IMG/VR virus record: IMGVR_UViG_3300021976_000016 | Span: 1 to 57,849 of that record | Origin: a virus | DNA: 57,849 nucleotides | Strand: one strand, 5' to 3' | Shown here: piece after piece, positions 1 to 57,849 of the stretch | Position numbering within the stretch: the stretch's first letter is position 1 | How the letters are laid out: every line of letters starts with the position of its first letter | Position numbers and translations under genes: made by a program | Notes under the pieces: model-generated | What the model saw: only the letters and a program-made list of their open reading frames with translations | Told to the model about the DNA's origin: nothing | Databases searched by the model: none

Positions 1-72
1 ATACGAAGCGCAAAGTGACAGGTATTTGATCCGCCCCCCTCCCCCTCTGCCCTCTGGTGGCAAGGGCACGTC

Positions 73-540
73 TCAGTCCAACCTGCTCCGTTTCGATTGA
101 AGATTCGCATTCATTTCGCGCATCGTCTTGGCGCTGTGGCACTCGTTACATCTGGTCTTGTAGTTGTCGAGGTCCAGCCGGAGGTCCGGTCTGTCTTGTA
201 TCGGTATGTCATGTTCGCCGTGGAGATGGCGTTGACCGAGGCGATAGCGGTCGCGAAGCTCTCTGAGGATGACGTCCGTTGACGGAGGGTCCAGTCCATA
301 GAGCCGCGCGTCGCGGACGACAGACGGTTCAAAGCCGCAATCAACGCACCGCCATTCGTCGCGCTGGAAGCAAAGGATGCGCAGTCGTTGATGGTCCTCT
401 GTGTAACCACGCTTCGATGGTGAGCCACGGTGTGAGTCATGTAGTCGTGTCTTCTTGCTTTGGCAGTCGGGACAACGCGGCCCACTCGCTGCTAGCTTGT
501 TACAACCGGGAGTTGAACAGGACCGCTTCGGGAGCCTCAT
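73..540 (-). CDS. HNH endonuclease, terminase-associated type
   Basis: 155 aa. Small HNH nuclease; in cos-packaging HK97-like phages such a protein sits beside terminase and assists cos cleavage and packaging. Visible: Cys pairs C8/C13 and C23/C26, a CVDC knuckle at 65-68, then the HNH core with HGEHD (107-111), N126 and CNECH (131-135). I start at the ATG at 540 (MRLPKRS) because the frame farther upstream only overlaps the neighbouring gene. It is the last gene of the leftward lysis block. Beyond the window edge the next leftward genes would be the methylase and terminase genes of the right end, if the ends join. Confidence 0.85.
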   Translation of the reverse strand: MRLPKRSCSTPGCNKLAASGPRCPDCQSKKTRLHDSHRGSPSKRGYTEDHQRLRILCFQRDEWRCVDCGFEPSVVRDARLYGLDPPSTDVILRELRDRYRLGQRHLHGEHDIPIQDRPDLRLDLDNYKTRCNECHSAKTMREMNANLQSKRSRLD

Positions 541-551
541 ATGGTTCGGTG

Positions 552-833
552 CTAACCCTTCGCTTGAATGGTGAGGTTCACGTTCTGGTAAGCGCCTGCT
601 TTGGTGTTCCAATCGCTGAAGCCCATGTGACCATTGGCAGAGACGACCACTGATCCATCTGGATCGAACGTATCCAGACACTGAACAATCGTTCCGTGAA
701 CCAGCCTCACCGTTTCCTTCTCACCTTCGTCCGCGAGACCAGCAGGCGCGTCTGACAAGGGATAAGAGAACTGGCGGTCAAGCTCCACCTTCACGTCTTC
801 GATCTTGCCGCTTGCACTAACGCTCCAGCTCAT
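552..833 (-). CDS. conserved phage protein of unknown function
   Basis: 93 aa, no recognised domain, mildly acidic, soluble, no membrane segment. It opens MSWSVSASG and ends in NVNLTIQAKG; the text resembles short unannotated proteins I associate with phage late modules, but I cannot name a family. A strong Shine-Dalgarno (AAGGAAGGAAG) lies just before the ATG. It is the next-to-last gene of the leftward lysis block, ending 11 bases before the HNH start. Confidence 0.75.
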   Translation of the reverse strand: MSWSVSASGKIEDVKVELDRQFSYPLSDAPAGLADEGEKETVRLVHGTIVQCLDTFDPDGSVVVSANGHMGFSDWNTKAGAYQNVNLTIQAKG

Positions 834-869
834 AACTTCCTTCCTTCTCTCCCGCTTGGGAGGGGGTCT

Positions 870-1211
870 CTACTGTTCGTGCAGCTTGGACGGGTCGATG
901 AGCTTCTGTGCGTCCGCGTCCGCGATGGCCACGTTGGTGATCATCTCGGTCAGCAGCTCAGCCCACTCGGTGAAGCGCGGGTCGATGGTCGTGTCGTTCT
1001 TCACTGCCGCAATGATGGGGAGCAGGTCTTGCAGAACGGTGACGGTCTCGTCCGATGCCGTGCCACGGTTGCGGAGGTCTTCGATGAGGCTCAGCACAGC
1101 AGGCGTCAGCCCGCTGACGAGGCTGGCGATGCTGGCGGGCACGTTGACACCGAACGTACCGAGCAGGGCGGAGAGGAGAGTAAGTGCTAATCCGGGGAGC
1201 TGTTCAATCAT
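870..1211 (-). CDS. small hydrophobic-start protein in lysis block
   Basis: 113 aa. The first 40 residues are rich in Leu/Ala/Val and could form an amphipathic or weakly membrane-associated helix; the rest is acidic and helical (tail LIDPSKLHEQ). No named domain. The start ATG overlaps the stop of the preceding lipoprotein gene (ATGA), so it is translationally coupled to the lysozyme-lipoprotein pair. A lysis-accessory role is inferred from position only. Confidence 0.75.
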   Translation of the reverse strand: MIEQLPGLALTLLSALLGTFGVNVPASIASLVSGLTPAVLSLIEDLRNRGTASDETVTVLQDLLPIIAAVKNDTTIDPRFTEWAELLTEMITNVAIADADAQKLIDPSKLHEQ

Positions 1212-1639
1212 GGCTTGACTCCAATCGTTTCAACAGGCGGGATAGGCGCACCATCACTGAGCGCAGTGGTGTACTTCGATTGCATCGTGTCGTAGCTGCC
1301 CTTCAGAGCGTCGGCGTCGGCCTGCGTAGCAGCCGTGGCCTTGTGATAAGCGTCCCACAGACGATGTGTGGTGTTGTATGCCTGCGCGAGGCTGTCCATG
1401 CCGGTCACCATTGCGGGGGTTGGGTGGAAGCTTCCGTCCGCAACCTTGCCCTTGTAAGTTTCGAGCACGGCCTGAATGTCGCGGAGGCCGCGATATACCT
1501 GCGCGTCGAGCGCGCTAGTCTGGCCCGGGACAGGAGCGGTGACAGTCTGGTGAGTGGCGCAACCGGTCGTGCAGCCTGTCAGCAGTCCCATTGAGCCGAC
1601 GACGAGTGCGATTGCGAGGATGATGCGCTTCATAATCAT
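1208..1639 (-). CDS. lipoprotein of lysis cassette (possible outer-membrane spanin-like role)
   Basis: 143 aa. MIMKR start, hydrophobic segment about 6-20, then a lipobox LLTGC with the lipidated cysteine at 23: a classic lipoprotein signal. The mature part is helical and soluble. I chose the ATG at 1639 because AAGGGAGC lies six bases upstream and the ATG overlaps the endolysin stop (ATGA). A lipoprotein immediately after the endolysin suggests a spanin-type or envelope role. It lacks the short proline-rich look of Rz1 and has no obvious inner-membrane partner, so the spanin idea is only inference. Confidence 0.8.
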   Translation of the reverse strand: MIMKRIILAIALVVGSMGLLTGCTTGCATHQTVTAPVPGQTSALDAQVYRGLRDIQAVLETYKGKVADGSFHPTPAMVTGMDSLAQAYNTTHRLWDAYHKATAATQADADALKGSYDTMQSKYTTALSDGAPIPPVETIGVKP

Positions 1640-2208
1640 GTTTGCTCCCTTGCAGTGTTGCCTGCCAAAAGAAACTGTTCCTTGGTCCACGCGTTCCGCT
1701 CCTCCGATGGACCGATACGGTGACACTCCAAGCTGGCTGCCTCCCATCGCTGGAGTTTGACCAGCTGACAGAACTTCGGGAAGTTCAGCCGCAGCTTCGT
1801 AACGCCGAGATTGAAACACATATCAATCAATGCGATCTTGGCCGGGGCCGGGTAATCGTGGAAGTCTGGGAAGAGCGACGCGAGGTCACTCACGCATTCC
1901 GACATCGTCTTCCGCAGGGCTTCGTCGATATCTTCATCCGCGAGCAGGAGTGAATCTGAACGCCGGTATGCCTTGGCGCTGTATCCCGGCGTCATCTGCT
2001 GGACGCGGGTGAACTCGGCGATGATCTCAGCATCGTCCGCGAACTCGGCGTTGGGACGACGGAAGCGATAGTCGAGCGCAGCTTCTGCGTTCGGGATCAT
2101 CTCGCCGACGCCAACCGTTACCGTTGCCTGCTTGTTCGTGTCGAGATACATCCAATGAATGCGGCCTTCAAAACTGGCGGTGGCTGCGACCGCATCATCG
2201 AGATACAT
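1636..2208 (-). CDS. endolysin, T4-type lysozyme (muramidase)
   Basis: 190 aa. Hydrolyses the glycan backbone of peptidoglycan at lysis. The catalytic pattern E-x8-D-x5-T is exact: E14, D23, T29, inside FEGRIHWMYLD and ATVTVGVGE. The IALIDMCFNLG segment matches the conserved C-terminal lobe of the family. There is no signal peptide, so export should depend on the adjacent holin gene. Length is a little above T4 lysozyme. It follows the holin by a few bases and overlaps the lipoprotein start. Confidence 0.9.
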   Translation of the reverse strand: MYLDDAVAATASFEGRIHWMYLDTNKQATVTVGVGEMIPNAEAALDYRFRRPNAEFADDAEIIAEFTRVQQMTPGYSAKAYRRSDSLLLADEDIDEALRKTMSECVSDLASLFPDFHDYPAPAKIALIDMCFNLGVTKLRLNFPKFCQLVKLQRWEAASLECHRIGPSEERNAWTKEQFLLAGNTAREQT

Positions 2209-2212
2209 GGTT

Positions 2213-2620
2213 TTATTTGCCGTCCGTTGGTACGGGTGCGTCGCCTTGTCGGCGGTCCGTTGTCGCTTGCCTGCGGTCCTGCGTTGCTACACGCCTGTCC
2301 AGCATTCCTTGCAGATAACCGGCTGGCGGCGGTGCGATTAGCGCGCGATACGCTGTGGTCTGGAACGCCCACTGCTCCACCCCACGCACAAGCGCGTGGT
2401 AGATGTTGACTGAAGTGAGGCCGCTGATGGTGAGCGTGCCCTGGCTCCACGTCACAAAGATGCCGACGCCTGTCAGGAACGCGATGATGGCAGAAACCCA
2501 ATAGTTGAGCGTCTCGGTCTCGACAGTAAGCCAAGGGAAGAATCGGCTCTTTTTCAGCCATTGCATGACGAAGCTGACGAGGATCGCCGTTGTCGCTTGT
2601 GCGCCTAGTTCGCTGCTCAT
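2213..2620 (-). CDS. putative holin
   Basis: 135 aa with two hydrophobic segments (about 9-22 and 41-58) and a long charged, Arg/Asp/Gln-rich cytoplasmic tail, directly upstream of the endolysin. That topology and position are those of a class II-like holin, but there is no signature sequence, so the call is positional. The ATG at 2620 has no convincing Shine-Dalgarno (upstream bases are CCCTCCCC-rich), so translation may be weak or the start may differ. Confidence 0.65.
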   Translation of the reverse strand: MSSELGAQATTAILVSFVMQWLKKSRFFPWLTVETETLNYWVSAIIAFLTGVGIFVTWSQGTLTISGLTSVNIYHALVRGVEQWAFQTTAYRALIAPPPAGYLQGMLDRRVATQDRRQATTDRRQGDAPVPTDGK

Positions 2621-2693
2621 TTGGAGTGGGGAGGGTGGTTGCAGTGAAACTGGACCGGGCAGCCATGCAAAGGTCGCCCGGTCCGATCCGGGA

Positions 2694-2903
2694 CTAGAGA
2701 GGGCTGGTCTCCGTGTTGGCGGTGACCGCAGCTGCCAAGCTGTCCGAAGATATCTTCAGCTGTTCAGAAAGGGCGGTGACTTCTGCGGCGGTGGGGCTGT
2801 CCGCAAGCTTCGCGGCGATGCCCTGAATGAGGGTGATAGCGGAAACCTCAACCGAGGTGCTGGCTGCTACCTGTGCTTCGAGAGCGTCAAATTCTGTCGA
2901 CAT
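2694..2903 (-). CDS. small helical phage protein
   Basis: 69 aa, almost all helix-forming, with repeated Ala/Ser/Glu; contains an ALINGIAAK-like segment seen in short proteins downstream of tail-fibre or holin genes in many siphophages. Function unknown. CCGCAGGAG lies upstream, a degenerate form of the hairpin-Shine-Dalgarno leader found before other genes here. Confidence 0.75.
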   Translation of the reverse strand: MSTEFDALEAQVAASTSVEVSAITLIQGIAAKLADSPTAAEVTALSEQLKISSDSLAAAVTANTETSPL

Positions 2904-2923
2904 TTGGAGTTGTCTCCTGCGGG

Positions 2924-3136
2924 TTAGAGTTGCGTTGATGATTGGCCCTGCGCAATGACCTCACGCAACGACGTTTCTGATCTCTTCAATCGCGCTGTGA
3001 GCTGAGCAAGCTGTTCAGCGTCAACGGATCTCTGTGCAAGCAGTTCGATGATGTGATCCAGCTTCGATACGACGGCGTGAAACTGTTCGCGGTCCAGCCC
3101 GATAGTGACATTGATTGAAGACTCCAAAGAAGCCAT
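2924..3136 (-). CDS. small coiled-coil protein
   Basis: 70 aa. Heptad-like hydrophobic spacing over residues 16-62 suggests a short coiled coil. No domain recognised. A good ribosome-binding site (AAGGGG) precedes the ATG. It abuts the previous gene with no gap, within the leftward lysis block. Confidence 0.7.
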   Translation of the reverse strand: MASLESSINVTIGLDREQFHAVVSKLDHIIELLAQRSVDAEQLAQLTARLKRSETSLREVIAQGQSSTQL

Positions 3137-3532
3137 TTATCCCCTTCTGTGTTGCCGGTGGGAAGACTTGTGACGCTTCAGACGTCGGCACGCAACCCGA
3201 GGCGCCTTCATGTCGCCAATCGTCGGCCAGATGCGGACTCGACGACGCGCCCACAGGATCTCGGAGACACAATCTGCGACTCCTGCGTTGGCGCGGCTAT
3301 TGGCCGCTGTGAGGCTCGACTGGTCAAACTCCAGCCGAGCAAACACTTCAGAGGTTTCATGCTTCTGCTGGTCCCGATCGATCAGCCGGAAGGTGTGAGT
3401 GCTGGCCTTGATCGCGGAGAGTCGCTCCACAAGCCCGCGTTCGATGTAGCCGTCCATCTCCGCATAGGTCAGGTGTGCGATCACTTCGTTGTCTCGGTCC
3501 AGCAGCACCGCGCGCTTTGCCATGTGGTTCAT
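3137..3532 (-). CDS. first gene of the leftward lysis block, unknown
   Basis: 131 aa. The N-terminal half (MAKRAVLLDRDNEVIAHL) is a compact alpha/beta-looking stretch; the C-terminal third is strongly Arg/Lys/His-rich, suggesting nucleic-acid contact or a disordered basic tail. AAAAAGGAAA precedes the ATG at 3532, with an alternative ATG nine bases in. It stands first behind the divergent control region. No family recognised. Confidence 0.65.
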   Translation of the reverse strand: MNHMAKRAVLLDRDNEVIAHLTYAEMDGYIERGLVERLSAIKASTHTFRLIDRDQQKHETSEVFARLEFDQSSLTAANSRANAGVADCVSEILWARRRVRIWPTIGDMKAPRVACRRLKRHKSSHRQHRRG

Positions 3533-3673
3533 TTTCCTTTTTAGGGTCAGCGAGGCCCATTGCTCTCGTCACCCGTGTCGCCGATGAGTGCAGCCTGTGG
3601 AAATTGCTGCGCGGTATTGACGTTCCCTCTTGACACTCACTCACAACGCCTAGCGATATGTTCAAGTAGATGC

Positions 3674-3703
3674 ACTATACATCGCGCAAGTCGGAGATAA
3701 CAA
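3674..3703 (-). promoter_or_regulatory. candidate sigma70-type promoter for the leftward lysis block
   Basis: On the minus strand TTGTTA (3703-3698) and TATAGT (3679-3674) are separated by 18 bases. Transcription would start near 3667, leaving a leader of about 135 bases before the ATG at 3532. The -35 is only a partial match, so this is a candidate. Confidence 0.35.
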
Positions 3704-3760
3704 CAAGTTACAAATCAAGCTATTTGCACCCAGCGAGTAGGCGTGTTAGTTTCTTCGAAT

Positions 3761-3787
3761 CCCCGCGAATGACGCGGGGTTTGTTTG
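3761..3787 (+). terminator. rightward intrinsic terminator upstream of the early operon
   Basis: Perfect 7-bp stem CCCCGCG / CGCGGGG with an AATGA loop, followed by TTTGTTTG. It faces rightward although no rightward gene precedes it, so it would end a short leader or small RNA started inside the divergent region, or act as an attenuator before the early genes. Confidence 0.7.
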
Positions 3788-3803
3788 TAAGTGCTCGACC
3801 TGA

Positions 3804-3895
3804 GAAGCATTGGAACTATTAGTAAGTATTAGAAGTATTTGTAAGTATGAGAACGATAAGAACCATAAGAAATATAAGAAGCATTAGAGAGATTA
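3804..3895 (+). repeat. array of ten nine/ten-base units, consensus GAAnnATTA
   Basis: Ten consecutive units: GAAGCATTG, GAACTATTA, GTAAGTATTA, GAAGTATTT, GTAAGTATGA, GAACGATAA, GAACCATAA, GAAATATAA, GAAGCATTA, GAGAGATTA. Eight are exactly nine bases and two are ten. The array ends a few bases before the ribosome-binding site of the first early gene. The same unit occurs at attP and on both sides of the int/xis divergent promoter, so this is probably a protein-binding array. Confidence 0.8.
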
Positions 3896-3916
3896 GACAG
3901 AAAAGGAGTGGTCATC

Positions 3917-4363
3917 GTGGGAGCATCGACTGCCGTAATCGACCTGAGCCGAGTTCCATCGTCCGAGTTGGCGCGGGAGATGAGCCGCCGTTCGCTGCCC
4001 GGCCTTGCCGCTCGACGCGTCCTGAAGCCCTGCCAGTTCTGCAAACTGCCGTTCGGCGTGCGTGACATGCGCAAGCATCTCCACGTGTGCACGTTCAACC
4101 CGAACCGGTATGGCGAGCGCGGTGTCCGCGTTTCGAAGCCCTGCCGGTATTGCTCCGAACCCATCGCCCGAGGCGAGCGCCGAACCCATACGCGGAACTG
4201 CGTTCAGAATCCGAACAAACAATATGCGCCTTGCAACTACTGCGGTGAGCCCATCGCCAGCGGAACACGACGCGAACACAAGGTCAGGTGCGCGAGCAAT
4301 CCACGCAACCAGCCAAAGAAGACAGGGGTAAGGAACCGTGGACAGCGAGACAATCACGCCTAG
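3917..4363 (+). CDS. triple CX2CX11HX3C zinc-knuckle protein, first early gene
   Basis: 148 aa with three copies of exactly the same spacing, C-x2-C-x11-H-x3-C (C39/C42/H54/C58; C76/C79/H91/C95; C106/C109/H121/C125), each introduced by a P-C-x-[FY]-C turn. Basic throughout, so a nucleic-acid-binding regulator is likely. I start at the GTG at 3917, eight bases after AGGAG, rather than the GTG at 3908 that overlaps the AGGAG itself. Its reading frame lies right behind the nonamer array. One module of the same spacing recurs in the small protein at 30182-30403. Confidence 0.8.
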   Translation: MGASTAVIDLSRVPSSELAREMSRRSLPGLAARRVLKPCQFCKLPFGVRDMRKHLHVCTFNPNRYGERGVRVSKPCRYCSEPIARGERRTHTRNCVQNPNKQYAPCNYCGEPIASGTRREHKVRCASNPRNQPKKTGVRNRGQRDNHA

Positions 4364-5477
4364 TGGAGCAGGATCGAACCTTCAGATCATGGGTGAGGCC
4401 AACATTGCCAGCAGCGCAGCACGCGTGCAGGCCGAGACCGCCGCGTCGATCACCGTGGCACAACGCTTCAAGCGCAGCGAGTCGCAGGTACGGCAAGACC
4501 TGTTGAATGCGGTGAAGGCATCGCCCCGGCTCGCGGAGAAGGCGGCATACAGCTACCCGCGCGGCAAGCGGCAAGACCCGGTGACGAAGGAGTGGGTCGA
4601 GAACATCATCAGCGGCCCGTCAACCTACATTGCACGCGAGGCAGCGCGCGTGTGGGGGAATCTGGTCTATGGCACAGAGGTCATCCGCGAAGCCGATCAC
4701 GAGCGGCAGATTCGCTCCTTCGCATGGGACATGCAAACCAACATGCGCTGTCTGGCTGAGGCGACCTTCAAGAAGCTGGTCCAGCGCAGCCGATGGGTGA
4801 AGAAACCCGGTGCCAAGGATGAGAAGGTCACCGAGTGGGTGGAGCCCGATGAACGCGACCTGCGCGAGCTGAGCAACAAGTACGCTTCGATTGGTGAGCG
4901 CAACTGCATCCTGAAGATCGTGCCGTCGCACCTGATCGATGAAGTGCTGGAGACCGCGAAGCAGACGACTCGCGAGGATGCCGCCAAGCACCCCGAAGCG
5001 GTGAGAGCGAAGCTGGCCGATGCATTCCAGTCTGTCGGCATCTCCGTCGCACAGATCGAAGAGTATCTCCGCCATCCCCTCAACCAGACGACGCCCGATG
5101 AGATGGCTGACCTGCGCGGCATCTTCACGTCGCTGCGCGAAGGGAACTCCGTCTGGGACGACTATCGGCACACAATGCTGCCGTCTGACGACGAGGTTGC
5201 GGAGATGCCGCAACTGCGTGAGCTGGCTAAGCGGCTCAAGTGGAATGAGGCCAAGCTCGCCAACGAGATCGGGCGCAACATCGATGACATCCCGAAGCTC
5301 CTCTCATTCATGAATGAGCAGGTAGCGAAGGTGAAGGCAACTCAACCCGCGTCATCGCCGGTCGAGTCATCGCCGCGATCTGACCACGCGGAGAAGCCGG
5401 AGCCAGAGGTCATCCCGCCAACGAACGCACAGCGCCGTCCTCGCCAGTCCGCGCCACCGCCTGCACGCGATTTCTAA
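4338..5477 (+). CDS. conserved phage recombination-region protein
   Basis: 379 aa, GTG start behind GTAAGGA, overlapping the previous gene. It belongs, as I recognise it, to a phage family with blocks like GPSTYIAREAARVWGNL, a strand pair around residues 120-150, and ERNCILKIVPSHLIDEVLE. Relatives usually lie near phage nucleases; a single-strand annealing or recombination role has been suggested but I know of no proof. The C-terminal 50 residues are a Pro/Ser-rich disordered tail. Neighbours here include a J-domain protein and, farther on, a nuclease/ATPase pair. Confidence 0.75.
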   Translation: MDSETITPSGAGSNLQIMGEANIASSAARVQAETAASITVAQRFKRSESQVRQDLLNAVKASPRLAEKAAYSYPRGKRQDPVTKEWVENIISGPSTYIAREAARVWGNLVYGTEVIREADHERQIRSFAWDMQTNMRCLAEATFKKLVQRSRWVKKPGAKDEKVTEWVEPDERDLRELSNKYASIGERNCILKIVPSHLIDEVLETAKQTTREDAAKHPEAVRAKLADAFQSVGISVAQIEEYLRHPLNQTTPDEMADLRGIFTSLREGNSVWDDYRHTMLPSDDEVAEMPQLRELAKRLKWNEAKLANEIGRNIDDIPKLLSFMNEQVAKVKATQPASSPVESSPRSDHAEKPEPEVIPPTNAQRRPRQSAPPPARDF

Positions 5478-5541
5478 ATACCTCCACGAAGATCCGACGA
5501 ACTCAGGGCCAAGCGATGTCGGCCCGGAAAGGGCATGAACA

Positions 5542-6135
5542 GTGAAAACCGATGTCGTAGAGGAGATGAAACTGAAGTGGCCTGACGGTTGCGAGCGCAC
5601 ACGCATTCAGGATCGTAAGCCGCAAGGCTCATGGAAGTTTGGCACGGCTAAATATCGCGACGGTCTGGTTGCCGAACTTAGCCGCATGGGTGCAACCGCC
5701 ATACTCATCTGCCGCGCTGAGAATGAGCGTCTGGACCCCGGCATCGCGGTGTGGTTCTCCTTGAAAAAGGAAGACTCTTCGTGGCAGCAGGGGTTGGGGA
5801 TTGAGACTCCAGCGCCGACCCTCGATGAGATCGACGCGGCATTCCGATCCAAAGCTGCACGATGCCATCCCGACCGTTCCGATGGAGGGGATTCGGAACT
5901 CTTCAAACGTCTCAACGATTGGCGGAAGCAAGCAAAAGCGTGGGTGATGGGTACCCACGACCAGCGCCATGAATATGTGATGGCAATCGACCAGTACACC
6001 GAAGCGCGGCTCAATCTATGCGCGCTCAAACTTGCCTTCTCCTACATTCGCGGCCTTGAGCGAGTCGGTGCTCCGGCGATCCTCACCCAGACCCTCGGAG
6101 CGTTTCGAGCGAAGCTGACGGGAGGATCACAATGA
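5542..6135 (+). CDS. J-domain (DnaJ-like) protein
   Basis: 197 aa. The centre (about 91-135) reads as a J-domain: a helix PTLDEIDAAFRSKAARC, then the diagnostic HPD at 109-111 with the DRSDGG turn, then a second helix. J-domains recruit and stimulate Hsp70. The N-terminal 85 residues and the C-terminal helical part are phage-specific and may carry a client-binding site, for example to load a replication complex, as lambda uses host DnaJ. Start GTG at 5542, nine bases after GGAAAGGG; the ATG at 5566 is an alternative. It overlaps the next gene. Confidence 0.8.
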   Translation: MKTDVVEEMKLKWPDGCERTRIQDRKPQGSWKFGTAKYRDGLVAELSRMGATAILICRAENERLDPGIAVWFSLKKEDSSWQQGLGIETPAPTLDEIDAAFRSKAARCHPDRSDGGDSELFKRLNDWRKQAKAWVMGTHDQRHEYVMAIDQYTEARLNLCALKLAFSYIRGLERVGAPAILTQTLGAFRAKLTGGSQ

Positions 6136-6422
6136 TGACCCCGCAGCAGAGAGCAGCAAAGACTCGTGCGTTCAACCGTGCTGGGCAGAAGTTGTACGAA
6201 GAGGTATCAAAGCCTGCGCACGAGAAGGTTGAGCAAATTCTCAATCGACTCCTCTCAGCGGAGGACATCAGGCTACGGTATGTGGGCCCTTGGAGACTCA
6301 AGGGAGGGGTTACAGAAGCACGCCTGATGTCCATCGGATTCGGAGGTCTTCAATTTACCGTGCACGTCGACGGATACAGGACATTGAAAACATACGCTTC
6401 AAGCTTTTGGGAGGTGATCTGA
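6132..6422 (+). CDS. unknown small early protein
   Basis: 96 aa, basic N-terminal helix (QQRAAKTRAFNRAGQKLYEE) followed by a beta-rich part (RLRYVGPWRLKGG...). No named domain. Overlaps both neighbours by a few bases, so it is translationally coupled in the early operon. Confidence 0.7.
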   Translation: MMTPQQRAAKTRAFNRAGQKLYEEVSKPAHEKVEQILNRLLSAEDIRLRYVGPWRLKGGVTEARLMSIGFGGLQFTVHVDGYRTLKTYASSFWEVI

Positions 6423-6889
6423 TGGGTCTATCAATTCTTAGTGCGCCTCACGACCCCCGCCAGCAGATTGAGTCTTTGCAGCGGGAACTCAACGCGCGCA
6501 ATCGCGAGCTTTCCGAATTGCAGGAACAGCTTCGCCAAGAGCAGCAGAAGACGGCTTCCGTTGAACGGGGAGTCAGTCAACTGCGCGAAATTCTTGGGCC
6601 ACTCTACGGCGGCCTAAGGATGGTGTTCGGAGAGATCGATTCGATGGGTGTCGCTGAGTCGGGGCCTACAACAAAGAACTCAGCAGCATGGGAGCAGTGG
6701 AAGACGCGCCTCGGAGGTGCAACGGCGCGCGCAATCGATGCCCTCATGGTGCACGGAGAGATGAATCAAACGCAGTTACGCATCATCCTCGGATGCGCGA
6801 CCCGAACCGTGACCAACGTCGTCGCCGCACTCAACCAAGCAAAGTTGATTGACAAAAGAGACGGCAAAATTCGCCTCAAGGAACTCTAG
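6422..6889 (+). CDS. coiled-coil plus winged-helix-like protein
   Basis: 155 aa. Residues about 12-50 form a coiled coil (Gln/Glu/Leu-rich). Residues 98-155 look like a winged helix: helix IDALMVHGEMNQ, recognition-type helix TQLRIILGCATRTVTNVVAALN, then a wing LIDKRDGKIRL. Likely a DNA-binding regulator. The ATG at 6422 follows GGGAGGTGA and forms TGATG with the previous stop. Confidence 0.7.
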   Translation: MGLSILSAPHDPRQQIESLQRELNARNRELSELQEQLRQEQQKTASVERGVSQLREILGPLYGGLRMVFGEIDSMGVAESGPTTKNSAAWEQWKTRLGGATARAIDALMVHGEMNQTQLRIILGCATRTVTNVVAALNQAKLIDKRDGKIRLKEL

Positions 6890-6906
6890 AAAGGTTGTTT
6901 GACCGC

Positions 6907-7956
6907 GTGAATGCAATGAACCTCGGCCTCGTGAAGTATGACGCAATGATCCTCGCTATCGAAGCGTGCGAACGCATCGATGAAGTGAAAAGCATCATCG
7001 ATAAGGCGCGTGCCCTCGAGGTCTATGCTGCGCAGGCCATGAATACGGAGGCAGAAGCCAAGGCGGCGCGTATACGTATCCGTGCCGAGCGGAAGACGGG
7101 TGAGTTGATTGCAGAGGGACAGCGCAGCGGTCAAATGCAAACTGCTGGAGATAACGCTGGCGCACATCGAGGAAAACAAAGGTCGTCGTGTGGCACGACT
7201 ACCTTACGCGACTTCGGTATATCACGCGACCAGTCCTCGCGGTGGCAAAGGCTCGCGGAGATACCGAAGAAAGAGTTTGACGAGGCACTTATTGCAGATG
7301 ACGTACCGACGACTATCGGGGTGATGCGAACCATTGCAATTGCACATAAGAACGCCCACCGCGAGTCGGTTGCCAAGCAAGCATCGGATACCTGCACGAC
7401 ATCAGACCTCTCCCAGCTCGCCGGGAGAGAATTCGGAACCATCTATGCGGACCCGCCGTGGCTCTATGGCAATCAGGGCACGCGCGCATCCACCGGCAAC
7501 CACTACGGCGGCATGACCGTTGATGAGATCTGCGCGCTCCCGGTCGAGGCCACGGCCTCCGCAAACGCGCACCTGCATCTCTGGACGACGAACGCGTTTC
7601 TTTTCGATGCGAAGCGCGTCATGGAGGCGTGGGGCTTCGAGTATAGAAGCTGCTTCGTCTGGGTAAAGCCGCAGATGGGCATTGGCAACTACTGGCGTGT
7701 CTCCCACGAGTTCATGCTCCTTGGCGTTCGCGGTTCGGCATTGTCATTCAACAACCATTCACTCATGAGCTGGGGCCAGTTCGACCGGACGAAGCACAGC
7801 GCCAAGCCGGAGGCCATCAGGGCGCAGATCGAAAGCGCCAGCCCCGGCCCCTATCTTGAGCTGTTTGGAAGAAGACCGGCAACCGGGTGGACCGTCTGGG
7901 GCAACGAGATCAAGCTCTCCATGTTCGATCAGGATTTGCAGGAGGTCGTCGCATGA
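6907..7956 (+). CDS. MT-A70-family DNA adenine methyltransferase
   Basis: 349 aa from the GTG at 6907 (12 bases after GAAAGG; an ATG at 6916 is an alternative, and a TTG at 6895 is too close to the ribosome-binding site). N-terminal 170 residues are helical, as in phage MT-A70 proteins with an added DNA-recognition region. The catalytic DPPW is at 182-185 in TIYADPPWLYG, followed by the family blocks LHLWTTNAFLFDA, FVWVKPQMGIGNYWR and the C-terminal ELFGRR. It should transfer a methyl group from SAM to N6 of adenine, probably to protect phage DNA from restriction. Confidence 0.9.
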   Translation: MNAMNLGLVKYDAMILAIEACERIDEVKSIIDKARALEVYAAQAMNTEAEAKAARIRIRAERKTGELIAEGQRSGQMQTAGDNAGAHRGKQRSSCGTTTLRDFGISRDQSSRWQRLAEIPKKEFDEALIADDVPTTIGVMRTIAIAHKNAHRESVAKQASDTCTTSDLSQLAGREFGTIYADPPWLYGNQGTRASTGNHYGGMTVDEICALPVEATASANAHLHLWTTNAFLFDAKRVMEAWGFEYRSCFVWVKPQMGIGNYWRVSHEFMLLGVRGSALSFNNHSLMSWGQFDRTKHSAKPEAIRAQIESASPGPYLELFGRRPATGWTVWGNEIKLSMFDQDLQEVVA

Positions 7957-8489
7957 GCCAGTACTCATGGGAGCAAACGCTTGCAGTTGAACGCCGAGGC
8001 AACGACGTGCTGGATGCCGTGTTTGGCGCTGAGCACATCATCGTCAAGGCAACACATGCTCACCAGAGACAGAAGATTGATCGCTTTCACATCGACAAAA
8101 AAGATGGCCGGTTGGTCTTCCGAGTCGACTACAAGGTCGATATAAAGGCCGGTGAGACTGACAATCTCGCGCTGGAAGAAGTGTCTGTGAAGAAGAACGG
8201 TAAGGTCATCCACAGAGGCTGGATTCACACCACCATCGCCGACATTGTCGTCTTCTACGTGCCTGATCGCGAGTTTGCATATGTTCTGGAAATCCCGGCG
8301 CTCAGGGAGTGCTGGCCGAATATCCAGGCGAGATTTGTTTTGCGGACCACATCGACCCTTCGCGATGGTGACAAATATGAGACCGACTTCTATGCGGTTC
8401 CAATCGCATGGCTTCGTCAGAATCACCTGATCCTAAAGGAAATTACGGTAATCGACAGCCAGATGAGACTCGCGCTGAGGCGTGCGTAA
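7953..8489 (+). CDS. possible PD-(D/E)XK-like fold protein
   Basis: 178 aa, ATG overlapping the methylase stop. The core has a strand RLVFRVDYKVD, then GETDNLALEEVSV, then TTIADIVVFYVPD; this D...E-strand-T-x-AD arrangement resembles phage endonuclease-like proteins of the restriction fold, though the exact metal ligands are not clear. The partner position behind a methylase is suggestive but not proof. The gap to the next gene holds a possible 13-codon peptide (ATG at 8489) overlapping the next start. Confidence 0.6.
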   Translation: MSQYSWEQTLAVERRGNDVLDAVFGAEHIIVKATHAHQRQKIDRFHIDKKDGRLVFRVDYKVDIKAGETDNLALEEVSVKKNGKVIHRGWIHTTIADIVVFYVPDREFAYVLEIPALRECWPNIQARFVLRTTSTLRDGDKYETDFYAVPIAWLRQNHLILKEITVIDSQMRLALRRA

Positions 8490-8522
8490 TGAATATTTTT
8501 AGCTCCGAAGAAAAGAGACTCT

Positions 8523-9671
8523 ATGAGTGACCAAGACCTGATAGTGCTTCCGCAGCAATCCGATGCGTCTGACGCCATCCCGCCGCTAAGCCAGTCCATG
8601 TATGAGTCGATGGCCTGCCCTGCCAGCTATCAGGCGCAGTACGTGCATGGCATCTTCTCTCCGGCGAACATCTACAGCGAACTCGGCCAGGAGGTGCACC
8701 GCTGCATGTCCCTCTACGCCGAGCACCTGAAGGATATCGACCGCGAGGAGGATTGGGTCTTCTTCGAACGAACGCTGGCCACCTTCACCGAAGAAGCACA
8801 GAAGATCCTCCGTGGCGTGATCGGCTCGATAATCTTCAATCCCCAAGCCATCCTCAGCACCGAGTTGCGCTTCACCGACTATGAAGATGGCGCAGGCACG
8901 CCCGACCTGATCACGATGGAGACTTCGGTCGACGCGACGATCTGGGATTACAAGAATTACTTTGAGATGATCGAGGCCGACACCTTCCAGTCGAAGCTCT
9001 ACCCTCTGCTGCTTTTCCGCCACAATCCCAATCTGGAAACGGTGCGATTCGTTCTAGTGTTTATGCGCTATGGCCGGACGCGGGAGGTCACGTGGACGCG
9101 TGACCACGTGCCGTATCTGGAGAAGGTCCTATCAGATGCCCGCGTGCGGCAGAAGGCCATCCATGAGACGCCCGGGCTGGCACGCGCTATCCCCGGCAAG
9201 GCGTGCGACTATTGCCCGCTGTTGCGCACGATGCGGTGTCAGGTGAATGCGTGGAACCCATACGCCACGATGACCACCTCAGATCGCCTGCGTTACATCC
9301 TGTTTCTGCGCGCTGCGCTCAAGGGCAGTACGGAGATTGTCCGCAGCGCAGCGCGATTTGAGCCGGTCACGACGCAGGACGATAACGGCAAGGTCTACGA
9401 AGCCAGCTTCGTTCCAACAGAGAAGCGCACATTGCCGCTGCTCCCGACACTGACTGTGTTGCAGCAACACTTCGACGAATCCGGCGAAGACCTGTCACTC
9501 AAGGCCAACGTGTCGAAGACGTCGCTCGCCAGCCTGCGCCACGCCAAGAAGCGCGTTCTGCTCGATCAGGCGCTCACGGATATCGAGCTGGTGAAGGAGA
9601 CGACCAGCTTCAAAATCACCAAAGCCAACCCGGAACAACCGGATGAGGCATACGGCGACAGCGAGAGATGA
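8523..9671 (+). CDS. Cas4/RecB-type PD-(D/E)XK nuclease
   Basis: 382 aa. Nuclease core ligands in order: H59 (GQEVHR), E114, D128 (GTPDLI), then D142-x-K144 in IWDYKNY: the RecB-family motif. A downstream Cys cluster (CDYCPLLRTMRC, about 218-229) recalls the Fe-S cluster region of Cas4-like enzymes. It should degrade or resect DNA ends in recombination. The very next gene is a Rad50-like ATPase, so the two probably act together. Confidence 0.85.
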   Translation: MSDQDLIVLPQQSDASDAIPPLSQSMYESMACPASYQAQYVHGIFSPANIYSELGQEVHRCMSLYAEHLKDIDREEDWVFFERTLATFTEEAQKILRGVIGSIIFNPQAILSTELRFTDYEDGAGTPDLITMETSVDATIWDYKNYFEMIEADTFQSKLYPLLLFRHNPNLETVRFVLVFMRYGRTREVTWTRDHVPYLEKVLSDARVRQKAIHETPGLARAIPGKACDYCPLLRTMRCQVNAWNPYATMTTSDRLRYILFLRAALKGSTEIVRSAARFEPVTTQDDNGKVYEASFVPTEKRTLPLLPTLTVLQQHFDESGEDLSLKANVSKTSLASLRHAKKRVLLDQALTDIELVKETTSFKITKANPEQPDEAYGDSER

Positions 9672-9681
9672 GGAGCGAACG

Positions 9682-11427
9682 ATGAAGATCAACCGGGTCA
9701 TATTGAAGCACATCCGCAGCCACAGCCATACCGTCATCCCGTTCGAGCGCGTCAGCTTCATTCGCGGCAAGAATAAGTCCGGCAAGACAACGGTCGCGAT
9801 GGCGATAGAGATGGTGCTGGCTGGCCGCTGCGCGGTCACCGATGAAGCTGGCAAGGGCTATGAGGAAGTCATTCAGGTGGGCCAACAGACGGGCACTGTG
9901 ATCCTTGAGTGCGACACCGTCACTATCACCCTGACGCTCGACCGCAGCACCGGACGCACGCTCAAGGTACAGACCGGCGTCGGCACTACGAACGAACGAA
10001 TCATGCTTGGCAAACAGGCTCAGGAGTGGATCGCCGAGAATATCGGCACCCCGGACGTAATCAACGCGACGCTCAATGCGTGGCGCTTCATGAGGCTGAG
10101 CGAGAACGAGCAGGCATCGTTGCTGGCTCGCGTGCTTCTGCCGGCAAAATTGGAGCTTGAACCGGAGGTCAACAAGTGGCTTGCTGGCAGCAGATTATCC
10201 GTCGTCGAACGTCCTTCCTTGTTCGCAACCATCGAGGCAACCTACAAGGCTATCGCCGCTGCCCGTACCGACGTCAATCGCAAGCTGCGCGACCTGAAGG
10301 CCATCGTCGAGCCGGAGCCGACCGACGTTAGCGACAACGGCACGGTGGCCGCAGAGCTGGCCGGGAAACGTCGTGCCCTCGATGAGGAGATTGAAAGCAT
10401 CGCCCGTCCTCTGACTTCGCTCCGCGAGAAGTTGTTGAACGATGAGACACGCAAGGCGCTCGAACTCAATGCACAGCTGCGAGAGCGACAGCCGCAGATA
10501 CGCCTCACACTGATCGCCGAGCGTGACAACCTTGCGCGGATCGAGGATACGCTCAGCCATGCTGACGACGCCGTGTGTCCCACCTGCAAAGCGAAGCTGA
10601 CACCGGAGGCGAGCAAAGCGTTTTTCGCTCCCTTCCGCGCGCGGGAGACCGAATCGAAGGCAACAATCACGCGACTGGAGAAGGAGTTGAAGTCATCCAT
10701 CGACGCGGAGGTCGGCTCCAAGCAGCTGGCGGTCGACACTTCCAACCGGCAGGTGGTTCGTGACGCCGAGGGCCAGCTTGGACGATTGCGCGACCGGCTC
10801 GACTCTCTCAGCACTACCGACACCCTCGTCGCGAAGGCAGCGTTCGAAGCCAAGCACGCGGCATACGAAAAGCAAGTGAAGGAGCGCGAGCGCGCAGAGG
10901 TTCAACTCGCCGAACTCGAAAAGCTGCTCGTGTTCTTCGGTCCTCGTGGCATCAAGGCAAAGCTAATCGCGGAGCGCCTGGACCTGTTCACGGAACACGT
11001 CAACGGCGTGCTCGACCAATGGGGATACTCGCTGGGCTTCACCATCGAGCCGTATTCGCTGCGCATCACGGAGACCGACCCAGAGACCGGCTTCGTTGGC
11101 CCGATGCTCAGTCCCAACCAACTGAGCGCCTCTGAGTCATACCGGCTCGGCATTGCCTTCAGCATGGCGATTGCCTACTGGACCAACCTGCGTCTGCTCG
11201 TCGCAGACGGCGCGGACATTCTCGACAAGGACGACAAGTGGACGCTTGCGCAGGCGTTCCTGCAATCGGATCTGGAGCAGGCCATCATGACGTCGACCGG
11301 CATCGCAGGCACGTTTGAAGCGGCGGGCACGGCGTTCTACACACTATCGAAGTCCAACGGTGTCACAGCGCTCGAAGTGGACGCGGTTACGCCGATGGCT
11401 GAGGAGGTGGTGACCACATGCCGGTGA
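9682..11427 (+). CDS. Rad50/SbcC-like SMC ATPase
   Basis: 581 aa. Walker A GKNKSGKTT at about 30-38, two coiled-coil arms separated by a CPTC zinc-hook-like motif near residue 300, and a C-terminal ABC signature/Walker B region (LSASESYRLGIAFSM; LLVADGADIL). The hook is short compared with cellular Rad50, so this is a mini-SMC. ATG at 9682 follows GAGGAG; farther-upstream starts are inside the nuclease gene. Likely works with the preceding nuclease on DNA ends during replication or recombination. Confidence 0.88.
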   Translation: MKINRVILKHIRSHSHTVIPFERVSFIRGKNKSGKTTVAMAIEMVLAGRCAVTDEAGKGYEEVIQVGQQTGTVILECDTVTITLTLDRSTGRTLKVQTGVGTTNERIMLGKQAQEWIAENIGTPDVINATLNAWRFMRLSENEQASLLARVLLPAKLELEPEVNKWLAGSRLSVVERPSLFATIEATYKAIAAARTDVNRKLRDLKAIVEPEPTDVSDNGTVAAELAGKRRALDEEIESIARPLTSLREKLLNDETRKALELNAQLRERQPQIRLTLIAERDNLARIEDTLSHADDAVCPTCKAKLTPEASKAFFAPFRARETESKATITRLEKELKSSIDAEVGSKQLAVDTSNRQVVRDAEGQLGRLRDRLDSLSTTDTLVAKAAFEAKHAAYEKQVKERERAEVQLAELEKLLVFFGPRGIKAKLIAERLDLFTEHVNGVLDQWGYSLGFTIEPYSLRITETDPETGFVGPMLSPNQLSASESYRLGIAFSMAIAYWTNLRLLVADGADILDKDDKWTLAQAFLQSDLEQAIMTSTGIAGTFEAAGTAFYTLSKSNGVTALEVDAVTPMAEEVVTTCR

Positions 11428-12011
11428 GCACATCGCTCCGCTTCGAGATCTTCGCTAGAGATGGATTTGTCTGCCAATACTGCGGCCATCGCCCGCCCGA
11501 CGTCGTGCTCGAAGTCGACCACGTGCACCCCGTATCCAAAGGCGGGACAGATGATTCGATCAACCTCATTACAGCGTGCTTCGGTTGCAACCGAGGTAAG
11601 GCCGCAAAGGTACTCTCGAATATTGCGCCACGACCGGACGCGGACCTTGCTTACCTTCGGGAGGCTCAGATTGCCGCAGAAATGAAGCGGTTCTTGAAGA
11701 CGCAACGAGAGGCCAATAAGCAAATCGAGCTTGTCTGCCAGCACTTTCGCGAACGGTGGAGATTCTATCTTATGGAGCCGCCGCCGGACCCCGTGAAGCT
11801 CACGTTTTGGGTCAAGCGGTATGGTCCCGACGAGCTGGAAATATCTATCACGCGAGCCGGTGCAGCCTACCGTGTCGGTCGTTTCTACAACTCATACGAC
11901 GCAATCAGATACGTCGGAGGGATTCTGAAGTCCCGCGACAATGGCGGCGAACTACCACCAAAAACACCTCAACAACCACCTGTGCAGCCCGCAGCCTTCG
12001 ATGAGTTCTGA
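11418..12011 (+). CDS. HNH endonuclease
   Basis: 197 aa. HNH core at the N terminus: CQYCGHRPPD, then LEVDHVHPVSKGG with the metal-binding D-H, N in SINLIT and the distal C-x2-C (CFGCNRGK). The C-terminal 120 residues are an unrecognised alpha/beta region ending in a Pro/Gln-rich tail. Overlaps the ATPase stop by 10 bases. It may be a homing-type insertion or a processing nuclease in the recombination block. Confidence 0.85.
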   Translation: MPVSTSLRFEIFARDGFVCQYCGHRPPDVVLEVDHVHPVSKGGTDDSINLITACFGCNRGKAAKVLSNIAPRPDADLAYLREAQIAAEMKRFLKTQREANKQIELVCQHFRERWRFYLMEPPPDPVKLTFWVKRYGPDELEISITRAGAAYRVGRFYNSYDAIRYVGGILKSRDNGGELPPKTPQQPPVQPAAFDEF

Positions 12012-12012
12012 C

Positions 12013-12858
12013 ATGGCCGCTCTTCCCTACATGCAGCTTTACGTGGCCGAGTATCTAGCCGATACGACGCACCTGAATGCTGCTCAGCACGGAGCCTACC
12101 TCCTCCTGCTGATGAACTACTGGCAACGCGGAAAGCCGCTCAGCAACGCCGACGGTCGTCTAGCGTTCGTTGCACGAATGTCACCGCAAGAGTGGGAGGA
12201 AAACCGCACCGTGATCGCAGAGTTTTTCGACGTGCAAGCTGATGAATGGATACATCATAGGGTCGAACGGGACCTTCAATTTGTCACGGAGAAATCCGGC
12301 AAAGCGAGTGCCGCTGGTAAAGCGAGTGCAGCTGCCAGATTCAACGCTCGTTCAACACCCGTTGAACAGCCGCTGAAAGAACGTTCAACCATTAAGACTT
12401 TAACAGAAGAGATTAAGACTTTAAAAGAAAGTACAAAAGCAAAGTCTATTGTGCCTACGGCACTGTCGACGGGAACCGTCGACGATCCCCCGACCTTGCT
12501 TGGGCTAGATCCTTTTGAGCCGAAGCGCACCCCAAATGAGTACGCGGTGTACTGGAACTCTCACCGAGGAACATTGCCAGCCGTCGATGTACCACTGGTC
12601 GAGAGCCGCGCTCAGAAACTCAAAGTGCGGATTCATCAAGGGCTGACGCCAGAAAAATTCCGGGAGGTGATCAGAAAAGTTCATGCGACCCCTTTCTGTC
12701 TAGGCGACAACGACCGCAGCTGGCGGGTGACGTTGGACTTCCTGATCGCCAATGACAAAAACATTTCCAAAATCCTGAAGGGTGACTACGACCGCGCTGC
12801 GAAGCCGAAGCCGGTCCGCGTCGCCATGAACAGCAACTTTAGGGAGCAGGCGCGATGA
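12013..12858 (+). CDS. DUF1376 protein, probable replication initiator/helicase loader
   Basis: 281 aa from the ATG at 12013 (an in-frame ATG at 12001 is possible). The first 100 residues are a typical DUF1376 domain (MAALPYMQLYVAEYLADT, then GAYLLLLMNYWQRG). A Lys/Ser/Thr-rich linker follows, and a C-terminal helical domain about 180-265 similar to the part of phage primosomal proteins that contacts DnaB. It ends overlapping the helicase start, which supports a loader or initiator role. Confidence 0.82.
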   Translation: MAALPYMQLYVAEYLADTTHLNAAQHGAYLLLLMNYWQRGKPLSNADGRLAFVARMSPQEWEENRTVIAEFFDVQADEWIHHRVERDLQFVTEKSGKASAAGKASAAARFNARSTPVEQPLKERSTIKTLTEEIKTLKESTKAKSIVPTALSTGTVDDPPTLLGLDPFEPKRTPNEYAVYWNSHRGTLPAVDVPLVESRAQKLKVRIHQGLTPEKFREVIRKVHATPFCLGDNDRSWRVTLDFLIANDKNISKILKGDYDRAAKPKPVRVAMNSNFREQAR

Positions 12859-14270
12859 AACAGCTTGACCATGAACGGTACATAAGCCCGGTCGACAACT
12901 ACGGAACCGAGATGACGGTGCTTGGCGCGATTCTGGTGGATAGCCACGCATACGACGAAGCAGAGTCGATCACATACAACGACTTCGGACTCAGCTCACA
13001 CCGGACCATCTTCGGGAGGATGGCCGCGATGATTTCCGATGGCAAGGTCGTCGACATCGTCACGCTGTCCGAGGAGATGCGCAAGCACCGCGAGCTTGAC
13101 GCTGTCGGCGGCGTTCCCTATCTCGCCTCCCTTAGCGAAGGGCTGCCGCGTCGCCTATCCATCGAGTCGTATGTGCGGATCGTGAAGGACAGGTCGCAAC
13201 GCCGGTCCCTGATGAAGCTGTGCGACCACACCGTGACGCTGGCCGAAGACGAGAGCATCGGCACCGACGAGCTGCTGACTGACACCGACATGCGGCTCAT
13301 GGAGATCAGCGCAGAGAACGAGGCGGTCCACACGGTGACGCTGGCTCAGGCGTCCGACCGGGAGTTCGAGAAGATCATCGCGGAGCGGGACTCGAACAAG
13401 AGCTTCATCGGCATCCCCACCGGCCTCGATGTGCTTGACGCCAATGTCGGAGGCTGGGTGGAGGGCGAGCTGGCCGTCATTGCCGGGAAGCCGGGGCAGG
13501 GGAAGTCGTCGGCGCTGATCCAGACCCTTGTGCAGTGCGGCATGGATCGCGTTCCGGCACACATCTTCTCGCCGGAGATGACCAAAGGCCAGATACTGCG
13601 CCGCGTTTGGGCTGCCGTGGCGTCGCTGCCGTTCCACCTGCTCACACACCCCACCTTCCTGCACAGCGCCGACGTGGGGCGTTTACGCGAAGCAATGGCC
13701 GAGGTGTCGGGTTGGCCGCTGGTGATCGACGACGACAGCAACATCACCCCCAGCCAGCTCATCTCACGCGCGCGCATCTCCAAGCGGCGAAACGGCACGC
13801 GGCTGTTCGGCGTCGACTACCTGCAAAAGATGCACTTCCTGTCGAAGCCGGAACACCGCCACATCGAGGTCAGCGATGCCGCCGTCAAGCTGGCCAACCT
13901 TGCGAAGAAGGAACACGTCGCGGTGGTGGCGCTGAGTTCGCTGACGGACAAGGGTGGCAGGGCAAGGAACGCGCCGCCGACGTTGGGCGACCTGCGCCAG
14001 TCCGGGGATATCCAGTACGAAGCGTCGACTGTGGTCTTCATCCACCGCGAGTCAGAAGAGTCGACCGAGCAGATCAAAGACGACGGCTGGATGATCATCC
14101 CCAAGCAGCGCAACGGCAAGACCGGCCAGTTCGAAGTCCGGTACAACGAGCGGCTGATGTTTGAGGCGGGGAGCCAGCAGCGGACGTTCTCGGAACAAGC
14201 GCCGCGACCCACCCCAAAGCCGCGAGCCGTGCAGTATGCAATGCCACACAAAAACGACGTTTTCGATTGA
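12855..14270 (+). CDS. dnaB: replicative DnaB-family helicase
   Basis: 471 aa. N-terminal DnaB domain (EMTVLGAILVDSHAY, residues about 15-120) followed by the RecA-like motor: Walker A AGKPGQGKSS around 211-218, Walker B region LFGVDYLQKM, and the C-terminal SGDIQYEASTVVFIHR block typical of DnaB. Unwinds DNA at the phage fork as a hexamer. The preceding DUF1376 protein is the likely loader. Slightly longer than many phage forms because of a Pro-rich tail. Confidence 0.93.
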   Translation: MKQLDHERYISPVDNYGTEMTVLGAILVDSHAYDEAESITYNDFGLSSHRTIFGRMAAMISDGKVVDIVTLSEEMRKHRELDAVGGVPYLASLSEGLPRRLSIESYVRIVKDRSQRRSLMKLCDHTVTLAEDESIGTDELLTDTDMRLMEISAENEAVHTVTLAQASDREFEKIIAERDSNKSFIGIPTGLDVLDANVGGWVEGELAVIAGKPGQGKSSALIQTLVQCGMDRVPAHIFSPEMTKGQILRRVWAAVASLPFHLLTHPTFLHSADVGRLREAMAEVSGWPLVIDDDSNITPSQLISRARISKRRNGTRLFGVDYLQKMHFLSKPEHRHIEVSDAAVKLANLAKKEHVAVVALSSLTDKGGRARNAPPTLGDLRQSGDIQYEASTVVFIHRESEESTEQIKDDGWMIIPKQRNGKTGQFEVRYNERLMFEAGSQQRTFSEQAPRPTPKPRAVQYAMPHKNDVFD

Positions 14271-14291
14271 TCAGCAAAGCGGGGTCCAGAG

Positions 14292-14477
14292 ATGGCAGAG
14301 ATGCAGAGCATTGAACAGGTGATACGAGCGACGGCGGAAGAGTTCGGGCACTGCCCCGGCTGGACCAAGCTGCTCGCAGATGCACTGACGGAGCTGTACA
14401 CGACGCGCCGCAAGTTATCAACGGAAGAGCAACCAACGGAGGATACCAATGAACCAGCCCACCATCACGCAATCTAG
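14292..14477 (+). CDS. small unknown protein after dnaB
   Basis: 61 aa, acidic, helical (EQVIRATAEEFGHCPGW). No recognised domain and only a weak ribosome-binding site. It overlaps the next gene by 29 bases, more than the usual coupling here, so its 3' end may be eroded or it may be marginal. Confidence 0.5.
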   Translation: MAEMQSIEQVIRATAEEFGHCPGWTKLLADALTELYTTRRKLSTEEQPTEDTNEPAHHHAI

Positions 14478-14676
14478 CGCAGAGCCAACAGTGGAGAGCC
14501 TCACCAAGCGGATAGATGTCCTCGAAAGTTTCATCCTTGATTGGATGACGAAAATTACGGCCCTCCAGCGCGACATGCTTAACACCGCCCGAGATTCCAA
14601 TAACAATGTGTTGCGAATCCTTGACCTCATGGAGGGCACGCTCGATGCCCAACCCAAATCTCCGCGACTGATGTGA
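14449..14676 (+). CDS. small coiled-coil protein
   Basis: 75 aa. ACGGAGG stands before the ATG. Heptad-like pattern from residue 15 to 65 predicts a short coiled coil. Function unknown. Confidence 0.65.
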   Translation: MNQPTITQSSAEPTVESLTKRIDVLESFILDWMTKITALQRDMLNTARDSNNNVLRILDLMEGTLDAQPKSPRLM

Positions 14677-14680
14677 CGAC

Positions 14681-14863
14681 ATGAATGCTCCACAGGTCTA
14701 CCTCTATCGCTGGAACCGAATGGGCCGCAAAGGTCAGCGCTGCATTGTGCTGTGTCGCGGATCGATGAATAGCTGCATGGTGCGCTTCGAAGATGGCCAT
14801 GAGGCTGTGACCAGTCGGAACGCACTCGCGGAGGCCAAGCATCAGGGAGGCGACGATGGATGA
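14681..14863 (+). CDS. conserved small phage protein (VYLYRWNRMGRKGQ type)
   Basis: 60 aa, basic, beta-rich, with the opening MNAPQVYLYRWNRMGRKGQ that I recognise from small early proteins of phages of diverse Gram-negative hosts. Function unknown; an SH3-like fold is possible from the strand pattern. Confidence 0.75.
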   Translation: MNAPQVYLYRWNRMGRKGQRCIVLCRGSMNSCMVRFEDGHEAVTSRNALAEAKHQGGDDG

Positions 14864-14933
14864 GTTGAAGGTCGTCTTCGTGTTTGTGATCGTCGTCCTG
14901 TTCATCTACTTGTTCCGCAATCCCAAAGGGTAA
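14856..14933 (+). CDS. 25-residue single-pass membrane miniprotein
   Basis: Reads MDELKVVFVFVIVVLFIYLF then RNPKG and a stop. The first five residues are charged, residues 6-20 a pure hydrophobic helix, and the tail positive. CAGGGAGG lies five bases before the ATG and the gene overlaps the preceding stop, so it looks translated. Role unknown; such miniproteins often modulate host membrane proteins. Confidence 0.6.
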   Translation: MDELKVVFVFVIVVLFIYLFRNPKG

Positions 14934-14958
14934 GGGTACTCGACAAAGAAGGTTCTCA

Positions 14959-15645
14959 ATGGCGTCGCATTCGAAAAGCAAACGAACGGACCGGGAGTTC
15001 AGCACGAACTGCCGAACGTCAAACACTCTCGAACCGGATGGACGGGTGAATTTTATGAAAACGGAACAAGATAAACGCGCAGCTGTACTTCGCGGAAAGG
15101 AAGGACGACGACTAAATCAGCACCCGGCATACGTGACAGCGACACACCTTATAAATTGTCAGAGCCCTTATGACCCATCCGATAGAACACTTTACGCGAC
15201 GGCGAATAATCGCCAAAACCTCCATGATCGCGATGCGCGGATCTCAACCCCGGTAATCACAATATTGGCGGCGACTATGACCATTGAAGAGATGAATGCA
15301 CTCCTTCGGCAATCGAACTCGGAAGTAGACGAATCAGTCAGGGCCCTCAACGCAGCTTGGAACAAGGTCAGTGCGATGAAAGAGCTTCTGATCCCCGAGC
15401 TACTCAACATAACAAAACAAATCCAGCAGTCACGCATGACGACCGAACGCGAGATGAACTCCACACTGGAGTGGCTAAAAACTGTGCGTCAGTTCTTTCT
15501 GGAGAAAGACTATGACGCAGAGATGGCGAGGATGCATTCGTTCATCTCCCTCTGTAAAGACATTCAGGCGCTCAAGGATGCCGGTACGCTCGATGCGGTC
15601 GCGGACCTAGCAATCAAGCTGGCGGTGCAGGAGGTGGCGTCATGA
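14959..15645 (+). CDS. coiled-coil protein with uncertain N terminus
   Basis: 228 aa if started at the ATG at 14959 (AAGAAGG six bases upstream). The C-terminal 122 residues, from the ATG at 15277, are clearly protein-like, helical and coiled-coil (TIEEMNALLRQSNSEVDESV). The first 106 residues are Ser/Thr/Arg/Asn-rich and unlike the rest. Either this is a disordered extension or the true start is 15277 and 14934-15276 is a leader. A small GGCGA-ATAA-TCGCC hairpin lies near 15200. No family recognised. Confidence 0.6.
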   Translation: MASHSKSKRTDREFSTNCRTSNTLEPDGRVNFMKTEQDKRAAVLRGKEGRRLNQHPAYVTATHLINCQSPYDPSDRTLYATANNRQNLHDRDARISTPVITILAATMTIEEMNALLRQSNSEVDESVRALNAAWNKVSAMKELLIPELLNITKQIQQSRMTTEREMNSTLEWLKTVRQFFLEKDYDAEMARMHSFISLCKDIQALKDAGTLDAVADLAIKLAVQEVAS

Positions 15646-16397
15646 AAGGTCGCGCATTGAGACGTGCATTGATAACGAGCGATGCAATCCGCATAAATTC
15701 AGAGGTGCCGATGATAACTGACACGACTGAGCTTATCTCTCCTGACGACGCAAAGGAGATGCTCAAGCGAAACGCGGCTAATCGACCTGTGAACTGGAAC
15801 AAAGTCGATGAGTTCGCACAAATTATGCGACGTGGAGAATGGCAACTCCATCCGCAAGGAATCATCCTTGACCCGAATGGCAACATTCTCACTGGCCAGA
15901 CTCGGTTATGGGCTATCGTTCACTCCGGTGTATCGATCTACATGCGAGTGAGTCGCGGGAGTCCAGCCGAGACCGCATTCGTAATAGACAGGGGGAGACC
16001 ACAGTCTTCGCGCGACCTGTCTACACGTCGAACCGAACGCAAGCACAGTCCCATTGAGGCCAGCATTGCGCGGTGCATCTGCGTGCTCAGGGGACAGCAA
16101 AAGCCTTCCGTCGACGAGATCGCTGAGGTGATCGTAGAGAAGAACACCATCCTCTCAAACGTCTTGAAGCAGTGCGCAGGCGCAAAGAAAGATAAAGCGA
16201 TGCTCATGATCCTTGGCGCAATCGCTGAAACTTGCACCGACGTAGAAGGTGCGTCCTCACTAGCAAAGAAGTCCCGAATTTTTGCTGACCAGTTGGAGCG
16301 CGCGCTCCTCCCTTACTCCGTACAGTCATGCTGGGGCCGAGGCGTTAGCTTCGGGATGGCTATGCAGAAGGCACAGGAAACAATACAGCGGACATGA
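15642..16397 (+). CDS. ParB/Srx-superfamily-like phage protein
   Basis: 251 aa. The block NRPVNWNKVDEFAQIMRRGEW, then GIILDPNGNILTGQTRLWAIV, is the form of the ParB-like domain common in phage proteins (x-D-G-Q-x-R-L; here TGQTRL). The remaining part is helical. These proteins are thought to bind DNA or act on nucleotides, but this subfamily is not characterised to my knowledge. ATGA overlaps with both neighbours. Confidence 0.75.
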   Translation: MKGRALRRALITSDAIRINSEVPMITDTTELISPDDAKEMLKRNAANRPVNWNKVDEFAQIMRRGEWQLHPQGIILDPNGNILTGQTRLWAIVHSGVSIYMRVSRGSPAETAFVIDRGRPQSSRDLSTRRTERKHSPIEASIARCICVLRGQQKPSVDEIAEVIVEKNTILSNVLKQCAGAKKDKAMLMILGAIAETCTDVEGASSLAKKSRIFADQLERALLPYSVQSCWGRGVSFGMAMQKAQETIQRT

Positions 16398-16912
16398 TCA
16401 CCCTCAAACAATTCAACGACAGCACCAGCCTCAAGCGTCGCCACATGGCCGAACGACTGAAGGAGAAGGTGTGGAAGAGCGGAAAGCGTGAAGGCAAGGT
16501 ACGACGCGCGAAACGCGAACTGCCATTCACTTTGCAAGAGTTCCGCGCATGGGTCATGGAGCGCATGGGACTTGGGGCGAAGCGCTGCTTCTACTGTCCG
16601 CGTCCCATCGATTGCCTCAGCTTCGAGCCAGACCACTACATGCCGCTGGAGCTTGGCGGCGGTGTTGGCCTCGACAACCTCGTCGACTGTTGTGAGGACT
16701 GCAACCGGCTGAAGGGCGCGATGCCACCTGATGATTTCATTCTGCTAATGGCGTTCATGGATACAAACATCTCTGCGGCGGGCCGCAACGATATCAAAAA
16801 GCGGCTGCGGGCTGGCGCGATGGGAATACGTCAGCGTCACTTTCCCGGAGAGAAGAAGCCACCGCAGCGAGTCGAGCCGGTCGCTGCGACCAAGGAACTG
16901 GACTTTTTCTAA
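16394..16912 (+). CDS. HNH endonuclease
   Basis: 172 aa. CFYC knuckle, then LSFEPDHYMPLELGG containing the D-H pair, N in LDNLVDCC and the distal CEDCNRLKG: a complete HNH core in the centre with basic flanks. ATGA overlap with the ParB-like gene. Probably a free-standing HNH nuclease. Confidence 0.85.
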   Translation: MITLKQFNDSTSLKRRHMAERLKEKVWKSGKREGKVRRAKRELPFTLQEFRAWVMERMGLGAKRCFYCPRPIDCLSFEPDHYMPLELGGGVGLDNLVDCCEDCNRLKGAMPPDDFILLMAFMDTNISAAGRNDIKKRLRAGAMGIRQRHFPGEKKPPQRVEPVAATKELDFF

Positions 16913-16924
16913 GGAGAATTACCG

Positions 16925-17215
16925 ATGGATTTAGTCGTCAGCAAGCTTGAGATGGAGTGGGTTTTGACTAGCCTCGAACGAGGCGCTCCGATGAGTTTGT
17001 GTATCACCAAGCATCACGTTGATGGAACGAAGGCCGAGCTACTTCTTAGCGAAGCTGAGACGACCATCCTGTCTCAACTCATCACAACCAGAAAGGACAA
17101 AGCAACATGCGCAATGTCGACACCTTCTTCAGAGGACACCGGCGGGAAACCTTCATCGATGGAGCCACCATCCTCTGCAATGCCGCTGGAGAGAAGCGGC
17201 TCAAACTCTCAATGA
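16925..17215 (+). CDS. small unknown protein with long 3' overlap
   Basis: 96 aa with an excellent ribosome-binding site (AAGGAGAATTACCG). The first 60 residues read as a normal helical protein. The last third is Ser/Pro/Thr-rich and lies entirely inside the next gene (109 bases shared). The natural stop may have been lost by a small insertion or deletion near 17100. Confidence 0.6.
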   Translation: MDLVVSKLEMEWVLTSLERGAPMSLCITKHHVDGTKAELLLSEAETTILSQLITTRKDKATCAMSTPSSEDTGGKPSSMEPPSSAMPLERSGSNSQ

Positions 17216-17778
17216 AACTCCCGCTGACAGGCGAACAGCTCGTCGGCATGCCGACATGGGTGGAGGGTCCGTTCGTTGATATCTCCAAGCCAGACTTCGC
17301 TTTGAAGAGCCCGATTTCATCGAACATGGAGTTGGATCCGATGATATTGCGCGTCTTCGGCCTGCCAGAAGACCAGCTGCCGCTTGGCGATCAGGAAGCG
17401 TTGATCACCTTCGATGGCGTGCGGATGTGCTCGTTCAAGATTCAGCGCGAAGAGAAGGATGACCCGGATATAGCTCTGACGTTCACGGCGTATCTGCCGC
17501 GCACCGGCAAGTTCCTCGCGTTCGCAGATGAGAACTTCAACGCGTCACTGTACGTCCTTTACGAAGCTGCGCAGCAGAGCCTACTCGACGTCAATCCCAA
17601 CGTGCAGCCGAACGATCCCTCGCAGACTGAGCCGCTCGACGACGACGAGGACGACGACGAAGAGGATGAGGACGAGCAGCAAGCGGCACCAGCGGCACGT
17701 GTCAAGGAGAAGCCTGCGAAGCGTGGCGGCGTCAAGCGTGACGGCTACGGCAAGCCCATTCCTGCGGTGGTCCAGTAA
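17107..17778 (+). CDS. unknown protein with acidic linker
   Basis: 223 aa. A well-behaved beta-rich domain covers residues 1-165 (blocks [36 protein letters not shown]). An Asp/Glu run of about 16 residues (177-193) follows, then a basic tail. The acid-rich linker recalls nucleic-acid-protein mimics or SSB tails, but I recognise no family. GAAAGGA is seven bases before the ATG. It directly precedes the S10 gene. Confidence 0.75.
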
Positions 17779-17794
17779 CCGGGATAGTAGCGGA

Positions 17795-17822
17795 GTGAGC
17801 CACGCACGCTGCGCTGGCTCAC
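17795..17822 (+). promoter_or_regulatory. strong hairpin in the gap before the S10 gene
   Basis: GTGAGCCA and TGGCTCAC form a perfect 8-bp stem around a GC-rich 12-base centre that can extend the stem (GCA/TGC). No T-run follows, so it is not an obvious terminator. It ends 43 bases before the S10 start and could be a processing site, a control element or a weak terminator. Confidence 0.6.
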
Positions 17823-17865
17823 TCTCCCCACCTTTGAAAACACACAGAGAGGAAAGCAGGAACGC

Positions 17866-18183
17866 ATGGTAGGACAAAGATTGAGGATTCGGCTGAAAGC
17901 GTATGACCATCGGGAACTAGACGCAGCCACAGAGAGGGTGCTCGCCACTGCCAAAGGCACCGGCTCAGTGGTGGTGGGGCCGGTTCCGCTGCCGACCGTG
18001 CGCGGCAAGTATTGCGTACTGCGGTCTCCGCACGGCGACAAAAAATCACGTGAGGCGTTCGAGATGCGCACACACAAGCGGCTCATTGACGTCATCGAAC
18101 CGACGAAGCAGACGGTCGAGGCACTGATGAAGCTGGAGCTTCCGGCAGGTATCAACGTTGAGGTTGAGGCTTTCGAGAACTAG
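17866..18183 (+). CDS. rpsJ: phage-encoded ribosomal protein S10 (uS10, NusE)
   Basis: 105 aa, full length for bacterial S10. Essentially all conserved blocks are present: [57 protein letters not shown]. Against the E. coli sequence as I remember it, about half the residues are identical; the [19 protein letters not shown] loop looks nearer to Acidobacteriota-like S10. S10 is a small-subunit protein and, as NusE with NusB, an antitermination factor. Substitutions in conserved spots: AKGTG where AKRTG is usual, SPHG for SPHV. It sits alone among phage early genes, not in an S10 operon, with its own AGGA site. Ribosome modification or antitermination hijack are both possible. Confidence 0.93.
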
Positions 18184-18201
18184 CAGTGAAGGAGCAATGA
18201 C

Positions 18202-18363
18202 ATGGGACTCTTTGGAAAGATGGTGGCGACGGCGATCAACGTGGCCACGCTTCCGGTGGCGGTAGTGAAAGACGTGTTCACACTCGGCAACGCGGCCAAC
18301 GCAGACTCACAGCGCAGCTACACGGCTCAGAAGCTGGAGCAGATCAAAGACGAGGCGAAGTAG
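18202..18363 (+). CDS. 53-residue conserved small phage protein
   Basis: Opens MGLFGKMVATAINVATLPVA and ends TAQKLEQIKDEAK. An amphipathic/hydrophobic N-terminal helix with a short charged tail matches a recurring class of phage mini-proteins of unknown function. AAGGAG lies eight bases before the ATG. Confidence 0.7.
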   Translation: MGLFGKMVATAINVATLPVAVVKDVFTLGNAANADSQRSYTAQKLEQIKDEAK

Positions 18364-18365
18364 CC

Positions 18366-18725
18366 ATGACCGGAATTGAGTTGATTCAAGCGGAGCGGCA
18401 GAGACAGATAGATGTGGAGAAATGGACGCCGGAGCACGATGATAAGCACGATGCAGGCGAGCTGGTTGCGGCTGCGGCGACCTATGCGCTGGAGGCTACT
18501 TTCGATGGGCCTGCGGTGAAAAGAGGATGGTTCAATCAGTTCTGGATGTTTGATGACGCATGGTTCAAGCCCGGAACCAAGGTGCGGATGCTCACGAAGG
18601 CCGGAGCATTGATCGCCGCAGAGATTGATCGTTTGCAGCGTGCGAAGAAAGATCACCCTATTGAGGTGCGCGTAGCGAGTGACACCACTGCCGTGTCCGA
18701 CTGCTCACCCTCTGCATGGAGATAA
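18366..18725 (+). CDS. conserved phage protein (GIELIQAERQRQ type)
   Basis: 119 aa. The opening GIELIQAERQRQIDVEKWTPEHDD and the later LTKAGALIAAEIDRLQRA are hallmarks of a family common in phages of many bacteria, often near replication genes; function unknown to me. The last 20 residues differ from the usual ending and lie close to the next gene start. The start codon follows the 53-aa gene by two bases. Confidence 0.8.
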   Translation: MTGIELIQAERQRQIDVEKWTPEHDDKHDAGELVAAAATYALEATFDGPAVKRGWFNQFWMFDDAWFKPGTKVRMLTKAGALIAAEIDRLQRAKKDHPIEVRVASDTTAVSDCSPSAWR

Positions 18726-18729
18726 GACG

Positions 18730-18924
18730 ATGCCAAACCAGAAGCGAATCCTGAAAGCAGCGAAGGCGATGGACTGGGGCCAGGTCGTCGCGAATGGTGG
18801 ACCGCCGTGCTTCCACATCGATGACGACGGCAGCTTCTGCGGGCGGGCCGCGCGCTGGGACGGTCACGCTGACATGCACAAGTTCATTCCGCTACACGAG
18901 CTGCTGAGAGAGGTCTCACGATGA
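18730..18924 (+). CDS. small unknown protein with Cys/His pairs
   Basis: 64 aa from the ATG at 18730 (GGAGA upstream). CFHIDDDGSFCGRAARWDGH carries spaced Cys and His residues that could hold zinc. Overlaps the next start (ATGA). Confidence 0.65.
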   Translation: MPNQKRILKAAKAMDWGQVVANGGPPCFHIDDDGSFCGRAARWDGHADMHKFIPLHELLREVSR

Positions 18925-19739
18925 AGATCAGAAACACACTGGCGCTACTCGTCGCAATTTTGGCAATCCTGCCACTTACCGGATGTAGCACAGCATCGCC
19001 CAACGCTGGATATGAGGGCGTGCTGGTTGAGAAGCCTTGGGTCTTCGGACACGGAGGTATTGACCCGGAGCCAGTGCATACCGGCCTCACGTTCACAGCT
19101 TGGACAACGGACGTCATCTATGTCTCGATGCAGCCGATTCAGGCGCATGTGAAGTTCGATGACCTGATGTCGAGCGATGGCGTGCCACTGGACTTCGATG
19201 CGGTCATTCGCCTTCAGGTGATTGACAGTGTGGATCTGATCAGACGCTTTGGTGAGGGATGGTATGGAAACAATGTTGAGCGCGAGTTCTCAAACCGCGT
19301 TCGTCAAGCGGTACGCAAGCATGGCATGAACGAAACAGCTATCTCCACCACTGCGATTGATGCCATTGACAGAGAAATCACCGAGGGAATGGAGTCCTAT
19401 TTGAAATCAGCCAACATTCCCGTCAAGCTCGTTCAGGTCACAGTCGGAAAGGCGAACCCACCAGACTCTATCAAGAATCAGCGTATCGAGACCGCACAGC
19501 AGGAGCAGCGTGTCCTTACTGAGCAGCAGCGAAAGCTCGCGGAGGATTCACGCAAGGCCGCAGAGATGAGTCGCGCTGAGGCAGACAATGCATTCCGCAA
19601 TGCCATGAGCATGAGTCCCGAACAATACCTCCAGCTTGAACAGATTCACATGCAGGAGAAGGTCTGCCTTAGTCAGGCTTCTAAGTGCGTGTTCATCTCT
19701 AACGGAAGTAAATCGCAGCCCATTCTGGATGCACGATGA
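18921..19739 (+). CDS. SPFH/prohibitin-like lipoprotein
   Basis: 272 aa. Lipoprotein signal: MKIRN, hydrophobic 6-18, then LTGC with the lipidated Cys at 22. The mature protein has the SPFH (band-7) pattern: an N-terminal beta domain (LDFDAVIRLQVIDSVDLIRRF), the RVRQAVRKHG helix, then a long Gln/Glu/Arg coiled coil (about 190-235). SPFH proteins form membrane rings and scaffolds; as a lipoprotein it would sit on the envelope. Possible roles are superinfection exclusion or membrane protection, not proven. ATGA overlaps both sides. Confidence 0.82.
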   Translation: MKIRNTLALLVAILAILPLTGCSTASPNAGYEGVLVEKPWVFGHGGIDPEPVHTGLTFTAWTTDVIYVSMQPIQAHVKFDDLMSSDGVPLDFDAVIRLQVIDSVDLIRRFGEGWYGNNVEREFSNRVRQAVRKHGMNETAISTTAIDAIDREITEGMESYLKSANIPVKLVQVTVGKANPPDSIKNQRIETAQQEQRVLTEQQRKLAEDSRKAAEMSRAEADNAFRNAMSMSPEQYLQLEQIHMQEKVCLSQASKCVFISNGSKSQPILDAR

Positions 19740-19936
19740 TGAGCAAGCTGTCTGGGCTTTACCTGTGGCAGATCAGGCACGGCATCGCATCGGAGATTAT
19801 CAACGTACTGGCGACGGACGTCAGCGATGCGGTTGAGAAAGCATGCCGTGCCGTCGACGATTGCACTCCTGCTGGCATATCAGAAGTGAAGAAGCAGGAA
19901 CTCTGGGTCTACTACGATTGCGAGGAGCGGTCATGA
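19736..19936 (+). CDS. small unknown protein
   Basis: 66 aa, mixed alpha/beta, overlapping the SPFH stop (ATGATGA). Residues 20-45 form a Val/Ala-rich helix. The opening LSGLYLWQIRHGIASE resembles small phage proteins with an R-x-[QE]-I-R start. No function known. Confidence 0.6.
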   Translation: MMSKLSGLYLWQIRHGIASEIINVLATDVSDAVEKACRAVDDCTPAGISEVKKQELWVYYDCEERS

Positions 19937-20112
19937 CGGCGAAGCAGCAGAGGCAAATCGAGGATAGGGTTTTCAAGAAGATTCCACCGTCGTTGCGCGT
20001 GACGACGCCGTTCTATTGGCAGTGCGTCAGCGATGACAGTGCTCCGTCTGGCTGGTATCAGTGGTCGAAGGAGGGGCAACACTTCGTTTATCTGGGAGAG
20101 TCGATTCTGTAG
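19933..20112 (+). CDS. small basic unknown protein
   Basis: 59 aa, ATG overlapping the previous stop. Reads with Trp/Tyr-rich strands (FYWQCVSDDSAPSGWYQWSK). No named family. Last gene before a small promoter region. Confidence 0.6.
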   Translation: MTAKQQRQIEDRVFKKIPPSLRVTTPFYWQCVSDDSAPSGWYQWSKEGQHFVYLGESIL

Positions 20113-20117
20113 GGTTT

Positions 20118-20146
20118 CCGGGGCACTTGACGCCATATCGTATAAT
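20118..20146 (+). promoter_or_regulatory. candidate promoter with perfect TATAAT
   Basis: TATAAT stands at 20141-20146 in the gap before the membrane coiled-coil gene. No good -35 sits 17 bases upstream (TTGACG is present but only 8 bases away), so it may be an activator-dependent or incidental promoter. Confidence 0.35.
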
Positions 20147-20169
20147 GAACAAGTACTTCAGAATCAACA

Positions 20170-20198
20170 GCCGCAACCAGCGGTAGGAGAAACAAACA
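20170..20198 (+). promoter_or_regulatory. hairpin-Shine-Dalgarno leader element, copy 5
   Basis: GCCGCAACCAGCGG (20170-20183) followed at once by T-AGGAG-AAAC and an ATG at 20199. Stem CCGC/GCGG, ACCA in the loop. Strands are swapped relative to the other copies (CCGC first), so pairing is kept although the bases are reversed. Confidence 0.7.
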
Positions 20199-20639
20199 AT
20201 GACAAACGTCCAGCTTTACCTTGCAGTCGGCATCCCATCATTCTTGGTGCTCGCCGGTATCCTCCTCAACCTCCTCACTGCTTCATCCCTACGCGCCGAG
20301 GCTGGCACGATACGCGGTGAGGTCGGCTCGCTCCGTACCGATATGAATGCTGGGTTGACCGCATTGCGCACGGATATGAATGATGGACTGATTACGCTGC
20401 GCAACGAGATGAGCGCCGGATTGAATTCGCTGCGTACTGAGATGAACTCCGCACTGCGGTCTGAGATTGGTACGCTGCGGTCTGAGGTGAACGCGGGATT
20501 CGCCTCACTGCGCGGAGAGATGAACGTGCTCCGTGCAGACTTGCACGGTGAGATGGTGTCGCTGCGCAACATCGTCCATACCGATCAGGTGGCACTGCAT
20601 GAGCGCATGACGCGGCTAGAAGAAAAACGGGCATCGTAA
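20199..20639 (+). CDS. membrane-anchored coiled-coil repeat protein
   Basis: 146 aa. One hydrophobic segment (6-30), then seven or eight 11-residue units of the type LRTDMNAGLxx / LRxEM-xxx running to the C terminus. The repeats are clear by eye and make a long, probably trimeric coiled coil; such proteins occur in phages but with no fixed function. It starts behind a hairpin leader element. Confidence 0.75.
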   Translation: MTNVQLYLAVGIPSFLVLAGILLNLLTASSLRAEAGTIRGEVGSLRTDMNAGLTALRTDMNDGLITLRNEMSAGLNSLRTEMNSALRSEIGTLRSEVNAGFASLRGEMNVLRADLHGEMVSLRNIVHTDQVALHERMTRLEEKRAS

Positions 20640-20797
20640 TGTGGCACATGATTGAGTTCTGGCTCGCCAAGGCTCTCTCGGAAGTTATCATTGTGGTGGC
20701 AGTCCTTCTTTGCTTGGGTCTACTGGGATGGATCATTCAGTGGAGACAAAAGCGGAAAGACCATACAAACATCAAAGCAGCTTCGCCGCGCCCCTAG
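20639..20797 (+). CDS. 52-residue membrane protein
   Basis: Starts TAATG on the previous stop. M-W-H-M-I-E-F-W lead, a hydrophobic segment about 16-32 (VIIVVAVLLCLGLLGW), then a basic tail. Single-pass membrane miniprotein, role unknown. Last gene before the operon-end terminator. Confidence 0.65.
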   Translation: MWHMIEFWLAKALSEVIIVVAVLLCLGLLGWIIQWRQKRKDHTNIKAASPRP

Positions 20798-20861
20798 TTT
20801 CTCCGGGTAAGCAAAGCGTCTGAGGGTGGTACCTCGGGGCCGGTACGTAACTCGGCGATGG

Positions 20862-20910
20862 CCCCGGCAATCTATAGGCTCCCCAGCCTTCCCAGTTGCC
20901 GGGGTCTTTC
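20862..20910 (+). terminator. strong rightward terminator closing the early operon
   Basis: CCCCGGCAA (20862-20870) pairs with TTGCCGGGG (20896-20904); a 5-bp AGGCT/AGCCT hairpin is nested in the loop and TCTTTCT follows. An alternative stem CGGGGCC/GGCCCCG (20835-20866) overlaps its left arm, so the two are mutually exclusive. It lies in the 117-base gap between converging operons. Confidence 0.75.
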
Positions 20911-20914
20911 TGCT

Positions 20915-21103
20915 CTACGGAAGCTCGTCGCGACCTTCGATTTTTCTCAGGACATCCCAGCCCGTCTTGCCGGGGAACATTCCAGCGACGAACGTGCACG
21001 CCTGAAGGCGAATCATATGGCCGTCGTCCATGACGCGCTTCACGAGCTTTCTCAGTAGATCCGTATCGACAGCCGTTCCATTCTGATCAGCCCAGTTGCT
21101 CAT
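20915..21103 (-). CDS. small unknown protein, leftward cassette
   Basis: 62 aa from the ATG at 21103, forming TGATG with the previous stop. Central helix LLRKLVKRVMDDGHMIRLQACTF. No recognised domain. Last gene of the leftward cassette 23153-20915. Confidence 0.65.
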   Translation of the reverse strand: MSNWADQNGTAVDTDLLRKLVKRVMDDGHMIRLQACTFVAGMFPGKTGWDVLRKIEGRDELP

Positions 21104-21675
21104 CACGACCTCGCGAATGAAATCGTCCACCGCGCGTTCTCTTCCGGCGTCAGGTGCGACCGCAACGCCGCCTCAGTCACCTTCGGGTCTTCTCCCTCAG
21201 TAAGCGTCAGCTCTGTCGTCAGCATCTCGCACTGCTGATTGTTTCGAAGCATGCCCCTGATCTCCCGCGCCATCAGCTCCGGGGTGAAGTCGATCTGCTC
21301 AGAGAGCATCATGCAATCGCTGCTCTCTTTCAAGTCGAGCATGTATGCGTGGAAGGGGATGCCGTCACGCAGGCAGCGGCGAGCACGGTGATTGCCATCG
21401 ATGAGGCAGACCCCGCCGAGGCGCTGGCCGATGATGCCGGGTACAGATGGGTCAACGTGATCGATATGCGCCTCATGGTGCTCGTCATTGACCTCTAGCA
21501 TGTGTCGCAGCATGTCGGGCGGCACGATGGCTGTAGGGCGGCCCTTGACGCTGTGGACCATACGCTTAGCGAGATTGACGTCGAAGAGATAGGTTCCGAG
21601 TTCACCTTGGACGCTGTACACCTGCTGAGCACGGCGAAGCATCCATTGGCAACGCGGGCAGTTCGGATCGGTCAT
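21103..21675 (-). CDS. ParB-like (IDGNHRA) protein
   Basis: 190 aa. CPRC knuckle at 5-8, then a central block GQRLGGVCLIDGNHRARR: the D-G-N-H-R motif of ParB/Srx-superfamily proteins that bind nucleotide or act on DNA. The C-terminal half is helical and acidic. Unknown substrate. Couples with neighbours by small overlaps. Confidence 0.7.
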   Translation of the reverse strand: MTDPNCPRCQWMLRRAQQVYSVQGELGTYLFDVNLAKRMVHSVKGRPTAIVPPDMLRHMLEVNDEHHEAHIDHVDPSVPGIIGQRLGGVCLIDGNHRARRCLRDGIPFHAYMLDLKESSDCMMLSEQIDFTPELMAREIRGMLRNNQQCEMLTTELTLTEGEDPKVTEAALRSHLTPEENARWTISFARS

Positions 21676-21866
21676 TGGTCACCTTGTTTTATAAGCAGCG
21701 AACAGAGCGGAGAGAAGTAGCCAACCGGCGCTGAACCTTGCGCGCTGAGGCGGTCTGTACAGGGGTTGCAATACTTGCTGTTGAGCCGCACGCACGCTTT
21801 GTTCGAGCAGTCGGGTGTGGCGCAGTTCGGCCATACGGCGAGCACGCGTTTGAAAGATGGTGGCAT
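21672..21866 (-). CDS. small zinc-knuckle protein
   Basis: 64 aa. C-x4-C at CATPDC, C at ACV, then YCNPC: a likely zinc site between residues 15 and 37, similar to the N terminus of the HNH protein at 73-540. ATGA overlap with the ParB-like gene. Confidence 0.6.
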   Translation of the reverse strand: MPPSFKRVLAVWPNCATPDCSNKACVRLNSKYCNPCTDRLSAQGSAPVGYFSPLCSLLIKQGDQ

Positions 21867-21885
21867 GGTTACATTCTAAATATCA

Positions 21886-22245
21886 TCACTCCTCATCCAG
21901 AAGGACATCATTTGCGTCGAAGCTCATGTCAGGCGTTTGTTTCGCGAATCGGGATCTGGTGACCTCACTCGATACGCTTTGCGCCACCACCCGCGCCAAC
22001 CCGGAGAAGGTTCGTGCTACGTCCAAATCGATCTCGCCGTTCAGCACTCTGCTGGCGACGGCGTTCACTTGGCTGGCGAACTCGCGAACCGTTCTCGGCT
22101 GCTTCCACCGTGGCGTCGAGACGCTTGACGGCGACGTTGAGGTCGAGGAGTTCGAGCGGGACGTAGTATCCCGTCTTTTCGCGGTAGCGGATGACTTCTT
22201 GCCTCCTCCGCTCCGGGTGTTTTTTGATCGACTTTTTGTCGGCAT
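21886..22245 (-). CDS. second frame of a probably frame-broken gene
   Basis: 119 aa if started at the ATG at 22245. Only the C-terminal 70 residues (RTVREFASQVNAVASRVLNGE onward) look like natural protein; the N-terminal half is Ser/Thr/Lys/Arg-rich and lies opposite a good reading frame on the same strand. I think it is the true 3' part of the gene that begins at 22357, displaced by one base near 22110. Confidence 0.5.
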   Translation of the reverse strand: MPTKSRSKNTRSGGGKKSSATAKRRDTTSRSNSSTSTSPSSVSTPRWKQPRTVREFASQVNAVASRVLNGEIDLDVARTFSGLARVVAQSVSSEVTRSRFAKQTPDMSFDANDVLLDEE

Positions 22246-22357
22246 TGCGCACTGCTCTCTTTCCTGATTCAGTTTTCCGATACTGCCGTCGATAGCACCG
22301 TGGGCACGGTCCATTCTTGCTCCGCTTATGATCGCGACCACAGGACGGGCAGCTCAT
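21965..22357 (-). CDS. zinc-ribbon protein, first frame of a probably frame-broken gene
   Basis: 130 aa. Natural-looking up to about residue 80: CPSCGRD...CPRC zinc ribbon (3-21), a basic helix, and KTGYYVPLELLDLNVAVKRLDATVE. After that the reading (RVRQPSERRRQQSAERRD) becomes Arg/Gln-rich, while the +1 frame becomes good. Needs a +1 shift near 22110. ATGA with the preceding gene. Confidence 0.55.
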   Translation of the reverse strand: MSCPSCGRDHKRSKNGPCPRCYRRQYRKTESGKRAVRNADKKSIKKHPERRRQEVIRYREKTGYYVPLELLDLNVAVKRLDATVEAAENGSRVRQPSERRRQQSAERRDRFGRSTNLLRVGAGGGAKRIE

Positions 22358-22860
22358 CCCTCTTCACTTTGCAGTGTGGATTCGAGCACCGATACTTCGT
22401 CAATCGCTTCTACATTCCAAATGCAGCCGCTCGCGCAATCCCAACCGTAGTACCAGCTGGTGAACCTCTCCATGCGCCGGGACCACTGATAAGGCGAAAT
22501 GACAATGCCCTGATAATCTTGCGCGACTCGTGACCAATCGATGCACGGCTCACGGAACAAGCCCGGACTCAAAGCGGCTAGCGGATTCTCTCTTCCGTAC
22601 ATCTTCGTGAACTCGTCGAGCTGATCTCCCGAGCGCAGCCACAGAATATTCGCGTCAGGTTTCAGGTGAATCTCATTTGGTATGTCGAGAAGCTCAGTGT
22701 GAAAAGACTCTGAGCTGCACCACTCTTTCCAATCGTTTTCACCCTCTGCTGAAACCCATAAACCAGACGGCTTATCAAAGTGAGATTCCGGTGTCGGCTG
22801 ACTGGTGATGGACCACAATTTTCCCAACGGCTTCGACGAGTAATGAATCAACCTCTGCAC
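22354..22860 (-). CDS. conserved protein of unknown function (KPSGLWVS type)
   Basis: 168 aa. Contains KPSGLWVSAEGENDWKEWC and the C-terminal WYYGWDCASGCIWNVEAI, which I recognise as a widespread bacterial and phage family of unknown role. Rich in Trp; no membrane segment. Part of the leftward cassette. Confidence 0.8.
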   Translation of the reverse strand: MQRLIHYSSKPLGKLWSITSQPTPESHFDKPSGLWVSAEGENDWKEWCSSESFHTELLDIPNEIHLKPDANILWLRSGDQLDEFTKMYGRENPLAALSPGLFREPCIDWSRVAQDYQGIVISPYQWSRRMERFTSWYYGWDCASGCIWNVEAIDEVSVLESTLQSEEG

Positions 22861-23153
22861 TTGGTGCTGCCCTCCGTAATTTGAGTCGACTCCAGCTCTT
22901 TCATAAACTCTTCGCGGACCTTGCGCGCAGAAATGCTCAGCCCCAGATGCTCGTGCAGCTGCTGGATCACAAGCAGAAGACCGTATTGAAACTCGGTCTC
23001 ATCGCCCAGACTCAGTGTCTGCACCCGGTTCATCGCGTCGATGCCGATCCGCTTGCAATATTGCTGGAACTGTTCGATGTGGCTTGCCGAATCGTCACTC
23101 AAGGTCATCTCCACGGCTGTTTTCGTTATCGGTAACGGCGGCAGTACAACCAC
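22848..23153 (-). CDS. unknown protein, first of leftward cassette
   Basis: 101 aa from a GTG at 23153; no clear ribosome-binding site, and a start at the internal ATG (MTLSDD) is possible. Helical (EQFQQYCKRIGIDAMNRV). It stands next to the divergent promoter region 23154-23241. Confidence 0.6.
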   Translation of the reverse strand: MVVLPPLPITKTAVEMTLSDDSASHIEQFQQYCKRIGIDAMNRVQTLSLGDETEFQYGLLLVIQQLHEHLGLSISARKVREEFMKELESTQITEGSTKCRG

Positions 23154-23183
23154 TTACAAGTTTTTTACATTTACAAAATCGCT

Positions 23184-23212
23184 TTGACGCAACACTAATC
23201 CTTGCGTACTAT
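23184..23212 (+). promoter_or_regulatory. sigma70-type promoter of the second rightward run
   Basis: TTGACG (23184-23189), 17-base spacer, TACTAT (23207-23212). Start of transcription near 23219, about 23 bases before the ATG at 23242. Best promoter match in the window. It also rules out a start of the next gene at 23212. Confidence 0.65.
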
Positions 23213-23241
23213 TGCCGAATTGTACATTTCGTGACGTGCAA

Positions 23242-23859
23242 ATGTTTGCGGAAAGGAGAGAAAAACCTATCACACCAACGAAAACTACAAGCGACTCCAA
23301 TTCGAAGAAGCATAAGTGCCCGCACTGCCCGCGATTATTTGTCAGCAAAACCGGTCTCGGAAGCCACCTCAGAAGTCACGGTATCCAAGGATCGGCAAAG
23401 TCAACGGTGGCTGCAAGACTTGCAAAGGAGCAAGCTGCTCCCACATCTGCACCACAACCACCTGCTCCACTTCTAATCATCTGCCCCGATTGTCCTGAGA
23501 AGTTTCTGAATACCCGCATGCTTGGTCTTCATCGCAGGCACCATCACGGTGTCGTCAGCCCGACCGCTGACCTCAGAGCGTTGAAGAAGCAGCAGAAAGA
23601 ACTTGCGGGGAAACCCTCAACTCCAGCCGAAAGGTCAGATCCGGTCAATGTCACGAAGCGCAGCAGTCTCAAACATAGCAACGCAGTCGAAGGTGGCAAT
23701 CATGCCTCCCCCAACCCTTCGCTCGATCCCATCGCGTATGCCATCTGCATCGGTTCCCTCAAAGAGTTCTGCCGCCATTTTGCGGAAGAGCATGATGTCC
23801 CTACGCGCCAATTCACCCGGCAATGCGCTGAGTTATTTTACCGTCAGACGCTTCGGTAG
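23242..23859 (+). CDS. two-finger C2H2 zinc-finger protein
   Basis: 205 aa (start ATG at 23242; the GAAAGGAG that follows it makes a later, unidentified start possible). Two classical C2H2 fingers: CPHCPRLFVSKTGLGSHLRSH and CPDCPEKFLNTRMLGLHRRHH, with correct C-x2-C...H-x3-H spacing and the family Leu/Phe core. C2H2 fingers of this eukaryote-like form are uncommon in phages. The C-terminal part is a Pro/Ser/Thr-rich linker ending in a helical block. DNA binding is likely. Confidence 0.8.
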   Translation: MFAERREKPITPTKTTSDSNSKKHKCPHCPRLFVSKTGLGSHLRSHGIQGSAKSTVAARLAKEQAAPTSAPQPPAPLLIICPDCPEKFLNTRMLGLHRRHHHGVVSPTADLRALKKQQKELAGKPSTPAERSDPVNVTKRSSLKHSNAVEGGNHASPNPSLDPIAYAICIGSLKEFCRHFAEEHDVPTRQFTRQCAELFYRQTLR

Positions 23860-23989
23860 ATACTACGGATGCGAGATTGTATGCGCCCATTGCGGCGACC
23901 GCCCTCCCGCCCATATACCGTCTCATGGTCGCTGGAAATGGCTGGCGATGCACGAGATTGGTATGCATCACCGGCCTCGTCACAATTGA
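23795..23989 (+). CDS. small Cys/His protein overlapping the zinc-finger gene
   Basis: 64 aa from the second ATG of CATGATG. Sequence YYGCEIVCAHCGDRPPAHIPSHGRW...HEIGMHHR looks like a compact zinc site (CAHC plus several His). It shares its first 65 bases with the end of the C2H2 gene in another frame. GGAAGAG precedes the ATG. Plausible but unproven. Confidence 0.45.
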   Translation: MSLRANSPGNALSYFTVRRFGRYYGCEIVCAHCGDRPPAHIPSHGRWKWLAMHEIGMHHRPRHN

Positions 23990-24050
23990 GCACCTAAACC
24001 AAAATAGGCCCATCTGGACCCTCTACTCGATCTACATTCGAAGAGGTAGT

Positions 24051-24758
24051 ATGCACCTGCGTTCTACACTCCCCCCGCTCCCGAACAACATGCGCGACCT
24101 GCCTGTCGATACTCGTGGTTATCCAATCCCGTTCTTTGTGCAATGGATTGATGGTGTTCCTGAATTCCGCTTGGCGAATCGCGGAAATCTACATCGATGC
24201 GTTCTACTGAAGCTCTGTTGGGTTTGCGGCAAGCCGCTTGGGAACCGGCTTGTCGCTTTCACCATCGGCCCCATGTGCGCAGTCAACCGTATCTCTTCTG
24301 AACCTCCACAACATCCCGAGTGCGCCGAATTTTCAGCGCGTGCATGTCCGTTCCTTATCAATCCGAAGATGCGGCGGCGAGAGGATAACCTTCCAGACAA
24401 GCAGGAGCCAGCTGGCCTGATGCTGGAGCACAACCCGGGCGTGACGCTGGTATGGATCACTCGGAGCTGGAATGTCGTGCATGAGCTGAACGGCTACCTC
24501 TTCGAGATCGGCACTCCAACTAAGGCGCTTTGGTACAAAGAGGGTCGCATGGCGTCGCGTGACGAGGTTGGGGCCGCCATTGACAATGGATTTCCCCTAC
24601 TGCGTCAGTATGCAAAGAGCAAGAAGGACCTGGCGGAACTGGAGAACCAACGCATCGCGGCAATGAAGCTACTGCCGAAAGAGCGGAAGGAGATGGCGAA
24701 CGTTCATGACCAGATAGACATGTTGATCGTCTCCCTGAAGAACAATCGAAACGGATGA
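24051..24758 (+). CDS. conserved unknown protein with CWVCG and CPFL blocks
   Basis: 235 aa from the ATG at 24051, GAGG upstream. Blocks MRDLPVDTRGYPIPFFVQWIDG, LCWVCGKPLG, GPMCAVNRISSEPPQH and FSARACPFL define a family seen in many soil bacteria and their phages; the Cys pairs suggest metal binding. Function unknown. Confidence 0.8.
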   Translation: MHLRSTLPPLPNNMRDLPVDTRGYPIPFFVQWIDGVPEFRLANRGNLHRCVLLKLCWVCGKPLGNRLVAFTIGPMCAVNRISSEPPQHPECAEFSARACPFLINPKMRRREDNLPDKQEPAGLMLEHNPGVTLVWITRSWNVVHELNGYLFEIGTPTKALWYKEGRMASRDEVGAAIDNGFPLLRQYAKSKKDLAELENQRIAAMKLLPKERKEMANVHDQIDMLIVSLKNNRNG

Positions 24759-24774
24759 AAGATGAGGAACAAGC

Positions 24775-25035
24775 ATGTCCAAAGAAGCATCAGAGATCGG
24801 TCGGCAACTACGGGTCGATGAATTGCACGAGAGGACGGTGGTCTTCATCAGTTATGAGGACCGCAACGTCATCCTGACGATGTGGGTGTCCAGCATCGAT
24901 GGCGACGTAGTGGCGTTTTACGCTGGAGCGATCAATCCGCCAATCACGTTTATGACCTTCAGGCAGCCAGACGGGACTTTGATCGACCACAACGGGAAGC
25001 AGGTGCTGGTGCATGAATATCTCGGGGAGGTTTAG
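24775..25035 (+). CDS. small unknown protein
   Basis: 86 aa; beta-strand-rich (VVFISYEDRNVILTMWVSS). No recognised domain. Clean ribosome-binding site (GAGGAAC) and close spacing with both neighbours. Confidence 0.7.
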   Translation: MSKEASEIGRQLRVDELHERTVVFISYEDRNVILTMWVSSIDGDVVAFYAGAINPPITFMTFRQPDGTLIDHNGKQVLVHEYLGEV

Positions 25036-25038
25036 CGC

Positions 25039-25347
25039 ATGAGGCGACTCACAGAACACGGTCTGATCCCGCTGCGGGATAAGTTTCTCAACACGGACGG
25101 CAAGGTTGTCCCTAATGACATTGACGACCAAACTGCTTTTCCTATCGGTGCTGGTCCTTGGCCGAACGAGTTTCCGAGTGCCATTTGTGTCCAATGCGCA
25201 GTCTGCGAAGACCTCACTGGAATCAGCCCGAAGGGGCTGGAACTACATAAGCGCAATCCAGCGGCTCGACCTATCTTCTGTCCCTCGTGTTTCGTGATGC
25301 TTTACAACCTGATGGCGCTTGAGGAGGGTTCGTCAGATGAAGAGTGA
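25039..25347 (+). CDS. zinc-binding unknown protein
   Basis: 102 aa. CVQCAVCEDL at 50-59 and CPSC near 80 give a four-to-five-Cys metal site. The last bases overlap the next gene. No named family. Confidence 0.7.
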   Translation: MRRLTEHGLIPLRDKFLNTDGKVVPNDIDDQTAFPIGAGPWPNEFPSAICVQCAVCEDLTGISPKGLELHKRNPAARPIFCPSCFVMLYNLMALEEGSSDEE

Positions 25348-25909
25348 CCTATTCGACGATCCAAATCTTCAGTCCTACCTCACGCGCGCCGAAAGAGAGA
25401 TGCTTCCAATGATGGAAAAATCAGCCATTGCGATCACGCTGGTGACCGGCTCAGTTGATGTAAAAATATGCCTCGAAATTGGTGCCGCCATCATGCTCGA
25501 CAAGCCCATCATCGCAGTGATCTCCGAAGGCGCAAAAGTGCCGGCGAATCTGAAGCGAGTCGCCAACGTGATCGTCGAAGGCAACATGAAGGATGCGGCT
25601 ACGCTCGCGAAACTTCAACAAGCTATATCGAACATAATGGCGCAGGATCCGCGCGCCCCGAAGTACTGGCAGCATGAGACCACCGGCGTCTTATACCCGG
25701 TCGTCATGGCATATCTGACCGGCAAGGATATGAACGCTGAGCAGGTAGCCACTATGCGCGCCTATCTTCGGCAGTGGATTCAATCGCCGGTATGGTATGG
25801 CGGTGAGGAGCTGCGCAAGCTACGGGCCAGCATCGACGTGATCCAGACACGCGATGACATCGAGGCTTGGCTGTGTGCGGCGCTCGATGAAGGGTTCGAT
25901 CCGCTATGA
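25337..25909 (+). CDS. Rossmann-like (nucleoside deoxyribosyltransferase/TIR-like) protein
   Basis: 190 aa from the ATG at 25337. Residues 27-80 have the look of the nucleoside 2-deoxyribosyltransferase/TIR superfamily: AIAITLVTG strand, then DVKICLEIGAAIMLDKPIIAVI, with the E-x-G-A-A and D-K-P-I-I signature. The C-terminal 70 residues (MRAYLRQWIQSP...DDIEAWLCAALDEGFDPL) form a second helical domain that I know from other phage proteins. It may act on nucleosides or NAD-like substrates. No catalytic test is possible here. Confidence 0.65.
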   Translation: MKSDLFDDPNLQSYLTRAEREMLPMMEKSAIAITLVTGSVDVKICLEIGAAIMLDKPIIAVISEGAKVPANLKRVANVIVEGNMKDAATLAKLQQAISNIMAQDPRAPKYWQHETTGVLYPVVMAYLTGKDMNAEQVATMRAYLRQWIQSPVWYGGEELRKLRASIDVIQTRDDIEAWLCAALDEGFDPL

Positions 25910-26073
25910 CCATGTATCAACTCACGATCTGCACCGATATATTCCTCTTCGTGTCGCTAGTCTTCAATCTCCTCACTCTGTTGTCGACCCGGAGGACGCG
26001 ACGAATCCTGAAAGAAATAATCGAACTGCGGCAAAAGCAAGAGGACCTGCTTCGAAGTCGGGGTCTGATATGA
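25906..26073 (+). CDS. 55-residue membrane protein
   Basis: ATG overlaps the previous stop. Hydrophobic segment about 7-27 (ICTDIFLFVSLVFNLLTLL), then a strongly basic helix ending in a Gln/Glu/Leu coiled coil. Single-pass membrane protein of unknown role. Confidence 0.6.
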   Translation: MTMYQLTICTDIFLFVSLVFNLLTLLSTRRTRRILKEIIELRQKQEDLLRSRGLI

Positions 26074-26738
26074 ATTGCAGCCGCCCTCCACTTCCTGTTT
26101 TGCTACATGCTTTGAGGCCGGTCGTGCGTCAGGCCATGCTCAAAGAGTTCACGCCGGACTGCTGCATCGCGACGTGCCGCGTGCTGCATCAGGTCTTCGA
26201 GAGCTTCGGCTATTACGCAGACGCGGTTCCAGTGGACGTCTACATCTTCAATGCGCCGATGGCCGCGTTACTGAGGGACGGCGTAGAGATCCCAACGGAC
26301 GACCCTGTTGCACGGAGAAAGCTGTTTGACGCGACTGGTGCATGGGGCGTCGGCATCACGCGATTGAGCGCGGACGTTGGCGCGCCCGTCGTCGGCGGGA
26401 GATACGGTGGCCATCTGGTGCTGCGAGTCATGAACACGCTGATCGACGCTTCGCTGCAACAGGCCGACCGGCCTCAGTACGGTATCGCCCTCCCATCGCT
26501 GATTGCGTTCTCCCCAGACGTGCAAGCCTTCTTCACGCAGAAGCGAACGGGCGATAAGCGTTGCGGCATTTCGGTAAACCGCTGCGAGATCATCTACCAG
26601 CGCATGAAGGACTACAGCTTTCGTCGATCACCCGACTGGCTGCGAAGCGGCTCACCATATACCGATGTGATTCGTAGCATCGTCATGCAGGCTGAGAACC
26701 GGTTGAACCACCACGCGGAGGAGAGAGCCTATGGCTGA
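26070..26738 (+). CDS. papain/transglutaminase-like fold protein
   Basis: 222 aa from the ATG at 26070. Cys-His-Asp order typical of the fold: DCCIATCRVL (C31/C32), GGHLVLRV (H115), LIDASLQQ (D126). Substrate unknown; this family occurs in phages and mobile islands. Overlaps the neighbours by a few bases. Confidence 0.65.
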   Translation: MNCSRPPLPVLLHALRPVVRQAMLKEFTPDCCIATCRVLHQVFESFGYYADAVPVDVYIFNAPMAALLRDGVEIPTDDPVARRKLFDATGAWGVGITRLSADVGAPVVGGRYGGHLVLRVMNTLIDASLQQADRPQYGIALPSLIAFSPDVQAFFTQKRTGDKRCGISVNRCEIIYQRMKDYSFRRSPDWLRSGSPYTDVIRSIVMQAENRLNHHAEERAYG

Positions 26739-27045
26739 TTTTTGGGTGAATGGAATTGTGTCGAACGTAGACGGTCTGCCAAAGATTCAACTCTCAAACG
26801 AGAACGGTATCTTCGCGCAGCTCTCGATGGGCGAAGCCCGGAGCATCGCGCACAACATCATGCTAATGGCTGCGCGAACAGAGGCCGACGCGCTGATATT
26901 GAACTTTTGCAGGAAGCTAGATTCGGGCGAACGAGGCGATCAGATGGCGGCTGTCATGATGCAGGAGTTCCGAGACTTCCGCGCCAAGATAGACGACGAG
27001 ATTGTGGAGTCTGGCTACGACAAGCCACCCGGAGAGGAGCAGTGA
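26731..27045 (+). CDS. unknown protein
   Basis: 104 aa. Starts MADFWVNGIVSNVDGLPK, with a helical second half (RSIAHNIMLMAARTEADALIL). No domain recognised. Coupled to both neighbours by overlaps. Confidence 0.7.
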   Translation: MADFWVNGIVSNVDGLPKIQLSNENGIFAQLSMGEARSIAHNIMLMAARTEADALILNFCRKLDSGERGDQMAAVMMQEFRDFRAKIDDEIVESGYDKPPGEEQ

Positions 27046-27368
27046 TGCAGGTGACATGGTTTGGGAAGCAGTATGACGCTCCAATCTACTACGACACGAC
27101 ACAGGCACCGACGCCGGTCGACGTTGCGTGCATGTATTGCGACGAGCTGATCCTGATGGGAGAGGACGGCTTCTTGGATAGTGGCTCCAACCCGTTTCAT
27201 CGCGAGTGCTGGGTGAGGATGCTTATCGGTTCTGTCGCACATCAGCGCCACCTCTGCACCTGCTATATGCCCGAGGGTGCCGCGCAACCACACGAGCCGG
27301 AGGGCTTGAGCCGACGACAGACCGCGAAGCTCGCCGTGGCCTACCACGAAGGCACAATCGAGGATTAG
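27045..27368 (+). CDS. small Cys/His protein
   Basis: 107 aa from the ATG at 27045 (TGATG). CMYCDELILMGEDGF then FHRECWVR give a C-x2-C...H-x3-C metal site; a further CTC lies downstream. The C-terminal part is basic. Function unknown. Confidence 0.7.
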   Translation: MQVTWFGKQYDAPIYYDTTQAPTPVDVACMYCDELILMGEDGFLDSGSNPFHRECWVRMLIGSVAHQRHLCTCYMPEGAAQPHEPEGLSRRQTAKLAVAYHEGTIED

Positions 27369-27382
27369 GAGAGGGAGAAGGG

Positions 27383-27709
27383 ATGCAATCACTGATTGTT
27401 GCACCGCATAACGGCAAGTCGGTTGTCATTGTCGTCTTTCATGGCGACGCTCTGGACCGCATGAGCAAGAGCGATCCCGCCATTGTCGAGGGAGTCTTTC
27501 TCGCCCAGCTACGGCGGCTCCCTGCTGCCAACGACACCGTGTATCTACCGCTCACAGATTTCATGTTTTGCTATGAACCGGATCAGGAAGCGTTCGAATC
27601 CAAATGCCGGGAACTACGCGACCCCAAAGCGATTCTGCAATGGCTTGGCCGGGGATGGGAGAATCGACCGGAGGAGCGCGACACAGTCATCAAGGGCACC
27701 GATATCTAG
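27383..27709 (+). CDS. unknown protein
   Basis: 108 aa, ATG 27383 with GAGGGAGAAGGG before it. Alpha/beta pattern (SLIVAPHNGKSVVIVVFHGD), no recognised family. Followed by a 53-base gap that holds a leader element. Confidence 0.7.
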   Translation: MQSLIVAPHNGKSVVIVVFHGDALDRMSKSDPAIVEGVFLAQLRRLPAANDTVYLPLTDFMFCYEPDQEAFESKCRELRDPKAILQWLGRGWENRPEERDTVIKGTDI

Positions 27710-27733
27710 CCGAAGTGCTATGGTGTCCCACAC

Positions 27734-27762
27734 AGCGGCAACCAGCGCGCAGGAGAAACTAC
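27734..27762 (+). promoter_or_regulatory. hairpin-Shine-Dalgarno leader element, copy 6
   Basis: GCGGCAACCAGCGCGC (27735-27750) directly before AGGAG-AAAC and the ATG at 27763. The stem is weaker here (GCG/CGC), but the ACCAGC core and AGGAGAAAC are shared with the other copies. Confidence 0.6.
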
Positions 27763-28341
27763 ATGGCAACGCTCTATAGAGCAGACGGAACCATCGAAAC
27801 AATTCAACCAGCCAATGGCATCAACTTCAGCCTCGGGGAGTTGCAGACGCTCGTCGGCGGCTACATCGAGATCGTTCGCACGAAGGACGGTCAATTTTTA
27901 GTCTGCGACGAAAACGGCAAGGTCAGCGAGCAGCCCAAACACATCAACCTTCTGGCGACGCACATGTATCGGTACGGCGCGCACGATCCAATCGTCGGCG
28001 ACGCGCTGGTTGGAACTCTCCTTGAGGTCGACGGGCCACCGGATGTGGAAGAGGAGGAGTTGACCGAGCTGCAATACACGGTGCCTGTGAAGGGTGAGAG
28101 TTTCCGTCTCTACATCTTTGGCGATGACGGTATGCACTCAGGTGGTCAATGGTTCCGGCGAATGCCGGTCTATCCCGACGAGGAGATCACGGTCCACGAG
28201 GCCAAGACTCGCGCAGAGGCTGCGATCGCGGCTGGCTCTGAGATCCGCATCACCGATGGCGGCGACATGCTGGTCTACCACTTCAAGGGCGGCAAGCAGC
28301 TGTATCCGGCTGGCACGGCAGACGTGTGGGAGGCCATGTGA
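27763..28341 (+). CDS. DUF3846 domain protein
   Basis: 192 aa from the ATG at 27763. The N-terminal 90 residues match DUF3846 in pattern: ELQTLVGGYIEIVRT, FLVCDENGK, and the Asn/Ala-rich INLLATHMYRYG. The C-terminal part is a second alpha/beta region. DUF3846 has no known activity. It is preceded by a hairpin leader. Confidence 0.75.
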   Translation: MATLYRADGTIETIQPANGINFSLGELQTLVGGYIEIVRTKDGQFLVCDENGKVSEQPKHINLLATHMYRYGAHDPIVGDALVGTLLEVDGPPDVEEEELTELQYTVPVKGESFRLYIFGDDGMHSGGQWFRRMPVYPDEEITVHEAKTRAEAAIAAGSEIRITDGGDMLVYHFKGGKQLYPAGTADVWEAM

Positions 28342-28544
28342 GCATAAGGGCGCGCGATCTAATTGGTCGCAAGATCATCGCTGTAGACCTGCGCAGGTTT
28401 CATACCGGTAGGCACGACGCTCCGTGGTCCACCGACCCCATCCTTACTTTGGACAATGGGCGCAAGCTCTACTTCTCCACTCAAGAGACAGAGGTCGGTG
28501 AATATGGCGTCGAACTCTGTCTTACAGATCGGAATTCCAAATGA
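28338..28544 (+). CDS. small unknown protein
   Basis: 68 aa from a GTG at 28338 (GTGA overlap; GGGAGG six bases upstream). Beta-rich: IIAVDLRRF, ILTLDNGRKLYFST. No domain. Confidence 0.65.
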   Translation: MSIRARDLIGRKIIAVDLRRFHTGRHDAPWSTDPILTLDNGRKLYFSTQETEVGEYGVELCLTDRNSK

Positions 28545-29128
28545 CCGGGATGCAAGAGCGCATGATCGCCCACATGCAAGGGATGAAGGCGCTCAGGGAA
28601 ACCATGAAGATCTCCGACCAGTTCGTCTACAAGGGCATCGAGCACTTCCTGCTGGAACACGGCAGGTGGTACGAGGTGACGCCGTGGCGCGGTAAGTATA
28701 AGCAGGGCGCTCCCAAGAACTGCTTCGCCAACGCCATGCTGCTTGGCGCGCAGAAGGGTTTGCGCTATGTCGAAGGTCTCGCATTTGCGGACATAAAGAT
28801 CGAACTGCCCATCCACCACGGCTGGAACATCGATGAGCACGACAACGTGATCGACAACACGTGGCTCAATACCGGGCTGGTCTACTTCGGTGTCGAGTTT
28901 TCCGTTGGACGAGCAGATGACGCGATCTGGAACGGCGACAGCACAGTGCTCGACGACTACCGGCGCAGGCATCCGCTGTTTCGCGAGCCATGGCGCGGGG
29001 AGGACTATTCGCTCAAGTGGGAGGAAAGCGAAGGACTCAGGCTCTTGCGGCGTATGGACAAGGGCGAGTCCCCAAAGCGGCTTCTCGGCGAGGTCGAGCA
29101 ACTGAGAAAGGAACACGCGGGGAAATGA
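28541..29128 (+). CDS. second papain-like fold protein
   Basis: 195 aa. Cys-His-Asp order: NCFANAMLLG (C61), IHHGWN (H92/H93), VIDNTW (D105), a spacing typical of NlpC/transglutaminase-like folds. N-terminal helix-rich lead. It differs in sequence from the 26070 protein, so a recent duplication is unlikely. Function unknown. Confidence 0.6.
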   Translation: MTGMQERMIAHMQGMKALRETMKISDQFVYKGIEHFLLEHGRWYEVTPWRGKYKQGAPKNCFANAMLLGAQKGLRYVEGLAFADIKIELPIHHGWNIDEHDNVIDNTWLNTGLVYFGVEFSVGRADDAIWNGDSTVLDDYRRRHPLFREPWRGEDYSLKWEESEGLRLLRRMDKGESPKRLLGEVEQLRKEHAGK

Positions 29129-29664
29129 CGAACGTTGATATCAGCACACTCATGCAGCTTGAAATGGCCGCAGCCATCGAGCAGAAGCGAAAGCTCGGGA
29201 CGGGTGACGACAATTTCAGGATGAGCATCAAAATCGTCGGTCCCGGAGGATCGGTTGCAGATGTTCCGCTGCAATGGTCGAGCATGCAGGACAAGTATCT
29301 GAAAATGGGAATCCTCTCGCATCTCTGTGAACACGTGTCGGCGGTGGCTGCCGTAGTTACATCGGACGTTCGCCGTCTGAACTCGAAGGCGTTCTGCTCG
29401 CGCTTCAAGCTCGACTATGCCGACAGCGCGATGTTCAAAAAGGAATACGACCGGATCATGGCCGACTACAACCACGAGATGGTCAACCTGCCGCGTGAGA
29501 CGTGGGAGGAATCATTGTTTGTCGTTGCATACGGACCCCGCACGAAAAAGATGCTGGTGGCTCCCTATGCGGTGGTTGGCGGTGGCTTCATGTTTGAACG
29601 GCCAGAATTCGCAAACGAGGATGCGGAACTGGAGGTCGGGTTGATACCGGCTTGGTGGGTTTGA
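29125..29664 (+). CDS. unknown protein, last of second rightward run
   Basis: 179 aa from the ATG at 29125 (ATGA overlap). Helical N-terminal third, then strand-rich. No recognised family. Followed within 100 bases by a terminator. Confidence 0.65.
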   Translation: MTNVDISTLMQLEMAAAIEQKRKLGTGDDNFRMSIKIVGPGGSVADVPLQWSSMQDKYLKMGILSHLCEHVSAVAAVVTSDVRRLNSKAFCSRFKLDYADSAMFKKEYDRIMADYNHEMVNLPRETWEESLFVVAYGPRTKKMLVAPYAVVGGGFMFERPEFANEDAELEVGLIPAWWV

Positions 29665-29746
29665 GGGTAGCCAACCGCGCCGACACGTGGCCGCTGGTGG
29701 CGCTCACGCTGGAGGATGCGCCTAATTCCCCGCCCCACCAACGACG

Positions 29747-29777
29747 ACGCCCCCACGAGGCTGTGGGGGCGTTTGGC
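29747..29777 (+). terminator. terminator between converging operons
   Basis: ACGCCCCCAC / GTGGGGGCGT, a perfect 10-bp stem with a GAGGCT loop, followed by TTGGCTGTCT. It closes the rightward run ending at 29664 and lies in the 143-base gap before the leftward gene ending at 29808. The T-run is short, but the stem is strong. Confidence 0.65.
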
Positions 29778-29807
29778 TGTCTGCTTCAGGGTTCGGGCGG
29801 GATTAGT

Positions 29808-30185
29808 TCACAGTTCGCCCGCGACCAAGTGAAGCTCTGTTTTCGTGTGTCCTTTTTGGTCTTGGACCTGTACCATCAGGCCGCCGTAACCAGTGCCTAT
29901 GCGATAGGCCTGAAACTCCATGCCGACGGTCAGATCGATATTGCGTGCGTTGGTTGCTGGTGCCGCCGTGACGATCAGCGTTATCCTTCGGAGGTTGGGG
30001 TTGGAGTTCTCGGGGTCGAGCATCTCGACCGTCACTGTAGGAATACGGTCGCCCCTGAGCCCCCTCGTATAGCCGCTTTCGACCACCTTGCCACCCATCC
30101 AAATATGGTCGGCAGCGCGAAGGCTCGACACGGCGAACAGCGTGAACAGCAGAGTTGCAATCGTGGAACTGAGTAGCTTCTTCAT
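29808..30185 (-). CDS. secreted protein with signal peptide
   Basis: 125 aa. Start at the ATG at 30185 (ATGA with the previous stop). Signal peptide MKKLLSS..., hydrophobic 8-20, cleavage likely after LRA. Mature part is beta-rich and basic (GGKVVESGYTRGL, RRITLIVTAAP). It would be exported to the periplasm; no family known. Behind a hairpin leader that lies inside the upstream gene. Confidence 0.7.
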   Translation of the reverse strand: MKKLLSSTIATLLFTLFAVSSLRAADHIWMGGKVVESGYTRGLRGDRIPTVTVEMLDPENSNPNLRRITLIVTAAPATNARNIDLTVGMEFQAYRIGTGYGGLMVQVQDQKGHTKTELHLVAGEL

Positions 30186-30403
30186 TTTGAATCTCCTGCG
30201 GCGGGTGCCGCTGTGACTGGTGCCGGTTTCGATGTGCAATACGGTGTGTGGGCGCGTAACTCACGAGCGCCGAACGACCGTTCGCAATATGGGCACGGAC
30301 GCTCTACCTTCGGGCGCGATGGCACCTCTGCCCGTTTGCGCCTCAGCCACTCCAGCGCATAGGGCTCAAGCTCCTCGGTGGTGAACTTCTCCAGCGACTT
30401 CAT
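30182..30403 (-). CDS. single-module zinc-knuckle protein
   Basis: 73 aa. One C-x2-C-x11-H-x3-C module (CPYCERSFGARELRAHTPYC), exactly the spacing of the triple protein at 3917-4363, preceded by a basic helix. Nucleic-acid or protein binding likely. The last 30 bases double as the hairpin leader of the next gene, so that element is also coding here. Confidence 0.7.
   Translation of the reverse strand: MKSLEKFTTEELEPYALEWLRRKRAEVPSRPKVERPCPYCERSFGARELRAHTPYCTSKPAPVTAAPAAGDSK
30186..30213 (-). promoter_or_regulatory. hairpin-Shine-Dalgarno leader element, copy 4
   Basis: Minus strand GCGGCACCCGCCGC (30211-30198) then AGGAG (30197-30193) and the ATG at 30185. Stem GCGG/CCGC. Overlaps the end of the upstream coding region. 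Confidence 0.7.
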
Positions 30404-30942
30404 CGCGCGCCGCCGACGGTCTCAGTCAGCCGCGCCAGCTTGACTACTTCGCCATGCAGTGCCGGGTGGCTCAGCCTTACCGTCCCCATGATTGCCAAGC
30501 CTTCGATAAGGAACTTCATGCTCTTCCAGAGCACAGCGTCGACCGTGATTGTTGCTGCCTGCGCCTCTGTGGTGTCTGACTGCGTCATCGTGTTTCTCCC
30601 TGCGGTTGGTGCCGCTGTTGTTGTGCGTGCTTCTAACTTCGCTATGACTTCGTCTAGCTCGTCGAGCGCGTTACCGATAGCAGGTGCCGGAAGGTTCCAG
30701 CTGCTGACCGGTGCCGTCGCCAGCACGGTCTCTACAAGGTTCGCGACGACCCTTGCTTCAAGTGCTTGGATCGCTTCCTTTTTCGTGAAGCCGAGGACGC
30801 ACTGTGAGAAGTGCTTTCCGCTGACCTGCTCATACCACCATCCATTCTCGGGGTCGCGGTAGATGGTGTGTTGCCGCTCGCCGATGGTTACGGTGTACTC
30901 GCCGGTGGTGCTGAAGTCTGCGTTGCGTTTCGTCGTCGTCAT
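30400..30942 (-). CDS. unknown protein, apparently fused from two genes
   Basis: 180 aa. Two parts separated by the translated leader (TTTAAPTAGRNTM). Part 1 (1-112): NADFSTTGEYTVTIGERQHT, then ENGWWYEQVSGKHFSQCVLG and a helix. Part 2 begins at the internal ATG (30588) behind a full hairpin-Shine-Dalgarno element and reads MTQSDTTEAQ...TVRLSHPALHGEVVKLARL. So either the long protein and a 62-residue short form are both made, or a stop codon was lost and two genes became one. Confidence 0.7.
   Translation of the reverse strand: MTTTKRNADFSTTGEYTVTIGERQHTIYRDPENGWWYEQVSGKHFSQCVLGFTKKEAIQALEARVVANLVETVLATAPVSSWNLPAPAIGNALDELDEVIAKLEARTTTAAPTAGRNTMTQSDTTEAQAATITVDAVLWKSMKFLIEGLAIMGTVRLSHPALHGEVVKLARLTETVGGAR
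30589..30617 (-). promoter_or_regulatory. hairpin-Shine-Dalgarno leader element, copy 3 (internal)
   Basis: Minus strand GCGGCACCAACCGC (30615-30602), AGGGAG, then the internal ATG at 30588. It lies wholly inside a longer reading frame and is translated as TAAPTAGRNT, which shows that this frame had no stop between the two units. Confidence 0.7.
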
Positions 30943-30971
30943 TGTGTTTCTCCTGCGGCTGGTGACCGCTT
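30943..30971 (-). promoter_or_regulatory. hairpin-Shine-Dalgarno leader element, copy 2
   Basis: Minus strand GCGGTCACCAGCCGC (30969-30955), AGGAG (30954-30950), AAACACA and the ATG at 30942. The hairpin's 3' arm abuts the ribosome-binding site, with a loop around ACCA. Confidence 0.75.
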
Positions 30972-30985
30972 TGGGTTGAGGGTTA

Positions 30986-31153
30986 GTTTGCTAGGAAGGT
31001 CTTCGTTACGTGCCAGTCTTGCGCGTTGCCGGTGTTGTTGTCGTTGTAGACCCGCACCGTGTTCTCGATCACTTCGCATACCACGCCTGTCTCGCCGTAT
31101 ACGTTTCTAACTTTGTCGCCTGCTTTGAAGGTGGTCCGTGTCGTCGTGGTCAT
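30986..31153 (-). CDS. 55-residue small protein, first of the leftward cassette
   Basis: MTTTRTTFKAGDKVRNVYGE then TGVVCEVIENTVRVYND and a short tail ending FLAN. Looks like a small beta-barrel or SH3-like module (KAGDKVRNVYGETGVV). Function unknown. A leader element and AGGAG stand directly before the ATG. Confidence 0.7.
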
Positions 31154-31182
31154 CGGTATGGCTCCTGCGGCTGGTAGCCGCT
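31154..31182 (-). promoter_or_regulatory. hairpin-Shine-Dalgarno leader element, copy 1
   Basis: Minus strand GCGGCTACCAGCCGC (31181-31167), AGGAG (31166-31162), then the ATG at 31153. Best stem of the series: GCGGCT/AGCCGC with an ACC loop. Confidence 0.75.
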
Positions 31183-31202
31183 TGGTACGCTGTCCAGCGT
31201 AG

Positions 31203-31221
31203 ACACATTACTCTAACGTGT
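31203..31221. promoter_or_regulatory. operator-like inverted repeat in the leftward cassette promoter
   Basis: ACACATTA-CTC-TAACGTGT: half-sites match at 7 of 8 positions (ACACrTTA). It overlaps TAGAGT, a possible -10 on the minus strand, about 50 bases before the first cassette gene. The same half-site (ACACGTTAG) recurs at about 31618, close to attP. Probable repressor or Int/Xis-control site. Confidence 0.5.
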
Positions 31222-31421
31222 ACAGTTCTATTTTCAGGAATCGACCGGGCCGGGAGGCGAACAAGAAATGTCGGCTTTTTGTGTTCGGGACATTCCGGGA
31301 GGGTTGGTATAGGCGGGGTCAGCGGGGGATGGCGGGTGGCCCTTGGCTCAGGATTGGCTGAACTTCGCGCCACGTTGCCCTGTGTGGCCTCGGCGCGCCC
31401 CGGGTGGGGGAAACGGGCGCG

Positions 31422-31494
31422 GTCAGGAACCCGGCGCGCCCACGGCCAACAGCGGCAATCCGTCAGGAACATGTCAGGAACCGCGTCAGGAACC
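31422..31494 (+). repeat. left arm-type repeats of attP
   Basis: GTCAGGAAC[CA] occurs at 31422-31431, 31462-31471, 31473-31482 and 31485-31494; the last three are spaced 11 and 12 bases apart, so they face the same side of the helix. Typical for integrase arm sites. Confidence 0.7.
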
Positions 31495-31500
31495 GGAAAA

Positions 31501-31536
31501 GAATTTATTGAATTTATGGACGCATAAGAAGCATTT
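31501..31536 (+). repeat. nonamer units beside attP
   Basis: Four consecutive nine-base units: GAATTTATT, GAATTTATG, GACGCATAA, GAAGCATTT. Same family as the array at 3804-3895 and the int/xis units. They lie right after the last left arm site. Confidence 0.65.
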
Positions 31537-31662
31537 TACTGGGCCAAAACGTGACGACGCGGAGCGTGTAAATCCTAACGTTTCAAAGAGTTGTGGCGTA
31601 TCTCATGGAAAAGAAAACACGTTAGCCTGTTTTTTGCTAAGTCTATGAAAACTCGTCGCAAG

Positions 31663-31712
31663 GTTGGCTACGAACCAGTAGGTCGGGTGTTCGAATCACT
31701 CCGGGCGCACCA
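31663..31712 (+). other. attP core: 3' half of tRNA-Arg(ACG)
   Basis: From the anticodon stem (GTTGG) through the anticodon loop with ACG (C-T-ACG-A-A), the T-arm GGGTG-TTCGAAT-CACTC, the acceptor strand CGGGCGC, discriminator A and encoded CCA. No D-arm or 5' acceptor, so it is not a tRNA gene; it is the usual identity block that rebuilds the host tRNA on integration. Flanked by arm repeats and next to the integrase. Confidence 0.85.
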
Positions 31713-31782
31713 TACAAACCCCACAAAACACAATACTTAGAGGCTTCCGGCCCTTCCCCCAGAAAGGCCGAAAACCCCAAAT

Positions 31783-31852
31783 GTCAGGAACCGGTCAGCA
31801 ACCGGGTTTCGGAAAAAGCAAGGTTCGCGGTAAGCAAACCGCGTCAGCAACC
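31783..31852 (+). repeat. right arm-type repeats of attP
   Basis: GTCAGGAACC (31783-31792) and GTCAGCAACC (31794-31803, 31843-31852). The first two are 11 bases apart. Same orientation as the left arm copies, seven copies in all around the core. Confidence 0.65.
31812..31843 (-). terminator. terminator after the integrase gene
   Basis: On the minus strand CGCGGT-TTGCTT-ACCGCG (31843-31826), then AACCTTGCTTTTT. Lies 26 bases after the integrase stop. Its arms also overlap the last right arm repeat. Confidence 0.6.
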
Positions 31853-31868
31853 GCGAGGACTGGCCGGG

Positions 31869-33191
31869 TCATCGCCCCGCCTTGCCCTCGCCGTCCTGCC
31901 GGAACATCTTCTCCAGCTCCGCGACGTCCCTTTGCGCCGCCTCCTCAGCCGCTGAGCGCGCCGCCAGCACCTTGTGCCCGTCCGCGATGAAGGCTTCCAT
32001 AGTGGACGGAATGACGCTGCGCACCCCGGGCATGAAGTGCGAATACTTGTCCATCGTGGTCGCGATACGGGAGTGGCCCAGCTGCTCCTGCACCAGCTTG
32101 GGGTGGACCGCCGCCGCCAACTGCGCCGAGGCGAAGGCGTGGCGCAGGCTGTGCAGATGAATCGAGGCGGGCAAGCCAGCCGCCGCGCGCAGCTCGGCGA
32201 AGACGGAGGTCGTGGTATCGGGATGGAAGTTGTCGCCGTAGGTCGACGCGAACACAAAGTCCTGTTCGTTCCACCGCCCACCCGCCTTCGTCCGTTGCGC
32301 CCGCTGTAGCTCTGCCTGCTGGACCAGAGCGTCCAGAACCAACGGCGAGATTTCAATGTCCCGCCTCGACTTCGATCCGGTCTTGAGCGCAGCCATCCGC
32401 GACCCGGCCCCGGAGAAACGCTTGGTCGGTTGCACCTTGAGCCGTTTGACCCGTACCCTCTGGATTTCATTGCGCACGCTGATCCACCCTCCAGTCAGAT
32501 CCACGTCCTGCCAGCGCAACGCCACCACCTCGCCGCGCCGCAGTCCCGACATCATGCTCACGATGATGAAGGTCCGCCACTTGCTATTTTCTATGCTGCG
32601 CAACAGGTGGGCGCTCTGCTCAGCGTTCAGGGGAACGAACTGCGCATGCTCTTCGCGCACCGCCTTGCCGTCGTTGGTCTTGACCAGCTTGGCGACGTTT
32701 CGTTCCAGCAGGCCATCGCGCACCGCCGATTCCAGCATGGTCGAGATGGTCTCGTGGATGGCCTTGATGGAGCGGCGGCTGTAAGGCTTGCCAAGCCTGC
32801 TGTTCATCTCGCGCTTGTCGTTGAGCATCTTGCGGATGTGGTCTGGCCGCAGGTCGTTCAGCCGAACCTTTCCAATGGCCGGGATGATATGCAGCCGGGT
32901 CGGACCCTCGTAGTACTCGAAGGTGTTCGGCTGGTCCTTGACCGCGACGATCTCGCGCAGCCAGCTGTCAGCATGCATCGCCACGGTCAACTTCGCTGGC
33001 GCAACCGCAATTCCCTTCCGCGTGTTTTCATTCTGCTGATCGAGCCATCGCTTGGCGTCGCCTTTGAGTTCGCAGGTCTTCGACCTCCGATCCAGCTTGC
33101 CATCGGGCTTGCGACCCACAATTATCTCTGCGCGCCAACCGCGCCCCTCAACAAAAAATATGCTGCCTTCACCGTTTCCCCTTTTTCCCAT
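31869..33191 (-). CDS. int: tyrosine-recombinase integrase
   Basis: 440 aa. N-terminal AP2-like/arm-binding region (1-60), core-binding SAM-like domain (about 70-170), catalytic domain with R218 (GLRRGE), H347-x-x-R350 (HSLRH), H373 (LGHS) and Y383 (DKYSH). Full length, apparently intact. It performs site-specific recombination at attP, 150 bases downstream, against the host tRNA-Arg. Divergent from the small excisionase gene; nonamer units lie right at its start. Confidence 0.95.
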   Translation of the reverse strand: MGKRGNGEGSIFFVEGRGWRAEIIVGRKPDGKLDRRSKTCELKGDAKRWLDQQNENTRKGIAVAPAKLTVAMHADSWLREIVAVKDQPNTFEYYEGPTRLHIIPAIGKVRLNDLRPDHIRKMLNDKREMNSRLGKPYSRRSIKAIHETISTMLESAVRDGLLERNVAKLVKTNDGKAVREEHAQFVPLNAEQSAHLLRSIENSKWRTFIIVSMMSGLRRGEVVALRWQDVDLTGGWISVRNEIQRVRVKRLKVQPTKRFSGAGSRMAALKTGSKSRRDIEISPLVLDALVQQAELQRAQRTKAGGRWNEQDFVFASTYGDNFHPDTTTSVFAELRAAAGLPASIHLHSLRHAFASAQLAAAVHPKLVQEQLGHSRIATTMDKYSHFMPGVRSVIPSTMEAFIADGHKVLAARSAAEEAAQRDVAELEKMFRQDGEGKAGR

Positions 33192-33217
33192 GCTTCTATC
33201 CTTTCTAATGCTTCTTC
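33188..33217 (-). repeat. nonamer units at the integrase start
   Basis: On the minus strand GAAGCATTA (33214-33206), GAAAGGATA (33205-33197), GAAGCATGG (33196-33188), reaching into the int start codon. Consensus as in the other arrays. Confidence 0.6.
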
Positions 33218-33260
33218 AAAACTTTCCACATACTGAACGAAAAATCCGCTTCTGCCCTAT

Positions 33261-33326
33261 GTCATATAAGTGACATTATGATAAGCAGTGGAAGCATAGC
33301 ACGTATAAGAAGCATTGGAGACATTG
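33261..33326 (+). repeat. nonamer units upstream of the excisionase gene
   Basis: GTCATATAA, GTGACATTA, a 12-base gap, then GAAGCATAG, CACGTATAA, GAAGCATTG, GAGACATTG in a row. Rightward, 50 bases before the excisionase start. Together with 33188-33217 they border the int/xis divergent promoter. Confidence 0.65.
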
Positions 33327-33376
33327 CAATCCTCCGTGCTCCCGTATTTAGGCCCCATGAAAGGAAGAGCTTTTCG

Positions 33377-33601
33377 ATGACCAGAAAGAAACCATCCACA
33401 GCAGTAGAAGCCCCGCCTGACGATGATCTTCTGCGCATGCGGGATGTGGCAGACATCCTCCATTGCAGCCTCGCGCATTGCTACAACCTCGCGAATAGTG
33501 GTCGGATTCCAGCACTCCGCGAAGGAGGCATGATCCGCACACCACGCTCGCAACTCATGGCGTGGATCAAGAACAAATCTGTTGAGGTTCACGCAGCTTA
33601 G
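33377..33601 (+). CDS. xis: excisionase-like HTH_17 protein
   Basis: 74 aa from the ATG at 33377 (AAGGAAGAG upstream); the earlier in-frame ATG lies in the nonamer repeats. MerR-type winged HTH: LLRMRDVADILHCSLAHCYNLANSGRIPALREGG, then a short wing and W-I-K-N. Such proteins bind attP and direct excision. Divergent from int, so the two are probably oppositely controlled. Confidence 0.8.
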   Translation: MTRKKPSTAVEAPPDDDLLRMRDVADILHCSLAHCYNLANSGRIPALREGGMIRTPRSQLMAWIKNKSVEVHAA

Positions 33602-33841
33602 CAGTACGGAAGGAACACAGATCTAGACAAGGAGGGTGGGACGATAATCAGAAGACCAGCGATTTTAGAAACTGAGCCAAACGCAGACGGCATGCCTGCA
33701 CGACATATATGCCGCAACGAGACGCTTCAATTTACAAACCCTTTTCCCAAGCCTGCTACAACCGGGGGAAGGCACGCGAGGAAGAACTAAAAGAAAGTTC
33801 CCCGACGTGCCCCAGCCCCGCCCGCGATATCCCCCCGCCGC
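33602..33841. other. intergenic stretch between excisionase and tail genes
   Basis: 240 bases. A perfect AAGGAGG (about 33629-33635) stands before a 48-codon open frame (from about 33645 to the TAA at 33788-33790) that has no ATG/GTG/TTG at the correct distance. Downstream, a hairpin-rich stretch near 33765-33822 (GGCACG/CGTGCC with an inner GAACT/AGTTC) sits at the end of the late operon and could help end it, but no T-run is present. Confidence 0.4.
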
Positions 33842-34351
33842 TTACTTCTTCAGCACCAAAACAATCGTGATCAGCGAACCGACGAGGCCCACCAGCCCCA
33901 GAAGGATCACCCACCCTGCCTGCATTCCATCGGCCTTGCCCGAGGTTCGGTCCCTGTACGTCTGCATCGCATCCATCTGATCATTGATCAGCTTGGTATT
34001 CATGTCCACCTTGTCGTATAGCGCAAGAATAGCCCGGTCAAACTCTGGACGAGGAAGAAACGTTGCATTTTGATCCGTCAGCGTTCCGCGAAACTCGTTG
34101 ACTGCATCGAAACGCTTCTCTGATGCCAGCTCGGCTTTGATGACGGCACGCTCGGCGGCGCTCAGTGCTGCGGAGACCGCCTTCTCCTGTGCGTGGAACG
34201 CGGCCTCTATGGCCTTCTCCTGCGCGTGGAACTGTTGCTGGTAGGAGCGGTCGCGCTCGTCCATCACGCGCATGATCCACTGGTCAGCTGTGGAGACGGT
34301 CGACCCGGTGCCGGGTGTCTCGGTGGTGGCATTGCCAGTCGGATTGCTCAT
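33842..34351 (-). CDS. membrane-anchored coiled-coil tail-region protein
   Basis: 169 aa from the ATG at 34351 (TGATG). A long Glu/Ala/Lys coiled coil (about 28-80) with repeated FHAQEKA units, then a hydrophobic C-terminal segment (145-167). Last gene of the late operon; function unknown, similar in shape to small C-terminal-anchor proteins near phage tail fibres. Confidence 0.7.
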   Translation of the reverse strand: MSNPTGNATTETPGTGSTVSTADQWIMRVMDERDRSYQQQFHAQEKAIEAAFHAQEKAVSAALSAAERAVIKAELASEKRFDAVNEFRGTLTDQNATFLPRPEFDRAILALYDKVDMNTKLINDQMDAMQTYRDRTSGKADGMQAGWVILLGLVGLVGSLITIVLVLKK

Positions 34352-34629
34352 CAAGTCCCAATCCTAAATTCGTCTTTCTTTGCTTGTCCGGCGACCTTTT
34401 GCGCCGAAAGGTCAATATTTAGTGCAGCAGCAGTGCTCTCCATCGCTGCGACTCGACCATCCATTTCGGCTATCTTGTCGTTGATCACGGTTTCCACGGT
34501 GGCTGCAATGGTGGTGGGGTCTTCGCCCGTGGACACATTCACCCACTCCCCTGTGCCATAGTCATCCATCAGTAGGATTTTGATGTATCTTTCACCGGGA
34601 TAAATCTGTTTGCGTACAACTTCTGTCAT
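34351..34629 (-). CDS. small unknown tail-region protein
   Basis: 92 aa from the ATG at 34629 (GGGAG nine bases upstream). Beta N-terminal part (YIKILLMDDYGTGEWVNV), then a helix with Asp/Glu/Ala. May be a tail-tip accessory, inferred from position. Confidence 0.65.
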   Translation of the reverse strand: MTEVVRKQIYPGERYIKILLMDDYGTGEWVNVSTGEDPTTIAATVETVINDKIAEMDGRVAAMESTAAALNIDLSAQKVAGQAKKDEFRIGT

Positions 34630-34633
34630 AACT

Positions 34634-36988
34634 TTAGCTCCCTGTTGGCATCTGGATTGTGCCCACAATGACATAAGCGTCGTTGAGTGCTTGAGTGAGA
34701 ATGGTGAACCAACTGTAAGAGCCGAAGTCCAATGTGTTGACCACGACAGTAACGTTTTTGATGTCAAGCACGGATGAGGCAGGTACGTTCAGGATGGTTC
34801 CGGCTGAGAACATCCGCGTGCTGGCTCCCTGCCAAAATGTCCAATCTGTTCCCTCACCACCGGGGCCAAAAATCTCTAGTTCATACACGCCTGGAGCGCC
34901 ATCAGGCCCGGGTGTATAGGTTCCCGTCTGGATGTGCGCGTTATTTGCTGTGTTCCTCGCAACGTTCGGGAGCAGGTCGGTCGAGCCAATATTACCGGCT
35001 GTGACCACCGATGAGGACGTGATGCTCACGGTGTAGAGATCGATCTCAAGCCAAGCAGACACTGCACCGTTGGCACGTGCGGAGCGAATCCTGACGTCGT
35101 ATTGGTCTCCGGCCACGATGTCGTTGATAAACGCGAAGTTCAGCAAAACGTCGACAGGAACGGCGCTGATCCATTGAGCGTCGCCGGATTTGCGGTATTG
35201 AATCTGAATCTGTTTGGTGAGAATGTCGAGTGGCGTATCCCACTCCACCCGAATGCGCGGCAGCACAGTGCCGTCGGGCTGAATCACTGCCGTCGACGCG
35301 CCGGACGTCAGGCTCATGTTGGTCGGTGGCGCTGGCGTCAGTGTGGTCTGCGGAGCTGCTGGCACGTCGTAGACTGTCAACTCCTCGACGACGCTCCAGT
35401 CGTAGATACTCGCCTGCGTCTCCTGAACGTCGAACGACAGCTGAAGACTCGGCGGCTCGTCTTCTCCGCTGCCTTCTTCGAGACTGAGAGTCGGCTTCAC
35501 GACCTCTAGCACCTTGTTGGTCCAGCCAAGCTCAGGAAACGTCATCTGGAAGACGTCGGCTTCCTGCATGCCCCACGCCGCCAGATTCATATGCAGCGAC
35601 CCTGATCCCTGCGCGCGATTGCGCAAGAGAGTGATCTTCGCTACCCGTTGTGCCTGCGTAATGGACAGCACGCAACTATGGGAGAGGTCGAACGGTCGCT
35701 CGATCCCCAAGTCCTCGGTGAGGTACTGGTCCGCAGCGTAGCCGTGACGAACGTCAGCAGCGTACTGCGGATAGCTCGCGGGCTGGAAGCCGAACGGGAA
35801 GGTGTTCGCCATCGTGCCGTCGTAGTAGCCGTTCGAGTCGTAGAGGTTGCCGACCGTGTTGTAGGGATAGCTCGCGGCGATATACGTTCCGCTGACCCGG
35901 TTGATGAGGTCACGCGCGGAGCGGTTTGGATTCCATTGCACAGGTCCGGTCAGAGCACGCTTGTCGAAGACATACGACGGACCTTGCCAGTATGCGGGCC
36001 AGATGTACCACTCGCCTCCGATGTAGCTCAATCGTCCGGCAGCGGCTGGCATCATGGTACTGAGCTGGTCACCCGGAGCGACACCTGAATCAAACGCCCA
36101 GTTGCAGGTGTAGCGCGACTCCGTTCCACCGATGCCGATTGGCACCTGCTCATCGCAGACGTTGGCCGCCGCGATCAGCTGCGCGACGTTGACGCCGCCC
36201 AAGTCGCCTAAGCCGAAGAGTGAGTTCTCTAAAACATCCGCGACGCACAGCGCCCAATTGTTCGTAAACTTCCGTGTTCCGGTGCGTGGATCGAGAATGT
36301 CGTTCTTGCCGCGCACAGTGAACTGGATCTCCGGCTCGCCGGGAAACAGGTTGGTATCGTACTGGACCTTCAGATAGACATACGTGCAGCCGCCAAGGTA
36401 GGGAGAACGGCCTCCAGAGGCAGACCAGATTGGATCGTTCGCGGTGAGACCGCCAATGACGTCACCGACCGCCTGATCGCCCCAGCGAGCCTCGCAGTAG
36501 ACCTTGCCGCCAAAGTTATAGGTGTTGCCGCCCGGCCCGGTGTGGCTATTGTTGTCCGGGTTGCCGCCGAAGCCGACACCGTTGCGAACGGTCCAGCCCA
36601 CTCCCGAGCCTTGGAAGTAGACCTTACGTCCATCGAGATACAGGCCGACGATGCTATCGCAGACGTGTCCCGCGAGGACGATGACATAGTTGAACTGGTC
36701 GTGGTGGCTGCCGGTCGTCGAGCGGTAGACTTCGACCCCGCCGACACGACGCTCTCCATAGATGATCTGCCGGTAGGCCGCTGACTGGCGCGTGGAGATG
36801 GTCATTCCACGGTTGGCCGTCAACGCCTGTCCGATGGCGGCTGTTTCGAGGCCGATGCCGCCGATGACCATTGCGGACCACAACTTCAGGAACATTGGCG
36901 AAGCAAGCAGCGCCGGGTTGTAGAAGGCGAGAACGCCCATCCCAACCGCCGCGCCGAGCATAGCTGCGCCTTCGATAGCCTTGCTCAT
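34634..36988 (-). CDS. tail tip/central fibre protein (J-like)
   Basis: 784 aa from the ATG at 36988 (ATGA with the peptidase stop). N-terminal hydrophobic stretch, then a large tail-tip module (SAAYRQIIYGERRVGG; LAGHVCDSIVGLYLDGRKVYFQG), a mid region with ISR-like repeats, and a fibronectin-like domain near 580-680 (TPAPPTNMSLTSG...RVEWDTPLDILTKQIQIQYR). The order NlpC-like peptidase then tip protein is the lambda K-I-J arrangement. It probably contacts the receptor at the tail tip. Confidence 0.85.
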   Translation of the reverse strand: MSKAIEGAAMLGAAVGMGVLAFYNPALLASPMFLKLWSAMVIGGIGLETAAIGQALTANRGMTISTRQSAAYRQIIYGERRVGGVEVYRSTTGSHHDQFNYVIVLAGHVCDSIVGLYLDGRKVYFQGSGVGWTVRNGVGFGGNPDNNSHTGPGGNTYNFGGKVYCEARWGDQAVGDVIGGLTANDPIWSASGGRSPYLGGCTYVYLKVQYDTNLFPGEPEIQFTVRGKNDILDPRTGTRKFTNNWALCVADVLENSLFGLGDLGGVNVAQLIAAANVCDEQVPIGIGGTESRYTCNWAFDSGVAPGDQLSTMMPAAAGRLSYIGGEWYIWPAYWQGPSYVFDKRALTGPVQWNPNRSARDLINRVSGTYIAASYPYNTVGNLYDSNGYYDGTMANTFPFGFQPASYPQYAADVRHGYAADQYLTEDLGIERPFDLSHSCVLSITQAQRVAKITLLRNRAQGSGSLHMNLAAWGMQEADVFQMTFPELGWTNKVLEVVKPTLSLEEGSGEDEPPSLQLSFDVQETQASIYDWSVVEELTVYDVPAAPQTTLTPAPPTNMSLTSGASTAVIQPDGTVLPRIRVEWDTPLDILTKQIQIQYRKSGDAQWISAVPVDVLLNFAFINDIVAGDQYDVRIRSARANGAVSAWLEIDLYTVSITSSSVVTAGNIGSTDLLPNVARNTANNAHIQTGTYTPGPDGAPGVYELEIFGPGGEGTDWTFWQGASTRMFSAGTILNVPASSVLDIKNVTVVVNTLDFGSYSWFTILTQALNDAYVIVGTIQMPTGS

Positions 36989-37419
36989 ATCGCCCAAGCC
37001 CTCTTGATTGCAGTAAGCGGCACGCGCTTCAATCCACCTTCACCGACGACGACGACGTGACGTCCGCTCAGGTGCACCACTCCGGCGATCAGCCGCGAGT
37101 CGTCTTCGACAACGACAAGGTCGCCACGCTTCGCCATCAGGGGAAATTCATGCTCGACCAGACCGTGCTTCGCGGCGCAGTAGCTTGCAGCGTCGGCAAC
37201 CGTCGTTCCACCAGTCAGCGATGCGATCAGCGCAAAGGCCTTTTTTTCGGTGGTGTACTTGCCCCGGAAGTCTTCAGCGATGTCAACGCCGGTAATCGCC
37301 TCGACCGCGTCCGCTGCGAACAGGGCGCAATCATTGGTGCCCCATGCGAACTCCATCGTGACGCGCGCGAGCAGGAAGTCGTCGAAGTGCTGTGTGTCCC
37401 AGTGGTCTTTACGCTGCAT
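36985..37419 (-). CDS. NlpC/P60-like tail peptidase (DUF6950 type)
   Basis: 144 aa. WGTNDCALFAADAV carries the catalytic Cys (C31); the His is in GRHVVVVG (H121). This is the short tail-assembly peptidase of siphophages, lambda K-like, which probably remodels peptidoglycan at entry or helps assembly. It precedes the tail tip gene by an overlap. Confidence 0.8.
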   Translation of the reverse strand: MQRKDHWDTQHFDDFLLARVTMEFAWGTNDCALFAADAVEAITGVDIAEDFRGKYTTEKKAFALIASLTGGTTVADAASYCAAKHGLVEHEFPLMAKRGDLVVVEDDSRLIAGVVHLSGRHVVVVGEGGLKRVPLTAIKRAWAI

Positions 37420-37422
37420 CGA

Positions 37423-37980
37423 TTACATCCCCCATCGCAGAGCCTGTGCGCTGAGTGCTTCAACCCAGTCGAAGCCGGAGTCATTTGGATGAGCGAGGTT
37501 CTGTTCGCCGGATGTGTAGCGCTTCTGCTGTGCCCGCTGAAGATCGAACATGCGCGTCTCTAGCGCCAAGGTGATGCTCACTTTATCTTTGTCGACGCTG
37601 ATCGACGGTTGATCGACGGTGCCGCGAAATATCCGGTATGGAGCGCCGACCATCGTGTTCGGAATCACTACAGCGCCGAACCATATCTGCGCCTGCGCAC
37701 CGATCTGAATGTCGGTCATCGATTCCCCGAGATAGATCAGGTCGATGCCGCTCAGAGTGACAGAGGTCCCATTGGCTGTGACGTCCATCCCTCCGCTGAT
37801 CGAGCCGATGCTCCCGAGCGTGCCAACGCCAAGAAACGTGTTGCCATTCCAGACCAGCGGACCGGCACCGCTCCACACGTAGCGAGTACCGGATTTGAAC
37901 GTGAGGCTGACCAGCACGACGGGGCAGATTTGCGGCTTGGCCAACTCTGCGAGGAGCGTGACATTGACATTCCTGCTCAT
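37423..37980 (-). CDS. minor tail protein (baseplate/tip-associated)
   Basis: 185 aa from the ATG at 37980, AGGAG before it. Beta-rich, with RYVWSGAGPLVWNGNTFLGVG and IYLGESMTDIQIGAQAQIWFG. The position between the distal-tail-like protein and the peptidase matches the lambda L-like slot. No metal cluster seen. Confidence 0.75.
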   Translation of the reverse strand: MSRNVNVTLLAELAKPQICPVVLVSLTFKSGTRYVWSGAGPLVWNGNTFLGVGTLGSIGSISGGMDVTANGTSVTLSGIDLIYLGESMTDIQIGAQAQIWFGAVVIPNTMVGAPYRIFRGTVDQPSISVDKDKVSITLALETRMFDLQRAQQKRYTSGEQNLAHPNDSGFDWVEALSAQALRWGM

Positions 37981-38618
37981 CGATACTCCTGAATCTGAAA
38001 GGAAATGCTGGAGTAGCGGGTCACGTCGGTCGACCATGTGCGCTTATTCGAAGCCAGACGGAAGAGACCCTTGGGAGAGTTGAGGATGATGGCCTGTCCG
38101 TCGGCGGGAGCCTCACGAAGCGATGGCCAGATGGCAATCGATGCCTTGCCAGCACCGTCGGAGTTGACGCGGTTGACGACCCGATGGAAGCGATAGCCGA
38201 CCTGTATGTAGTCGCCATCCATCAGCAGACCCCATGCATTGGCTGGCCAGCCGCGCGAGAGCAGAGCCTGCGCGCCAGTGACGTTTCCAGCGGTATCGAC
38301 GACAGGGATGCCTTTGCCGCTTCCTCTCGGCGTTGGCTTCAGTGGGTCGCCAAGCTGAAACGGGTTCAACATGCCGCGCAGCTCCATCAGGAAGGCGATC
38401 CATCGGTCGGCCTGCGTCTGCGTCAATGGAGGTAGCGTCAGCGTCCCGGTCCACTGATCTGCACCGACCCACTGCTGAGCCTGCACCTGTCCAGTGAAGA
38501 TCGACGTCACGATTGCCACAGAGTCGGTAAACGAGAACTCGACCGAGCGCAGTCCCGGCGCACTTGGAAAAGAGACAAGGGACACGGCATTGCCGTTGAG
38601 TGTGATTGGAGTTATCAA
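37977..38618 (-). CDS. distal tail-like minor tail protein
   Basis: 213 aa. Starts with TTG at 38618 in my reading and has no clear ribosome-binding site. Beta-rich, Trp-rich (SFTDSVAIVTSIFTGQVQAQQWVGADQWTGTL). Position next to the fibre and tip genes suggests a distal tail/minor tail role. Confidence 0.7.
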   Translation of the reverse strand: MITPITLNGNAVSLVSFPSAPGLRSVEFSFTDSVAIVTSIFTGQVQAQQWVGADQWTGTLTLPPLTQTQADRWIAFLMELRGMLNPFQLGDPLKPTPRGSGKGIPVVDTAGNVTGAQALLSRGWPANAWGLLMDGDYIQVGYRFHRVVNRVNSDGAGKASIAIWPSLREAPADGQAIILNSPKGLFRLASNKRTWSTDVTRYSSISFQIQEYR

Positions 38619-38666
38619 GGGAGTTTGTAGACCTATGGGGAAAGACAGCTTGTGGTAGATGGCTGA

Positions 38667-40823
38667 CTACATTTGCGCCAAGAGTCCAGCCTTTATGCAC
38701 GGCGCAAGCATTTTGTTTGACCCGGTAGCTGTTGGGTGAACCGTATCAGCGAGAAGAGTTGTCGAGGTTAGCGAATTGACGCCGCTCACTAAAGACAAGT
38801 CCACCACCGCCACGGCATATGACGCACACACAGCTTTGATAGCTGTAACCACGATGGGGTAATTCGTAACGGACAATCCTGCACTCTTATAGGGAATGAC
38901 CCACACGAGCCTTATAGACGGCTTCGCTTTCAGGAAACCCTCCACCGCTGCCCTGAGGTATCCGTAATAGGTTGTTGCCGTCGCCGCATCGGTGATAGCG
39001 CCAAGGTTAGACAGCAGCGTCGTATCGTTCGTTCCGAGGAAAACTGTCACGATATCGACGTTCGCGAGGACCTGAGCGAGCGTCTGTCCAGCGGTTGGCC
39101 AAGGTCCGGGCGAATTGATCTGCACGGCACCCACGGCAACGCTTCCATCCCCGGCAGCCTGCGGGAGAGTCGTGTTTATAATCCCGCCTGTCGATAGACC
39201 GTTGACGGGATCGCCGGTCGCGATGGGGCTGCCCGACACCTGAAACATCTCGAAAATCTGATCGGCCCGTCGACCACCCCGAGCGTCTTGCGAGGGGATA
39301 GTCACACCAGTTGCCGCAACGATATTGGCCTGATAGAGACCGGACATCTTCGCCGTGATCGAGTCGCCCCACGGCATCCAATTTTTGCCCACGAGAGGCT
39401 TCGTAACGGACGAGAGCTGATCGGACGTGACGTAGCCGAATGCCTTGAAGCTGGCCGGAAGAGTCGAGCCGTTCACGAGCATCACGGTCGATGGGACATA
39501 CCACTGAGGACGGCCTGACGCAGACGCGGTTGCTATCCAGAAGCGAAACCACACCGCTCCGGCGGGTACAGGGATCGGCGTACCCGCCGCGACAGGAGCA
39601 TCGATCGTTGCAAGCGGCGTCTTGTCGAGATTGTAAAAAATAGGTTTCGCACTAGTCGGAACCACGTCAACGATGATGTTGGACGTGATGAACGAAAGCC
39701 CCATCACGTTGATATAAGCGGACGTCGAAAACGCCGGAGCAGCCGGGACAAGCTGGTCGCCTAGATTGAGGTAGCCCAACTGAATCGCTGTGAAATCGAA
39801 TAGGTTGATAACGCTCGGGCTCAAAGCATCGAGAAGGGCGACAGCCGCATTCAGCGTGGCAGATTGTGAGATCGCAACCGACGAATTGAGAATGGTCGTA
39901 TTGACATATCCGAACGCCTGATACGAAGAGGGCAAGGTTCCATAAGCCATCATCGCAGTGTTGACATCGACCAATGGCGTTATTCCAGACGCCGAGGTGA
40001 CCGGCATATAGAAACGCAACCAACCGGCTCCAGCCGGGATAGGGATAAGGGTGTTGGCCGGAGTGCTCGTGGTCGAATAGCAGTTGAGAAATGTTTGATC
40101 GCCATTGTAGAAGCACAGACCAAAACCGGGTGCGCCCGTGCTGCCGTAAGCGATGATGTTGAGAATGATGTTGGCAATGCCCCCAACAGGGATGAACGCT
40201 GAGGTCTGAAAACCAGTCAACGCGCTTTGGACGGTTCCATCGGCCCTCAGTGCCCCGGTAACGGTTTTGCTTTTATCGAAGAGGTTGATTCCGTTCGGCG
40301 ATATAGCCGCGACAGCCTTCGATGTAATCAACCCCAATGTGGCCACGGAGACATCTCCCGGAACACCTTTTAGAGACGCAATCCATTGCGCCTGTGTGCC
40401 GACGAAGCCGCCAGCAACCGCGATGGCGTATGCTGAGTCCCCTTGCGGCCCGTACTGCGTGAGCGCAAGAGATGCGAGGTTCGGGCTGTAGGTGTCGAAG
40501 TTCCACGTGGTCCCTGATGGCTGCACACACCCGTACCCTGCGCCAAGAAGACTCTTACCGGTGACATTGTCGGTGACGGCGACGGAATAGCCGACGTTGA
40601 TAGGAGTGGTCAACGTGGTATCGGCTAGCTGGATGGTGAACGCACCATTGACGACCGGCGCTGTAACCGGCATTGACATGACCTGACCGCCGCCACCAGC
40701 CTTGAACGAGATCGGCCAACCCGCGTTGTTGACCGGGTAGAAGCTGATCGTCGCGTTCGCAACCAAAGCGCCGGACGGGTCCTTTAGAGCGGACGCAGAA
40801 ACTTGAGTGAATCCAACTGGCAT
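38667..40823 (-). CDS. tail fibre with SGNH/GDSL esterase domain
   Basis: 718 aa. N-terminal fibre part (about 1-130), then two tandem copies of a roughly 150-residue beta domain (ISPNGINLFDKSKTV... and LSPSVINLFDFTAIQ..., both ending AFGYV). The C-terminal SGNH hydrolase has GDSIT near 485, GTND near 598 and the catalytic D-x-x-H in DTVHPT near 693. It likely binds and deacetylates or de-esterifies surface polysaccharide. Confidence 0.85.
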   Translation of the reverse strand: MPVGFTQVSASALKDPSGALVANATISFYPVNNAGWPISFKAGGGGQVMSMPVTAPVVNGAFTIQLADTTLTTPINVGYSVAVTDNVTGKSLLGAGYGCVQPSGTTWNFDTYSPNLASLALTQYGPQGDSAYAIAVAGGFVGTQAQWIASLKGVPGDVSVATLGLITSKAVAAISPNGINLFDKSKTVTGALRADGTVQSALTGFQTSAFIPVGGIANIILNIIAYGSTGAPGFGLCFYNGDQTFLNCYSTTSTPANTLIPIPAGAGWLRFYMPVTSASGITPLVDVNTAMMAYGTLPSSYQAFGYVNTTILNSSVAISQSATLNAAVALLDALSPSVINLFDFTAIQLGYLNLGDQLVPAAPAFSTSAYINVMGLSFITSNIIVDVVPTSAKPIFYNLDKTPLATIDAPVAAGTPIPVPAGAVWFRFWIATASASGRPQWYVPSTVMLVNGSTLPASFKAFGYVTSDQLSSVTKPLVGKNWMPWGDSITAKMSGLYQANIVAATGVTIPSQDARGGRRADQIFEMFQVSGSPIATGDPVNGLSTGGIINTTLPQAAGDGSVAVGAVQINSPGPWPTAGQTLAQVLANVDIVTVFLGTNDTTLLSNLGAITDAATATTYYGYLRAAVEGFLKAKPSIRLVWVIPYKSAGLSVTNYPIVVTAIKAVCASYAVAVVDLSLVSGVNSLTSTTLLADTVHPTATGSNKMLAPCIKAGLLAQM

Positions 40824-40860
40824 AAGGCGCTCCCTTTGTGTGTGTAGTTACTGTGTTTGG

Positions 40861-43800
40861 TTAGCTGCGCATGGTCAGAGGCGATCTGCGCTTGCGCTCA
40901 AAGACTGCTGCGGCTCCACCCGCCGCGATGCCGGGTGCCGCTAAGCGGATGCCGCGCTGCACTGCGGCCTCCATCGCTGCCGGGTCATTCGCACCCCGAG
41001 CGTCCACATGAATGTGGGTGTCGCCAATGGATGAGGAACTGCCGCCGAGTTTGTTATTCGGGATGATCGAGCCGCGCGCGCCGCTCATGAACATCTCGGG
41101 TCCGCGTTCGCCGACCATATAAGCGCTGCCGGGCGAGACCGGCCCACCAGTAGCAAGGCCCGGAAGAAACACGCCAAGGAGAGAACCTAGAATATCGCTG
41201 GACCCAATGCCCGCTGCACCCGTTATAGCGCTCACGGCTTTATCGGTGTCTGCCTGCTTCACCCAGAAAGGATTTGACTGAGAGCCGTCCGGCGCAGTGC
41301 CGCCGATGTTGATGCCGAGTGCGCCTCCGACCGCACTCAGGCCAGCCTGAAGGCCCTTCTGAACCGTTGACCTCACCATCTGCTTGCCAACATCCGCAAA
41401 CATTTTGCCGAAGTCTGCGTTACCTCCGGTCACCAGTTCGGTGATGCTGTCACCGACCTTTTGGAACGCATTGTGCAGCGCTTCATAGACGATCAGGCCG
41501 GTCGAAATGGCCGACCGCTGCATATCGAGGAAGAACGCTGTCACGCCATCTGTGGCGCGTCCGCTGATCAGAAGGAGCTTGATGGTTTCATCGGTCTGCT
41601 GGTTGAGGATTTCCTGATTCTTGGCGACAACTTGAAGGTTCTCTGCATAGGTAAGCGTCCCGCCATTCAGGGTTCGCATTGCTTCTGCCGCCGCCTTCAA
41701 TCTGTCCTTCGGCTCCTGAGCCTTATCCGCCGGGGACCGCAGTTCACGTGCGTCCTGTAATGCTCTCTGTAGTTTGTCCTCAGCAGAACTGTCGATCATG
41801 GCCTGCCGCTGCTTCAACAACGCTTCCCGTAGTTCAGTCACCTTCGTTGTTGCAATCTGTGTGTCGATGGCATACAACTTCGCGCTGAGCGCTGCATCGT
41901 CCTGAGCGTCAACCGATTTGAGTGTGGCATCTGTAATGAGGCGACGCGCTGCAAGGTCATACCCCATGCTGATGACGTTGTCATTGATGGTCTTCTCCTC
42001 CTTCGCCACCGACTCGGAGAAGATGTCCTGCGAACGAGTGAGGATCTGCGCGAGGGTTCCGCCCTTCGTGCGAAGCTCGTTCCACGCCTGCTGGATTGCG
42101 TTCTGACGCATGACCGCATCTGCGCCCTGATTGGTCGCCTGCGTCATCATGTTGGTCTGGCTGATGCTGAGTGCTGTGGCGCGGGCAGAGTTTTGGATTA
42201 GATCACCCAGAGCTTTCTGCGCACCGTCCTCTGAAATCGTGCTCTCTGTCGAGCGAATCAGCGCCTGTGTTTTCTGGTCGACGAGTGAGGCATAGTCCTT
42301 TGTTTTCGCGCCGGTCTGCTTGGCTATCTCCTGGCCAAGCTTCATGATCTCGTTGTTGGCCTTGTTCGCGGCAGTCACCTTGCGCTGCGCCTGCTCCTCC
42401 AGACCCGCAGCTGCCAGCGTCTGCTTCGATTCGCTTAGCCGCTCCTGTAGGTCTGCAAGGAACTTGTTTCTCGGGTCTTCCTTCTCCGTGCCAAGGCCAG
42501 AAGTATCTGGACCAGCATCACCCTTCGGTGGAGGTGGTCCATGCGGCGGCGGCGGTGGTGCAGGAGTATCTTTCGCTATACGTTGCTTCTTTGCCTCGTC
42601 GAGTGCCTTGACCGCCCACTGCGGCGTCAACTTCCCGAGCACGCTCTGTATCCACTCGAACGCCGAGCTGAAGACGCTGGAGATGACCTTCGTGACCGCG
42701 TTGTCAGCGAAGAACCCTATCAGGCCGGTCCATAGCGACTTGATCATTCCGATGAACGCATTGAATTGTTTGCCGATCCCTGTCAGCGCCCAGCCCATTG
42801 CGATCCAAGCGGCATTCCATGTGTCGCGCAGCTTGTAGGTGGAGTCTCCGATGGAGAACGTCGAGTCGCGGAACTTATAGAGCACCAGTGCCAGTCCAGC
42901 GATTGCCGCAATAGCGATGGTGGCAGGGGCAGTGAGGACCGCCACTGCACCGCCCAAGACATAGCTCGCAGCTGCCGCGATACCTTCGCTCTGTGCCAGC
43001 AGCAGGACGAACTTCGATGAGTAGGAGATCCAAGCTGCGAAGGTCGAGAGTTGTGGAACGACTTTCCCGAGACCGGCGAAGCCTAACATCATCTTCGTGA
43101 TGCCCTCGCCGATCTTGCCGATACTGCCGGATGTTGCGAGGTCCCCGATAATCGGAATGGCGATCTTGGCCACCTGTATCCCAGCCAGCGACGCAAGCGC
43201 AATCTTCAACAGGCCGATATGTGTGACGGCGAACTCGATGCTATCGCCGAGCACTTGGATTGCCCGCGTGACGCCTGCACCGAACGACTTTGCAAGGTCG
43301 GGGATGTTGGCATTTCTCGCAATCTCGACGAGCCTCTCCAGGAGGCCATCAAGGGCCGGGAGGACTGCGCCAAGCAGCGAGTACCCGATCCCCTTGAGCA
43401 TCAGGTTCAGCCTGTCGAGGTTGTCGTGCGCCTTCTCCGCGAGGTCAGTGGTCGACGTCCCCAGCACTAGCCCGAAGCGATGCGCCTCTTCAGTCACCTT
43501 CGCCTGCTCCTCACCGAGCTGGTTGAGAAGAGGAATGAGGGACGCGGCTCCCTTGCCGAAGAGTTGAACGACGAGTGCGGTCTTGCCGCCGGAGGTCGAC
43601 ATCTTCGAGAACTTTGCTGCCAACTCCTCCATGAGGAGGCCGGAGTCTTTGATCCTTCCGTTCGCGCCGATGGCACTGACGCCGACACGTTCGAAGATGC
43701 GCTGAAGGGCCACGTTGCCGTTCTGCGCCTTGAACGCTGACGCGCTCAGCTTGACCAGTCCCTTGCCCAACTCCTCCGTGCTGACGTTGCTGAGGCCAGC

Positions 43801-44079
43801 GGCATAGCTGAGGACCGAAAGCGTCTCTGCCGTTGTACCGGCAGATGCAGCCATTTTGCCAAGCTCGTCCGCAGCGTCGATGGCGCTCTTGATGGTTGCT
43901 GTGGTCGCAGTCGCAATAGCGCCAGCCATTGCCACGCCGACCAGTGTGATCTTCTCCAGCGACCGTTTGATATCGTTCGCGGTCTTCGCGGACAGACTGC
44001 TCATCTTGTCCATCGACTTAGAAAACGAGGCTGTATTAGCCTTCAGATCGATGGTGAGAACACCGACAACGACGCTCAC
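40861..44079 (-). CDS. tape-measure protein
   Basis: 1072 aa, GTG start overlapping the frameshift-product stop (GTGA). N-terminal block AAGTTAETLSVLSYAAGLS and SALQRIFERVGV-like region fit the phage tape-measure family; long coiled coils, hydrophobic segments in the middle and a Gly-rich end. Sets tail length and goes into the host with DNA. A proline-rich patch lies about residue 510. Confidence 0.9.
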   Translation of the reverse strand: MSVVVGVLTIDLKANTASFSKSMDKMSSLSAKTANDIKRSLEKITLVGVAMAGAIATATTATIKSAIDAADELGKMAASAGTTAETLSVLSYAAGLSNVSTEELGKGLVKLSASAFKAQNGNVALQRIFERVGVSAIGANGRIKDSGLLMEELAAKFSKMSTSGGKTALVVQLFGKGAASLIPLLNQLGEEQAKVTEEAHRFGLVLGTSTTDLAEKAHDNLDRLNLMLKGIGYSLLGAVLPALDGLLERLVEIARNANIPDLAKSFGAGVTRAIQVLGDSIEFAVTHIGLLKIALASLAGIQVAKIAIPIIGDLATSGSIGKIGEGITKMMLGFAGLGKVVPQLSTFAAWISYSSKFVLLLAQSEGIAAAASYVLGGAVAVLTAPATIAIAAIAGLALVLYKFRDSTFSIGDSTYKLRDTWNAAWIAMGWALTGIGKQFNAFIGMIKSLWTGLIGFFADNAVTKVISSVFSSAFEWIQSVLGKLTPQWAVKALDEAKKQRIAKDTPAPPPPPHGPPPPKGDAGPDTSGLGTEKEDPRNKFLADLQERLSESKQTLAAAGLEEQAQRKVTAANKANNEIMKLGQEIAKQTGAKTKDYASLVDQKTQALIRSTESTISEDGAQKALGDLIQNSARATALSISQTNMMTQATNQGADAVMRQNAIQQAWNELRTKGGTLAQILTRSQDIFSESVAKEEKTINDNVISMGYDLAARRLITDATLKSVDAQDDAALSAKLYAIDTQIATTKVTELREALLKQRQAMIDSSAEDKLQRALQDARELRSPADKAQEPKDRLKAAAEAMRTLNGGTLTYAENLQVVAKNQEILNQQTDETIKLLLISGRATDGVTAFFLDMQRSAISTGLIVYEALHNAFQKVGDSITELVTGGNADFGKMFADVGKQMVRSTVQKGLQAGLSAVGGALGINIGGTAPDGSQSNPFWVKQADTDKAVSAITGAAGIGSSDILGSLLGVFLPGLATGGPVSPGSAYMVGERGPEMFMSGARGSIIPNNKLGGSSSSIGDTHIHVDARGANDPAAMEAAVQRGIRLAAPGIAAGGAAAVFERKRRSPLTMRS

Positions 44080-44419
44080 GTTGTAGCCTCGCGACTCTTG
44101 GGAACATGCATAAATGCGGCCATAATGTCCTCGCCAGTGACTTGCCTGTCTGGTTCGGCAGGAAAGGGGTGCAACATGAAAAGCTCAGGCGCCAGCGGCT
44201 CCTTCGGTTTACAGAAGGAGAAGTTTGCCGAGGTTGAAGAGATGATGCCGACGAGTAGCTCCTCGCGCTGGAGCTGTTCGATCTGACGCTTGCGCAATTC
44301 ATGCAACATGCGCGGCGTTATCTCCAACCAGTCGTCGTCGGTGAGGCGCAGTTCGTATCGTGCGATGGACCATGCTTCAGTCCATGTGAGAGGCGGCCTT
44401 AGTTGACCGCCTTCGTAGG
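44076..44419 (-). CDS. tail assembly chaperone extension (G-T, by -1 frameshift)
   Basis: Frame open from about 44427 to the stop at 44076, without its own good start before 44327. Reads RPPLTWTEAWSIARYELRL then DDDWLEITPRMLHELRKRQ, which is the usual T-domain look. It is in the -1 frame of the preceding gene, so a slip near the CCT codon (44419-44417) would yield a G-T fusion of about 225 aa. No canonical heptamer; C-CCT allows the Pro tRNA to re-pair on CCC. Confidence 0.65.
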
Positions 44420-44752
44420 GTCTTTATCTTCCGCCACTTCTGGCATCGATGCGGCCCACGCCTTGAGCAGACCTTCCTGCACCAAGACGATGTTCTGCGG
44501 AGTGATGAGGTCGCCAACCTCTTCGAGCGTGTAGACGGCACCCGCACGCCGAAGGCACAGATACAGCAAGGCTCGGACCAGCTTGGCCGAGGGGCGCATC
44601 AGGTTTGCTTCGCCCGTCAGCACGTTCAGGCCGGTCAGTTCCTCGCAGTCGATGAGAATGTTGTGGGTGACAACGAGCGGCCAGTCTCTCTCGTCGAGTC
44701 GTATCTGTACCTTCTGGATCAGTCGGTCGGCGATGTTCTTGCGTGGCGCCAT
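44399..44752 (-). CDS. tail assembly chaperone (G)
   Basis: 117 aa. Helical, acidic, typical G-type: VQIRLDERDWPLVVTHNILIDCEELTG, then LVRALLYLCLRRAGA. It sits between the tail tube and the tape measure, where all long-tailed phages place this gene. It folds tape-measure protein during assembly together with the frameshifted form. Confidence 0.8.
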   Translation of the reverse strand: MAPRKNIADRLIQKVQIRLDERDWPLVVTHNILIDCEELTGLNVLTGEANLMRPSAKLVRALLYLCLRRAGAVYTLEEVGDLITPQNIVLVQEGLLKAWAASMPEVAEDKDPTKAVN

Positions 44753-44767
44753 AAGCTACTCTCCTGT

Positions 44768-45211
44768 TTAGACAACGGTTTCTGTTACGGCTCCGGCGAT
44801 CTCCATCGACAGCGTGAACTCGCCGAGGGTGCTGGGCTCGAACGGTCCAACGTCGTACTTCGAGATAAAGCCGACGCCGGTGAGTGTGTAGAGCTGCGTG
44901 CCCTTGTTGACCGGAGCCGTGATCTTGAACGGAAACACCGTGCGCCCCTGCGCAAGAGTGAGGATGGTGAGCTGAGAAGCGTCGCCAGTGAAGTTGCCGG
45001 TGATATCGACCGTTCCGGGGCTGATGAGGCCGGGAAGCTTTTCCTCTGTCGCGTTCGGGCTTTGCAGGTGGGTGGCGTCGACGACCGGGATGGACGCGAT
45101 GCTCGACTTGATGGACTTGATTTCGGCCATCTGAGAATAAACAATGGGGCTGGCGGGGCTGCCTACAGAGAACGTGGACAGATATCCGATATTGGCTTTG
45201 GTTGCTGGCAT
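44768..45211 (-). CDS. major tail (tube) protein
   Basis: 147 aa. Beta-rich with GDASQLTILTLAQGRTVFPFKI and SKYDVGPFEPSTLGEF, typical of lambda V/HK97 gp6-like tube proteins. Position immediately before the chaperone gene confirms it. Confidence 0.82.
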   Translation of the reverse strand: MPATKANIGYLSTFSVGSPASPIVYSQMAEIKSIKSSIASIPVVDATHLQSPNATEEKLPGLISPGTVDITGNFTGDASQLTILTLAQGRTVFPFKITAPVNKGTQLYTLTGVGFISKYDVGPFEPSTLGEFTLSMEIAGAVTETVV

Positions 45212-45279
45212 GGTCTTGCTCTCCTTCGAAACGGTTGTGGGATTTAGGCGGCGTGATTTTTTTTAGCGGCGTGAAATTT

Positions 45280-45678
45280 TTAGCTGGTCGTAAACCAGAG
45301 CTGGTACTCCAGCATTCGCCGGAACGAGCGGCTGTCCGGGTCGTAATAATCGATCATGTTGTTCTGGAAACAGCCATCGACGAAGACGTGGTCTGGGTCG
45401 GTCAACGTTCCTCTGTAGCCGTTGAGCACCGCGTCGATGGCTTTGGCCAAGACAATTGAGTCGGCAGCTGTCTTCCCGTAACAGTCGATCTGAAGTCGCC
45501 GCATGAACAGGGACGACGACGCCTTGAGGTCATAGTTGGCCGTCTGCGAAACACCGAGATAGGTCCACGATGGCAGGGTCTGATCGTTGGGTAGCTGCGC
45601 GAAGAACCCGCCAACCGGGGCAATCGCGGTCACTGCTGCATTGCCCTTGACTAAGAGGACAACACCGAGTTCGATCAT
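45280..45678 (-). CDS. tail completion/terminator protein (DUF3168-like)
   Basis: 132 aa. Typical DUF3168 pattern: LLVKGNAAVTAIAPVG, LPSWTYLGVS, RLQIDCYGKTAADSIVLAKAI. It caps the tail tube and joins head and tail. Overlaps the next gene at 45675. Confidence 0.8.
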   Translation of the reverse strand: MIELGVVLLVKGNAAVTAIAPVGGFFAQLPNDQTLPSWTYLGVSQTANYDLKASSSLFMRRLQIDCYGKTAADSIVLAKAIDAVLNGYRGTLTDPDHVFVDGCFQNNMIDYYDPDSRSFRRMLEYQLWFTTS

Positions 45679-46109
45679 GATTTGAGCGTGTCCACCGCTA
45701 TGCGCATGACGTCCGTAAACGCCGTCAGTGCCTGTTTGCTGCCCTCATCGAAGCCCGGTCGCATGAATGGTTGCGCGGGTCCGTGCAGGCCCATCTCAAC
45801 GAGGAATCCATAGACGCCCGGCGACTGCCTGCCTTCGGCGCTCTTATACTCCGGCCCGATGATGACGACGCCGGATTCTTCCTTGGGAGACAGCTTTACC
45901 TTCATCACCAGCGAGTCGCGTAGTTCACCCGGTCGCTTCTGTAGCGTGCCCTTGAGCAGCACAGGAACCTTCGGCCTGATGGCGTCCAGCAGCACGTTGC
46001 CGCTGGCGACCAGACCCTTGCGCACGGCGCGCTTGGCGACCTTCTGACCGGCCTGCGCCAGCGCATCCTCCACGCCTTTCAATCCTTCGATATCGACGGT
46101 GATATTCAT
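45675..46109 (-). CDS. HK97 gp10-like tail protein
   Basis: 144 aa from the ATG at 46109 (ATGA). GLKGVEDALAQAGQKVAKRAVRKGL, then FLVEMGLHGPAQPFMRPGFD: typical for the HK97 gp10 family of neck/tail completion proteins. Confidence 0.85.
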   Translation of the reverse strand: MNITVDIEGLKGVEDALAQAGQKVAKRAVRKGLVASGNVLLDAIRPKVPVLLKGTLQKRPGELRDSLVMKVKLSPKEESGVVIIGPEYKSAEGRQSPGVYGFLVEMGLHGPAQPFMRPGFDEGSKQALTAFTDVMRIAVDTLKS

Positions 46110-46450
46110 TGGCTGGTTCCGAGTGCAAGGCAGTTCAGGATGAGCACGATGTTGCGTTCGCCCGGGTTCTCGATGGACTGGATGAGGTAGCTTCCGTTCA
46201 GCGAGTCGACGCGCATGGTCGCCTTGATGTTTGGCTGCCAGTAAATCTTGAGAGTGAGGTAGAGCTGCGTCGTGTCCTGTCCCGACTTGATGACTTCTGC
46301 TCCCCTTACAGGTTCGATCTGCGCCCATGTCTTCAGGAGAGGTCTCCACTCTGTCGAGGTGCCGGATGCGTCTTCGACCGTGACGCTCTGATAAATCCAC
46401 ACCACGTGGACCATCGCGCCGGGGTCGACCATTGGCCAAGGCTGCGGCAT
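46106..46450 (-). CDS. head-tail joining protein (head closure)
   Basis: 114 aa. Beta-rich, pattern of the phage head-tail joining family (WAQIEPVRGAEVIKSGQ then LTLKIYWQPNIKATMRV). Overlaps both neighbours. Confidence 0.82.
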   Translation of the reverse strand: MPQPWPMVDPGAMVHVVWIYQSVTVEDASGTSTEWRPLLKTWAQIEPVRGAEVIKSGQDTTQLYLTLKIYWQPNIKATMRVDSLNGSYLIQSIENPGERNIVLILNCLALGTSQ

Positions 46451-47125
46451 CTATCGCGCCCTCACCAGCGAGCCATAGGTCAGGCACGAAGTCACGGTGT
46501 ATGGATATTCCGAAGCATCAGTCACTCCCTTTTCGAACGGAAGGCGGCTGTTGTACCAGTGGGAGATGAGAAGCTTCATGCCGACCTTCACGCGTGCTCC
46601 GGGGCCAAACCACCACGGATGATCGAGCAAATAGCCGCTGGTGAAGCGAATCAGGACCGCAGACGAAGGCCACGGCGTAAACGTTGGCCACGTGACGTTA
46701 TATGGCGGCGTGATGATGCCGGTGCCCTTGGATGCATCGACGACATAGTCGGAAGATTTCATGACGGTCTGGTTGCCGTTTGAGTCGCGGTATTGCACGA
46801 GGTCGACAGTGATGAGCGGAGCGCGCATGGCGACGCGATAGGACGGCCAGTAGTCATAGACCAAGTCCCACTGCTTGCGCACCAGATCGCGACCCTGCAA
46901 AATCTCAGCCTGTTCGCGCGCTGCCGTGATCAGCAAGCGCAGCTCAGCTTCGTCCTCTGCGTCGTAAACCGGCGAACGATCTGGAATCTTCAAGTAAGAC
47001 TTGATCTCTGTCATCGAGATCGGCTCGGTGAAGTACTGCTGCGGCGAAGTCTCGGTGAGGTTGATGCTCCCGTATGGGGTCAGACCCTCAATCGTGCCCG
47101 GGCTCATGAATGGATATGTGCTCAT
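46451..47125 (-). CDS. head-tail connector (gp6-like adaptor)
   Basis: 224 aa from the ATG at 47125. ISMTEIKSYLKIPDR, then LRLLITAAREQAEILQGRDL is the classic phage connector helix set. Forms the adaptor ring under the portal. Confidence 0.82.
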   Translation of the reverse strand: MSTYPFMSPGTIEGLTPYGSINLTETSPQQYFTEPISMTEIKSYLKIPDRSPVYDAEDEAELRLLITAAREQAEILQGRDLVRKQWDLVYDYWPSYRVAMRAPLITVDLVQYRDSNGNQTVMKSSDYVVDASKGTGIITPPYNVTWPTFTPWPSSAVLIRFTSGYLLDHPWWFGPGARVKVGMKLLISHWYNSRLPFEKGVTDASEYPYTVTSCLTYGSLVRAR

Positions 47126-47466
47126 AGGTTCACCAGCCGGACCGCAATACAGGCCCAGACAAATTTGCACGTGTAATGAATCGCCTGATCTTCGTAGAAG
47201 TTGATCCAGCCTTCACACTTCGCGTAGTCGGTGAAGTAGTGAATGACTAACTCGGCCATCGCCAGCGATAGGCTGCCGGTGATGAGGAGGACCATGCCCA
47301 TGTGAATGAAGCAGTGCGCGAGCATAGCCTGCCACGCCGGGATGCCCTCGACCGGGTTCTTATGGTTCTTCGCTGAGGACAGGAACTGCCCTTGTAGTGG
47401 GTAGTCGCAGAGTGCATGACCAGCGCAAAGCATCATCAGCAAGTAGAGAAAACGGTGCAACATCAT
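47122..47466 (-). CDS. DUF3307-like membrane protein
   Basis: 114 aa from the ATG at 47466. AGHALCDYPLQGQFLSSAKN is the DUF3307 hallmark; three or four hydrophobic segments. It lies unusually between the connector gene and a run of glycosyltransferases. Role unknown. Confidence 0.75.
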   Translation of the reverse strand: MMLHRFLYLLMMLCAGHALCDYPLQGQFLSSAKNHKNPVEGIPAWQAMLAHCFIHMGMVLLITGSLSLAMAELVIHYFTDYAKCEGWINFYEDQAIHYTCKFVWACIAVRLVNL

Positions 47467-48173
47467 AGCGGTCTCACCCGCAGAGGACCGGCCCACTTGA
47501 ACACCGATTCACTCGGGAATAGATCGCCGACGACCATGTGGCGGTATCGGTCCTCGAAGTCGTTGTCCGGGTCGATGGAGTTGTACCAGTGGAACTTTCG
47601 AACCCGGTCCTCTTTGTGGAGATAGCCGTAGTGGAGCAACCGAACTGGGAGAGGGACAGCGTCATCCAGCAACTGCGCCGGTGCCGACGAGCAATGAAAG
47701 TTTCCGCCGTACTCCGTCCGCTTGAATGTCAGGTTTCTGTCGGTCAGACGGAAGAGCGACGGGCGACGGAACTCCTCATACCAGCGGTCGACGCGAATCT
47801 GATCCTCGCGGTCCCAGAGATAAACGACGTGCATGGTGCCTGCCGTCACTCGCCCCGCCATGATTACATCCGTGAGCGCCGGGACATCGCGGCTGTCGAG
47901 CGCCTCGTCACCATCGACCATCAGGCAGTAGTCGCCAATCTGCGCGCCAGCCTTCCACACTTCAGCCAGCAAAAAATCCTTGTCGCGAGCCTCGTGGATG
48001 CCTTCGAACGGCGACCGAATAACGGTGCAGTCCAAGTTCTCGCAGATGCTCACGGTGTCGTCGGTTGAGTGATCGTCGAACACGAAGATGCGCTCGCAGA
48101 TCGGGTATATGGACCGGATGACGCGCTCGATCCACCGAGCCTCGTTCTTCACTCGCAGCATTCCGTATGTCAT
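47463..48173 (-). CDS. glycosyltransferase family 2-like protein
   Basis: 236 aa from the ATG at 48173. RVKNEARWIERVIRSI, then DDHSTDDTV and MVDGDEAL (D-x-D) give a GT-A fold with a nucleotide-sugar and metal site. One of four such genes in a row. Substrate unknown; virion or surface glycosylation is suggested by location. Confidence 0.82.
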   Translation of the reverse strand: MTYGMLRVKNEARWIERVIRSIYPICERIFVFDDHSTDDTVSICENLDCTVIRSPFEGIHEARDKDFLLAEVWKAGAQIGDYCLMVDGDEALDSRDVPALTDVIMAGRVTAGTMHVVYLWDREDQIRVDRWYEEFRRPSLFRLTDRNLTFKRTEYGGNFHCSSAPAQLLDDAVPLPVRLLHYGYLHKEDRVRKFHWYNSIDPDNDFEDRYRHMVVGDLFPSESVFKWAGPLRVRPL

Positions 48174-48177
48174 AAAG

Positions 48178-48738
48178 CTATGTTGTCCAGAGCTGAAACC
48201 CAGCCCACTTCTGAGTGAGTCGATTGTGGTAGAGCGCATGTTGTGCAGACCATTCACTCGATGGAAAGTTCGGCACGTGATTGGCGGCAGCATGCGGGAC
48301 TATAACCTTCATTCCTATCTGTCTCGCCTGCATGCATAGGTCTTCGACATGGCAATGAAACGAATCAAACCTATGCGAATCAAACTTCAATCTTGAATCT
48401 GTCGGAAAGAACACGCAGCAGCTGTCCACCGTGCTGACCTCTCCCGGATTGTGATGGCACCACCGGTACTGGCCTTCCCCCGAACGGCCAACGATGCCGC
48501 AAACATTCCCCTTGGTAGCCTCTGTCCAGAAAGCCTCAAGCGCTCCATTGCGAAAAATCACGTCAGCATGAACTAAGCCGAAAACTTCTCTTGATGTCGA
48601 AAGGTGTTCGTTTCCGATAGACGCGAGCGCGCGGTTCGAACTGTTGACCACTAGGCGGACGTCCACTTCTTTAGAAATGTGGCTGAAGAAGCCGAAATCA
48701 TCGCTGTTCGTCCCAACGACAACCATCGTCAGTCTCAT
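48178..48738 (-). CDS. glycosyltransferase-like (GT-A) protein
   Basis: 186 aa. Begins LTMVVVGTNSDDFGFF, with VVNSSNRAL and LVHADVIF (the D-x-x-F position usual for a DxD-like strand) and CHVEDLCMQARQIGMKV as the acceptor end. Catalytic pair less clear than in the neighbours. Unknown substrate. Confidence 0.65.
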   Translation of the reverse strand: MRLTMVVVGTNSDDFGFFSHISKEVDVRLVVNSSNRALASIGNEHLSTSREVFGLVHADVIFRNGALEAFWTEATKGNVCGIVGRSGEGQYRWCHHNPGEVSTVDSCCVFFPTDSRLKFDSHRFDSFHCHVEDLCMQARQIGMKVIVPHAAANHVPNFPSSEWSAQHALYHNRLTQKWAGFQLWTT

Positions 48739-49404
48739 TTAGAGAGGGTGCGCTCCATACTTTCTGACGAATATCTGGCGGTTCTCTTCAAAGGCTGCGG
48801 ACGGATACTGCTCGCCGCGAAACGTAGACTTCAACGAGGAATGGTCGACAAAGCAGTGGTCAAAAACGCCGATCTTCAACCCATGCTGCCGGACCCGCAG
48901 ACAGTAAGAGTCGTCGTCATATCCGTACCCGGTGAACTCCTCGTCGAGCAGGCCAACCGTGTCGATGGTGCGTCTGGGGATGAGGACGCAGATGAAGCAG
49001 ACCATGCGCGGGACCTCGCGCAGTCCGATACCTTTCGGATGCTGATGCTCCTGTCCCGTCACGTCGGTGACTGCGGCGATGATCCCGAACTCAGGATGCT
49101 CGTCTGCCTGCCGCTGCATTGCGGTGAAGCCTCCCATCGTGCAAAGCATGGCATCGTCGTTCAACAGAATCACATCGTTATGCGCGGCTGCGGCGATTCC
49201 GACGTTGCAGTTCTGCGAATAGATGAAAGGGGTCTCTACCTCGCGCACGCGGTAGTGCCGGGAAGGTGGGATGAAGTGATTCTGACCGCTGCGGTCCCAG
49301 ACCACGATGATGTCGTCGTTGTAATCGTGGCGCTGAACCGCATCGACGCAGGGAGTGAGGTTCGATAGAGTGCGGCTGGGGATGATGACGGATAGTTGTC
49401 TCAT
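48739..49404 (-). CDS. glycosyltransferase family 2 protein
   Basis: 221 aa. LSVIIPSRTLSNLTPCVDAV, then NCNVGIAAAAHNDVILLNDDA (DxD equivalent DDA) and GYGYDDDSYCLRVRQHGL, the ED/DD acceptor motif: a typical GT2. Overlaps the next gene. Confidence 0.85.
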   Translation of the reverse strand: MRQLSVIIPSRTLSNLTPCVDAVQRHDYNDDIIVVWDRSGQNHFIPPSRHYRVREVETPFIYSQNCNVGIAAAAHNDVILLNDDAMLCTMGGFTAMQRQADEHPEFGIIAAVTDVTGQEHQHPKGIGLREVPRMVCFICVLIPRRTIDTVGLLDEEFTGYGYDDDSYCLRVRQHGLKIGVFDHCFVDHSSLKSTFRGEQYPSAAFEENRQIFVRKYGAHPL

Positions 49405-50000
49405 TGCTCTTCGGGAATGTGCTTCCAGTTGTCGCCCATCACGCGCGGGCTGGTGTTGCCGGGGTGGTTCGTTGCATACATCATCTTTCCGGCATCGACG
49501 CTGATAAGCCGCCCTGCCGAAACTGCTACCGATACGAAGTCGTTATCCTCGCCGACGTTCTTCGCTTCAAACGGATGCGCCTGCCACCAGCTGCGCCGGT
49601 AGCAGAGCGATGTGCCAAGTGCATATCCCTTCGTGCCTTCGTACTTCCACCAGCGCTCGCCATCGGTAAAGGGCATCGAGTGGTATCCGCTGACGTCGTA
49701 GTTACCCAACCGGTCTATCTGGTCGGCAAGTCGGCCAGGACCGCTCCAATCGTCGTCGTCCCAATGGCAGACCACATCTCCGGCTGCAAGGCTGCAACCA
49801 AAATTTCGCTTCTCGCCGATAGTGTGGACACCTGATACATGGACCAACCGTATGCGGTCATCATCAGGAACAAGATCACGAACGTCGTCTCCGTCTGCCA
49901 GAATCAGCAGTTCGCGGCGACTGTACGTCTGCTTCTGAAAGCACACTATCGCCTGCGGTAGCCACTTCCTCCGATTGCGTGTCAGGCACATGCACGTCAC
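49401..50000 (-). CDS. glycosyltransferase family 2 protein
   Basis: 199 aa from a GTG at 50000 (VTCMCLTRNRR; the ATG at 49991 is an alternative). GEKRNFGCSLAAGDVVCHWDDDDW holds the DDD metal site; NVGEDNDFV is the acceptor loop. Shares about 125 bases with the 3' end of the previous gene. Confidence 0.82.
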   Translation of the reverse strand: MTCMCLTRNRRKWLPQAIVCFQKQTYSRRELLILADGDDVRDLVPDDDRIRLVHVSGVHTIGEKRNFGCSLAAGDVVCHWDDDDWSGPGRLADQIDRLGNYDVSGYHSMPFTDGERWWKYEGTKGYALGTSLCYRRSWWQAHPFEAKNVGEDNDFVSVAVSAGRLISVDAGKMMYATNHPGNTSPRVMGDNWKHIPEEQ

Positions 50001-50202
50001 GAAACGGACGTTCTGGGCGCACCTCTGGCGCTTCGGAAGGAACAACTTGCTTGGTCTCGTAGACCACGGTCGGCGGCTCAGCCTTGTGTGCCAGATGGTT
50101 CGCCACCAGCTGCTTGCCTATGTCGTCGCTGCACTCAAACTGATCGCCTGCGGCGACGGTGCCGTATACGCCCGTCAATTGTCGGTTTGCGATGAGCTTC
50201 AT
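49876..50202 (-). CDS. small head-module protein
   Basis: 108 aa. LIANRQLTGVYGTVAAGDQFECSD fits a family of small proteins that follow capsid genes; the remainder is disordered (Pro/Glu/Val) and ends in a run of Arg. Its 3' end lies inside the first glycosyltransferase, so the tail may be a product of a later insertion. Confidence 0.65.
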   Translation of the reverse strand: MKLIANRQLTGVYGTVAAGDQFECSDDIGKQLVANHLAHKAEPPTVVYETKQVVPSEAPEVRPERPFRDVHVPDTQSEEVATAGDSVLSEADVQSPRTADSGRRRRRS

Positions 50203-50270
50203 AGTTTCCTTCTGTTAGGCCAGCGTTACCCCTCACCCAGATCCGAGGTAACAACGCGCTAACTGCTCGA

Positions 50271-50308
50271 AAAAGAAGAGGTCACCGACCCTTGGCTGCG
50301 GTGACCTC
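50271..50308 (-). terminator. terminator downstream of the capsid gene
   Basis: Minus strand GAGGTCACC (50308-50300), loop of 13, GGTGACCTC (50286-50278), then TTCTTTTT: 9-bp perfect stem with a good T-run. It could reduce transcription of the later genes relative to capsid, or the operon may read through. Confidence 0.75.
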
Positions 50309-50331
50309 TGTTTGGAAGTGAAGGCAACTGG

Positions 50332-51531
50332 TTAGGAGGCTGGCGACGAGTTGAACGCACCAGACACGAAACTTCCGGGACGAAGGACCACGAGCGCAAG
50401 CCGCTTTTCTGCACGAATGGCGACGAGGTTCTTCGTGAAGAAGTCAGAGTGCTCCGTCGAAATCTCGACCTGCATCTCCATGCGGTCGCGAATCTCAGCG
50501 GCTGCTGACTGGCCAGAGCCGACAAGGAAGGTGCCCGACACGACGCCGTTGGTCGGCACCGTGATCAAGTCCCAGATGGTCGGATTGCCCTGCGTTTGTG
50601 GATCACCAAGGATGTAGCGTCCCAAGGTGTCCTTCGTGCGTCGGATGTTCCACCAGTCGCGCGGGTTGAGCGCCACGAAGGTGGGCTCGATCTCGTCGGC
50701 AATCTCAATCTGTTCGATTGCGGCACCGAGTTGATCGATCCGGGTGAAGCTGGACCCCAGCAGTGAGGCATTGAACGGAGTCGCCTGAGTGATCAAACCG
50801 TTCAAGTTCTCGCCGGTGTTGTCACCGCTCAGAAGCTGACGCTCCTCTTCGCGGTTGACATAGTACGGCATCGCCGAGCGCAGGAAGCCTTCGAGTTCAG
50901 TGAAGTCATCGAGCGCCTGCCGTGACGCCGGAATCCAGCTGGCAATCGTCTTCACCGCTGCGGTGGCAGTGGTAAAGGTGACTCCCGCTTCCGGCTTCTG
51001 GAGCGTTTCAGCAACCGGCGACGCGATGTTCGGCGGCTGGTTGACCTTGACGTAGTAGATCAGTCCGGCTGTCGTTGGTCGCGAAGAGAGCATGTCGCGG
51101 ATGGTGAGCTTGCGACGTGCTTCCGGCACGATTCCCGGCATACGTTCGATCTCGACTACGCCAGCGGTTCCGGCACCGAGACCGGACAGCGTGACTGTGG
51201 TCTTGACCTCCATCAGGTCCGATACCTGCTTACCGCTCAGGTTGATGATGGCGTGACCTTTCTTGTCGCGAACAAGGCGGCTAATATCCTCGTTCTCTTT
51301 CAGATAGTCCAGCAACGATTTCTGTGTTTCTGGGCTGTTGCCGAGCCGCTGTACCAGCTTCAGTTCGAGCGCGTCGTACTGAGTCTGGAGCGCCTTGAGT
51401 TCGGTGACGGTGGTGGAGAGGACAGTGCCGTTATTCTTGGCTTCCTCGCTTGCCTTCTCAAAGTGGTTCTTGAGTTCGGCCTGTAGCGCCACGAGCTTTG
51501 CTTCGAGGGCTTTGGTGTCCTGATTTTCCAT
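50332..51531 (-). CDS. major capsid protein, HK97 fold
   Basis: 399 aa. N-terminal coiled-coil delta/scaffold region (1-110, Glu/Lys/Leu), then the HK97 fold: KLTIRDMLSSRPTTAGLIYYV, SWIPASRQALDDFTELEGFL, FVALNPRDWWNIRRTKD, and the C-terminal VLRPGSFV. Forms the icosahedral shell; the N-terminal segment should be removed by the upstream protease. Confidence 0.95.
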   Translation of the reverse strand: MENQDTKALEAKLVALQAELKNHFEKASEEAKNNGTVLSTTVTELKALQTQYDALELKLVQRLGNSPETQKSLLDYLKENEDISRLVRDKKGHAIINLSGKQVSDLMEVKTTVTLSGLGAGTAGVVEIERMPGIVPEARRKLTIRDMLSSRPTTAGLIYYVKVNQPPNIASPVAETLQKPEAGVTFTTATAAVKTIASWIPASRQALDDFTELEGFLRSAMPYYVNREEERQLLSGDNTGENLNGLITQATPFNASLLGSSFTRIDQLGAAIEQIEIADEIEPTFVALNPRDWWNIRRTKDTLGRYILGDPQTQGNPTIWDLITVPTNGVVSGTFLVGSGQSAAAEIRDRMEMQVEISTEHSDFFTKNLVAIRAEKRLALVVLRPGSFVSGAFNSSPAS

Positions 51532-51574
51532 GAGGGATGTTTACCTTTCGAGAATTTGGAATTTGGATCCGCGC

Positions 51575-52600
51575 CTAGTCCTTTGGCGGGATAAGCTTGA
51601 TGATTTCGTCGAGGATTTTCTCTGCCGAGTGGGTGTTCTCCGGCTCAGGAATGATCGGCGCGGCTTTCGCTTCGGGAGTGTCGGCGGCCTTATCGTCTTC
51701 GTCATCAGGGTCGTCGTCGGCTCCTTCCGGGAGAAGTGTGTCGAAAATGTCTTTGAGCTGCTTCACGTGATCGTGTGCAGCTTTCAATGTCGTCATGTTG
51801 GCGGCGCTGAACTCGCGGCCAGCCTTGCTCTCCATGAATGCTTGCAGGCTCTTAGTCACCAGCGCGAGAGCGTGCTCCTGCCGTCGCTCCTGCGACATCA
51901 GTTCCATGTCGCCATATTGCTCAGTCAGGTATGCGAGATAGAGCGGGAGGTAAGCGAGAAAGGCATCTTTGAACTGGTCAATCGTGACTCCTGCTGCGGT
52001 TACCTTGTCGTCGATAGAGATGCCATCGGCCCACGTCAGGAAGCCGAGCGAGTTGAACAAAGCGCAGAACAATTGCGAACCGGCATCCATCAACTGAAGC
52101 TCGGTCAACTCCGCGTCGAAGGTATCCTTCCGCTCCTTGATTGCTTTGATGGCCGTGACCATTGCGGCCTCGTTCATAGGGAAGGTGACCACGCTGCCCT
52201 CCCACAACCGCAGCTCCTTCAGGCGGCGGATTTTGCCGTCGACCGATTCTTTGATGGTGTCGTAGCCGATGGACAGTCCCTTGATGATGTGCGCCTTCAG
52301 CAGCAGATAGGCTTTCTGCGCGACCGGCAGGTCCAGCAGAAGCTGGCCCTTGACGCGGAGTGCGTCGGGACTATCGATCAGAGTCAGGGAGCCGATGGGT
52401 TCCTCGGTGTCATGCTGCCAGAGGAGCGGGACCGTGGAGCCGTGCTCCTGAATCGTCTTGGTGAACGCACCCGGCTCGATGAGGTCTTTGCCAAGGTCCA
52501 CGTTGTTGTAGACCGCGAGCAGACCATCGAATGATCCGTCCTCGTTGATCGCTTTGATCTCGACCCGGAAGCTGCGCTTTACCTGTTTGATAGATGGCAT
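51575..52600 (-). CDS. prohead protease with scaffold-like extension
   Basis: 341 aa. S78/U35-type protease in the first 160 residues: H63 in LLWQHDTEEPIG and S110 in IKGLSIGYD, the usual His-Ser pair. Beyond that a long helical, acidic tail (about 165-341, DDDPDDEDDKAADTPEAK), so the scaffold function may be built in or shared with the capsid N terminus. Confidence 0.9.
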   Translation of the reverse strand: MPSIKQVKRSFRVEIKAINEDGSFDGLLAVYNNVDLGKDLIEPGAFTKTIQEHGSTVPLLWQHDTEEPIGSLTLIDSPDALRVKGQLLLDLPVAQKAYLLLKAHIIKGLSIGYDTIKESVDGKIRRLKELRLWEGSVVTFPMNEAAMVTAIKAIKERKDTFDAELTELQLMDAGSQLFCALFNSLGFLTWADGISIDDKVTAAGVTIDQFKDAFLAYLPLYLAYLTEQYGDMELMSQERRQEHALALVTKSLQAFMESKAGREFSAANMTTLKAAHDHVKQLKDIFDTLLPEGADDDPDDEDDKAADTPEAKAAPIIPEPENTHSAEKILDEIIKLIPPKD

Positions 52601-52630
52601 GACGATTGTGTCCTCTCGCGTGTGTTTGCT

Positions 52631-53983
52631 TTACTCGCCGAGCCGCACGAGCGCGGTTTGCGTCGCTGGCTTGTCGCTGCCCGGTATGGTCTGCATGTTG
52701 AGTTGAATGTGGTGAGCGTCGCCACCTTGAATCGGGTCCCAGTTCTCCAGATCGCGAACCTCGTTGACGCTGGTGACCGCGTTCTGGAGCAGCGTCGCGT
52801 AGCCTGCGACCCGGCTCGCGAAGTCGCCACGAAGCAACGCGTCGAGATTGTGCCGAAAGAAGTAGCCTGCGGCCTTCTCCTCCGGCGTGAGCACGCATCG
52901 CCATAGCTCCTGCTCCCAACGGATGAGCCACGAAGAGAGCGTCAACTTCACAAACTGAAGTGCGAGCTGCTCGATGTTGGAGAAGGTCGCGCGTGACAGA
53001 TCGCCGACGAGATGTGGCGACACGGAGAACCAGCGGCATATTTCGTTGATATCGAAGAGCCGGGTCTCAAGCATCTGCGCGTCGAGCGGGTTGATGCCGA
53101 TCTGCTGGTATTTGGTCCCGTTCTCAAGGATGGGTGCCCGGTGCGGCTCCGAATAGGTCTTCTCCCAATCGGTGCGGAACTTATCGAAGTCCGTGTCGCT
53201 GGCGAACTTCTTTTCCATGTTGAGGATGTACGGGACGCGACCGCCGTTCGCATAGAAGCGCGCGACGTGACGCTCGGCGGCAATCGCGGTCCCGATGGAC
53301 TGCCGCGCCATGTGGATGACGGAGTATCCCTGCACACCGTCCGAACCCAACCCGCGAATGTGGAGGATGTCCTGCGGCTTGCCACGCTGCACGGTGAAGG
53401 TCTTGCTGCTGTTATTGCCGTCCTTCACGACGTAGACGAGCCGCTTCTCTCCAGTCTTCTCGCGGTCGACCATGACCTGCGATTGGTCGATGGGCTGAAG
53501 CTCAATCGCCGTACCCGTACCACTGCGCCGGATGATCTGTGCATAGCCGTTGCCGTTGAGCACGCACTGGCTGGTGCGGGTCTCGCGGAAGGTCATCGCA
53601 GTCATCTCGTCGTTGGGAGCGTTGTGTAGCGCGAGATTCATGGGATGGCTACTGGCAACCTCTTTCCCTGTCGCATTCTGCCGGAACATGCTCAGGGGAA
53701 GGAAGCCGACTGTTTCGCTGATCAGGCGGTTGCAGGCCCAGCAGACGGAATGGTTGAGCGCGGTGCTGACGCTCACTCTCTCACCCGACCACGCTGGCGA
53801 GCCGCTAGAGATCATGGCATAGATGCCCCTGTAGCCGTTCTCGCGATACCAGTCCGGGCTTTCCCCTATGCTGAAGGTGCTGACGTCCTTCTTTGCGAGA
53901 TCGAGCGATACAGAGCGGTCATCGAAAGCGTCCCTGACGTTTCTGGCGGCGGTCTTCAATGCATCAGTGATTGCAGGAAACAC
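52631..53983 (-). CDS. portal protein, HK97 type
   Basis: 450 aa. SVSTALNHSVCWACNRLISETVGFLPLSMF, then NDEMTAMTFRETRTSQC; central wing HIRGLGSDGVQGYSVIHMAR and the C-terminal TNEVRDLENWDPIQGGD-like block are those of HK97 portals. Overlaps the TerL stop with a GTG start. Twelve copies form the DNA entry ring. Confidence 0.93.
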   Translation of the reverse strand: MFPAITDALKTAARNVRDAFDDRSVSLDLAKKDVSTFSIGESPDWYRENGYRGIYAMISSGSPAWSGERVSVSTALNHSVCWACNRLISETVGFLPLSMFRQNATGKEVASSHPMNLALHNAPNDEMTAMTFRETRTSQCVLNGNGYAQIIRRSGTGTAIELQPIDQSQVMVDREKTGEKRLVYVVKDGNNSSKTFTVQRGKPQDILHIRGLGSDGVQGYSVIHMARQSIGTAIAAERHVARFYANGGRVPYILNMEKKFASDTDFDKFRTDWEKTYSEPHRAPILENGTKYQQIGINPLDAQMLETRLFDINEICRWFSVSPHLVGDLSRATFSNIEQLALQFVKLTLSSWLIRWEQELWRCVLTPEEKAAGYFFRHNLDALLRGDFASRVAGYATLLQNAVTSVNEVRDLENWDPIQGGDAHHIQLNMQTIPGSDKPATQTALVRLGE

Positions 53984-55671
53984 TAGTTGACGCTCCGCAG
54001 TCCGGTGTAAGTGATGGTCTGCGATTCGGCCACCAATGCGCGATTGAGAAGCGTGACTGTCGCCGCAATGCCGTCGATGCGCTTCGACGACTTGAGACGT
54101 TCCGGCTTAGTGGGTTGGCAGTTGTCTTTGCGGTCGTACTGCAATTGCAGACACGCCGCGTGCCAGTTGTAGACAGGGTTATTGCCGTGGCGAATCTTCT
54201 TGTCGAGATACTGAGACAGAATGAATTTTGTTGGGAAGCCAAGCTGCATAAAGTTCTGCTGCACCTCGACGGCGTCGATCCCTTCATCGATCAGCTCCAT
54301 CGCTTCGGTACGGAAGTTGCAGCGGTCGAAGGCAAGCTCGCGAAGCTCGAACATCTCCCGGCCCCAGCGGATGCGGTCCTTCACGACGCGGAGGTCTATG
54401 GCGTTGCCGCTGGTCGCCGTGACGAAGCCGCGTCGAACCCAATCAGTGAACGGCAAGCGACAGATGCGCTCCAGCTCCGGGACTCTCTCCTCGGGTACGT
54501 AGAAGAATGGGAGGAAGGTCCACGCGTTGATAGCAGCAGACGGTTCGAAGCCGAACACGACAGCCGTGAAGTCGGTCGTCCATGAAGCGTCAACGCCAAC
54601 CCAGCACGGCTTGTCGAGCAGCCCCCACTTTCGAATCAACAGTTCCACGTCATATTCCGGCCATTCGCGCAGATCGACGTCGCCGCCGCACGCCTGCCAT
54701 TTGGCCATGTCGATGATCGGATCTTGCTGCGTGGCAATCGGCATGTTCAGGTGGTAGCGGAGGTACTTGCTGCGCTGTGCTGGCTGTGCCAGCGCCTTGT
54801 CCATCTCGCGGACGATAGACGCATCCTTGAGGAAGCCGCCACGATCCTCGTGGCTCGGGTTGGCGGCAACGCGCGCCTCGCGAGACTTCCAATACTCCGG
54901 GTCCGCTTCGAGCTTCTTCTTGTCAGCCTCCCAGACAGCTGCGTAGAACCCGGGCGACGGCAAGGAGCCGTCGATGACCTTCTTCGCTACCTCATACTCC
55001 TGAAACCAGAGCGGCGACTCATACTCCGCGCCTGCGGTAGTGATGGCCAGGTCGAGCGGCTCGTCGCGTGAAATCTGCCCCTTGGTCGTGACGTCGTAGA
55101 GCGTCTCTGCCTTTGAACTCTTCCAGCGGTGCATCTCATCGCGGATGAGCAGGCTGGGCCGGATGCCGTCCTGCACGTCGCCGTCAGCCGAGAGCACCTG
55201 ATAGGTGCCGCCGCCGTCACGACGAACGATTCGCTTGGTGCTGGGAATCACCTTGAGACGAGCGCGCAGATCGGGATTGGCGCTGACCAGCATCGCCGCC
55301 GCTTTGAAGACGATGCCAGCCTGCTCCTTCGCCGCCGCTGCGCCGTAGGCTTCGGGATTCAACTCTGACTCCATGAGCATGTGATAGATGGGGAGGCCGC
55401 CCGTAAGGAACGACTTGCCGTTCTGTTTACCCGTCGAGATGTAGCCGCGTTGATACTGGCGCTTGCCGTCGTCCGCTTGCACCGTTCCGAAGATGTCGCG
55501 GAGCACTTTGCGGTGCCAGTCGAGCAGACGATAGCCGAGCGGTGGATAGAGGATCTCCGAGTAGAAGCGTTCGACCTTGCACGCTTTGCACTGCGGTTTG
55601 CCGTTCTGCCGAGTCTCGCACCATGTGTCCGCATCGCAATAAGCGCAGGTGTTTGGCTTGTATTCAGCCAC
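53983..55671 (-). CDS. terminase large subunit
   Basis: 562 aa. N-terminal zinc ribbon (C9/C12 and C28/C31), Walker A GKQNGKS at 81-87, Walker B LLIRDE at 174-179, then the nuclease domain with D361 (WVGVDASWTTDF) and an acidic DRCNF. Cleaves and pumps phage DNA. The amino-terminal zinc site is a feature of this HNH-associated type. Adjacent small subunit confirms it. Confidence 0.95.
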   Translation of the reverse strand: MAEYKPNTCAYCDADTWCETRQNGKPQCKACKVERFYSEILYPPLGYRLLDWHRKVLRDIFGTVQADDGKRQYQRGYISTGKQNGKSFLTGGLPIYHMLMESELNPEAYGAAAAKEQAGIVFKAAAMLVSANPDLRARLKVIPSTKRIVRRDGGGTYQVLSADGDVQDGIRPSLLIRDEMHRWKSSKAETLYDVTTKGQISRDEPLDLAITTAGAEYESPLWFQEYEVAKKVIDGSLPSPGFYAAVWEADKKKLEADPEYWKSREARVAANPSHEDRGGFLKDASIVREMDKALAQPAQRSKYLRYHLNMPIATQQDPIIDMAKWQACGGDVDLREWPEYDVELLIRKWGLLDKPCWVGVDASWTTDFTAVVFGFEPSAAINAWTFLPFFYVPEERVPELERICRLPFTDWVRRGFVTATSGNAIDLRVVKDRIRWGREMFELRELAFDRCNFRTEAMELIDEGIDAVEVQQNFMQLGFPTKFILSQYLDKKIRHGNNPVYNWHAACLQLQYDRKDNCQPTKPERLKSSKRIDGIAATVTLLNRALVAESQTITYTGLRSVN

Positions 55672-56176
55672 ACAGCTTCATCTCCAGCGCGTCCATAGCG
55701 CCGCCGTCCGCTGCGGCATCGATGCGTGTCCGCGACGATGGCGTGAGGCCGAACTCCCTGCGTTCGATGATGACGCGGGCTGCAAGGTGACCGACTGAGT
55801 TCATCGCCATGCGTCCGTTCTTCATCGTCAGCAGCATCATGATTTCGCCGTGCTGTAACCGCTTGCCCTGCGCCTTGGCCTCGCGCTTGATGGCGGCGGC
55901 CATGCTCCAGATGCCTTCATAAGCTGAGGCCAACATCGCCTCATCTTCCGCGAGCTGCCAGAGAGCGCGACGATCCACGCGGCGAAGGATTGCTGCGCTG
56001 GCCATCTCGCAGACCATCTCGTCCCAGACAGCGCTTGCAGCGCGGCTGATCTTCTTCGGCTTCGATGGGATGCCGGGAGCGAACTGCGGCTCGTTCTCGT
56101 TGAGCGGACGGCGTGAAGGATTGCCTTCGATCCGGCGCAGTTCGGTTGGTTTTGGTGCTGGTCCTCTCAGGCCCAC
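55664..56176 (-). CDS. terminase small subunit (P27-like)
   Basis: 170 aa from a GTG at 56176 behind AAAGGAT. PAPKPTELRRIEGNPSRRPLNENE is the P27-type signature; a central helical region and C-terminal basic tail. Recognises packaging DNA. The longer in-frame extension upstream is Trp-rich and opposite the next gene, so I reject it. Confidence 0.88.
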   Translation of the reverse strand: MGLRGPAPKPTELRRIEGNPSRRPLNENEPQFAPGIPSKPKKISRAASAVWDEMVCEMASAAILRRVDRRALWQLAEDEAMLASAYEGIWSMAAAIKREAKAQGKRLQHGEIMMLLTMKNGRMAMNSVGHLAARVIIERREFGLTPSSRTRIDAAADGGAMDALEMKLCG

Positions 56177-56265
56177 GCTGATCCTTTGTAGCGCTTTGTC
56201 GCGAATTGACTTGCAATCATGCCGGATCGGAGCGTTCCTCGTGATGGTTCCAAGGAGGAACGAAC

Positions 56266-56646
56266 ATGACCACCAAGCAGACCAAAGTCGCCACCGCCGC
56301 CAAGAAGTCCACCACCAAGAAGGCCACCACGAAGAACACGCCCAGCAAGACTGCTGCGGCCAAGCCCAAGGCCACGAAACCGGCCAGCGTTCGCGCACAG
56401 TCGCCCACCACGCCGCCCAAGGCAGCAACGGAGGGGAAACCTACCACCCCGCGCAAGGACGGCACCAAGGCTAAAGTCTTGGCGATGATCAGCCAGAAGG
56501 GTGGAGCCACCCTGCCGAAGATCATGGAAGCCACCGGCTGGCAGGCTCACAGCGTCCGTGGCCTGATGGCGACGCTGGGCAAGACGATGAAGATCGAGAG
56601 CCTGAAGAACGAGGCTGGCCAGCGCACGTATATTCATCACGCGTAG
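56266..56646 (+). CDS. DUF3489 protein with histone-like basic tail
   Basis: 126 aa, AAGGAGG before the ATG. Residues 1-72 are Lys/Thr/Ala/Pro-rich like a histone H1 tail; 73-126 hold the DUF3489 winged-helix (MISQKGGATLPKIMEATGWQAHSVRG). It is the only rightward gene in the late block and its stop overlaps the methylase stop by about 10 bases. Probably DNA binding. Confidence 0.85.
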   Translation: MTTKQTKVATAAKKSTTKKATTKNTPSKTAAAKPKATKPASVRAQSPTTPPKAATEGKPTTPRKDGTKAKVLAMISQKGGATLPKIMEATGWQAHSVRGLMATLGKTMKIESLKNEAGQRTYIHHA

Positions 56647-57849
56647 GTTCCAGTCTGTTCGGCAGAGGCGGCAGAGATGCCGCCTTCGCTCGTTCTGGCT
56701 GCTTTCAATTCCTCGAACGTCCTGCCGTCGCCGTCGAGCGTGGCCTGCTTGCCGGTGAAGGTCTGCCAGCGCGTGATGATGACGTCGCAGTAAGCCGGAT
56801 CAATCTCCGTGGTACGGCATAGCCGCCCTTCCATCTCGCAGGCAATCAGCGTGGTTCCGGACCCGCCGAACGGGTCGAGGACCACGTCGCCGCCCTTGCT
56901 GCTGTTCGCAATTGGGTATGCCACCAGCGCAACTGGCTTCATCGTCGGGTGCTCTTGGCTTTGCGACGGTCGGTCGAAGTGCCAGAGCGTCGTCTGCTTC
57001 CGGTCCGAGTACCAGCGATGGGCTGCTGTCGCCTTCCAGCCGTACAACACAGGCTCGTGTTGCCACTGGTAGTCCGAACGTCCGAACACCATGGTCTGCT
57101 TCGCCCAGACGCAACACGCGGCCAGATAGAAGCCAGCCTCAAGGTACGCTTTGCGGAAGTTGAGACCCTCGGTATCGGCGTGGAAGATGTAGATGGATGC
57201 GCCGTCGCCCATCGCGTTGAACATGCACCGATAGGCGTTCAGCAGGAAGCCGTAGAAGTCGAGATCGTCTTTCTTGTCGTTCTCGATCTTCAGCGCCTTC
57301 TTTGTCTTGCCGGTGTAGTCGATGTTGTATGGCGGGTCCGTCACCACCAGCGCAGCCGAGCGTCCGTCCATCAGCCGGTCGACATCAGCCTGCTTCGTGG
57401 AATCGCCGCATAGCAGTCGGTGGTTGCCGAGCACCCAGAGGTCTCCAGCCTGCGTGACCGGCGTCGCGGGCACCGCTGGAACTTCGTCCGCGTCCGTGAG
57501 GCTGTCCGTAGACTTCGCCATCAACTCCGCAAGTTCGCTCTCGTCGAATCCGGTCAGGCTCATGTCCATGTCGAGCGCTCTCAGATCCAGCAGCTCCGCG
57601 CCGAGCAGAGCGGAATCCCAATCGGTCTCGTCGTGGCTTCGGTTATCCATGAGCCGGTATGCGCGAACCTGTGTCGGGTTGAGGTCGGTGGCGACGTGAA
57701 CCGGCACCGTCTCCGCGCCCATCCTCTTCGCTGCCAGCAGCCGCGCGTGACCGACGATGATAACGCCTTCGGTATCAACGACGATGGGTTGCCGCCAGCC
57801 GAACTCGCGAATGCTCGCAGCTACCTTGTCGACGGCGGCGTCGCTGATC
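56637..57849 (-). CDS. ParB-domain DNA methyltransferase, N terminus off the window
   Basis: At least 403 codons; open to the end of the window. In the last 127 bases the frame reads ISDAAVDKVAASIREFGWRQ, then VIIVGHARLLAAKRMG: the ParB-like domain. The second part is an adenine/N4-cytosine methylase: DPPY at VTDPPYNIDYTG and GSGTT at DPFGGSGTTLIAC. Common in phages near terminase. An ATG at 57722 is inside the ParB fold and is not the start. If the window is circular, an ATG would span the joint. Confidence 0.88.
   Translation of the reverse strand, partial: ISDAAVDKVAASIREFGWRQPIVVDTEGVIIVGHARLLAAKRMGAETVPVHVATDLNPTQVRAYRLMDNRSHDETDWDSALLGAELLDLRALDMDMSLTGFDESELAELMAKSTDSLTDADEVPAVPATPVTQAGDLWVLGNHRLLCGDSTKQADVDRLMDGRSAALVVTDPPYNIDYTGKTKKALKIENDKKDDLDFYGFLLNAYRCMFNAMGDGASIYIFHADTEGLNFRKAYLEAGFYLAACCVWAKQTMVFGRSDYQWQHEPVLYGWKATAAHRWYSDRKQTTLWHFDRPSQSQEHPTMKPVALVAYPIANSSKGGDVVLDPFGGSGTTLIACEMEGRLCRTTEIDPAYCDVIITRWQTFTGKQATLDGDGRTFEELKAARTSEGGISAASAEQTGTYA

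Follow-up and report, generated by a model that had tools for sequence, protein, structure and literature searches.

An apparently undescribed ACCA-loop hairpin adjoins the Shine-Dalgarno sequence at gene starts of uncultured, mostly soil phages

Introduction

Phage translational operators, such as the hairpin of the MS2 coat protein and the targets of T4 gp32 and RegA, are small RNA elements read by a protein at a ribosome-binding site. The lambda-type boxB is a 15-nt hairpin with 5 bp and a conserved, GNRA-like 5-nt loop, and is found together with boxA in nut sites. Nearest in description to the element reported here are the start-associated repeats of Cluster K mycobacteriophages; of these, SAS is a fixed 13-mer, GGGATAGGAGCCC, which lies just upstream of many unrelated starts and covers the Shine-Dalgarno (SD) sequence, and its function is unknown (Pope et al. 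2011, PMC3203893). In ESAS, imperfect inverted repeats of 17 bp are added; the authors judged the support for an mRNA hairpin in these to be slight (PMC3203893).

Here, we describe a hairpin with a constant ACCA loop that precedes the SD sequence at six starts in the window, which is the whole 57,849-nt stretch of DNA analyzed (IMG/VR virus record IMGVR_UViG_3300021976_000016, positions 1 to 57,849), and that recurs in other phages. The stem changes in matched pairs while the loop stays constant, as would be expected of a real control element, and the open literature, outside subscription papers and preprints, yielded no description of it. Searched with 4227 Rfam models, the window leaders matched none at E <= 2, and elsewhere only neighboring ribozymes were returned.

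Results

The window derives from a phage with a siphovirus-type terminase, a tape measure and a tyrosine integrase encoded at 33191-31869; the first-pass gene calling was over-strict and serves as a rough guide only. An earlier note on this DNA had claimed at least six leaders, listing six copies, on both strands and at unrelated genes, and all six were re-located when both strands were searched, two on the plus strand and four on the minus strand, ahead of genes with different products (Table 1). The positions 30186, 30589, 30943 and 31154 previously assigned to the minus-strand copies are their start-codon ends, the hairpins beginning at 30211, 30615, 30969 and 31181. Each leader is built from a 4-5 bp stem, an (N)ACCA loop (ACCC in one copy; another copy carries a bulged G in its stem), an SD of AGGAG or GGGAG, and an ATG. 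The ATG had been placed 6-9 bases on; all are indeed close, with a measured spacing of 7-9 nt after the SD. The strict pattern GCGG-n-ACCA-n-CCGC describes three copies, the other three being the swapped, the bulged and the ACCC-loop copies, and the swap of arm order with pairing kept was borne out in the copy at 20170 (GCCGC..GCGGT). Direct joining to AGGAG likewise holds for the five copies with zero gap, while leader 4 has one intervening A followed by GGGAG. A worn copy suspected at 2904-2930 did not survive inspection: only the right-hand letters ACCCGCAGGAG are present, with no left arm, and neither of two covariance models returned the site.

Table 1 Leaders in the window and ribozyme-like elements near gene starts in other phages
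Feature	Position	Strand	Hairpin or match	SD	ATG	Gene and context	Covariance model (bits)
Leader 1, window	20170..20201	+	GCCGC-AACCA-GCGGT 20170-20184	AGGAG 20185-20189	20199	20199-20639, 146 aa, coiled-coil-like	37.4
Leader 2, window	27735..27765	+	GCGGC-AACCA-GC(G)CGC 27735-27750, one bulged G	AGGAG 27751-27755	27763	27763-28341, DUF3846; SD-to-ATG 7 nt	39.4
Leader 3, window	30180..30211	-	GCGGC-ACCC-GCCGC 30211-30198	AGGAG 30197-30193	30182-30180	125-aa protein, secreted-looking; leader overlaps 3' end of upstream ORF 30403-30182	30.9
Leader 4, window	30586..30615	-	GCGG-CACCAA-CCGC 30615-30602, then A	GGGAG 30600-30596	30588	Inside 180-aa ORF 30942-30400; would be an in-frame start for its last 62 codons	29.9
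Leader 5, window	30940..30969	-	GCGGT-CACCA-GCCGC 30969-30955	AGGAG 30954-30950	30942	180-aa ORF	39.4
Leader 6, window	31151..31181	-	GCGGC-TACCA-GCCGC 31181-31167	AGGAG 31166-31162	31153	56-aa ORF; first leader past the integrase gene, same direction	36.2
Hammerhead-like ribozymes, up to five, G011	L105 17242-17302, 17848-17894, 19828-19875 (+); near L105 18517; L106 1300		Hammerhead core			Each ends shortly before an ACCA leader	
Hammerhead, L032	1682-1625	-	Type II, above Rfam threshold			Adjoins leader at 1625	
Hammerhead, L032	1203-1142	-	Type II, slightly below Rfam threshold			About 80 nt before leader at 1061	
Ribozyme, L614	1242-1294	+	Twister-P5			Between genes	
Ribozyme, L626	1237-1180	-	Type II hammerhead			Between genes	

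Such an accumulation is not reproduced by randomized sequence. The strict pattern was found three times against 0.13 expected, a count reached in 0 of 100 shuffles; by a loose structural definition the window holds five matches, against a mean of 0.06 and a maximum of two in 300 dinucleotide shuffles. RNA folding predicts that the hairpin forms in all six leaders and leaves the SD mostly unpaired. The four minus-strand leaders start just past the integrase gene and share its orientation. Beside that gene, upstream of leader 6, an imperfect palindrome, ACACGTTAGAGTAATGTGT, lies at approximately 31200-31222 on the minus strand and is a possible repressor operator. The ORF at 30942-30400 could give rise to a full-length and a 62-aa product via the ATG at 30588, or may represent two fused genes.

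The earlier note had proposed that a covariance model be searched in other phages; this search found many copies, and both relatives and compensatory changes are present. With carriers gathered by pattern scans of viral contigs, the element, written as A-[5-bp stem]-NACCA-[stem]-AGGAG-start, was located in approximately 26 further contigs from several phage lineages, with up to seven copies per genome: seven in G011 (IMGVR 3300032770_001058; leaders before an open frame), six in G029, three to five in G614, three each in G615, G018 and G613, and two each in G012 and G212. The window terminase has relatives in nine carriers, the window included; G614, G617, G619, G622, G623 and others fall outside this terminase family, and thus the carriers are not all close kin. 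Conversely, six full-length relatives with 77-85% terminase identity contained no confident copy, with a loose count of zero in each, which indicates that the element is not inherited with the virion genes. One terminase relative, G004, has a weak look-alike before an ATG (AGCGG-CCACCAA-CCGCT-A-TGGAG, L119:830-861). Among the INPHARED phages, blastn with two short leaders gave partial chance matches only, and the cultured Acidobacteriota phages Tunturi 1-5 offered no credible match. Pattern matches in the genome-contig collection, with the exception of contig L126, were single and scattered over varied phyla and were taken as chance. A long GCT-type repeat at L079 2904-2627 (minus strand) matched isrG by composition only.

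The loop of the hairpin is fixed. In 994 kb of carrier sequence, 45 of the 64 hairpins with a 5-bp stem and a 5-nt loop positioned 0-4 nt before an SD and start carry an NACCA loop, at most 26 of the 45 being attributable to the copy that fetched its contig; the remaining loop tetramers listed occur once each at most. Three hairpins of the same geometry precede an SD and start in 361 kb of non-carrier relatives, none with NACCA. The gap to the SD is zero in 41 of the 45 NACCA copies, among which thirteen stem sequences are represented. A control scan with the scrambled loop ACACA returned no match with a fully paired left arm (0/67), against four among the 95 AACCA matches listed, a difference that is weak alone.

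Stem variation preserves pairing. Across 29 aligned copies, 98.6% of cells are paired, compared to at most 57% for slid partners; double changes occupy 23 cells against 7.3 in shuffles and involve four of the five stem pairs, and the covariation score is 0.478 against 0.151, although the search patterns themselves dictated some of the variety in stems, and these pair statistics lean upwards. Comparisons within contigs and between homologous genes are less affected. The fairest evidence for covariation comes from L032 and G614, as these contigs were fetched by one copy and yet hold several stems around (N)ACCA loops: GCGGC/GCCGC, GCCGA/TCGGC and CTCGC/GCGAG in L032, and GGCTC/GAGCC, CCGGC/GCCGG and GCCGC/GCGGC in G614. 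Homologous genes also differ in their stems, with GCGGT/ACCGC and GCCGC/GCGGC before AAA genes, and GCCGC/GCGGC and GCCGT/ACGGC before DUF932 genes.

Bases around the stem are conserved as well. In 39 of 42 copies an unpaired A sits directly 5' of the stem, and in 36 of 42 the -2 position is a purine, neither of which featured in any search pattern. Counted from the loop, the second stem pair is G-C in 41 of 42, a pair that two of the scans demanded. Judged from these alignments, a fixed loop, a flanking A and a free stem is the look of a recognized hairpin.

The genes led by the element are diverse. They encode DUF932 proteins (G011, G617, G615), AAA ATPases (G011, G029, G616), a second AAA_5 ATPase and a protein with a weak DUF3150 match (G029), a methyltransferase (G614) and the DUF3846 protein of the window, and many others encode small unknown proteins. 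Against the G011 AAA protein, identity is 47% for that of G029 and 38% for that of G616; against the G011 DUF932 protein, it is 41% for G617 and 19% for G615. Homology of the window gene at 20199 to the G016 leader gene, suspected from the first residues, was not supported on comparison.

The copies differ in what precedes them. A strong sigma70-like promoter (score >=9) lies within 100 nt upstream of 13 of 52 copies, compared to 0.9% of random places, and several copies have a -10 box 7-14 nt before the hairpin. Other copies lie 0-13 nt past a stop codon inside operons, most clearly in G029 (0-6 nt), where neither a promoter nor a ribozyme was seen at these post-stop copies. In G011, a repeat that contains the hammerhead core CUGAUGAG...CGAAAC...GUC stands before each of four or five copies, the repeats lying in one phage operon. 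Three of them match the Rfam RAGATH-1 hammerhead at approximately 26 bits, below the family threshold, with the core and a TCCCG/CGGGA pseudoknot present; the last repeat (before 41360) has a damaged core. Two leaders of L032 are also preceded by hammerheads (Table 1). In L032, a 4.2-kb phage contig, the DUF932-like frame seen in its relative L626 is truncated and leads into the first ribozyme. The L614 and L626 ribozymes directly follow a DUF932 gene and precede an ordinary SD without an ACCA hairpin. A ribozyme search of the window with Rfam came back empty.

Two metagenome-assembled genomes (MAGs) of the soil bacteria Acidobacteriota hold phage contigs that carry the element: L126 comes from an Acidobacteriaceae MAG, and G212 from a different genome in the same order. 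By content, both contigs are phage, and the link to the host rests on binning. No convincing copy in host genes emerged when 298 genomes from the order, 399 from the class and 396 from the phylum to which G028 belongs were searched, with 18-24 candidates scored per genome, so that rare copies could escape; what was returned were the phage contigs in G028 and G212 and chance matches without an ACCA loop or start codon. The element thus appears nearly absent from Acidobacteriota genomes, and its carriers appear to comprise several groups of uncultured, mostly soil phages, at least two of them linked to Acidobacteriota by MAG binning.

Discussion

The placement of the hairpin before unrelated genes, on both strands and joined to the SD and start, points to translation. 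Control of translation, or binding by one protein, would be consistent with a loop that does not vary, an A conserved beside the stem and a fixed junction with the SD. We put at about even the chance that the hairpin is a translational cis-element recognized by a trans-acting factor, the factor being most likely an RNA-binding protein, either from the host or from the phage and then poorly conserved; this is the best reading in that it would explain the fixed loop and A, the free stem, the SD contact and the spread over unrelated genes. In this model, a hairpin of 5 bp, closed by an (N)ACCA loop and flanked on its 5' side by an unpaired A, would be stacked directly against the SD, in 5' leaders and in intercistronic gaps of phage mRNAs. 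The putative factor would read the loop, the flanking A and the inner G-C pair, and its binding would alter ribosome access to the adjoining SD, so that a set of genes is controlled together; the effect may be repression or enhancement. An all-against-all blastp of the carriers found no gene family common to all and no shared RNA-binding gene, the widest families being structural and general phage genes, in a comparison that would miss a small, fast-evolving phage protein. With no phage gene common to the carriers, a host factor would be the simpler choice; it would need another normal target, given that Acidobacteriota chromosomes hold practically no copies.

The main rival dispenses with a factor. 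As an autonomous leader, the hairpin would stabilize the mRNA 5' end and insulate the SD from pairing, at a transcript start or at a 5' end made by a ribozyme. We consider this unlikely but worth serious weight: the strong promoters near 13 of 52 copies (background 0.9%), several with a -10 box 7-14 nt away, and the hammerheads before four or five G011 copies and two L032 copies would supply such ends, and predicted folding leaves the SD mostly open. A stabilizer, however, needs neither an invariant ACCA loop nor a fixed A outside the stem, and the G029 copies 0-6 nt past a stop codon inside operons have no promoter or ribozyme in sight. The ribozymes bear also on a different proposal, that a sequence-specific endoribonuclease cuts at the hairpin and separates polycistronic genes. 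Ribozymes occupy the same gene gaps in two contigs, so that cutting is probably used there, and the hairpins read by Cas6f-type enzymes have a stem and pentaloop of similar size; yet the carriers have no nuclease gene in common, and copies directly after promoters have nothing useful to separate, making a processing site improbable.

That the inverted repeat acts as DNA, either as an operator for a repressor or as a mobile repeat for exchange of gene cassettes, seems to us very improbable. The arms do form an inverted repeat, and copies stand at gene starts on both strands, but the arms co-vary, the asymmetric ACCA loop keeps one orientation toward the gene, and 41 of 45 copies are fused to the SD; an operator would keep its half-sites and has no need of an SD. 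Short GC-rich hairpins are common, and single-copy matches in large collections include chance ones, as in the genome contigs, so that chance or convergence of such hairpins beside strong SDs has to be weighed as well. This reading is already contradicted by the loop statistics, namely one loop in 45 of 64 hairpins and a loose count for the window of five where shuffles average 0.06, and we give it next to no credence.

If recognition by a trans-acting factor is correct, a broader picture can be tentatively offered, as a possibility that we would not yet favor: the element may be an expression format shared across unrelated phage lineages with common hosts, in which each chosen gene has its own ACCA hairpin and SD, either at a promoter-set transcript start or exposed by a ribozyme, and in which a host factor would translate or silence the set together. 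With this element, gene control in soil phages gains an RNA signal that is defined and open to testing, also in phages associated with Acidobacteriota, whose biology has hardly been explored. The ACCA loop could be used at once as bait for the factor, the nearby hammerheads make the element relevant to the purpose of intergenic phage ribozymes, and its presence can help to mark gene starts and to link uncultured phages.

How does the element compare to described systems? The hairpin is far too small for a known ribozyme; a self-cleaving core such as CUGANGA...GAAA is absent within it and was found upstream of some copies only, and the Hammerhead_II (RF02276), RAGATH-1 hammerhead (RF03152) and Twister-P5 (RF02684) elements are separate catalytic RNAs in gene gaps of G011, L032, L626 and L614. 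Like boxB, it combines 5 bp with a conserved 5-nt loop; unlike boxB, it is fused to the SD of each gene. Covariation and the zero gap to the SD liken it to phage translational operators, in which a conserved RNA hairpin adjoins the ribosome-binding site, but the MS2 and T4 operators act within a single phage, on one gene or a few, and bind a known protein, whereas the ACCA element precedes many genes in several lineages and would be read by a putative factor. The comparison with SAS and ESAS drawn in the earlier note holds for position and fails for sequence and RNA-fold evidence. As with SAS, copies lie immediately upstream of many starts in one genome, six in the window and up to seven elsewhere. 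The leaders, however, read stem-AGGAGAAAC or similar and depart from the SAS 13-mer by more than two positions, and, in contrast to SAS and ESAS, the stem letters of the ACCA element vary with pairing kept while its loop stays fixed.
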